In this document: positions 1 through 34,544 of the stretch, piece by piece
How the letters are laid out: the number at the start of each line of letters is the position of its first letter
Position numbering within the stretch: the stretch's first letter is position 1
From: an uncultured bacterium
Lineage (GTDB): Bacteria > Bacteroidota > Bacteroidia > Bacteroidales > Bacteroidaceae
Direction: 5' to 3'
NCBI GenBank assembly: GCA_945869305.1
Contig: CAMBOH010000011.1
Location: forward strand, 1 to 34,544
Length of the DNA stretch: 34,544 bases
The notes under the pieces: generated by a model
Told to the model about the DNA's origin: nothing
The model's input: only the letters and a program-made list of their open reading frames with translations
Database searches by the model: none
Translations under genes and position numbers: made by a program

Positions 1-1786
1 GGCACAGACCGATACCTACTGCACCGAAGCTGCGGGCAACCTGTGCATCGTGGGGTGTGTCGGCATTGGTGCGTACTTGCAGGCGGGTGTACTTGGCGCA
101 GAGGTCCATCAGTGCGGCAAAGTCGCCGGAGAGTTCGGCAGCCTGTGTTTTGATTTCGCCCTTGTATACACGTCCGTTGGTACCGTTGATAGAGATGAAG
201 TCGCCTTCGTGGAGCACTTCGCCGTCAATCTCAACCGTGCGGTTCTTGTAGTCTACATTGATGGCACCGGCACCGCTGACGCAGCACTTGCCCATACCGC
301 GGGCCACTACGGCGGCGTGAGAGGTCATACCGCCACGTGCGGTGAGGATGCCTTCGGCCACTGCCATACCGGCGAGGTCTTCGGGTGAGGTTTCGATACG
401 TACCATGACTACCTTGTGGCCGTCTTCGTGCCACTTGGCAGCGTCTTCAGCGAAGAATACAATCTGTCCGCAGGCAGCACCGGGGCTGGCGGGGAGTCCG
501 CGGGTGAGTTCCTTGGCCTTGGCCAGGGCTTCCTTGCTGAACACGGGGTGGAGCAGTTCGTCGAGCTTCTGCGGTTCGCAGCGTTCGATGGCGGTCTTTT
601 CGTCAATCATGCCCTGACGGAGCAGGTCCATGGCAATCTTTACCATGGCAGCACCGGTACGCTTGCCGTTGCGGGTCTGGAGGAACCAGAGTTTGCCTTC
701 CTGAACGGTGAACTCCATGTCCTGCATGTCGTGATAGTGTTCTTCGAGCTTGGTCTGGATGGCATCGAGCTGACGGTAGATTTCGGGCATAGCCTCTTCC
801 ATGGAGGGGAAGTTGGCCTTGCGTTCCTCTTCGGTGATGCCTTGCAGTTCAGCCCAGCGGCGAGAGCCTTCGAGCGTGATCTGCTGCGGTGTGCGGATAC
901 CGGCAACAACGTCTTCGCCCTGTGCGTTAACGAGCCATTCGCCGTTGAAGAGGTCTTCGCCCGTGGCGGCGTCGCGGCTGAAGCATACACCGGTTGCAGA
1001 GGTGTTGCCCATGTTGCCGAACACCATGGCCATTACCGTTACGGCGGTACCCCATTCGGCGGGGATGCCTTCCATCTTGCGGTAGAGGATGGCGCGCTCG
1101 TTCATCCAAGAGTCGAACACGGCGCAGATGGCACCCCAGAGCTGTTCCATGGGGTCGGTGGGGAATTCCTTCTTGGTCTGTTCAACGATGGCCTTCTTGA
1201 AGCGTACAACGAGTTCCTTCAGGTCTTCGACTTCGAGTTCGTTGTCGAGCTTTACGCCCTTGCTCTTCTTCACCTCTTCGATGATGGCTTCGAAGGGGTC
1301 GACGTCGTCCTTGTTGACGGGCTTCATGCCGAGCACCACGTCTCCGTACATCTGTACGAAACGGCGGTAGGCATCGTAGGCAAAGCGGGGGTTGCCAGTC
1401 TTGCGTGCCAGGCCTTCAACCACTTCGTCGTTCAGACCCAGGTTGAGGATGGTGTCCATCATACCGGGCATGGAAGCGCGGGCACCCGAACGAACAGAAA
1501 GAAGCAGCGGATTCTCCACATCGCCAAACTTGCTGTTCATCAGTTCTTCAACGAGGTGGAGGCTCTTTTCAACCTCTTCCTTCAGCAGGGAAACCACCTG
1601 GTCCTTGCCGATTTCGTAATATTCGTTGCATACATCAGTGGTAATGGTGAAACCCGGGGGCACGGGGACGCCGATAAGGTTCATTTCAGCCAAGTTGGCA
1701 CCTTTGCCGCCCAGCTCGTTGCGCATGTCGGCACGGCCTTCGGCCTTACCGTTACCAAACGTGTAAACTCTTTTTACGTTGTTCAT
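1..1786 (-). CDS. ppdK: Pyruvate phosphate dikinase, N-terminal part (cut by window edge)
   Basis: Catalyses reversible conversion of pyruvate, ATP and phosphate to PEP, AMP and diphosphate in the cytoplasm, linking glycolysis and gluconeogenesis. The reading frame starts at the ATG at 1786 (MNNVKRVYTFGNGKAEGRAD) and stays open for about 595 codons to the window edge. Family members are usually about 870-910 residues, so the PEP/pyruvate-binding C-terminal barrel is outside. The N-terminal ATP-grasp nucleotide-binding part is visible (GGKGANLAEM near residue 27, SVRSGARASMPGMMDT near residue 97). The swivelling phosphohistidine domain is present with GGMTSHAAVVARGMGKCCVSG; the catalytic His is about residue 490 (codon 317-319). 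No frameshift is seen. A promoter match lies about 200 bp upstream. Identity is very secure; the symbol follows usual practice (also ppdK/pdk). Confidence 0.96.
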   Translation of the reverse strand, partial: MNNVKRVYTFGNGKAEGRADMRNELGGKGANLAEMNLIGVPVPPGFTITTDVCNEYYEIGKDQVVSLLKEEVEKSLHLVEELMNSKFGDVENPLLLSVRSGARASMPGMMDTILNLGLNDEVVEGLARKTGNPRFAYDAYRRFVQMYGDVVLGMKPVNKDDVDPFEAIIEEVKKSKGVKLDNELEVEDLKELVVRFKKAIVEQTKKEFPTDPMEQLWGAICAVFDSWMNERAILYRKMEGIPAEWGTAVTVMAMVFGNMGNTSATGVCFSRDAATGEDLFNGEWLVNAQGEDVVAGIRTPQQITLEGSRRWAELQGITEEERKANFPSMEEAMPEIYRQLDAIQTKLEEHYHDMQDMEFTVQEGKLWFLQTRNGKRTGAAMVKIAMDLLRQGMIDEKTAIERCEPQKLDELLHPVFSKEALAKAKELTRGLPASPGAACGQIVFFAEDAAKWHEDGHKVVMVRIETSPEDLAGMAVAEGILTARGGMTSHAAVVARGMGKCCVSGAGAINVDYKNRTVEIDGEVLHEGDFISINGTNGRVYKGEIKTQAAELSGDFAALMDLCAKYTRLQVRTNADTPHDAQVARSFGAVGIGLC

Positions 1787-1984
1787 GGTTGTTATTAAAT
1801 GAGTGAATGAATTTTGATTGCGTTTTTTATGGGTTAATAGCTCAATGGCACGTCAGGGCCGGAGCGTTTCCTGCTGTGGGGAGGCTGTCGGAGCAGTCCT
1901 TCGGGCCAGTCCCTATCAGGAATCGGGCACTGGGTTTGCAGGCAATTTCATGCCCTGATGCGGTACAGGTAGGCAGTACAGCCG

Positions 1985-2015
1985 CAAATTTAAATAATTG
2001 TTTTGGAACGCACAA
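1985..2015 (-). promoter_or_regulatory. Predicted Bacteroidetes-type promoter of ppdK
   Basis: On the minus strand the sequence reads TTG (2015-2013), a 20-nt spacer, then TAAATTTG (1992-1985). This fits the Bacteroidetes sigma-ABfr consensus of a -33 TTG/TTTG and -7 TAnnTTTG. It would give a leader of roughly 190 nt before the ppdK ATG. The match is by eye only. Confidence 0.5.
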
Positions 2016-2154
2016 GTAAAGAGGCGTTTTTTCAAAGTCCACTTTTAAAAACTCAGCTTATCGCGTTAAAAAGCGTTTTGTTTTGGCCTCTGGGAGGCTG
2101 TCTGGTGGCTGTTCCCGGGTGATGGGCCCTTGGTCGTGGGGGATGGGAGAATAA

Positions 2155-2230
2155 GTTATGAGGTCATAAAGTCACTCACTGGGCGGCGGAGCCTTCTGCC
2201 ACGCCGTGCGTAACTTTATAACCTCATAAC
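2155..2230. repeat. Imperfect inverted repeat built on TTATGAGG
   Basis: The 18-nt arm 2155-2172 (GTTATGAGGTCATAAAGT) is the reverse complement of 2213-2230 (ACTTTATAACCTCATAAC) at 17 of 18 positions. The 40-nt interior is GC-rich and contains CGGCGG and ACGCCG, which could extend the fold. It sits 50-125 bp past the MFS stop codon, so it could protect or end that transcript, though no T-run follows. The left arm plus the next bases recur at 17552-17576. Confidence 0.75.
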
Positions 2231-2261
2231 CTCATAACCCCATAACCTCATAACCACATAA
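2222..2261. repeat. Tandem octamer repeat, five CCTCATAA-type units
   Basis: Five consecutive 8-bp units are CCTCATAA, CCTCATAA, CCCCATAA, CCTCATAA and CCACATAA. The array overlaps the right arm of the neighbouring inverted repeat. The reverse complement TTATGAGG is the core of the 15-bp tandem repeat at 17505-17560. Confidence 0.85.
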
Positions 2262-2279
2262 TGCCTGTGTCCCCGGACA

Positions 2280-3929
2280 TCAGTAGCAGGGAAGCTTGCG
2301 CTTCGACCAGGGCACGAGCAGGATGAGTCCTCCGCAGATCAGGCAGCCGTAGAAAGTCCAGCCCGCCATTTCCTTCACGGCAGTCAGTGTGGCCTGTACC
2401 TGTATCTTGCCCTTGAGCGAGATGGCAGCCATCTGTTCGGCTTCGGTCTCGCTCTTGCCTTGCATCATCATGCCCCGCACGGTCTGCTGGTATTGGGCCG
2501 CAGTGGCTGTTTCGGTGCGGTCGTAGTCGTGGGCAAAGCGGGTGATGTAGTGCTGCTGGCGTTCTTGCAGCACATTTGAGTAGAGGGCTGAGCCTATGCC
2601 TGGTGCTACAATCATGCGCACGGTGAGCATGATGCACACCCAGGTCGACATGAACCGGTAGGGCATGCGCTGGTTGGCGTAGACTGCCGTTACGGCATAC
2701 AGCAGCATCATGCCTGCTCCGCGTATGATGATGGGCCACTTCATGCGCTCCATCATGCCCTGCGTCTGTACTTCGAAGTACATGAAGAGGGCCGAGAGCC
2801 CGATGAGCAGGAAGCCGTAGGCAAAGAGGTACTTGAAGTGCCAGCCTTTGCTGCTGAACACGACGGCCATGACCAGGCCGATGAAGTAGCCTACGAGCAC
2901 CCAGTTGCCCAGTCCGGCCACCTGGAGGTTGTCCATCTTCATGCCCACGGAGCAGAAGATGTTGACAAACATCTGGCTGGAGTTGAACACCATGAGTCCC
3001 ACAAAGAGCAGGATGCCGCCCTGCACGCTCTTGAGCTTGAGCGTGTCGAGCACGAAGTAGGGGGAGTAGCGCACGTTTTCCAGATAGAGGAAGATGCCGG
3101 AGCTGATTACGCAGAGGGCGGTGGCCCAGCGTATCTGGTCGGAGTCGTACCAGTCGAGCACCTTGCCGTATACCATTATATATATAAAGGAGAGGCACAT
3201 GAGGCAGAACATGGTGACGTTGCCGAACTTGGAGAATCCGATGGGGAAGTGCCGGGTAGGGTAGGGGTTGTAGGGCATGGTGACGAGCAGCACGAGGATG
3301 GCCACACCCAGTGCGACCATCATGGCGTAGTATACATACTGCCACTCGTAGTTGTAGGCAAACCAGGCCGTGAGCCAGGTGCCTATCTGGCCGAGAATCA
3401 TGAAGAAGAAGTAGATGATGGGCATGCTGGCGGTCTTTTCCTTGTCCAGCTTGTCCCATCCGGCTTCGTCGGTCGGCTCATTGCCCGGTGTCAGGTTGTG
3501 GGTGGCTTCGATGCCGAAGCCATACTTGATGAGGGTGAAGAGGTTACACATGAGCAGGGCCTGGCGCACGAAGCCCATCACCAGGCTGCACAGGGCCAGC
3601 ACATACACGCTCTGGGTGCGGGCGCAGATGAGGCTCAGCAGCATGAGGATGGCAAAGCCTACCATGAGCATCATCTTTTGGCGGCGCAGACACACCAGAC
3701 GGTAGAAGAAGGGCGAGAAGGCCGCCATGCCCACCGAGGTGGCAAAGCCCACAAAGGTGATGTGCTCGGAGATGATGCCCAGTCCGCCTATCATCTCGGC
3801 GCTGTTGGCCGAGTAGACGCCGCTCACCGTCATGATGGGGATGAACAGCAGAATCAGGAAGATGATGCCCAGCGGCTTCGGCACCCAGTCGTAGAAGGGG
3901 AAGTTCTGGGGGAGTTGTTTGGGTGTCAT
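2280..3929 (-). CDS. MFS efflux transporter, EmrB/DHA2-like
   Basis: A 549-residue integral membrane protein with about 12-14 hydrophobic segments, ending KRKLPCY. It is the likely proton-coupled inner-membrane pump of a tripartite exporter. The HlyD/EmrA-like adaptor stops only 7 nt upstream and a TolC-like channel gene precedes that, which is the main evidence for the EmrB role. The sequence itself looks like the divergent Bacteroidetes branch of the drug:H+ antiporter family, so the substrate cannot be named. The start at 3929 (MTPKQLPQNF) was chosen because it follows the adaptor stop directly with an AAGG-containing leader. An upstream in-frame ATG at 3959 would overlap the adaptor gene. 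A soluble stretch rich in Gln and Thr (about residues 450-500) precedes the last membrane segment. Confidence 0.85.
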   Translation of the reverse strand: MTPKQLPQNFPFYDWVPKPLGIIFLILLFIPIMTVSGVYSANSAEMIGGLGIISEHITFVGFATSVGMAAFSPFFYRLVCLRRQKMMLMVGFAILMLLSLICARTQSVYVLALCSLVMGFVRQALLMCNLFTLIKYGFGIEATHNLTPGNEPTDEAGWDKLDKEKTASMPIIYFFFMILGQIGTWLTAWFAYNYEWQYVYYAMMVALGVAILVLLVTMPYNPYPTRHFPIGFSKFGNVTMFCLMCLSFIYIMVYGKVLDWYDSDQIRWATALCVISSGIFLYLENVRYSPYFVLDTLKLKSVQGGILLFVGLMVFNSSQMFVNIFCSVGMKMDNLQVAGLGNWVLVGYFIGLVMAVVFSSKGWHFKYLFAYGFLLIGLSALFMYFEVQTQGMMERMKWPIIIRGAGMMLLYAVTAVYANQRMPYRFMSTWVCIMLTVRMIVAPGIGSALYSNVLQERQQHYITRFAHDYDRTETATAAQYQQTVRGMMMQGKSETEAEQMAAISLKGKIQVQATLTAVKEMAGWTFYGCLICGGLILLVPWSKRKLPCY

Positions 3930-3936
3930 CCTTAAT

Positions 3937-5040
3937 CTATTTCTTCTCTGCTTTAACAATCACCATCATGCCGGCGGCCAGACGGTCGTTGTCTTCCTTC
4001 GAGAGGCCTTCGAAGTCGATGCGTACAGGCACGCGCTGCTGAATCTTCACGAAATTGCCGGCCGAGTTGTCGGTGGGCACCAGCGAATATTTCGAGCCTG
4101 TGGCTCCCGATATGGCTGTAACCTTGCCGGTGAACTCCTTGTCGCTGATGGCGTCGACTGTCATCTTGACCTTCTGGCCCACGTGCAGCTGTTCGACCTG
4201 TGTCTCCTTGTAGTTGGCAATGACCCACTTCTGCGTGTTGGGCATGAGGTAGGTGATGGTCTGTCCGGCGTTCACCATCTGTCCCTCTTCGAGTGCGCGG
4301 CGGCCCAGCTTGCCGTCGCAGGGGGCCAGCACCACGCAGTAGGAGAGGTTGAGCTTGGCCATTTCGAGGGCCGCCTGTGCACGTTCGATGGCGGCGGCAT
4401 TATTGGCCTTGCGTGTCTTCACTTCGTTCACGCCCGAGAGGGCAGCCTGCTTCTGCTTCAGCACGGCATCGAGCTTCTGCTGCGTGGCCTTGTATTCGGT
4501 TTCGTACTGTTCGAGCTGGATGGGTGTGGCAGCGTTGCGTTCCACCAGGTTGCGGTAGCGCTGCACGTCCTTGGCCAGCTTTTCGAGCCGTATCTTGATT
4601 TCCGATATGCTGGCATCGTAGACTGTGGCCGAGGTCTGTGTGGTCTGCAGCGAGGCGTCGGTCACGTCAGAACCGGCCATGGCATCTTTCAGTGCGGCTT
4701 CGGCTTCCATCAGCCTGATGCGGTATTCGCGGTCGTCGAGGGTGAGCAGCGTGTCGCCCTTCTTCACGTCCTGGTGTTCGGTGAAGTAGATTTTCTTGAT
4801 GTAGCCCGAGGCCCTGAGGTTGACGGGTGAGATGTACTGTTCAATCTGCGCGTCGTTGCTCGATTCGTTGCTGGTGTAGTCGACAAACATGAGGACGACC
4901 TGGACCACACCCCACAGCACGAGGCCCAGGCCGATGAGGCTGACCAACATCTGGCGCACCTTCTGCTTCTTGAGTTTCTTGGCGGTGGTTTCCAAGCGCT
5001 TTGTGTCTTGGCTATTCTGAGTTTGCTGTTCCTGTTTCAT
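3937..5040 (-). CDS. HlyD/EmrA-family membrane fusion protein
   Basis: A 367-residue periplasmic adaptor that would bridge the inner-membrane MFS pump and the outer-membrane channel. A short basic cytoplasmic N-terminus (KKLKKQKVRQ) is followed by one membrane anchor at about residues 31-53. A barrel-sandwich/lipoyl half (NLRASGYIKKIYFTEHQDVK) comes next, then a long helical hairpin (about 90-210), the second lipoyl half (APCDGKLGRRALEEGQMVNAG) and a beta-barrel domain ending in MMVIVKAEKK. This order is standard for EmrA-type adaptors, and length is normal. It sits 7 nt before the MFS gene and 135 nt after the tolC-like gene. No distinguishing feature indicates the exported compound. Confidence 0.92.
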   Translation of the reverse strand: MKQEQQTQNSQDTKRLETTAKKLKKQKVRQMLVSLIGLGLVLWGVVQVVLMFVDYTSNESSNDAQIEQYISPVNLRASGYIKKIYFTEHQDVKKGDTLLTLDDREYRIRLMEAEAALKDAMAGSDVTDASLQTTQTSATVYDASISEIKIRLEKLAKDVQRYRNLVERNAATPIQLEQYETEYKATQQKLDAVLKQKQAALSGVNEVKTRKANNAAAIERAQAALEMAKLNLSYCVVLAPCDGKLGRRALEEGQMVNAGQTITYLMPNTQKWVIANYKETQVEQLHVGQKVKMTVDAISDKEFTGKVTAISGATGSKYSLVPTDNSAGNFVKIQQRVPVRIDFEGLSKEDNDRLAAGMMVIVKAEKK

Positions 5041-5175
5041 TGTCTGATGGGTTGGGGGAAGGTAAGGAGGAAAAGGGGTTATAAAAAAAGTTGAGGCCGT
5101 TGCAGTCCGTGCCGTAGGGCTGGCCCGTTCGCTCCGGCGGTTGGCCGGCAGTAGGCCGGCAGGCTGTGGACAGTG

Positions 5176-6504
5176 TCACTCCGTCAGCCTGTCCAGCTGT
5201 CCGGTGAGTTTCAGCACAGTCAGGTTCGACACCTGATAGTTGTAGTGGGCCGTGAGGTAGTTGTTTTGTGCTTCGCTCATGCTCATCTGGTCTTGCAACA
5301 CCTCGACCATCGATACGATGCCTTCGCGGTAGCGGTCGTAGGTCACACCGTAGATGTTCTCGGCCAGCAGGTAGTTTTCGCGCTGTTTGAAGTAGTTGCG
5401 CTGGTTGTTCACCTGGTCCTTGATGGCGTTGGCATACTGCGTCTGCATGTTCTTGAGCGTGTTCTCGTAGCCGATGCGGGCCGTTTCGGCATCCAGCCTG
5501 GCCTTGCGCAACTTCGAGCGGCGTTCGTAGCCGTCAAAGAGCGGCAGACGGAACGAAAGCCCTATGCCGTTCGAGCCATACCAGTGGTTTGATTCGCTGG
5601 AGCGGAACCAGTTTTCGAACTTGTCGGTATAGGAGCTGTACATCACGTTGGCCGTCAGGGCCAGTGTCGGTTTGTAGGCATCCTTGGCCAGTTTTACCTG
5701 TTTGTCGGCCAGTGTGACGTTCTGCTCCATCAGCTGCAGCTCATAGAGCTTCGTGTTCAGTCCGCTCATCACGGCCGGGTCAAAGTCATCGACCGCCTTT
5801 TCCACCACAGTGACAGGCTCGTCGGCCGGATAGTCGAGGATGTACTTCAGCATGTTATACTGCTCGGTGAGCATGGCCTCGGCGTTGGCGGCCTGTATGC
5901 GTGTGCTTTCCAGACGCACGTTGATGCGCTTCAGGTCAACCTCAAGTGCCATCTCATTGTCGTGGAAGGCCTGGGTGATGGCTTGCAGTTCTTCGAAACG
6001 CTTGATGTTGTCGTTGATGATGCCCAGCTGTTCGCGCGTGTTCTGTGCCAGATAGTAGATTTTGGCAATCTGCACCATGAGGTCCTCGCGTGCCTTTTCG
6101 TAAGACAGCTGGTTGATTTCGTCTACCGTCTGCGCGATGCTCACTGCCGTGCGTGCCATTTGACTGTAAAGCGGCATTTGCAGCTGCACGCCGGCCGCTG
6201 CGTTGTATTGCAGCGTCTTGGTCACGTTGTACAGCTTGCCGTAGGCTTTGCCGTCGGTCACCGAAACGGGCGGTGCAAAGTTGTCATTGAGGTTCGCCAC
6301 AGCGTTGATTTGCGGTAGTAGCTTGGCGCGGTTTTCGCTGATGCTGAGTTTCCCTTTGGCAATCTCGTTGCGCGAGGCTTTCAGCGAGAGGTTGTTTTCG
6401 AGGCCTATCCTTATACACTCCTTCAGCGTGAGCGTTACCTGTGCTACAGCCGATGGAATCATGATGGAGGTGGCCATGGAAATGATTAACAGCTTCCTTT
6501 TCAT
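5176..6504 (-). CDS. TolC-family outer-membrane efflux protein
   Basis: A 442-residue outer-membrane factor and first gene of the efflux operon. It starts with a signal peptide (MKRKLLIISMATSIMIPSAVAQ) followed directly by the family's opening LTLKECIRIGLENN. It contains two long coiled-coil repeats typical of the TolC trimer, with internal similarity between about residues 30-230 and 240-440. The C-terminal MVEVLQDQMSMSEAQNNYLTAHYNY is characteristic of the second repeat. The channel would span the periplasm and outer membrane and dock with the HlyD-like adaptor encoded next. A TAATTTTG promoter element lies about 27 bp upstream. Identity is secure; substrate is unknown. Confidence 0.94.
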   Translation of the reverse strand: MKRKLLIISMATSIMIPSAVAQVTLTLKECIRIGLENNLSLKASRNEIAKGKLSISENRAKLLPQINAVANLNDNFAPPVSVTDGKAYGKLYNVTKTLQYNAAAGVQLQMPLYSQMARTAVSIAQTVDEINQLSYEKAREDLMVQIAKIYYLAQNTREQLGIINDNIKRFEELQAITQAFHDNEMALEVDLKRINVRLESTRIQAANAEAMLTEQYNMLKYILDYPADEPVTVVEKAVDDFDPAVMSGLNTKLYELQLMEQNVTLADKQVKLAKDAYKPTLALTANVMYSSYTDKFENWFRSSESNHWYGSNGIGLSFRLPLFDGYERRSKLRKARLDAETARIGYENTLKNMQTQYANAIKDQVNNQRNYFKQRENYLLAENIYGVTYDRYREGIVSMVEVLQDQMSMSEAQNNYLTAHYNYQVSNLTVLKLTGQLDRLTE

Positions 6505-6530
6505 GTAGTAAAGTATGTCTTAAACGGGTG

Positions 6531-6538
6531 CAAAATTA
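6531..6538 (-). promoter_or_regulatory. Predicted -7 element of the efflux operon promoter
   Basis: Minus-strand TAATTTTG matches the Bacteroidetes -7 consensus TAnnTTTG and lies 27 bp before the tolC-like ATG, giving a short leader. A clear TTG at -33 is not seen at the usual distance, so confidence is moderate. Confidence 0.4.
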
Positions 6539-6735
6539 GCAGTTTTTACACCTGTGTTTCGGTTCTTTCTTTCATATGGAACAGTATTTTGTCCGAATTG
6601 TCCAATCATCCCCAAAAGACCTCCTTGTTTGCAAACTGTGCTTGACATCAGACTGTGGCTTTCAGCGGCATTGCGTGCCTTCGCTGGCTGGCACGTAGCG
6701 TCAATTCTGTTCATTCTGTAGGGACGGAGCCCGCG

Positions 6736-6776
6736 AAAAACAAGTCCAGGCTCAGGTTTTCCTGAGCCTGGACTTG
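6736..6776 (-). terminator. Perfect 16-bp hairpin with T-run, second terminator downstream of sdaA
   Basis: CAAGTCCAGGCTCAGG (6741-6756) and CCTGAGCCTGGACTTG (6761-6776) are perfect complements separated by a 4-nt loop. On the minus strand the stem is followed by five T residues (A-run 6736-6740 on the plus strand), which fits an intrinsic terminator reading toward the efflux operon. No gene is recognised between it and the sdaA terminator. Confidence 0.7.
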
Positions 6777-6955
6777 CAGCTCTCCCCTCGACACTTCGTT
6801 TTTCGTCTCTCAGCATGTGCGAAAATGGAGTTTGAAGGCCGCTTGCTGTCGCTTTTTGTGTGTAGATTGCCTCCTTTGGAATGTCAAGATTTTGTCAGGA
6901 TTCAAGGGCTGGGGCATGGGGGATTGCCGCGTGGACTGTATGGAGAGGGAAAGGG

Positions 6956-7001
6956 AAAAAAGAAGTGCAAGGAGGAGCGGCAGAAGCCCTCTTCCTTGCA
7001 C
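6956..7001 (-). terminator. Intrinsic terminator of sdaA
   Basis: On the minus strand, 54 nt after the sdaA stop, GTGCAAGGA pairs with TCCTTGCAC (6993-7001 with 6965-6973). The stem extends past one mismatch, and CTTC plus a six-T run follow (A-run 6956-6961). Confidence 0.8.
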
Positions 7002-7054
7002 AACCCGGTTATGGATGTGGCGTAGTCTTGTCTGGCCCCAGGAGAGGGGCGGCC

Positions 7055-8254
7055 TTAATTCTTGAACTGCTTGGCCAGTCCGCCCTCCGATGTCTCACGG
7101 TAGAGCGAAGGCAGGTCATGGCCCGTCTGTTTCATTACCTCTACGGCCTTGTCGTACGATATGCGGTGTTCGCCTTCGGCGTAGGTGGCGTAGAGATTGG
7201 CATCGAGAGCCCGTGCGGCGGCATGTGCGTTGCGTTCGATACAGGGAATCTGCACTAAGCCGCAGATGGGGTCACACGTCATGCCGAAGTGGTGCTCGAG
7301 ACCCATTTCGGCAGCATACTCCGTGGCAGCCAGACTACCGCCAAAGATGTAGTTGGCAGCAGCAGCAGCCATGGCGCAGGCCACGCCTACCTCAGCCTGG
7401 CAGCCTGCTTCGGCTCCCGAAATGGAGGCACGGGCTTTGGCGATGTTGCCCACCAGTCCGGCGGTGGCCAGTGCATGGAGCACACGCTTGTCACTGAAGC
7501 GGCGGCTCTTGGCTATGTGGTAGAGCACGGCGGGCACTACGCCGCAGCTGCCACAGGTGGGTGCTGTCACGATCCGTCCGCCCGAAGCGTTCTCCTCTGA
7601 CACGGCCAGCGCGTAGGCAAATACCAGACCGCGCGACTGCAGGTTGCTGCTGTAGCCCATCGCCTTGATATAATAATGGGGTGCCTTGCGCCTCAGGTTC
7701 AGTCCGCCGGGCAGCACGCCTTCCTCTTCGAGGCCGCGTTCGACGGCGGCCTTCATCACCTGCCACACCTCTTCGAGGTATTCCCAGATGTCCGGTCCTT
7801 CGCAGTAGTCCACGTATTGCCAGTAGGAGCGTCCGCGCTCTTCGCACCATCGCTTGATGTCGAGCAGGTGGTCCAGCTCGTAGAGGTCAGGCGTTTCCGT
7901 CTTGTTGCCCCCCTCTTCGGCCAGCGCGCCACCGCCCACGCTGTAGACGGTCCAGGCATCATGGGCCTGTCCTTCCGGGTCGACGGCTTCAAACTTCATG
8001 CCGTTGGGGTGGAAGGGCAGGACGATTTCGGGCAGCCACACGAAGTCCGTGCGTTCCTTGCCCAGTACGGAGTAGATGGCCCAGTCCGTGAGGTGTCCTT
8101 TGCCTGTAGCGGCCAGGCTGCCGTAGAGTGTCACCTTGAAGCGCGGCGCATCGGGGTGGGCTGCGAGGTATCGTTCGGCTGCATGGCGCGGTCCCATGGT
8201 GTGTGACGACGAAGGGCCTTGGCCAATGCGGTAGAGTTCTTTCAGAGATTTCAT
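7055..8254 (-). CDS. sdaA: L-serine dehydratase (ammonia-lyase), iron-sulfur dependent, single chain
   Basis: Deaminates L-serine to pyruvate and ammonia using a [4Fe-4S] cluster rather than PLP. The 399-residue protein has the fused beta-alpha architecture. The N-terminal beta domain carries GPSSSHTMGPRHAAERY (SSSHTMGP at residues 15-22). The alpha domain carries APTCGSCGVVPAVL (Cys234, Cys237), AGCQAEVGVACAMAA (Cys285) and CDPICGLVQIPCIERN (Cys327, Cys331, Cys338), containing the family's cluster ligands. Length is slightly under the 450-460 residues of E. coli enzymes, as usual for Bacteroidetes single-chain forms. It lies 51 bp downstream of fbp on the same strand with no clear promoter between them, so the two may be cotranscribed. 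A terminator follows. Confidence 0.95.
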   Translation of the reverse strand: MKSLKELYRIGQGPSSSHTMGPRHAAERYLAAHPDAPRFKVTLYGSLAATGKGHLTDWAIYSVLGKERTDFVWLPEIVLPFHPNGMKFEAVDPEGQAHDAWTVYSVGGGALAEEGGNKTETPDLYELDHLLDIKRWCEERGRSYWQYVDYCEGPDIWEYLEEVWQVMKAAVERGLEEEGVLPGGLNLRRKAPHYYIKAMGYSSNLQSRGLVFAYALAVSEENASGGRIVTAPTCGSCGVVPAVLYHIAKSRRFSDKRVLHALATAGLVGNIAKARASISGAEAGCQAEVGVACAMAAAAANYIFGGSLAATEYAAEMGLEHHFGMTCDPICGLVQIPCIERNAHAAARALDANLYATYAEGEHRISYDKAVEVMKQTGHDLPSLYRETSEGGLAKQFKN

Positions 8255-8305
8255 GTATGAGAGAGATTAGTGAGCTTGGTTTTGTGTGACATGCAAGTGA
8301 CGTGG

Positions 8306-10291
8306 CTATTCCTTGATGAAGCCCCTGCGGTAGGCGACCAGCAGCTTTTCGAGGTCAGCAATCTGCTCGCGGAGTTCTGCCCCCTTGTCGGTGTCGTTCA
8401 CCATGGCGCGGTGTCCCATCATCTCGACAATCTGCGTAGTCGACTGGATGTCCGTTCCGTTCAGGATGGCCTCTTCGGTTGAGGTGAACGGTGCGTGCTG
8501 TACCAGTTGGAAACCGCGTGAGTGGTAGACCAGGGTGTAGCCGGCGATGCCTGTAGTGTCGTGGTAGGCCTTGGCAAATCCGCCGTCGATGACCATGAGC
8601 CGTCCTTCGGCCTTGATGGGTTTTTCGCCCTTGCTGGCGCGTACGGGCACGTGGCCGTTGATGATGTGGCGGTGCTTGCCCTTCACGCCAAAGGCATTCA
8701 TGAGCGAGTCACACACCTCGGCATTGTCGCGCAGGCGGTAATACCAGCCCTTCTCCTCCCGGTGTGTAGCCTTGTCCTCCACAAAGTAGCGTTCGAAGGT
8801 GGCCATCTTCGACTTGTCGAACAGCGGCGAGTCGGGGCCGCACCACAGATACCAGAAGTAGTCGCGCGCCCGTTCGCGCAGGGCTGCGTCAGCCCCTTCG
8901 TCGAAGGTGAGGCGCACCAGTTGTTCGGTGCGTTCGAGCAGGTCGCGTCCTTTCACCTCTAAGCCTTCTACGACGACAGACTTCAGCGTGCCGTCCTCGT
9001 TCATCGGGACAGAGGCATGGAACAGCAGGTTGGAGTTGAATATGCCATACATGGAACCGTGCAGCAGGAGCTGGGCCACATGGGCCTGCAGGCGGTCCGA
9101 CACCATGAACGAGTGCTTGATGCGTTCCATCAGTTCGGCCTCCTCCTCAGTCAGGTCGTATGGGCGGCCGGGTAGCAGTGTGGGCAGGTAGTTGTCCTTC
9201 ATCTGGTGTACCTGGCCGTCCACCAGGCAGGTGCCGGCTTCCAGGTCAATGCCAGCCAGCAGAGCGCGTTTCTGCATGTTCCACTCAGGGTGTGCGGCAT
9301 ACAGCTTCCCTTCGAGCTTGAACTGGATGATGCTGATGGCTTTGTGCATCTGGGCAATCAGCCGGCAGGTCTTCTCGTTGGGCCGGCGGTTCGGGTCTTC
9401 TATCTTGGGGTAGAACAGTGTGCAGGGGTCATCGGCATAGGTTTCCATGGCAAAGGTGGCCAGGGGCACCATGTTGATGCCGTAGCCCTCTTCGAGCGTT
9501 TGGGTGTTGGCATAGCGGAATGACAGCCGCAGCACGCTGGCAATGCAGGCCGTGTTGCCGGCCGCAGCCCCCATCCAGAGCACATCGTGGTTGCCCCACT
9601 GTATGTCCCAGTGGTGGTAGGAGCTGAGCGTGTCCATAATGAGGTGCGCTCCAGGGCCGCGGTCGAAGATGTCGCCCAATATGTGCAGCTGGTCGATCGA
9701 CAGCCGCTGGATGAGCTCACACAGGGCCACGATGAAGCCCGCAGCGCGTCCCGTGCCGATGATGGTTTGGATGATGACCCCAACATATGCCTGCTTGTTG
9801 CGGTCGTCAGTGCTTTCGTGCAGCAGTTCCTCGATGATGTAGGCAAATTCGCGGGGCAGGCTCTTGCGCACTTTCGAGCGGGTGTATTTCGACGACACAC
9901 TGCGACACACGGCAATGAGCTGGTTGAGCGTGGTCTGGTAGTAGTCCGACAGGTTGGTGTCTTGCTGCTTCACCAGTTCCAACTTCTGCTTCGGATAGTA
10001 GATCAGCGTACACAGGTCGCGTATCTCCTTTTCGCGCAGCGTGTTGCCGAATATCTCCTGAACCTTTCGTTTGATGTTGCCCGACGCGTTGTGCAGCACG
10101 TGTTCGAAAGCCTCATGTTCGCCATGCAGGTCGGCCAGAAAGTGTTCGGTCGGTTTGGGCAGGTGCAGGATGGCTTCGAGATTGATGATTTCGGTGGTCA
10201 CTTGCGAAATCGTGGGGAAGTCGCGGGACAGCAGTTTCAAGTATCGCAGGTCGGCGCGGATGTTGCCGGCTGAGAAATCGTTTTTTGGCAT
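8306..10291 (-). CDS. fbp: Fructose-1,6-bisphosphatase class III
   Basis: Hydrolyses fructose 1,6-bisphosphate to fructose 6-phosphate in gluconeogenesis. The 661-residue length and the metallophosphoesterase-like motifs mark the class III (Firmicutes/Bacteroidetes) type, unrelated to the E. coli class I enzyme. Visible metal-site motifs are DLHGEHE (54-60), GDIFDRG (206-212) and GNHD (233-236). A later stretch reads INGHVPV, followed by MVIDGGFAKAYHDTTGIAGY with a conserved His and Asp/Gly. Start MPKNDFSAGNIRADLRYLK aligns with the normal beginning of the family. A TACATTTG promoter element lies about 210 bp upstream. Its neighbour sdaA supplies pyruvate, which PpdK can turn to PEP, consistent with growth on amino acids or organic acids (inference). 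Confidence 0.97.
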   Translation of the reverse strand: MPKNDFSAGNIRADLRYLKLLSRDFPTISQVTTEIINLEAILHLPKPTEHFLADLHGEHEAFEHVLHNASGNIKRKVQEIFGNTLREKEIRDLCTLIYYPKQKLELVKQQDTNLSDYYQTTLNQLIAVCRSVSSKYTRSKVRKSLPREFAYIIEELLHESTDDRNKQAYVGVIIQTIIGTGRAAGFIVALCELIQRLSIDQLHILGDIFDRGPGAHLIMDTLSSYHHWDIQWGNHDVLWMGAAAGNTACIASVLRLSFRYANTQTLEEGYGINMVPLATFAMETYADDPCTLFYPKIEDPNRRPNEKTCRLIAQMHKAISIIQFKLEGKLYAAHPEWNMQKRALLAGIDLEAGTCLVDGQVHQMKDNYLPTLLPGRPYDLTEEEAELMERIKHSFMVSDRLQAHVAQLLLHGSMYGIFNSNLLFHASVPMNEDGTLKSVVVEGLEVKGRDLLERTEQLVRLTFDEGADAALRERARDYFWYLWCGPDSPLFDKSKMATFERYFVEDKATHREEKGWYYRLRDNAEVCDSLMNAFGVKGKHRHIINGHVPVRASKGEKPIKAEGRLMVIDGGFAKAYHDTTGIAGYTLVYHSRGFQLVQHAPFTSTEEAILNGTDIQSTTQIVEMMGHRAMVNDTDKGAELREQIADLEKLLVAYRRGFIKE

Positions 10292-10500
10292 AGATGTGTC
10301 GGCTTGATGATGGTTAAGGTGGAGAGTATGAGAGGCTTAGGGGGGGCTGCCAATCGGGCTTTATGGCAATGGACCACGAAGTAACTCACTTGTTCCGGCC
10401 GTCTGCTGTCTTTAGAGCGGCCTCTAAAGGTCCAGTGTCAGCCTGGTCTGAATGACAGGCCACTCCTTGGGCTTGACAACTCGTCAACTCTTATTCGCAG

Positions 10501-10508
10501 CAAATGTA
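10501..10508 (-). promoter_or_regulatory. Predicted -7 element of the fbp promoter
   Basis: Minus-strand TACATTTG matches TAnnTTTG. It would give a leader of about 200 nt before fbp. The -33 region is weak (TGTG rather than TTG at about 20 nt). Confidence 0.4.
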
Positions 10509-10700
10509 TACAAAATCCGTGAGCTGCCGCACAGAGGGGAAAAAAATCCTCGAAAATCAGGTACGTACAGACATTGGCGTGACACATGCCAAGTGCAGCG
10601 CAAGGCGGGAAAAGGTGTGCTTGGAGAGGCTTTCGGGGGGGGGTAAAATAGTGTTTTTTGAGAAATTGTTGTGCTTTCTTGTCGCTTTCAGGCAAAAACC

Positions 10701-10731
10701 TTGCATGTTTTTATGCTTATCGTTACTTTTG
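10701..10731 (+). promoter_or_regulatory. Predicted promoter of the wbuC-capD pair
   Basis: TTGC (10701-10704), a 19-nt spacer and TACTTTTG (10724-10731) give a good match to the Bacteroidetes -33/-7 consensus. The resulting leader is about 135 nt and contains CTCTCC and GGAGAG stretches that could pair around an AT-rich TATATATATA tract. Confidence 0.6.
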
Positions 10732-10872
10732 CACGGTAATAATGAACAGGCAGTGGCCAATCAGGAAGAGATGCTCTCCGACAACCCGGTTATATATATA
10801 AAAAAGGTGTAACCTCTTCTGTGGAGAGTCTTTAGTAGATAAAGCCAGCTATACTGCCAAGAAGTAGTGAAA

Positions 10873-11289
10873 ATGGAACTTGAACAATCGTTGTTTACTG
10901 ATATGCTGACAACAGCAGCTCAGGTAGAGCGGCTGAGGACAGCTAAAGACCTGCGTACCTCAGCATCTGACACCAGCCAGCGCATGCTGAACGCCTTGCA
11001 GCCTGGCACCATCGTACCGATTCACAGGCATAGGCAGAGCAGTGAAACCGTGCTGTGTCTGAAGGGGTGCATAGAGGAAATACTGTACGAGGAACGGTTG
11101 GAACATGGAAGGAAGGAACTGAAGGAGGTGAGAAGAATCAGGCTCACAGCCGCGGGCGAGACCGTGGGATGCCAGGTTCCCCAGGGTGTGTGGCACACGG
11201 TAAACGTGTTGCAGCCAACCGTGATATTCGAGGCTAAGGATGGCCCTTATGCACCGGCTGACAGTCAGGACATATGGTCTCTCTCCTAA
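10873..11289 (+). CDS. WbuC-family cupin protein
   Basis: A 138-residue small cupin-fold protein of the WbuC type found in polysaccharide (O-antigen or capsule) gene sets; its biochemical activity is not settled. After a helical N-terminus, RMLNALQPGTIVPIHRHRQSSETVLCLKG (about residues 36-64) gives the first cupin motif with two His residues as metal ligands, and the second motif is around VPQGVWHTVNVLQP. Start ATG at 10873 is used; an in-frame GTG two codons earlier (10867) is possible. The next gene on the same strand, 125 bp away, is a CapD/FlaA1-like sugar dehydratase, which supports a role in cell-surface glycan synthesis. Family assignment is good, function is inferred. Confidence 0.85.
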   Translation: MELEQSLFTDMLTTAAQVERLRTAKDLRTSASDTSQRMLNALQPGTIVPIHRHRQSSETVLCLKGCIEEILYEERLEHGRKELKEVRRIRLTAAGETVGCQVPQGVWHTVNVLQPTVIFEAKDGPYAPADSQDIWSLS

Positions 11290-11414
11290 GATTCTCCCGC
11301 TGCTTGGAGGCTTGAAGCCGACTCAGTCCGGTAGTCCGGACATGGGCCTTCGGCACTCAATTCCATTTTATTGCAACTCTAAAACCCTTCAACCCTATCC
11401 AATCTTTAAGGCTG

Positions 11415-13340
11415 ATGAAACTCTTTGGAAAGCTTTTCAACTGGTATTTTGGGAAACGCGCATTGCCCTATTGGTGCATCGTGTTGTTTGACCTGTTAGT
11501 ATGTTTTGTGGGTGGACTGTTTATCCTATGGCTGCGCCACCCCATAATGGATTTTGTCGAATATTGGCCCCAGCTGCTACGCACCTATACAGTGTATGCT
11601 TTTGTCAATCTGATAGGCTTCAAGGTTTTCCACACCTATTCGGGCGTGTTGCGCTATTCCCAGTTCACCGACCTGCTGCGTGTGATGTATGCCGGAGTCC
11701 TTTCGTTTGTACTGGCCTATTGTTTCAACTGGCTGGTGATAGATTTTGAGACCACCAGTCTGTTTTATGCCATGACGGGGCGCATGCTGTTCTTCGTCTA
11801 TTTGGGCACTACGACTTTTCTCTGCGGCTCGCGCGTGGTAGTGCGCCTCATTTTTGAGAATGTGCTGATAGCGCAGACCGCCCAGAGCGCACTGGTGTAT
11901 GGTACCCAAGCGGGAGCTGTTTCGCTGACCAACGAAGCCCGTAACACCAAGCCCGTGAGGTTCCTCATCCGTGGCTACGTGGGCGATGGCCGGCAGCGCA
12001 GCAGTGCACGCTTGATGGGCAACCGCATCTATTCCGTTCAGGAGGACCTGCGTTCGGTTATCCGTGAGAAGAACATCAAGGCATTTCTGGTCAGCCCCTT
12101 GCAGCACAAGGCATTCCTGAACAACCGCGAGCTGCAGGACTTGCTGATTGGCGAAGGCGTGAAGATATTCATTGCCCAGAATGCAGCGCAGTGGAACAAG
12201 CATTCGCATGAGAAGGTCGCCATGCGTGAGGTGAAGATTGAGGACCTGCTGCAACGCGATGAAATACAGGTCGACATGAAGAGCGTGGCGGCCCTGCTGA
12301 CCGACAGAAAGGTGCTCATCACAGGTTCGGCCGGCAGTATCGGCTCGGAGCTGGTAAGGCAGATAGCCGGCTTTAAGCCCTCGGAGCTGATGTTGGTCGA
12401 CCAGGCCGAAACGCCGCAACACGACATCCGCCTGATGATTCAGAGGGAATTTCCCGACCAGAAAGCCCACGTGGTGGTGACAAGCATTTGTCGCGAAAAC
12501 CACATGGAACACCTGTTCCGTAGCTTCAAGCCCGACTACGTGTTCCACGCCGCTGCCTACAAGCACGTGCCCATGATGGAGGACAATCCCAGTGAGAGTG
12601 TGCAGAACAACGTGTGGGGTACCAAGGTAATCGCCGACCTCAGTGTGAAGTACGGAGTGAAGAAGTTTGTGATGGTCTCGACCGACAAGGCGGTGAATCC
12701 CACCAATGTCATGGGTTGCTCGAAGCGCATCTGTGAAATCTACGTGCAGAGTCTCGACAAGGCCATCAAGGAAGGAAAGATAAAGGGCGAGACGCAGTTC
12801 GTGACCACGCGCTTCGGCAATGTGTTGGGCTCTAACGGCTCAGTCATCCCCCTGTTCCGCAAGCAGCTTGCCGAAGGCGGTCCGCTCACAGTCACTCACC
12901 CCGACATCATCCGCTTTTTCATGCTCATTCCCGAAGCCTGCAAACTGGTGCTCGAAGCCGGAACGCACGGCAAGGGCGGTGAAATCTTCGTGTTCGACAT
13001 GGGCGACCCTGTGCGCATAGCCGACCTGGCCAAGCGCATGATCCAGCTGAGCGGTGTGCCGGGAGTGACCATTAAGTATACCGGCTTGCGCGAGGGCGAA
13101 AAGCTCTATGAAGAGGTGCTGAGCGCAAATGAGAACACCCTGCCTTCATTCCACGAGAAGATACGCATAGCCCAGGTGCGCAGCTACGAGTATGAGGATG
13201 CCGACCGCGACCTGAAGGAACTGAACGCCATCGCCCTGCGTTTCGACGACATGGCTACCGTGCGCAAGATGAAGGACATCGTGCCCGAGTACGTCAGCAA
13301 GCATTCGCGCTACGAAGTGCTCGACAAAGGCCGTTCCTGA
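11415..13340 (+). CDS. Membrane-bound nucleotide-sugar 4,6-dehydratase, CapD/FlaA1/PglF-like
   Basis: A 641-residue polysaccharide biosynthesis protein expected to convert a UDP-N-acetyl sugar to its 4-keto-6-deoxy form at the inner membrane. Four transmembrane segments fill about residues 19-143, followed by a Rossmann-like linker domain (about 155-260). The SDR catalytic domain follows, with the nucleotide-binding motif ITGSAGSIGSELV (glycines at about 304-310), AAAYKHVPMMEDNP (379-392) and STDKAVNPTNVMGCSKR. In this last motif Met433-x3-Lys437 stands where classical SDRs have Tyr-x3-Lys, as known for the PglF/FlaA1 group. Length is normal. It probably shares the promoter upstream of wbuC. 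The only other sugar-nucleotide gene in the window is rfbD, so this pair is not inside a large capsule locus here. Confidence 0.92.
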   Translation: MKLFGKLFNWYFGKRALPYWCIVLFDLLVCFVGGLFILWLRHPIMDFVEYWPQLLRTYTVYAFVNLIGFKVFHTYSGVLRYSQFTDLLRVMYAGVLSFVLAYCFNWLVIDFETTSLFYAMTGRMLFFVYLGTTTFLCGSRVVVRLIFENVLIAQTAQSALVYGTQAGAVSLTNEARNTKPVRFLIRGYVGDGRQRSSARLMGNRIYSVQEDLRSVIREKNIKAFLVSPLQHKAFLNNRELQDLLIGEGVKIFIAQNAAQWNKHSHEKVAMREVKIEDLLQRDEIQVDMKSVAALLTDRKVLITGSAGSIGSELVRQIAGFKPSELMLVDQAETPQHDIRLMIQREFPDQKAHVVVTSICRENHMEHLFRSFKPDYVFHAAAYKHVPMMEDNPSESVQNNVWGTKVIADLSVKYGVKKFVMVSTDKAVNPTNVMGCSKRICEIYVQSLDKAIKEGKIKGETQFVTTRFGNVLGSNGSVIPLFRKQLAEGGPLTVTHPDIIRFFMLIPEACKLVLEAGTHGKGGEIFVFDMGDPVRIADLAKRMIQLSGVPGVTIKYTGLREGEKLYEEVLSANENTLPSFHEKIRIAQVRSYEYEDADRDLKELNAIALRFDDMATVRKMKDIVPEYVSKHSRYEVLDKGRS

Positions 13341-13442
13341 TGGGCCTTCTTGAAGAGCCGGACACACACATCTATACATCGTAGGGTACGCGGCGGCCGT
13401 CTTGTAGACGACAGCAGCACACATACAACCCCTGTCCCAAAA

Positions 13443-13508
13443 GGCTACAACTACTTGTGCGTCAACCGCAGAAGGCTCACAGACTATGGAATGTCAAACT
13501 TGGGATAA
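13443..13508 (+). pseudogene. Possible transposase remnant
   Basis: The frame reads GYNYLCVNRRRLTDYGMSNL before a TAA stop. This resembles the GYxYLCVSRxxLxDY stretch I associate with the catalytic core of some IS4/IS1634-type DDE transposases. It is only about 21 codons of resemblance, no other transposase motif and no inverted ends are visible, and the similarity is from memory. It could be chance. Confidence 0.22.
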
Positions 13509-13515
13509 AATCCCT

Positions 13516-13557
13516 CCCCGAAGTCTTGTAAAATAGGACTTCGGGGTTTATTTTTCT
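13516..13557 (+). terminator. Intrinsic terminator of the wbuC-capD transcript
   Basis: CCCCGAAGTC (13516-13525) pairs perfectly with GACTTCGGGG (13537-13546), and TTTATTTTTCT follows. It lies 176 bp after the capD-like stop and isolates the rpn pair from read-through. Confidence 0.88.
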
Positions 13558-13757
13558 AATGTAAGCCCCTCTAATCGAAAAGACTTGGTTAAGGCGGTGC
13601 TTTTTGCATCTCCTTTGCAAGGAAAACATTCCAAGTTATTTCGGGATTTCTATTTGATAATACATCTGTATAAAGTAACTGATAAATCTTAGTCTGCAAA
13701 ATTCCCGATGATTTGTTTGCTGATTTCATATGAAAGCTTTTTTTTTGCAGTAAAAGT

Positions 13758-14618
13758 ATGTTCAGTGGTATGAATGGAATAGATGAAAGGTACATCAGCC
13801 TGCTCACCGACTTCGGTTTCAAGCGCATATTCGGCACAGCCCCCAACAAGGACTTGCTGATTAATTTCCTTAACAGCCTCTTCGACGGAAGGAAGGTTAT
13901 CAAAGACTTGAAATACAGCAACCCGGAGCACGTTGGCGACATATACACCGAGCGCAAGGCCATCTTCGATGTCTATTGCGAGAGCGTGGACGGCGAGAAG
14001 TTCATCGTCGAGATGCAGAACGCCTCTCAGAAATTCTTCAAGGACAGGTCGGTCTATTATTCCACCTTCCCCATCCGCGAGCAAGCGCCCAAAGGCGACA
14101 CATGGGACTATCAGTTGAACTCGGTCTATACCGTTGCCCTGCTGAATTTCGACATGAAGGACGAGACGGCTTTTGACAAGGATGAAATCAGTCATCATGT
14201 GCAGCTCTGCGACACCGTCACGAAGCGTGTTTTCTATGACAAGCTCGAGTTTATCTATGTAGAGGTGGCAAAGTTCAACAAGACAGACAGCGAACTGGTC
14301 ACCCTCTACGACAAGTGGCTGTATGCACTGAAGAACCTCTCCACACTTACCGAGCGTCCTGCCGCCCTGCGCGACAAGATATTCGACCGTCTTTTCCAGG
14401 TTGCGGAGATAGCGAAGTTCACCCCCGTCGAACTGAAAGAATACGAGGACAGTCTCAAGACCTATCGTGACCTTAAGAACTCGCTTGACACGGCGGAGGA
14501 GAAGGGTCGTGCGAAGGAGAAAATTGCCATCGCACAAAAGATGAGGTCCAAAGGCTTTTCTGCTGTTGAGATATCAGAAATGACAGGCTTGTCGGAAGAG
14601 GAAATCAAGGCATTGTAA
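13758..14618 (+). CDS. Rpn-family PD-(D/E)XK nuclease / putative transposase, copy 1
   Basis: A 286-residue member of the Rpn (recombination-promoting nuclease) group, annotated in many genomes as PD-(D/E)XK nuclease family transposase. The N-terminal LLTDFGFKRIFG (15-26) is the usual family opening. Asp71 in AIFDVYCESV and Glu85-Met-Gln87 in KFIVEMQ form the D...ExQ version of the nuclease active site. A charged helix (about 225-250) and a short C-terminal helix-turn-helix-like segment ending TGLSEEEIKAL follow. Start 13758 is the first ATG; ATG 13770 corresponds to the start of copy 2. The second copy follows 29 bp after the stop. Residues 253-275 are unlike copy 2, whereas the rest is nearly identical. 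The transposase label does not imply inverted ends; none are seen. Confidence 0.9.
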   Translation: MFSGMNGIDERYISLLTDFGFKRIFGTAPNKDLLINFLNSLFDGRKVIKDLKYSNPEHVGDIYTERKAIFDVYCESVDGEKFIVEMQNASQKFFKDRSVYYSTFPIREQAPKGDTWDYQLNSVYTVALLNFDMKDETAFDKDEISHHVQLCDTVTKRVFYDKLEFIYVEVAKFNKTDSELVTLYDKWLYALKNLSTLTERPAALRDKIFDRLFQVAEIAKFTPVELKEYEDSLKTYRDLKNSLDTAEEKGRAKEKIAIAQKMRSKGFSAVEISEMTGLSEEEIKAL

Positions 14619-14620
14619 AT
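13761..14620 (+). repeat. Tandem duplication, unit 1
   Basis: An 860-bp unit from TTCAGTGGTATG to CATTGTAAAT is repeated at 14639-15498, exactly 878 bp later and without length change. The unit is essentially one rpn gene, with a junction of only 18 bp between units. Confidence 0.92.
14514..14582 (+). other. Divergent 69-bp cassette in rpn copy 1
   Basis: The 69 bp (23 codons, residues 253-275) match the equivalent block of copy 2 at only about half of positions by eye. They are bounded upstream by GAAGGGTCGTGCG and downstream by ACAGGCTTGTCGGAAGAGG, both identical in the two copies. The encoded segment contains KMRSKGFSAVEISEM and forms the first part of the C-terminal helix-turn-helix-like motif. 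Confidence 0.88.
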
Positions 14621-14647
14621 AATTGTGTGTACAAGTTATTCAGTGGT

Positions 14648-15496
14648 ATGAATGGAATAGATGAAAGGTACATCAGTCTGCTCACCGACTTCGGTTTCAA
14701 GCGCATATTCGGCACAGCCCCCAACAAGGATTTGCTGATCAATTTCCTTAACAGCCTCTTCGACGGAAGGAAGGTTATCAAGGACCTGAAATACAGCAAC
14801 TCGGAGCACGTTGGCGACATATACACCGAGCACAAGGCCATCTTCGACGTCTATTGCGAGAGCGTGGACGGCGAGAAGTTCATCGTCGAGATGCAGAACG
14901 CCTCTCAGAAATTCTTCAAGGACAGGTCGGTCTATTATTCCACCTTCCCCATCCGCGAGCAAGCGCCCAAAGGCGACACATGGGACTATCAGTTGAACTC
15001 GGTCTATACCGTTGCCCTGCTGAATTTCGACATGAAGGACGAGACGGCTTTTGACAAGGATGAAATCAGTCATCATGTGCAGCTCTGCGACACCGTCACG
15101 AAGCGTGTTTTCTATGACAAGCTCGAGTTTATCTATGTAGAGGTGGCAAAGTTCAACAAGACAGACAGCGAACTGGTCACCCTCTACGACAAGTGGCTGT
15201 ATGCACTGAAGAACCTCTCCACACTTACCGAGCGTCCTGCCGCCCTGCGCGACAAGATATTCGACCGTCTTTTCCAGGTTGCGGAGATAGCGAAGTTCAC
15301 CCCCGTCGAACTGAAAGAATACGAGGACAGTCTCAAGATCTTTCGTGACCTTAAGAACTCGCTTGACACGGCGGAGGAGAAGGGTCGTGCGGAAAAATCA
15401 ATTGAGATTGCATGTAACCTCAAGTCGATGGGCATGTCTATTTGCGACATCTCAAAAGCCACAGGCTTGTCGGAAGAGGAAATCAAGGCATTGTAA
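14648..15496 (+). CDS. Rpn-family PD-(D/E)XK nuclease / putative transposase, copy 2
   Basis: The second tandem copy has 282 residues from ATG 14648 (MNGIDERYISLLTDFGFK); an in-frame GTG at 14627 would add seven. The active-site residues (Asp, then Glu-Met-Gln in FIVEMQ) are intact, so it should be as catalytically competent as copy 1. In the shared part I see only P to S, R to H and TY to IF changes (copy 1 residues 56, 66, 235-236). The C-terminal block instead contains ACNLKSMGMSICDISKA before the common TGLSEEEIKAL end. Close spacing suggests cotranscription with copy 1. Whether the two act together as a heterodimer, compete or inhibit each other cannot be told from sequence. Known E. coli Rpn proteins are DNA endonucleases tied to recombination and phage defence. 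Confidence 0.9.
   Translation: MNGIDERYISLLTDFGFKRIFGTAPNKDLLINFLNSLFDGRKVIKDLKYSNSEHVGDIYTEHKAIFDVYCESVDGEKFIVEMQNASQKFFKDRSVYYSTFPIREQAPKGDTWDYQLNSVYTVALLNFDMKDETAFDKDEISHHVQLCDTVTKRVFYDKLEFIYVEVAKFNKTDSELVTLYDKWLYALKNLSTLTERPAALRDKIFDRLFQVAEIAKFTPVELKEYEDSLKIFRDLKNSLDTAEEKGRAEKSIEIACNLKSMGMSICDISKATGLSEEEIKAL
15392..15460 (+). other. Divergent 69-bp cassette in rpn copy 2
   Basis: This block is equivalent to 14514-14582 and has the same length, so the frame is preserved, but about half of the bases differ. It encodes a helix with the same G-(F/M)-S...IS pattern, so it is a related but distinct module rather than random sequence. Confidence 0.88.
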
Positions 15497-15823
15497 ATTT
15501 GTTGGTTTTCCTGTCATTATGAATGTAGGACAGGTGTCACTGTCCATATGAATAACCAGCAATCAGACCGCCCTTTCAATCTGGACATAAAAGGGATTTG
15601 ACTATTAGCAGGTATTCCCCCTGACAATAGGATTATTTTGCTTTAGCAAGATGAGCAATGATAAGCTTGTCATACATTGCCATGCCGGGAAAATGTCGGC
15701 AAAACCAATCGGTATCTGGAGGTTTCAAACGCAAAGAGCCTTCCGCAGGTGTCATTGTCTGACACCTGCGGAAGGCTCCTAAAAGGACGACAAGCGTTCA
15801 AGGCATGCCCCGTGCGGGCCGCA
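15497..15823. other. Convergent gene-free interval between rpn copy 2 and the C69 peptidase
   Basis: This interval contains a 19-bp perfect hairpin (15736-15778) near the peptidase stop. No terminator with a T-run is seen for the plus-strand rpn transcript; the same hairpin could serve it without a T-run. No credible gene was found. Confidence 0.55.
15729..15778 (-). terminator. Long perfect hairpin downstream of the C69 peptidase gene
   Basis: GAGCCTTCCGCAGGTGTCA (15736-15754) is perfectly complementary to 15760-15778 around a 5-nt loop. On the minus strand it lies 46 nt after the peptidase stop and is followed by TTTGCGTTTG, a poor but T-rich tail. It may act on both converging transcripts. 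Confidence 0.6.
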
Positions 15824-17473
15824 TCAGGGAATGAGATACTTGTCGCCCGTTTCCTTGACAATCGTTTGCTTGTAGCTGTCGTTGAAGCCGGGGCGTACGG
15901 GGCGTGCGCCCAGTCCGTCAGGGGTAAGCTCGAACTTGCCGTCCTTTTCGGGCTTGACGGTCTGGTCATTATACTTGACGATGAGATATTGGCCCAGCTT
16001 GATCCAGCGGTCCATCATCTGGCGGGCACAGTTGGCCGAGTAGTCGGTGAGGTAGGCCGCGGCACGGGCTGCATCGTAGCGCAGCAGTTCTGTGGCCTGG
16101 CGTTCTACTTCGGCCTGCTTGGCTGCGTAGCGGTCTTCGAGCTCCTGACGGGCCTGCTGCAGGCTCGGGAAGAGCTGCGAGTAGCGCGGATAGGTCATGT
16201 TTGACACCCAGTTCTGTACCCAGAAGGCGGAGTTCCAGGAGAAGGTCACGCCGTCGGCGTCACTGGGGTCGTAGCAGGCGGGAGCCTGTGTGGCCGAGCA
16301 GTAGACGGGGGTGTAGGGAACCATGTTGGGGTCGTCATTGCCATACCAGAGCACGCCTCCCACGGCATTGGGCAGGAAGTCGCGCACCTGAATGACATAG
16401 GTGCCAGCTGTCTGCTGGGTAGAGATGGGACGTTCGTTGAAGTACTTTTTTCCCTCATACTCCCAGGTGAGCGGGGTGGGGCGGTAGGGTGCGCAGTAAG
16501 GGCCAGCTCCTACGTCCTTCGTCACATCAAAGGGGGTGTCTTCATAGTGGTCGCGCATGGAGTTCATGACATCGTGGAGCGACAGCTTCTGCTTGGGCTT
16601 GAAGTAGAGTGGCATGGGTTCGGCCTGGCCGATGTGCTTGCCGTCGGCATAGTCGAGGTAGCGGTCCATGCCCTCGACCCACTTGTTGTAGAAGCTCCAC
16701 ACACGGGTCTCGCAATAGCGGATGGCGCTGAAGTCGGCCGGCGCATAGGCATCGGCAAACGAGAACTCGGCATCCTTCCCGCTGAAGTAGCCTCGCTTGC
16801 GGGCAAAGCTGACCACGTCCTTGGCGTACATGACATTCTGCTTGTCCTTCATGTCGAAGCGGTGTATGCGGCTTTGGTTGGCATGACAGGCGATGCAGTC
16901 GTCAGGGATGCGTACGGCGACCCAGACAGTGCCCCGCTCTTCAGGACCTTTGCCGATCATTTCGAGCATCCACACTTCGTTGGGGTCGGCAATGGAGAAG
17001 CTCTCGCCCTCGGAGGCATAGCCGTAGGTCTGGACCAGTGAGGTCATGACCTGTATGGCTTCGCGTGCGGTCTTGGAACGCTGTAGGGCAATGGTCATGA
17101 GGCTGACGTAGTCGATGATGCCATGGGGGTCGGCCAGCTCTTCGCGTCCGCCAAAGGTTGTTTCGGTGATGGCCACCTGGTGCTCGTTGATGTAGCCTAT
17201 CACGGCATAGGTGTAGGGTGCTTCGGGAATTTCGCCGTGATAGGCGTTGGTGTCGCCGTCTATGATGCGGCGCATGCTTCCCGGTGCGTGGGTTGCAGCA
17301 GGCAGGTAGTGGAGGCGGCCGAACATGCCGTAGTCATCTTGGTTATAGGTGATGAAGGCGGAGCCGTCGGCTGATGCCTTCTTGCCTACCAGAAAGCTGG
17401 TGCAGGCTTGTGCTGCCGGCGAACCGACAGTCAAGGCCAGAGCCAAGGCTGCCATTTTATGGAATAGGTGCAT
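15824..17473 (-). CDS. Peptidase family C69 dipeptidase, secreted
   Basis: A 549-residue Ntn-hydrolase of the PepD/C69 group that cleaves dipeptides or short peptides. A signal peptide (MHLFHKMAALALALTVGSPAAQA) ends right before Cys24 in CTSFLVGKKASADGS. The family uses an N-terminal Cys nucleophile exposed by processing, so signal-peptide cleavage here would directly create it. Other family landmarks include TYNQDDYGMFGRLHYLPA, ITETTFGGREEL and SLMTIALQRSKTAREAI. The 549-residue length is in the range of periplasmic Bacteroidetes members, longer than cytoplasmic lactobacillus PepD. It is transcribed alone: the gene ahead of it on the same strand (nadC) ends 400 bp upstream and a hairpin lies after its own stop. 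The exact substrate is unknown. Confidence 0.93.
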   Translation of the reverse strand: MHLFHKMAALALALTVGSPAAQACTSFLVGKKASADGSAFITYNQDDYGMFGRLHYLPAATHAPGSMRRIIDGDTNAYHGEIPEAPYTYAVIGYINEHQVAITETTFGGREELADPHGIIDYVSLMTIALQRSKTAREAIQVMTSLVQTYGYASEGESFSIADPNEVWMLEMIGKGPEERGTVWVAVRIPDDCIACHANQSRIHRFDMKDKQNVMYAKDVVSFARKRGYFSGKDAEFSFADAYAPADFSAIRYCETRVWSFYNKWVEGMDRYLDYADGKHIGQAEPMPLYFKPKQKLSLHDVMNSMRDHYEDTPFDVTKDVGAGPYCAPYRPTPLTWEYEGKKYFNERPISTQQTAGTYVIQVRDFLPNAVGGVLWYGNDDPNMVPYTPVYCSATQAPACYDPSDADGVTFSWNSAFWVQNWVSNMTYPRYSQLFPSLQQARQELEDRYAAKQAEVERQATELLRYDAARAAAYLTDYSANCARQMMDRWIKLGQYLIVKYNDQTVKPEKDGKFELTPDGLGARPVRPGFNDSYKQTIVKETGDKYLIP

Positions 17474-17504
17474 AGGGGGAGTGGTGTTATGCGGTTGTTA
17501 CCTT

Positions 17505-17560
17505 GGGTTATGAGGGATAGGGTTATGAGGGATAGGGTTATGAGGGATAGGGTTATGAGG
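17505..17560. repeat. 15-bp tandem repeat, 3.7 units
   Basis: The unit GGGTTATGAGGGATA occurs three times without change (17505, 17520, 17535), followed by GGGTTATGAGG. The core TTATGAGG is the reverse complement of the CCTCATAA octamer array at 2222-2261. The array lies 30 bp upstream of the peptidase start codon. Confidence 0.92.
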
Positions 17561-17576
17561 TTATAAAGTCACTCAC
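17552..17576. repeat. 25-bp dispersed repeat shared with 2155-2179
   Basis: Positions 17552-17576 and 2155-2179 match at 24 of 25 bases (GTTATGAGG, then T or C, then ATAAAGTCACTCAC after one T). Both are followed a few bases later by CGGCGG and a T/C-rich GCC-ending stretch, so the homologous element may be longer and degenerate. Confidence 0.75.
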
Positions 17577-17692
17577 AGAACGGCGGTATCCTCCGCCTAT
17601 CGAATAGTCGTACTGCCAGGTTTCGCTTGTTTTTACCTGATTGGGCTTGTAGCCGTTGAATTACTTGCTTGCATGCATTACATAAAATCAAA

Positions 17693-17750
17693 AGAAGATA
17701 TACTTCATCCGTGATAGAAGATATACTTCATCCGTGATAGAAGATATACT
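17693..17750. repeat. 23-bp tandem repeat, 2.5 units
   Basis: Units 17693-17715 and 17716-17738 are identical (beginning AGAAGATATACTTC and ending CATCCGTGAT), and 17739-17750 repeats the first 12 bases. The AT-rich repeat lies between nadC and the peptidase gene. There are no spacers, so it is not a CRISPR array. Confidence 0.9.
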
Positions 17751-17872
17751 GCTCTGAAAAAGTGGATGTAATCATGCCGGCAAACAGAGACTATTGCTCC
17801 GCGGAGCCAGAATCTGGTTGAGGCTTCGGATTCCTTCATCGGACAGCTGCCTGGGTACTCCTGATGGGCGGG

Positions 17873-18724
17873 TCAGTTGGTTGCCTTGAACGACATGTCG
17901 AGTCCCTTGACCGAGTGGGTGAGTGCACCGACAGAGATGAAGTCTACTCCGCATTCGGCGTAGTCGCGCAGGGTGTCGAAGGTGATGCCGCCGCTCGATT
18001 CTGTTTCGAACTTGTGGTCAATGAGCTGTACAGCCTTGCGGGTGTCTTCGACCGAGAAGTTGTCGAGCATGATGCGGTCTGCACCGCCGTGGGCCATTAC
18101 CTGACGGATCTCGTCGAAGGTGCGGCATTCGATTTCGACCTTCAGGTTGAGGCCCTTTTCCTGCTGATAGGCCGCGCAGCGGTCGAGGGCTTGGGCGATG
18201 CCTCCGCAGAAGTCCACGTGGTTGTCCTTGAGCAGAATCATGTCGAAGAGTCCGATGCGGTGGTTCACGCCACCGCCAATCTTCACCGCCTCTTTTTCGA
18301 GCATACGCATGCCCGGTGTGGTCTTGCGGGTGTCGAGCACACGGGTGTGGGTTCCCTTCAGGCGTTCGACATAGCGGTTGGTCATGGTGGCGATGCCGCT
18401 CATGCGTTGCATGATGTTCAGCATGAGGCGTTCGGTCTGGAGCAGGGAGCGCACTTTGCCCGAGACGACCATGGCCACGTCGCCCGGCTTGACGCGGGCA
18501 CCGTCCTCCAGGAACTGTTCGACCTGCAGGGTGGGGTCGAAGCGGTGGAACACCTCTTTGGCAATGCGCATACCGGCGAGTATGCCTTCTTCCTTGATGA
18601 GCAGTTTGGATTTTCCTTCGGCATCCTCGGGGATGCAGCAGAGTGTAGTGTGGTCGCCATCGCCGATGTCCTCCGAGAAGGAGAGGTCGATGAGTCTGTC
18701 GTTCAGTTCGTCAACAGTATACAT
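17873..18724 (-). CDS. nadC: Nicotinate-nucleotide pyrophosphorylase (quinolinate phosphoribosyltransferase)
   Basis: Converts quinolinate and PRPP to nicotinate mononucleotide, CO2 and diphosphate in de novo NAD synthesis. The 283-residue length is typical. Family motifs visible are the N-terminal DIGDGDHTTLCCIPE, then LMLNIMQRMSGIAT, TRKTTPGMRMLEKEAVKIGG, NHRIGLFDMILLKDNHV and the C-terminal ISVGALTHSVKGLDMSF. These contribute the quinolinate- and PRPP-binding Arg, His and Lys residues. The start MYTVDELNDRLID fits the family. It lies 81 bp downstream of prfC on the same strand and is probably the last gene of that transcript. nadA and nadB are not in the window. Confidence 0.96.
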   Translation of the reverse strand: MYTVDELNDRLIDLSFSEDIGDGDHTTLCCIPEDAEGKSKLLIKEEGILAGMRIAKEVFHRFDPTLQVEQFLEDGARVKPGDVAMVVSGKVRSLLQTERLMLNIMQRMSGIATMTNRYVERLKGTHTRVLDTRKTTPGMRMLEKEAVKIGGGVNHRIGLFDMILLKDNHVDFCGGIAQALDRCAAYQQEKGLNLKVEIECRTFDEIRQVMAHGGADRIMLDNFSVEDTRKAVQLIDHKFETESSGGITFDTLRDYAECGVDFISVGALTHSVKGLDMSFKATN

Positions 18725-18805
18725 GGTGATTGGAGAATTGTAGGCGGCCTCCCAGGTTGTGGGCGGGCCGCCTGAGTTTTACGTTGCGGGGAGTAGGTCC
18801 GGGCT

Positions 18806-20374
18806 TCAGAACTCGCTGGTGAAGTGGAACCTGATGTGTTCGAAATCCTGTTGTGCCATTTGCAGCACGTAGCCCGAGTCGGCCAGGAACACGTCTCGTC
18901 CGTCGCGGTCCTTGGCCATGTATTGGTATTTGCGCTTCTTGAAGTTTTCGAGTTCGGCCTCGTTGTCGCTTTCTATCCAGCAGGCTTTGTAGAGGTGGAC
19001 AGGTTCCCAGCGGCACTTGGCGTTATACTCGTTTTCGAGCCGGTATTGTATGACCTCGAATTGCAGCTGTCCGACGGTGCCGATAATCTTTCGGCCGTTG
19101 AACTGGTTGACAAAGAGCTGGGCTACACCTTCGTCCATGAGCTGTTCGATGCCCTTGTTCAGCTGCTTGGTCTTCATGGGGTCGGCGTTTTCGATGTACT
19201 TGAACATTTCGGGCGAGAAGGAGGGCAGTCCGCGGAAGTGGAGCTGTTCGCCTTCGGTCAGTGTGTCACCAATCTTGAAGGTGCCGTTGTCGGGCAGGCC
19301 CACGATGTCGCCGGCCCATGCCTCGTCGATGGTGCTCTTGCGTTGGGCCATGAACTGTGTGGGCGAGGCAAAGCGCAGTGTCTTGCCGCTCCTGACGTGG
19401 AGGTAGGGCTTGTTGCGCTCAAAGCGTCCGGAGCATACCTTGCAGAAGGCGATGCACGAGCGGTGGTTGGGGTCGATGTTGGCTGTAATCTTGAAGATGA
19501 AGCCCGTGAACTTCGGTTCTTCGGGTTCCACCATGCGCTCTTCGGCCAGGGTGGGACGCGGACAGGGAGCAATCTTCACGAAACAGTCGAGCAGTTCCTT
19601 CACGCCGAAGTTGTTGAGTGCCGAGCCGAAGAACACAGGGGCTACATCGGCGTGGAGGTAGGCTTCGTGTTCGAAGGCGGGGTATACGCCGTCCACGAGT
19701 TCCAGGTCGTCGCGCAGCTGCTTGGCATCAGCCTCGCCAACCTGTGCTTCGAGTTCCTGGCTGTGGATGTCGACGGCAATCTTTTCGGTCACTTTCTGCT
19801 TGTCGGGCACAAAGAGGTTCAGCTCCTCTTCGTAGATGTTGTACACGCCTTTGAAGCGTGCACCTTGGTTGATGGGCCATGAGAGCGGCCGGACCTTGAT
19901 CTGCAGTTCCTGTTCCAGTTCGTCGAGCAGGTCGAAGGGGTCTTTTCCCTCGCGGTCCATTTTGTTGATGAAGATGATGACCGGTGTCTTGCGCATGCGG
20001 CACACGGTCATGAGCTTGCGCGTTTGTGCTTCCACGCCCTTGGCACCGTCCACTACGATGATGGCCGAGTCGACGGCCGTGAGTGTGCGGAAGGTGTCTT
20101 CTGCAAAGTCCTGGTGGCCCGGTGTGTCGAGAATGTTGACCTTGTAGTCTTCATAGTCAAACTCCATGACTGAGGTGGTGACGGAGATGCCGCGCTGCTT
20201 TTCGATTTCCATCCAGTCGGAGGTGGCGGTCTTCTTTATCTTGTTGTTCTTGACGGCACCTGCCACCTGTATCTGTCCGCCGAAGAGCAGGAGCTTTTCG
20301 GTCAGTGTGGTCTTTCCCGCATCCGGGTGTGAGATGATGGCAAAGGTGCGCCGACGTGAGATTTCAGCGTTCAT
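18806..20374 (-). CDS. prfC: Peptide chain release factor 3
   Basis: A GTPase that recycles RF1/RF2 from the ribosome after termination. The 522 residues carry the translational GTPase signatures: G1 HPDAGKTT (16-23), the switch region [10 protein letters not shown] (60-69), G3 DTPGHQDF (83-90) and G4 NKMD (137-140). An EF-Tu-like domain II ([23 protein letters not shown] region) and the RF3 C-terminal domain, with [19 protein letters not shown], follow. The last of these distinguishes RF3 from EF-G and LepA. Length is standard. It sits 81 bp downstream of rfbD and 81 bp upstream of nadC, all on the same strand. Confidence 0.97.
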
Positions 20375-20421
20375 ATATGTCTTGTTGTGTCGTTGTTCGT
20401 GGGGGGCGCTTGTGGCAGAGT

Positions 20422-20440
20422 CGCAGGCTGGAAGCCTGCG
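20422..20440. repeat. Small palindrome in the rfbD-prfC gap
   Basis: CGCAGGCT-GGA-AGCCTGCG forms a perfect 8-bp hairpin with a 3-nt loop. The wider text resembles GCAGGCTGGAAGCCTGCG palindromes seen between genes in many bacteria (recollection). No T-run follows on either strand. Confidence 0.55.
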
Positions 20441-20455
20441 CTCCCAGTGGGGATG

Positions 20456-21310
20456 TCAGAGTTCCTTGATGCAGGCTTTCAGTGCATCCTCCCACCAGCG
20501 GATGTGCAGGCCATAAGTCTTCTTGATTTTCGACTTGTCGAGCACAGAGAAGTGCGGACGCTTGGCCGGTACGGGGTATTCTTCTGTGTGTATGGCATCG
20601 ACACGGCAGTCATCGATGCCTTCGAGGCGATGGATAGCGCGTGTGAAGTCGTACCAGGAGCACACGCCTTCGTTGGTGAAGTGGTAGACACCGGGCACGA
20701 TTCCCTTGTCGATGGCCGTAAGGATGACTTCGGCCAGGTCGCGGGCGTAGGTGGGTGAGCCAATCTGGTCGAACACGATGCCCAGGCGGTCGCGTTCCTT
20801 GCCCAGCCGAATCATCGTCTTCACATAGTTGTTGCCAAAGGTGGAGTAGAGCCAGGCGGTGCGTATGACCATGGAGCCGGCACACGAGCGGATCACGCTT
20901 TCTTCGCCCGCCAGCTTGGTGCGTCCATACACGGTCTCGGGATTGGTGGCATCCTCTTCAGTATAGGGTCGGCAGGCAGTTCCGTCAAACACGTAGTCGG
21001 TCGAAATCTGGATCATCGTGCCGCCCACTGAGGCCACGGCTTCGGCCAGATAGCCCGGAGCGATGTGGTTGAGCAGGTCGCAGCGTTCGGGTTCGCTTTC
21101 GGCCTTGTCGACAGCGGTGTAGGCGGCGCAGTTCACGACAATCGAAATGCCGTGTTGCTCGATGAAGTTGTATACGGCCTTGCGGTCGGTGATGTCCAGT
21201 TCGGCTACATCGGTAAAGAAGAAACGGCAGTCTTCGTCATGCTCGTCGGCGAGCAGTCTGAGCTCATTGCCCAGCTGTCCGTTTGCGCCCGTAACCAATA
21301 CGTTCTTCAT
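20456..21310 (-). CDS. rfbD: dTDP-4-dehydrorhamnose reductase
   Basis: Performs the last step of dTDP-L-rhamnose synthesis by NAD(P)H-dependent reduction of dTDP-4-keto-L-rhamnose. The 284-residue SDR protein begins MKNVLVTGANGQLGNELR, with the GANGQLG nucleotide-binding loop at residues 8-14. STDYVFDG (103-110) and Tyr128-x3-Lys132 (VYGRTKLAGE) supply the catalytic triad. YARDLAEVI and a C-terminal RPHFSVLDKSKIKK stretch typical of RmlD follow. It begins 8 bp after the DUF4924 gene, so it is clearly in the same operon. The other rhamnose genes (rfbA, B, C) are not in the window. Confidence 0.95.
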   Translation of the reverse strand: MKNVLVTGANGQLGNELRLLADEHDEDCRFFFTDVAELDITDRKAVYNFIEQHGISIVVNCAAYTAVDKAESEPERCDLLNHIAPGYLAEAVASVGGTMIQISTDYVFDGTACRPYTEEDATNPETVYGRTKLAGEESVIRSCAGSMVIRTAWLYSTFGNNYVKTMIRLGKERDRLGIVFDQIGSPTYARDLAEVILTAIDKGIVPGVYHFTNEGVCSWYDFTRAIHRLEGIDDCRVDAIHTEEYPVPAKRPHFSVLDKSKIKKTYGLHIRWWEDALKACIKEL

Positions 21311-21318
21311 GTTGTTTG

Positions 21319-21870
21319 CTAAAATTCGATGGGTTCTTGTTTGTCCTTGAAATAGTAGTCAGAGAGCTGCCCCAGGAGCGTGGAGATGTCCTTCACCGCC
21401 TTTTCGGTCTCAGCCGAGACCGGCTTGTGCTGCAACCGCAGCATGAGCACTCCGTAGAGCAGGCCGAAGCAGGTGGACAGTTCGCTCTCCGCCTCGCTTG
21501 GCGCAGGCTTTTGCTTGGCGCGCAGCTCGACGATGTAGGGCAGCACGCGGTAGTACATTTCGCGGTAGTAGGGGAAGCGGGGCGAGTTGAGCAGTCGGGC
21601 ATGAAGTTCCTCGAGCTGCTGGAGTACCTGACGCACAATCTGCAGGTGTCCCTTTTCGCGCAGCCCCTCCTGCTGCATCATGCGGCAGAGGTCGGCATAC
21701 CACTGTTCTGTCTTGGCCCTCTGCTCGTCGGTCAGTTCAAAGCGGCACAGGTATTCGGCGGCCACCCGGTCGGCATCCAGGCCGTATGCCCTGAGCAGGT
21801 CCTCCACCTGCCACATGTAGAGCAGGTATTCGGCGCGGTTCGTCTTTCTGAGCTGGTCAGCTATCGTCAT
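21319..21870 (-). CDS. DUF4924 family protein
   Basis: A 183-residue, mostly helical protein of unknown function, recognised as the Bacteroidetes-specific DUF4924 type. It opens MTIADQLRKTNRAEYLLYMWQVEDLLRAY and contains RFPYYREMYYRVLPYIVELRAKQ near residue 110. There is no signal peptide or membrane segment, so it is cytoplasmic. It is rich in Leu, Glu and Arg and looks all-alpha. It lies 8 bp from both neighbours (lysE-like upstream, rfbD downstream), so it is translated within the same operon. I recall the same neighbours in other Bacteroidales but cannot verify this here. No function is proposed. Confidence 0.82.
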   Translation of the reverse strand: MTIADQLRKTNRAEYLLYMWQVEDLLRAYGLDADRVAAEYLCRFELTDEQRAKTEQWYADLCRMMQQEGLREKGHLQIVRQVLQQLEELHARLLNSPRFPYYREMYYRVLPYIVELRAKQKPAPSEAESELSTCFGLLYGVLMLRLQHKPVSAETEKAVKDISTLLGQLSDYYFKDKQEPIEF

Positions 21871-21878
21871 GGGGTCTA

Positions 21879-22550
21879 CTAATAAAGGCTAAGGTTGAAC
21901 AGCGTCATGACGGCATAGATGACAGAGGCGGCGAGCACTACCGAACCGATGGTGCGGTTCAGCCGCAGGATGCCCCTCAAGCCGAAGTTGCTGCGCATTT
22001 TGTTGATCACGTAGGTCAGGCCCAGCCACCAGAGCATGGCTCCCGCCACAATGGAGAGATAGCCTACGCATTGTCCCACGAAGTTTCCGGGGATGACAAA
22101 GGTGAGCATGTTGTAGAGGGCGATGAAGAGGAAGATGATGAGCGGGTTCGACAGGGTGACCAGAAAAGCCGTGGTGAAGTTGTGCAGCAGGGTGCCCTTG
22201 TTGTGGCTGGTGGTGGGACGCAGGCACTTGCGTGGGTCAGTGCGGAACATATACACGCCAAAAATGAACAGCATGACACTGCCCACGAGCTTGAGCCAGA
22301 AGATGTTCTGTTCTTTGTCGATGAAGTCCATCACGAACGACATGCCCAGTCCCGTCATGAGCGCATAGATAATGTCGCTCAGGGCAGCCCCGGCTCCGGT
22401 CACTACGCCGTATGCGCGTCCTTTCTGCATGGTGCGCTGGATGCACAGAATGCCTACGGGCCCCATGGGGGCCGAAGCGATGATGCCTACCAGCAAGCCT
22501 TTGACGATGAGTAGGAGCGGACTGGCAAATTCTGCAAATATACTGTTCAT
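21879..22550 (-). CDS. LysE-family translocator
   Basis: A 223-residue integral membrane protein with about six transmembrane segments, of the LysE/RhtB amino-acid exporter superfamily. The diagnostic N-terminal signature ASAPMGPVGILCIQRTM is at about residues 25-41. The central hydrophobic ALSDIIYALMTGLGMSF and the FLVTLSNPLIIFLFIALYNM segment are both typical. The substrate cannot be deduced. It is the first gene of a likely operon continuing with DUF4924 and rfbD at 8-bp spacings, and it is preceded by one of the best promoter matches in the window (22581-22611). Confidence 0.9.
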   Translation of the reverse strand: MNSIFAEFASPLLLIVKGLLVGIIASAPMGPVGILCIQRTMQKGRAYGVVTGAGAALSDIIYALMTGLGMSFVMDFIDKEQNIFWLKLVGSVMLFIFGVYMFRTDPRKCLRPTTSHNKGTLLHNFTTAFLVTLSNPLIIFLFIALYNMLTFVIPGNFVGQCVGYLSIVAGAMLWWLGLTYVINKMRSNFGLRGILRLNRTIGSVVLAASVIYAVMTLFNLSLY

Positions 22551-22580
22551 TGAAAGTCAATCTTGTCAAGGATAGCTGTG

Positions 22581-22611
22581 CAAAATTATGGAAAACTTAT
22601 GGTATGGGCAA
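22581..22611 (-). promoter_or_regulatory. Predicted promoter of the lysE-DUF4924-rfbD-prfC-nadC transcript
   Basis: On the minus strand TTG (22611-22609) is followed after 20 nt by TAATTTTG (22588-22581), matching the -33/-7 consensus. The element ends 31 bp before the lysE-like ATG, giving a short leader. Confidence 0.6.
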
Positions 22612-22708
22612 GATTTTGCGGCTACATTGCGCTTTTGTCCCGCCTTTTGTGGCGTGGGCGGGGCATGTGGTTTGCAGCCATGGTACAGTCGGTTGCCGTT
22701 TGCGGGCC

Positions 22709-22758
22709 AAAAACGGCAATCCGACAGGCACGAAACGGGTGTGTCTGTCGGATTGCCG
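22709..22758 (-). terminator. Intrinsic terminator of the ROK glucokinase gene
   Basis: Positions 22714-22731 and 22741-22758 pair at 17 of 18 positions (core CGGCAATCCGACAG / CTGTCGGATTGCCG) around a 9-nt loop. On the minus strand five T residues follow (A-run 22709-22713). It is 66 nt after the kinase stop. Confidence 0.85.
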
Positions 22759-22824
22759 ATATGTGTTGGGGCCGTGCCGGTGGCTGCTGCAGCCGAGCTT
22801 GTCAGGTCTGTGGGCGGGCAGGAT

Positions 22825-23793
22825 TTACTCCCAGCCCAGCGCGCTGGCACCGAGCACAGCGGCTTCGCTGCCGTTCAGGGCAGAAATGAGGAGCTTGGCC
22901 TTGCCGCGGTACATGCTCAGGCAGTTCTCTTCGTATGCCTTGCGCAGGGGGTTCATCAGGTAGTCGCCGGCTTTGGTCAGACCGCCGAAGAAGACGAAGG
23001 CTTCGGGCGAGTTGAAGGTGGCGAAGTCGGCGCAGGCCGTGCCGAGCACGCGTCCGGTGAACTCAAAGATTTCGAGGGCAATGGCATCGCCCTTTTCGGC
23101 AGCCTGGAACACGTCGAACGAGGTGATCTTCTCGGGGTCCAGTTCGCGCAGCAGGCTGGGTTCGGTGCGTGTTTCGAGCAGTTCGCGTGCCGTGCGCGCC
23201 ACACCCGTAGCCGAAGTGTAGGTTTCGAGGCAGCCCTTGCGACCGCATCCGCAGCTGCGTCCGGCCCCTGAATGGTCGATAATCACATGGCCCAGCTCGC
23301 CGGCAAAGCCGTCGCTGCCGTACACGACCTTTCCGTCACACACGATGCCCGAACCGACACCGGTGCCCAGGGTAATCATGATGAAGTTCTTCATGCCGCG
23401 GGCCACGCCGTAGGTCATTTCGCCCATGGCGGCTGCATTGGCGTCGTTGGTGATGCGGCAGGGTATGCCGAGCGCGTCTTCAAACATCTGTGCGCAGGGC
23501 ACGGAGCCGCGCCAGACCAGGTTGGCGGCGTTTTCGATAGTGCCCGTGTAGTAGTTGGCGTTGGGTGCGCCAATGCCGATGGCACGCACGTTCTCAATGC
23601 CTCCCACCGTGTCGAGTGCGGGCTGCAGGGCTTCGACCGAAGCCTTCACGTAGTCCTTGAAGTCGGAGTAGGCGCGGGTGGAGATGACGGTTTGTGACTT
23701 GATGGTGCCGCGTTGGTCGACAATGCCGAACACGGAGTTGGTGCCTCCCATGTCAAGACCGATGACATAGGGCTTTTCAATTTCTGTTTCCAT
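22825..23793 (-). CDS. ROK-family glucokinase
   Basis: Phosphorylates glucose (or a related hexose) with ATP. The 322-residue protein has the ROK phosphate-binding loop GLDMGGTNSVFGIVD (DMGGTN at 14-19), the catalytic Asp in ITNDANAAAMGE (Asp117) and TLGTGVGSGIV. The sugar/zinc motif is GELGHV...CGCGRKGCLETYTS, with Cys181, Cys183 and Cys188 plus His169 as zinc ligands. There is no N-terminal helix-turn-helix, so it is a kinase rather than a ROK repressor. It is a single-gene unit with a terminator downstream and a -7 element about 135 bp upstream. Glucose is the most likely substrate, but mannose or N-acetylhexosamine kinase activity cannot be excluded. Confidence 0.92.
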   Translation of the reverse strand: METEIEKPYVIGLDMGGTNSVFGIVDQRGTIKSQTVISTRAYSDFKDYVKASVEALQPALDTVGGIENVRAIGIGAPNANYYTGTIENAANLVWRGSVPCAQMFEDALGIPCRITNDANAAAMGEMTYGVARGMKNFIMITLGTGVGSGIVCDGKVVYGSDGFAGELGHVIIDHSGAGRSCGCGRKGCLETYTSATGVARTARELLETRTEPSLLRELDPEKITSFDVFQAAEKGDAIALEIFEFTGRVLGTACADFATFNSPEAFVFFGGLTKAGDYLMNPLRKAYEENCLSMYRGKAKLLISALNGSEAAVLGASALGWE

Positions 23794-23926
23794 GGTATAG
23801 AGCTTGTTGAAATAATAATGCGTCTGGCCTTACAGTCTGTGCTGCTTTCCGGGGCTGGGAGCGTGTCGGACGGATATGTCCGGCCATGCAGATGCCCCTG
23901 TGGGGCAGCAATGGCTGTTTGCGCAG

Positions 23927-23934
23927 CAAATGTA
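23927..23934 (-). promoter_or_regulatory. Predicted -7 element of the glucokinase promoter
   Basis: Minus-strand TACATTTG matches TAnnTTTG. No TTG is seen at the -33 distance, so it is a weak candidate. The leader would be about 130 nt. Confidence 0.35.
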
Positions 23935-23982
23935 AGATAAAATTATGAAACCTGCGCGTCAGAGTGTTCCAACTTGGCCAGA

Positions 23983-24663
23983 TTATTGAAAAAGTGCGCA
24001 GAACAGTACGAAAATGTAGGTGGCGGCCAAGCCCGAAATAATCAGCCAGGCCGACTGGACGCTGTAGCCGGTGGGGGTGAAGCCTGCCCGGTGGGCATAG
24101 CGGGCATCGTAGTCGGCCAGCTGTGGGAAAAAGCGGCGGCTGAGCTTGTACACACTCCAGCCGACACATAAGCCCCAAAGGGTGCCTACCAGCAGGTCGC
24201 CCACATAGTGTACGCCGAGGTACACCCGGGTCCAGCAGTTGAGCAGTGCCCACGCGTAGAGCCACCAGCCCAATGCCCGGTGGCGGATGCACAGGGTGAG
24301 ATAGGTGGCGGCTGCCATGGTGTTGGCGGCGTGGCTGGAGAAGAAGCCGTAGCGTCCGCCCCGGTAACCGTGGACGACGTCGACCGCATACATGATGAAG
24401 GGGTCGTTGGAGGGCCGGTAGCGGGCCACCAACGGTTTGAAGACGGTCGAGGCCACTTGGTCGGCCAGCACGATGCACAGGGCTATCGAGAGCAGGGTCA
24501 CGGCTATGCCGGTCAGGTTGTTGTTGCGGATAATGACATACACCACCAGCAGCATGGCGGGCACCCAGGTGAGTGTCTGCGTGGCTGTCCATGCTATGCC
24601 GTCGGCAAAGAGGGAGTGGCTGCCGTTGAGCCACAGGGTGAGGGCTTGGTCAAGGTTTGTCAT
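23983..24663 (-). CDS. PAP2-family membrane phosphatase
   Basis: A 226-residue membrane protein with about five to six transmembrane segments and all three phosphatidate-phosphatase motifs. These are Lys76-x6-Arg83-Pro84 (KPLVARYRP), FFSSHAAN with His111 (the usual PSGH appears as SSHA), and Arg146-x5-His152-x3-Asp156 (RVYLGVHYVGD). It would dephosphorylate a lipid phosphate such as undecaprenyl diphosphate or phosphatidylglycerophosphate, with the active site facing the periplasm. It follows batE by 51 bp on the same strand and looks like the last gene of the Bat operon. Substrate is unknown. Confidence 0.9.
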   Translation of the reverse strand: MTNLDQALTLWLNGSHSLFADGIAWTATQTLTWVPAMLLVVYVIIRNNNLTGIAVTLLSIALCIVLADQVASTVFKPLVARYRPSNDPFIMYAVDVVHGYRGGRYGFFSSHAANTMAAATYLTLCIRHRALGWWLYAWALLNCWTRVYLGVHYVGDLLVGTLWGLCVGWSVYKLSRRFFPQLADYDARYAHRAGFTPTGYSVQSAWLIISGLAATYIFVLFCALFQ

Positions 24664-24714
24664 GCAGGGGGGAGGGGGATGGTTGGGGCAGGGGAGAGTG
24701 AGGCCAGACAGGGG

Positions 24715-25509
24715 TCAGAGCCCCAGTGCTTCACAGTGGCTTTCGCTCACGTAGCCTTCGCTTCCGTCGGGCAGGGCAACCTGCAGCCAGCCGCCGGGAC
24801 AGGTTTCGCGCACTTCGACCGTGGTCCCTTCGTGCAGCTGGCGCAGCGTCTTGGCGGTGGCTGTGGGGCTTGACTGCGCCGGTGTGGCCTGCATGATGAC
24901 GGCCTGTTTGGTGTTTTGCAGGCGGGCGGTCTGCATCTTGGCAAACAGCTCACACAGCAGGCAACAGGCCAGCAGCAGCCAGGCGGCCGTCCAGACGCTA
25001 CGCTTCAGCCATAAGGCCCAGGGCATGAAGCCCACCAAGCCGCCCACTAAGGCCAGCAGCAGGAACAGCAGCGACCAGTTGCCCCACGTGGCGGCACTCT
25101 GCGAGTAGATGAAGTCCTTGGCCCAGCTGATGAAGAACATTTCGGAGGGTGCGTCGAAGCGGTCGGTCAGCTTGGCCTCTGTGAGTTGCAGGTTGAAGGC
25201 CGCGTCGGCGTCGGCCGGGTTGAGATGGAGGGCACGGCGGTAGTTGAGCACGGCATGGGCATAGTCCTTGAGGCGGTAGTAGGCGTTGCCCAGATTATAG
25301 TAGAGTGCAGCCCGCTCGTTGGCCGAGGCGTTGCCCGGTGCGGCAGCCTGTTTCACACAAGCTTCATAGAGCGAGGCAGCCTGCACATAATTCTTGGCCT
25401 GATAAGCCTTGTCGGCAGCCGTCTTGTCGTAGGCCGGTTTCCCGGCGTCAGCGGCAAAGGTGAAGGAGGCCGACAGGAGCAGCAGCAGGGAGAGGATGAA
25501 GAGCTTCAT
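24715..25509 (-). CDS. batE: BatE, TPR and SH3-domain membrane protein
   Basis: The last Bat gene proper, encoding 264 residues. A signal peptide (MKLFILSLLLLLSASFTFAADA) precedes TPR repeats at about 30-115 (ALYYNLGNAYYRLKDYAHAVLNYRRALHLNPADADAAFN). Two transmembrane segments (about 140-185) follow, then a C-terminal SH3-type domain (about 205-264: LHEGTTVEVRETCPGGWLQVALPDGSEGYV). This domain order is the known BatE layout. The TPR part would face the periplasm and hold together the VWA proteins of the complex. It lies 76 bp after batD. Bat proteins were first linked to aerotolerance in Bacteroides, but later work leaves their role open. Confidence 0.9.
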   Translation of the reverse strand: MKLFILSLLLLLSASFTFAADAGKPAYDKTAADKAYQAKNYVQAASLYEACVKQAAAPGNASANERAALYYNLGNAYYRLKDYAHAVLNYRRALHLNPADADAAFNLQLTEAKLTDRFDAPSEMFFISWAKDFIYSQSAATWGNWSLLFLLLALVGGLVGFMPWALWLKRSVWTAAWLLLACCLLCELFAKMQTARLQNTKQAVIMQATPAQSSPTATAKTLRQLHEGTTVEVRETCPGGWLQVALPDGSEGYVSESHCEALGL

Positions 25510-25585
25510 AAAGCGGAGTCAGTTGGGTTGGGAGGAATGAAGGATTCGTGGAGCCGCCGCTTGGGGCAGCTGTTCACACCGGGGG

Positions 25586-27415
25586 TCAGTGAGACTTACG
25601 GGCCAGCTGTCCGGCCAGTTGGGCTATGGTCTGGCGCGCCCTTTGCAGGCATTCGCCGGCCTGGGTGTCGGAGGCTGGTGCATACTGGGCATACTGGCAG
25701 TCGTCCACCACCTGGAAGAAGGCCTCGGCCGTCGCTTCGTCGGCACCGCGTTGCAGCAGCAGGGGGAGTGCGTGCTCCTTGTCGGTTTCGGCCGTTTGCA
25801 GATTCAGCGCGTCACAGAGGAAGCCGCTCAGGGCCGCCCCGATTTCGACATATACCTGCCTTACGTCGGTTTGCAGGCTCTTTTCGGCCTTGTCCAGTCG
25901 GGCCAGGGCCGTCTTGGCTGCCCGGCTGCGCTTGCGTGTGGTCACATCGGCGCGCCGTTCCTTCATGCGGCGCAGCAGCCACACGGCCAGACCAAAGGCA
26001 GCCAGCAGGACGACTTCAAGCAGGCGGTAGGCCCACGAGCCCCAGGCGAAGGGTTGCAAGGGGCCGCCTGTCTGTTGGCCGGTGTGGATGTCGTGGATGT
26101 CGCTTCGGAGCAGTGCCAGCTGGCGGTCCACGTCATCGTTTGAGCGTTCGCCCTTTTCCACCTGCAGCACCACCGGCTGCGTGTGCAGTGTCTGGTAGCG
26201 GTGCGTTTCGGTGTCGTAGTAGGTAAATTCGATGGCCGGAATGGTATATTGCCCCACATTGCGTGGCACAAAGGTGTAGTCGAAGGTGAGTTGTCCCTCC
26301 AGTCCTTCGGTGGTCACCTTCGTCTGGTCGGTGGTCTTGGCGTCGTAGGTGTCAAAGTCCTGCGGGAAGGTTACGGCCGGCGGCGTGATGAGCCGCAGGT
26401 TGCCCACTCCCTTCACGGTGAGGCGGTAGGTGGCCACATCGTTGGTGCGCAGGGTGGGGTTGAGCACCTTGCCCGTCAGGCTGAAGCGGCCCACAGCTCC
26501 GGCAAAGGAGGCCGGCTTGGGCTGGGGGAATGAGTCAATCTGCAGGTGTGCTTCGGGCACCGTGCGCTGTACCATGACCCCGATGCGGCCGCCGCCGTTA
26601 AAGTAGGCGTCGATCGGGTTCAGCGTGCGGTCTTGTTGAACGACCGTGCAGTCGAAGGTGATGCTGGGAATGGTGAGCTTGCCCGCCTGCTGCGGGAAAA
26701 TGACATATTGCAGGATAGTGCCGGTGCGGTAGGTCGTCCCGTTGTGCCGCTCGACGGTCATCTGTATCTGGCTGCCCGGCAGCGGCAGCTCATGCGATAT
26801 CAGTCCCTTGAAGTCGGGTTTGGTGGTGAGCTGTGTGTTGGACAGCCCCACGCCCACCCTCACGTGGATGCGGTAGGTGAGCAGCACGGCTTCCTGCTCC
26901 ATCACGCGTGTGCGGCTGGGGGTCATGTCGATAAAGAGGTCGCGCTGCGACACCGCACTGCCCGCCTGTTGGACCTCTATCTGTTCGTCATCCTCATTCC
27001 TGCCCTGCTGCTTTTGTCCCGACTGGGAGCCGGAGCCAGACGGGTTGGCCGCCGTGGCATGCAGCGTGATGGGCGCAGAGCGCAGCACCTTGCCTTTCAC
27101 CTTCACCGTGGCCGGACCGATGGTCAGCTTGCCGCTCTTCTTGGGCGAGAGGATGTAGGTGTAGGTCGTCGACGACTCGTGCGAGGTGCGTCCGTTGATC
27201 ATCTGGAAGCTGCTGAAGGTGGAGGGCATGGGTCCGCTCAGCTTTTCGAAGGCACTGAGGTTGGGCGGGGTGAAGTCTTCGACGCCGTCAGACGCCACGG
27301 TGAAGGTCAGGCGGTAGTAGCCGCCCGCGGGTTCCACCTTGGCTGTAAACGACTGTGCGGCAGCCAGCAGTGCGGTGAAGGAGAGAGTGAGAAATAGGAC
27401 GATGCGTTGTTTCAT
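25586..27415 (-). CDS. batD: BatD, large periplasmic protein with membrane anchor
   Basis: A 609-residue protein with a signal peptide (MKQRIVLFLTLSFTALLAAAQSF). A series of beta-sandwich, Ig-like repeats fills about residues 25-420. It carries typical BatD phrases such as VEPAGGYYRLTFTV, SSTTYTYILSPKKSGKLTIGPA, TYRTGTILQYVIFPQQAGKL and TFDYTFVPRNVGQYTIPAIEF. One transmembrane helix at about 460-485 (YRLLEVVLLAAFGLAVWLL) is followed by a cytoplasmic helical tail of about 120 residues. Length is normal for the family. It lies between batC (70 bp) and batE (76 bp). Function in detail is unknown; it may be a scaffold of the membrane complex. Confidence 0.93.
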   Translation of the reverse strand: MKQRIVLFLTLSFTALLAAAQSFTAKVEPAGGYYRLTFTVASDGVEDFTPPNLSAFEKLSGPMPSTFSSFQMINGRTSHESSTTYTYILSPKKSGKLTIGPATVKVKGKVLRSAPITLHATAANPSGSGSQSGQKQQGRNEDDEQIEVQQAGSAVSQRDLFIDMTPSRTRVMEQEAVLLTYRIHVRVGVGLSNTQLTTKPDFKGLISHELPLPGSQIQMTVERHNGTTYRTGTILQYVIFPQQAGKLTIPSITFDCTVVQQDRTLNPIDAYFNGGGRIGVMVQRTVPEAHLQIDSFPQPKPASFAGAVGRFSLTGKVLNPTLRTNDVATYRLTVKGVGNLRLITPPAVTFPQDFDTYDAKTTDQTKVTTEGLEGQLTFDYTFVPRNVGQYTIPAIEFTYYDTETHRYQTLHTQPVVLQVEKGERSNDDVDRQLALLRSDIHDIHTGQQTGGPLQPFAWGSWAYRLLEVVLLAAFGLAVWLLRRMKERRADVTTRKRSRAAKTALARLDKAEKSLQTDVRQVYVEIGAALSGFLCDALNLQTAETDKEHALPLLLQRGADEATAEAFFQVVDDCQYAQYAPASDTQAGECLQRARQTIAQLAGQLARKSH

Positions 27416-27485
27416 GCGGAATGTGTGCTGTTTGTTGACATCAGTGCGGCGCGTGCTTCCCGGTGTAGGGAGGGTCGCCGCAGTC

Positions 27486-28184
27486 TTACCAGTTCTTGTC
27501 CAGACTCTTCTGGCGCGGCTGCTGTGCGTTCAGCTTCTCGCGTGCGCGCCGTTCGGCCTGCCGGGCCAGGTTCAGGTACTGTTCCGTCTGCCTGCGGTCC
27601 TGTTCGTTGGGTTGGGTCTGTTGCTGCTGCTGTTGCTGGTCTTGTTGAGGCTTGTTCTCGTTGCCCTGCTGTTGGTCGGGCTTCTCTTCCGGCTGTCCGC
27701 CTCCCTGTCCTTTTTTCAGTTGGGCCTGACAGAGGGCCAGGTTGTAGCGTGTGTCCTCGTCGTGCGGGTTCAGTCGCAGTGCCTGCTTGTAGTGTCCGAT
27801 GGCCTTCCGGAGCAGATTCTGTTGCTCCTTCTGGTCCTGCAGGGCCGCTTTCTGACAGATGTAGCCCCGGTTGTGCCAGGCCATGGCCCGCACTTGTCCG
27901 TTCCGCTCCAGCTTGGTGACCCGGTCGTAGAGGCTGTCGGCAGCGTGCGGATTGCCTTTGGCCAGATAGACGTCGGCCAGATTGAAGGTAGCCCTGCTGC
28001 TGTTGGGGTTCAGCTTCAGGGCCTGTATGTAATAGTTCTCGGCCCGGTCATAGTTGCGTGCACGGAATTGGGCATTGCCCTGGTGCATCAGCCTGTATTC
28101 GTTGTTCTGTGCGTTCAGGGTCAGGGCGCAGCAGAGTTGTAGCAGTAGCAGAGAGAGGCAGAGATAGGCGGTGTGACGTGTCAT
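27486..28184 (-). CDS. batC: BatC, TPR protein with Gln-rich tail
   Basis: A 232-residue periplasmic protein from ATG 28184 (MTRHTAYLCLSLLLLQLCCALTLNAQ, a signal peptide). An upstream frame extension to 28238 lies inside batB and is rejected. The ATG overlaps the batB TGA as ATGA, so translation is probably coupled. Three TPR-like repeats fill about residues 30-145 (YRLMHQGNAQFRARNYDRAE; RATFNLADVYLAKGNPHAA; DTRYNLALCQAQLKKG). A low-complexity Gln/Glu/Pro/Asn-rich linker and a charged helical end (QYLNLARQAERRAREKLNAQQ) follow. This organisation matches BatC. It probably binds the VWA proteins BatA and BatB. Confidence 0.9.
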   Translation of the reverse strand: MTRHTAYLCLSLLLLQLCCALTLNAQNNEYRLMHQGNAQFRARNYDRAENYYIQALKLNPNSSRATFNLADVYLAKGNPHAADSLYDRVTKLERNGQVRAMAWHNRGYICQKAALQDQKEQQNLLRKAIGHYKQALRLNPHDEDTRYNLALCQAQLKKGQGGGQPEEKPDQQQGNENKPQQDQQQQQQQTQPNEQDRRQTEQYLNLARQAERRAREKLNAQQPRQKSLDKNW

Positions 28185-29194
28185 TTGCTGAAAAACTTGA
28201 AGCGTTTGAAGAGAGAGTTGCGCGTTTCGCTCAGGCACACTTCGGCCACGAGCAGCAGCAGGGCCAGCAGGGCCACCGCCTGGAACTGTTCGTCGCGGGC
28301 CGTGTAGGAGGTGCTGGTCGAGGTGCGCTTGAGCCGGGACAGCTGTGCCAGCATTTCGTCCTGTGCGCTGTTGGTCTGGTCAAGGTGCAGGTAGATGCCC
28401 TTGCCCGCTTTGGCCACTTCGCGGCACATCTGTTCGTTGAGGGCCGTGTGTACGGGCTGTCCCGTGGCATCGGTCAGCGCGCCATAGGGTGTGGGAATCT
28501 GTGAGCCTTCGGCTGTTCCCACGCCGAGCACAAACACGTTGATGCCCGCCTTGGCAGCAGCCTGTGCGGCTTCGGCGGCACCTTCCACGTGGTCTTCGCC
28601 GTCGGTGATGAGCAGTATGGCCTTGCCCACCTTCTTGTCGCCGCTGAAGCTCTTCTGTGCCAGTTCGATGGCCGCCGCCAGATTGGTGCCCTGCAGGGTG
28701 ACCATGCCGGTCGACAGGGCTTCGATGAACATCTTGGCCGAGGCATAGTCAGAGGTGATGGGCAGCTGCGGGTAGGCTTCGCCCGCAAATACGCCCAGGG
28801 CAATCTTGTCGTTCTTCATGCGGTCCACCAGGTTCGACACCAGCAGTTTGGCGCGTTCCAGGCGGTTGGGCAGCACGTCGGTGGCCATCATGGAGTTCGA
28901 CACGTCGACCATCACCACCGCCTCAATGCCCTGGGTTTGTTCGGTTTGCTGCTTCAGGCCATATTGCGGGCGTGCCAGCGTGGCCACGAGCAGGACAAGG
29001 GCCAGCGTGAGCAGCACGAATTTCACATGTTGTCTGATGGGCGAGCGGCCGGGCATCAGGGCCTTCAGCCGTTCGGGGGCTCCCAGCCGGGCCATGTTGC
29101 GCCGGGCCTTCAGACACGCATATATATATATAGCGGCCAGCGGCAGCAGCAGCCAGAGCAGCTGAAAGTATTGGGGATTCTCAAAATGTAGCAT
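28181..29194 (-). CDS. batB: BatB, von Willebrand factor A membrane protein
   Basis: A 337-residue protein with two N-terminal transmembrane segments (about 10-28 and 56-75), a VWA domain (about 90-285) and a C-terminal membrane helix (about 308-325). The metal-ion-dependent adhesion site is DVSNSM (Asp97, Ser99, Ser101), with a Thr in GTNLAAAIE and Asp in LLITDGEDHVEG completing the MIDAS. It would bind partners through a bound divalent cation in the periplasm or at the membrane face. It is a paralogue of batA just upstream and overlaps batC by 4 bp. Length and order are standard. Confidence 0.94.
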   Translation of the reverse strand: MLHFENPQYFQLLWLLLPLAAIYIYACLKARRNMARLGAPERLKALMPGRSPIRQHVKFVLLTLALVLLVATLARPQYGLKQQTEQTQGIEAVVMVDVSNSMMATDVLPNRLERAKLLVSNLVDRMKNDKIALGVFAGEAYPQLPITSDYASAKMFIEALSTGMVTLQGTNLAAAIELAQKSFSGDKKVGKAILLITDGEDHVEGAAEAAQAAAKAGINVFVLGVGTAEGSQIPTPYGALTDATGQPVHTALNEQMCREVAKAGKGIYLHLDQTNSAQDEMLAQLSRLKRTSTSTSYTARDEQFQAVALLALLLLVAEVCLSETRNSLFKRFKFFSK

Positions 29195-29302
29195 AGTCCG
29201 CAGCTTTGGGGTAGAGGAGGGGAGGGCAAACGTACGGTGCAGGACACTGGCCTACCGGGAGCGCAGGCAGGGGGCTGCATCATACAGTCACATTATACAT
29301 TG

Positions 29303-30307
29303 TCAGGGCAGCCGGCGCAGCAGTGTCTGGCGCACCAGCATTTCGAGCAGCAGCAACAGCAGGGCTGCCAGTGCAAAGGGCTGGTATGCCTCGTAGCGCC
29401 GGTTGTAGTTGTTCACCTTGAGCTTGGTCTTTTCGAGCTTGTCGATGTCGTCATACACCTCGCGCAGGGATGTGCGGCTGGTGGCGCGGTAGAAGATGCC
29501 TCCTGTGGTGGCAGCAATCTGCTTCAGGGTGGCGGGATCGGGCGTGGCATCCATCTGCTGCGTGTAGACCTCGCCGTTGGGCAGTTGGGTCACGGGCACC
29601 TCCACCTTGCCTTCGGCTCCGAGCAGGATAGTGTAGACGCGTACGCCGCAGTCCTTGGCCATGTCGGCAGCCATGAGGGGTGAGATGTCGCCCGTGTTGT
29701 TGGCACCGTCGGTGAGCAGAATCACCACCTTGCTCTTGCCCGGCGCCTTTTCGAGGTGGGCCACTGCGCTGGCAATGCCCATGCCGATGGCCGTGCCTGG
29801 CTGTATGATGCCCTGGGCCTGCAGGTCGCAGCTTACGTCCTTGAAGGTGCGCAGCAGCATGCCGTGGTCGGTCGTGAGCGGGCATTGCGTGAAGGCTTCG
29901 CCGCCGAAGAGCGTCAGGCCGATGTTGTCGTTGCGGCGGTTGGCCACAAACTCCACGGCCACGTCCTTGGCGGCCGAAATGCGGTTGGGCACGATGTCGG
30001 GGGTCATCATGCTGGTCGAAATGTCAAGGGCCATCATGATGTGGATGCCTTCGGTCTCGCCTTTCTGCCAGGATGTGGAGGTCTGGGGACGTGCCAGCAC
30101 CGTGACCACGGCGGCGAAGCAGAACAGGCGCAGAAAGAAGGGCAGGTGGATCAGGCGGGTGCGCCACGAGGATGGGGCCTTGCGGAACACCTCGGTGCTG
30201 GCCAGTGTCAGGGTGCCTTCGTGCCGGCGCCTGAACAGAAAGTACCACAGCACGTAGGGGATGGCCAGCAGCAGCAACAGGAAATAAGAGGGAGAGGCAA
30301 AGGTCAT
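29303..30307 (-). CDS. batA: BatA, von Willebrand factor A membrane protein
   Basis: A 334-residue protein from ATG 30307 (MTFASPSYFLLLLLAIPYVLWYF). The open frame extends to 30418, but that extension has no family similarity. Two N-terminal membrane segments (about 5-24 and 55-72) precede a VWA domain with intact MIDAS (DISTSM at 95-100, a Thr in GTAIGMGIAS and Asp in LLTDGANNTGD). A C-terminal membrane helix (FALAALLLLLLEMLV) ends the protein. NRISAAKDVAVEFVANRRNDNIGLTLF is typical of BatA. It is 108 bp before batB and 159 bp after the upstream BatD-like gene. Confidence 0.94.
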   Translation of the reverse strand: MTFASPSYFLLLLLAIPYVLWYFLFRRRHEGTLTLASTEVFRKAPSSWRTRLIHLPFFLRLFCFAAVVTVLARPQTSTSWQKGETEGIHIMMALDISTSMMTPDIVPNRISAAKDVAVEFVANRRNDNIGLTLFGGEAFTQCPLTTDHGMLLRTFKDVSCDLQAQGIIQPGTAIGMGIASAVAHLEKAPGKSKVVILLTDGANNTGDISPLMAADMAKDCGVRVYTILLGAEGKVEVPVTQLPNGEVYTQQMDATPDPATLKQIAATTGGIFYRATSRTSLREVYDDIDKLEKTKLKVNNYNRRYEAYQPFALAALLLLLLEMLVRQTLLRRLP

Positions 30308-30466
30308 GGATTGTCGGGAAGTTGCAGTTTGATGATGGGGAGAGGCAGCGTCGGCCTGGAGGCCCAGGACCTCAGGACGCAGCTGCCGGGCATGGACAGG
30401 AGATGGCGGAGACAGCACACGGTGGGCGGCGCTTCATGCCGGGCGCAGCCAGCGGGTGGCCGGCCT

Positions 30467-31591
30467 TTATCCGAAGCAGCTGTACAGGTCGTAGATGACC
30501 CAGGCCGCAGTGCCCCATGCCGCCAGCACACACGCCACAGCCGTCAGCTTCATGGCCGTGCGCAGCGCGCGCTGCTTGCCGTTCGACAGGCCGACATACT
30601 CGATGCGCGGCTTGGGCGGCTCGGCGGGCACCAGCTTGGTGGTCTGCACATAGTCGAGAGCCTGCAGGAGGCTGCGGTCCTGCTCCGTCACCGAAGTCTG
30701 GTGCTTGGCAAACTTCACGAGGTCGGCCGTGAGCAGGATGTCCTGCAGTTCGCCCAGTGCCTCCGCATTGTCGGTGGCTGTGAGCTGGCCGATGATTTCG
30801 CTCGTCGTCATTTCGCGTGCGTTGAAACCGAAGCGCCGCTCGATATAGGAGCGCAGCGTTTCGGTGAGTTGCATATAGTAGGCTTTTGCATCGGTCTCCG
30901 GGCGCTGCTTCATGCGCTCCATGTCGTCGAGTGCCGCCACATGCGGCAGTGTGGGCGGCCTGACCACGATGCGGCGCGTAATCAGCCGCGGGTCACTCAG
31001 CCTGACGGCAAGCACGGCGGCAACCAGGAGGAGGGCCAGTGCCAGCGCGGCCCACAGTGTCTGACGGGCTGTCCAGACAAAGGGCAACTCCACCACATCG
31101 TGCGGCCCGTTGAAGTTGTCCACGTGGACCGTGTCGACAGGCACCGTGCTCACCCGCAGCCCGAGGCTTCCGCGTGAGGCATATTCCTTGCCGTCGACCT
31201 CGACCGTGAAGGGCGGCAGCGTGTAGAGGGCCGAGTCAAACGAGGTGATGGTGTAGCGGCGTGTCAGTGTCATGCGCTGTCCGCCGTCGGCCAGCAGCGT
31301 GTCGGTGCGGCCGTTGGCCACCACTTCGACACCGGGTGTGAGTTCTTCTTCGGTGTTGAAGGTCGGGAATGCCACCTGTGCCCCTTTGGGAGCCGTGCAT
31401 TTCACTTGTAGCTGCACCTGTTCGCCAATGCGTATGGCCACCGTGTCGAGGTGTGTCTCGACCACCGCTTGGGCCATGCCGCGCAGGGCTGTCAGGAGAC
31501 AGCAGGCAAGGGCTATCGGCAGGGGCAGCAGGCTGCGCCGCAAAAGGTTGCGGGCGGAGAGCAGGGACAGGGGTGATTCGGAGAACGTCAT
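30467..31591 (-). CDS. BatD-like two-domain membrane protein of the Bat operon
   Basis: A 374-residue protein of unknown function. ATG 31591 (MTFSESPLSLL) is preferred over 31642, which is close to the DUF58 stop. A signal/anchor segment (about 20-40) leads to a periplasmic beta-rich region (about 45-180: VAIRIGEQVQLQVKCTAP; LTRRYTITSFDSALYTLPPF) resembling one BatD Ig-like repeat. A transmembrane helix (WAALALALLLVAAVLAV, about 190-210) follows. The cytoplasmic helical domain contains AYYMQLTETLRSYIERRFGFNAREMTTSEI, a pattern I associate with DUF4381-like proteins of MoxR-VWA operons. A final membrane helix lies near the C-terminus. Position between DUF58 and batA is the usual one for this uncharacterised member. 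Confidence 0.75.
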   Translation of the reverse strand: MTFSESPLSLLSARNLLRRSLLPLPIALACCLLTALRGMAQAVVETHLDTVAIRIGEQVQLQVKCTAPKGAQVAFPTFNTEEELTPGVEVVANGRTDTLLADGGQRMTLTRRYTITSFDSALYTLPPFTVEVDGKEYASRGSLGLRVSTVPVDTVHVDNFNGPHDVVELPFVWTARQTLWAALALALLLVAAVLAVRLSDPRLITRRIVVRPPTLPHVAALDDMERMKQRPETDAKAYYMQLTETLRSYIERRFGFNAREMTTSEIIGQLTATDNAEALGELQDILLTADLVKFAKHQTSVTEQDRSLLQALDYVQTTKLVPAEPPKPRIEYVGLSNGKQRALRTAMKLTAVACVLAAWGTAAWVIYDLYSCFG

Positions 31592-31653
31592 GGGAGTGGG
31601 ATAAAAGAGAAAGAGACGGGAAGAGAGAGGGGGCGGAGGCACGGAGGCGCATC

Positions 31654-32523
31654 TCAGCCCCTGCGTGCGAACAGGTTCATCAGCGGCTTCACGAAGTCAC
31701 CGTTGGTGGCGATGGCTGCATAGCCGGCTCCGCTGCGCTTGAACAGTTCCTCCCAGTGTCGCTGGCTGTCGGCCCACCATTGTCTGACCTGACGGCGCAC
31801 CGCGCGGCTGGAGGTGTCGACATACTGTTCGTGGCCCGTTTCGGCATCGACCACCTTCATCAGCCCCACGTCGGGCAGTTCGGCCATGCAGGGGTCGTAG
31901 ATGCGCAGGGCGATGAGGTCGTGCTTGCGGCTGGCCACCTGCAGCGGCTTGTCGAAGCTGCGCGTGTCGAGAAAGTCGCTCAGCACGAAGGTGATGCTGC
32001 GCTTTGTCATCACGCGCATCAGGTATTCCATGGCCACACCCACATTCGTGCGCCGTCCCTGCGGTTCGAAGTCCAGCAGCTCGCGCACGATGTAGAGCAC
32101 GTGGCGGCGGCCCTTGCCCGGCGGAATGAACTTTTCCACCCGGTCGGTGAACAGCAGTGCGCCGATCTTGTCGTTGTTCTGCATGGCCGAGAAGGCCAGC
32201 GTGGCCACTATCTCGGTGGCCAGCTCGCGTTCCGTGCGGCGCATGGTGCCAAACAGGCTGCTGGCGGAGATGTCGACGGCAAACATCACGGTGAGCTCGC
32301 GTTCCTCCTCAAACACCTTGACGTAGGGGCGGTTCATGCGTGCGCTCACGTTCCAGTCGATGTCGCGCACGTCGTCGCCCGGCTGGTATTCGCGCACTTC
32401 GGCAAACGACATGCCGCGCCCTTTGAAGGCCGAATGATATTCGCCCGCAAACACATTGTTGGTGAGTGCCTTGGTCTTGATTTCCAACCGACGCACCCGT
32501 TTCAGCAGTTCAGCAGTTTCCAC
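31654..32523 (-). CDS. DUF58 domain protein, VWA-like
   Basis: A 289-residue soluble protein encoded directly after moxR, as in most MoxR-VWA operons. The DUF58 signature GRGMSFAEVREYQPGDDVRDIDWNVSARM (residues about 36-64) is complete, followed by a VWA-like fold with a DISASS metal-site variant (FAVDISASSLFGTM). ITFVLSDFLD and a C-terminal region ending FVKPLMNLFARRG follow. No membrane segment is seen, so this short form is cytoplasmic. It likely acts with the MoxR ATPase in assembling or activating the Bat membrane proteins. That is inference from gene order; no activity is proven for the family. Confidence 0.92.
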   Translation of the reverse strand: METAELLKRVRRLEIKTKALTNNVFAGEYHSAFKGRGMSFAEVREYQPGDDVRDIDWNVSARMNRPYVKVFEEERELTVMFAVDISASSLFGTMRRTERELATEIVATLAFSAMQNNDKIGALLFTDRVEKFIPPGKGRRHVLYIVRELLDFEPQGRRTNVGVAMEYLMRVMTKRSITFVLSDFLDTRSFDKPLQVASRKHDLIALRIYDPCMAELPDVGLMKVVDAETGHEQYVDTSSRAVRRQVRQWWADSQRHWEELFKRSGAGYAAIATNGDFVKPLMNLFARRG

Positions 32524-32613
32524 GCCTTGATTCCAATTGGCCGGGCGGTTGTTTCAGGTCCCGTCCGGATTGCATCTATATAAACTTCGGGTTTCTCAGG
32601 GGCTTTCGGGCCG

Positions 32614-33609
<996 letters not shown>

Positions 33610-33831
33610 ATATGTGTGTATATAATGATATGACTCGGGTTTGCCGTTGAGAGTGTGTGGCGGTAGGGGAGCGTAGGGGTGCAGGGCTTGTTCCATCCCC
33701 GATGGCTTGTAATCCGCACAGGCGCGGTGCGCCTTTCCGCCATCGGTCTCTGTGGCCGATGCATGCCAGCCGGCATCTCAGTGATGCATCTTGGTGGCTG
33801 GAAAGTAGGAGACCGGTGCGAAAAATTGCTG

Positions 33832-33839
33832 CAAAAGTA
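33832..33839 (-). promoter_or_regulatory. Predicted -7 element of the moxR-Bat operon promoter
   Basis: Minus-strand TACTTTTG matches TAnnTTTG exactly and is the same octamer as in the wbuC promoter. It implies a leader of about 220 nt. No TTG was found at the expected -33 distance. Confidence 0.4.
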
Positions 33840-34183
33840 CGTCTTTTAGTCCAACGGCGTACGTACGCAGTGCTTAAAATAAGCTAAGGCCGCCCGCTCT
33901 GTGTCCCGGGCCTTTCTGTGTCGCCCTGTGTGGGGACGGAACTGGAGCACCGGGGCAGTCCGGCCGTGGCCGACTTCGGCTTCGTCTGCGTCCGCTCCGT
34001 CCCGTGTCCCTCTTCCTTCCCTGCACGTATACACCTATAATATATATAGGCCGGTTCTAAGATTGACATGGTTGTTTTTGACGATTTGACACGTGTGGGT
34101 ACAGTCATCCTTTGCTGGTAGTGAACTGCGGTTGGGGGAGATTGTCCCACCCCTTTATATACGCTTTTTTTAAGCCGAAAAAA

Positions 34184-34287
34184 TCCTTCAACCCTTCAGC
34201 CAACCCTTCATTCCCGCTGATTCCCAGAAGAAAAATGGCTGAAGGGTTTGGGTTCCAAACCCTTCAGACCCTTCAGCCAACCCTTCA
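34184..34287. repeat. Cluster of ACCCTTCA repeats with an inverted pair
   Basis: ACCCTTCA occurs five times in direct orientation (34191, 34203, 34259, 34268, 34280), with a TCCTTCA variant at 34184 and one inverted copy (TGAAGGGT at 34240). Several are extended to ACCCTTCAGCC(A/G) at 12-bp spacing. CTGAAGGGTTTGG (34239-34251) and CCAAACCCTTCAG (34255-34267) form a perfect 13-bp hairpin with a 3-nt loop. The same octamer appears singly at 11384-11391, before the capD-like gene. Confidence 0.85.
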
Positions 34288-34467
34288 GCCGACGGTAGGT
34301 CCGAGAGTAGGAAAAACAGGCTGATCACAAGGGCTGGCCCAGGCCAAACAGAGGCTGGGCCAAGCGTGACAACCCGACGAGTTGTTTCACCGAAGCCTGG
34401 CCTTGTGTGTCATGAATCAGATGGGTTCGGGAAGGCGTGGTGGTGAAGGCCTGTCTGCGAAGTGTCT

Positions 34468-34544
34468 TGTACTGAAATAGGTTGACCAAAAAACCATCAA
34501 ATTTTAGTACAATGCCATTATCAAAATTCAGTCGTGCGGAAAAG
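34468..34544 (+). mobile_element. Left end of an IS3-type (IS150-like) insertion sequence, cut by window edge
   Basis: From 34468 the sequence TGTACTGAAATAGGTTGACC resembles the terminal repeat of IS150-group elements, which begin TGTACTG and carry a TTGGAC/TTGAC motif shortly after. A small open frame starts 44 bp inside, the normal position for orfA. ATTTTAGTACA at 34501-34511 is a near inverse of the first 11 bases. The right end lies outside the window. Confidence 0.55.
34512..34544 (+). CDS. Possible transposase OrfA, first 11 codons
   Basis: ATG at 34512 opens MPLSKFSRAEK before the window ends. A basic start like this fits the helix-turn-helix OrfA of IS3-family elements, but 11 residues do not prove it. 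The call rests on position just inside a TGTACTG terminal repeat. Confidence 0.45.
   Translation, partial: MPLSKFSRAEK

Follow-up and report, generated by a model that had tools for sequence, protein, structure and literature searches.

Tandem Rpn-family nuclease genes with near-identical bodies carry two tail modules of a kind likely swapped between genes by recombination

Why would two neighbouring genes encode nearly the same nuclease and differ abruptly in one short block close to their 3' ends? The pair lies in a window of 34,544 nucleotides (the whole stretch of DNA that was analysed, contig CAMBOH010000011.1 of assembly GCA_945869305.1) from an uncultured member of the Bacteroidaceae. 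Its features are as follows.

13770..14618, forward strand: Rpn-family nuclease gene 1, of the PD-(D/E)XK family, with an alternative upstream ATG at 13758.
13761..13970, forward strand: 5' part of gene 1, with 8 mismatches against 14639-14848 of gene 2.
13971..14460, forward strand: 490-bp stretch identical to 14849-15338 of gene 2, a homogenised or young part of the body.
14505..14513, forward strand: junction Gly-Arg-Ala of gene 1, where four-residue repeats sit in relatives.
14514..14582, forward strand: tail module of gene 1, type K (KEKIAIAQKMRSKGFSAVEISEM), modelled as the end of a long helix and a second helix.
14583..14620, forward strand: shared 3' end of gene 1 (TGLSEEEIKAL, stop and two bases), identical to 15461-15498.
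14648..15496, forward strand: Rpn-family nuclease gene 2, starting 29 bp after the stop of gene 1, with an alternative GTG at 14627.
15383..15391, forward strand: junction Gly-Arg-Ala of gene 2, counterpart of the gene 1 junction.
15392..15460, forward strand: tail module of gene 2, type N (EKSIEIACNLKSMGMSICDISKA), counterpart of the gene 1 module.
15461..15498, forward strand: shared 3' end of gene 2, identical to 14583-14620.

We find the duplicated units at 13761-14620 and 14639-15498, each of 860 bp and in register at an offset of 878 bp with an 18-bp spacer, just as a sequence-only reading of this DNA had proposed two adjacent units of that length. The units differ at 42 positions, and 32 of these fall inside the 69-bp block 14514-14582 (versus 15392-15460); the probability that at least 32 of 42 differences land in 69 of 860 bp is P = 6e-27. 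The same reading had described the block as matching at about half its bases, with equal length and the frame kept, between flanks of identical sequence. The alignment bears this out, as 37 of the 69 bases are identical, five codons are identical, three are silently changed and 15 change a residue, and neither 14465-14513 upstream nor 14583-14620 (38 bp) downstream contains a mismatch. Further upstream, positions 14461 and 14464 differ, and 13971-14460 is free of mismatches, the probability that none of the ten differences outside the block hits this 490-bp stretch being about 6e-5. The 5' part adjoining that zero-difference body is about 96% identical, and comparison with seven relatives reveals private changes in both copies within 13761-13970. 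With 8 mismatches in the first 210 bp and none in the 490 bp, the gene pair is a mosaic. Either the copies diverged and their middle was then homogenised, or the middle is younger, and either way the pair is a recombination mosaic.

The pair is flanked by a gene at 11415-13340, which we take by sequence likeness to encode a nucleotide-sugar enzyme, and by a gene at 15824-17473, presumably, again by likeness, a C69-type peptidase gene. A close relative (G047), about 90% identical in DNA at this slot, has the same two flanking genes and, instead of the Rpn pair, a 376-residue frame between them that is ATPase-like by eye (L303 3520-4650). With the same flanks and a different frame between them, the slot is variable. 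G047 carries its own Rpn tandem pair elsewhere, and in 11 other genomes examined no Rpn match (tblastn E<=1e-5) lies within about 1.5 kb of the C69-type peptidase. Upstream of the peptidase-like gene are short tandem repeats at 17505-17560 (15-bp unit) and 17693-17738 (23-bp unit, two copies).

Both window proteins match Pfam PF12784 (PDDEXK_2; E=5e-73 for gene 1 and E=3e-71 for gene 2) and score 101 and 103.3 bits, respectively, against TIGR01784, the Rpn family of NCBIfam, whose curated cut-off is 52.1. PF04754, the family of the E. coli Rpn proteins, is absent among their Pfam matches at E<=1, and PADLOC likewise returns no match for them at E<=1. By analogy with PD-(D/E)XK enzymes, D71, E85 and Q87 would be the catalytic residues; they are kept in 241, 242 and 241 of the 242 aligned rows. 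A Foldseek search of the PDB yields nothing at E<=0.001, the best match being the EcoT38I endonuclease (E=0.006, TM 0.23), and the fold assignment therefore rests on Pfam. Two further profiles give matches short of their cut-offs, Pfam DUF6115 (E=0.01 and 0.02) and NCBIfam Wmk (E=1e-4 and 7e-6; 21.5 and 25.6 bits against a cut-off of 300). Some relatives (e.g. P0002) bear a precomputed PF27070 beside PF12784, a domain that does not appear in the Pfam scan of the window proteins, and the metagenome proteins P0010 and P0020 extend about 90 residues beyond the tail module.

Is the contrast between body and tail a peculiarity of this pair, or does it run through the family? We compiled a family set of 241 genes from 105 genomes, reduced from 291 frames (an earlier sample went from 165 to 164). 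Frames running off a contig end, cores below 230 residues and rows with masked letters were dropped before counting, and genes of one genome with identical last 600 bases were counted once. Genomes were partly picked for many copies and the counts are not population frequencies; related loci are the best 80 of 293, and protein relatives the best 120 of 8000 scored. Among the 241 genes, 140 of the 291 pairs with bodies at least 90% identical as protein have modules below 50%, and in DNA a module core of 60% or less is found in 61 of the 128 pairs with bodies at least 90% identical. Relatives that agree at 90-98% in the body fall to only 38-45% in the module (DNA), as do L044/L048 from the same strain (body 97.8%, module 38%) and L024/L050 (body 96.5%, module 44%), and in the tandem pair L010 of G030 a body of 95.8% goes with a module of 48.5% (DNA). 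The change is abrupt. In a profile of 122 sequences with bodies at least 85% identical, taken from 201 compared and including the window genes, conservation is about 1.0 at most positions through residue 250 and about 0.5 or less thereafter, glycine 266 and TGL at 276-278 being kept within the variable tail.

The window pair is the only one of the 61 whose last 11 codons are again at least 90% identical; the runner-up reaches 88%. At this point most relatives that carry the N module have TGLQEEEI or TGLPEDEI; given that gene 2, unlike them, reads TGLSEEEI as gene 1 does, the 3' end has probably been homogenised between the two window copies. Relatives of both window module types are found on similar bodies (P0018, P0001), and among the other related loci compared no recent donor of either module was found, the best DNA match being 77%.

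Like tails on unlike bodies would, at the level of sequence, be stronger proof of exchange than unlike tails on like bodies. The sequence-only reading had proposed looking for the same cassettes in different backbones, and they exist. With cut-offs of at most 65% for the body and at least 85% for the module (DNA), we find 13 inverse pairs, whose bodies are 39-52% identical and whose modules are 85-99% identical, six of the 13 at 96% or above. In L052/L165:2740 the body is 42% and the module 99% identical, and two neighbouring genes in L046 have bodies at 42% and tails at 89%. Genes from the isolate Segatella copri iA622 (G418) and from G463, a genome in a single contig, are among the 13 pairs, and in five pairs both genes belong to the same genome (four in G494, one in L046). 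In ten inverse pairs that were aligned, the shared tract begins in or near the repeats; its end lies 4-79 bases beyond the last sense codon in nine and 9 bases before it in one.

The tree of bodies gives a similar picture. On a tree built from the body DNA of 58 genes, the 20 module types present require 28 changes, where 19 would be enough. Branches with good support force at least three changes for the class of K, at least three for the class of T and at least six for a class in which N and a near type are pooled. The two genes of the window come out as sisters on this tree (100/99) and carry two different module types. Module types are clustered on it (28 changes against a shuffled mean of 44), indicating that tail exchange is not free. 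That the C-terminal module is swapped by recombination, as had been suggested from the window alone, is well supported by these comparisons, with a separable module exchanged between Rpn genes (the 140 of 291 like-bodied pairs and the 13 inverse pairs). Unlike Segatella-type Rpn bodies at L052, L165, L108, L151, L170 and L173 share a similar leader with a TAACTTTG motif a short way before the start, and the leader shared by L052 and L165:2740 is 96% identical over 76 bp. It looks as if, in the Segatella-type genes, bodies had been exchanged between a common leader and common tails.

In relatives a repeat array stands at the junction of body and tail, and the window genes are without a full repeat. 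Among pairs with bodies at least 80% identical, 525 are unequal in repeat length, 504 of them by a multiple of four residues. Genome G463 has four genes of one body type in which two tail types and two lengths (45 and 61) occur in all four combinations. We infer that crossovers probably happen in these 12-bp (four-residue) repeats, which would account both for the changes in repeat number and for the position of the junction. At L189, L190 and L192 (G288) and at L289 and L290 (G606), charged coiled-coil-like linkers (EAEAKTKEAK and similar) replace the RAEG-type repeats, and these proteins have up to 135 residues from the body anchor to the tail motif.

What then is the exchanged module? The sequence-only reading had linked it to a dimer or inhibitor domain, and a relation of this kind is found at modest strength: a tail profile built from 50 relatives matches 7TH0, the solved RpnA-S domain, at positions 254-291 (E=0.002). 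The same profile ranks a designed repeat protein, 8vd6, above 7TH0 (E=0.0003), and a single window sequence compared with 7TH0 gives E=0.83. The module appears to form the core of a small helical domain related, on this modest evidence, to the dimerisation/antitoxin domain RpnA-S of E. coli. An AlphaFold2 model of middling confidence (mean pLDDT 75.5, pTM 0.70; 282 residues, numbered from the ATG at 13770) has a long helix at 219-260 followed by helices at 265-272 and 276-281. On that model the block would cover the second helix and the closing part of the long one, and the last helix would come from the shared 3' end. The modelled tail helices resemble the three-helix RpnA-S of E. coli, a domain that dimerises through its long helix (Zhong et al. 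2023, PMC10327210).

The suggestion that the 3' part of the gene is translated separately fares less well. Neither window gene contains an in-frame ATG, GTG or TTG, the three codons checked, at residues 171-261, and an internal antitoxin of the E. coli type is therefore not supported for them. Across the 241 relatives a start codon occurs at 215-250 in 181, compared with 178-233 of 241 in four other stretches of equal length, so that an internal start just upstream of the module is not conserved above background. Pointing the other way, 41 of the 241 genes have an ATG at position 243, and a start codon of some kind falls within 215-250 in 30 of the 50 relatives with close bodies. A search of the genome itself with the tail hits five places, all in open frames that are 190-308 residues long, and the assembled part of the genome (75.8% complete) yielded no tail gene standing on its own. 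With no supported separate translation, conserved start or free-standing tail gene, the remaining reading is that full-length chains would recognise themselves via the tail. A further Rpn copy in the same genome (L005/L006, G000 contig C16, 27030-27889) is split into frames of 188 and 190 residues.

Could the module instead be a DNA-recognition (HTH) element, whose swapping changes the site of cutting or insertion in the manner of the target-recognition domains of restriction enzymes? Module swapping does resemble the shuffling of recognition domains among restriction enzymes, and the module has an HTH-like pattern. A DNA preference set by the tail is also suggested for E. coli Rpn in PMC5350276. 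The charge, however, does not fit a DNA-binding tail: across the 241 genes the tail domain leans slightly to the acidic side, with a mean net charge of -0.87, and it reaches +3 or more in 5 of them, while the two window tails stand at 0 and -2. The relative with a solved structure, 7TH0, has a described role in dimerisation and as an antitoxin. We consider DNA recognition by the module unlikely.

A different account needs no exchange of modules. An old duplication may have left a weakly constrained tail to diverge fast while the bodies were homogenised by gene conversion; a body stretch without differences, beside a 5' part at 96% identity, speaks for homogenisation, and the clustering of module types on the body tree agrees with this account. 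Slow divergence, however, cannot yield modules 85-99% identical (DNA) when the bodies are only 39-52% identical, the K and T classes each turn up on separate branches of the body tree, and the junction is sharp at residue 250. Divergence without exchange is largely refuted for the family by the inverse pairs and may hold for the window pair taken alone; overall it seems distinctly improbable. As for an assembly artefact, in which two strains' alleles of one gene were joined in tandem, the source genome is a draft (126 contigs, 75.8% complete) and an exact repeat of 490 bp is hard for short reads, so that the copy number is less certain than the sequence. Set against this, the 3' end of gene 1 passes through a unique spacer into the 5' end of gene 2, and this path from module through spacer to body still implies a tandem arrangement. 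Moreover, other genomes also have Rpn genes of this family side by side, among them G463 (L165), a genome in a single contig, and both module types have relatives on bodies like those of the window. An artefact is very hard to credit.

The reading that we favour is thus that the window holds tandem Rpn-family nuclease genes with near-identical bodies and two tail modules, and that such modules are likely swapped between genes by recombination. Recombination at the junction repeats would alter repeat number and exchange tails, and in the window pair gene conversion probably homogenised the nuclease body while the modules differ. By analogy, the module together with the repeat number (the spacer) may set which Rpn chains pair or inhibit, and near-identical nucleases with different tails would be kept from assembling together. 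This proposed function draws on the behaviour of RpnA-S and RpnC of E. coli, where the RpnA tail inhibits the RpnA nuclease and not the RpnB nuclease, and where one repeat added to RpnC abolishes recognition (PMC10327210). The role of the nucleases would be phage defence via toxic DNA cutting, as reported for E. coli.

If tails set pairing, do copies in one genome avoid equal tails? We compared same-genome with between-genome pairs, pooled and non-independent as such pairs are, and with modules at least 70% and bodies at least 45% identical the lengths are equal in 2 of 39 same-genome against 20 of 88 between-genome pairs (p=0.011). The result depends on the cut-off: with modules at 0.6 the counts are 5/58 and 30/222 (p=0.22), with modules at 0.8 they are 2/24 and 10/43 (p=0.11), and with bodies at least 97% identical there is no difference (2/21 and 2/20). 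In the first seven same-genome pairs with like modules (module DNA >0.7) the repeat number differs in all seven. An absolute exclusion of equal tails within a genome was weakened by larger samples, namely an earlier, smaller sample than the present one (1/24 same-genome versus 11/73 between-genome, p=0.15) and then the 2/39 versus 20/88 above. Avoidance of the same module type alone is not seen within genomes (38/116 versus 63/482 between genomes, body at least 80%). A tandem pair in G781 (L222), with lengths 45 and 45 and tails one residue apart, is a counterexample, and L159/L175 in G494 is a second. Among the 241 genes there are six pairs whose two members lie in the same locus, five of them with like bodies, and these five differ in module (the window, G030), in repeat number (G047, G463) or in neither (G781); in the sixth, L046, the bodies are unlike. 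The rarity of same-genome copies that are alike in tail type as well as in repeat number is, then, only suggestive.

A wider and tentative proposal, which we hold to be possible rather than probable, is that Bacteroidales Rpn proteins use an address code, tail module times repeat number, reshuffled at the repeats, such that each copy assembles only with itself; the window pair would then be split addresses on one enzyme. G463, with two tails and two lengths in all combinations, would illustrate the code, if true. Up to 19 PF12784 matches (E<=1e-10) occur in one of eight genomes searched. In the many-genome searches, where only some first-look candidates per genome were scored, five genomes of one genus (g73; G605, G685, G747, G790 and G828) have 21-47 first-look Rpn candidates each, 4-8 of them at E<=1e-45. 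Exchangeable tails and a repeat spacer would, if true, be a simple and testable answer to the problem of keeping many similar, presumably toxic nucleases apart, and the modules would be a natural set of candidate orthogonal pairing domains. Naming Rpn genes by the body alone misses what sets the copies apart.

In the HsdS subunits of type I restriction systems, recognition domains are shuffled between paralogues and four-residue repeats act as spacers. The Rpn genes are alike in the exchange of modules between paralogues and in the four-residue repeat spacers; HsdS modules recognise DNA, whereas the Rpn module is a putative pairing domain. The four-residue repeats of EcoR124 are cited as an example in the Discussion of PMC10327210. 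For Rpn, tail hypervariability and repeat variation are already in the literature. We came across no account of tail modules being exchanged from one Rpn body to another in the open-licence literature searched, which included the main text of PMC10327210, where the words 'swap', 'shuffl' and 'mosaic' are absent, and passages of PMC5350276. The E. coli K-12 Rpn proteins (YhgA-like, PF04754; J Bacteriol 2017, PMC5350276) likewise combine a conserved catalytic body with a variable tail; the tail is suggested there to set DNA-site preference, whereas the relatives found here point to a dimerisation-type domain. The closest comparison is with RpnL/RpnS of E. coli (PMC10327210), which share with the window genes the TIGR01784 family, a small helical domain of related type in the tail, four-residue repeats of hypervariable number ahead of that domain (here in relatives) and tandem duplicates. 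Unlike them, the window proteins match PF12784 and not PF04754, their genes lack a canonical internal start, and it is whole tail modules that appear to be exchanged.
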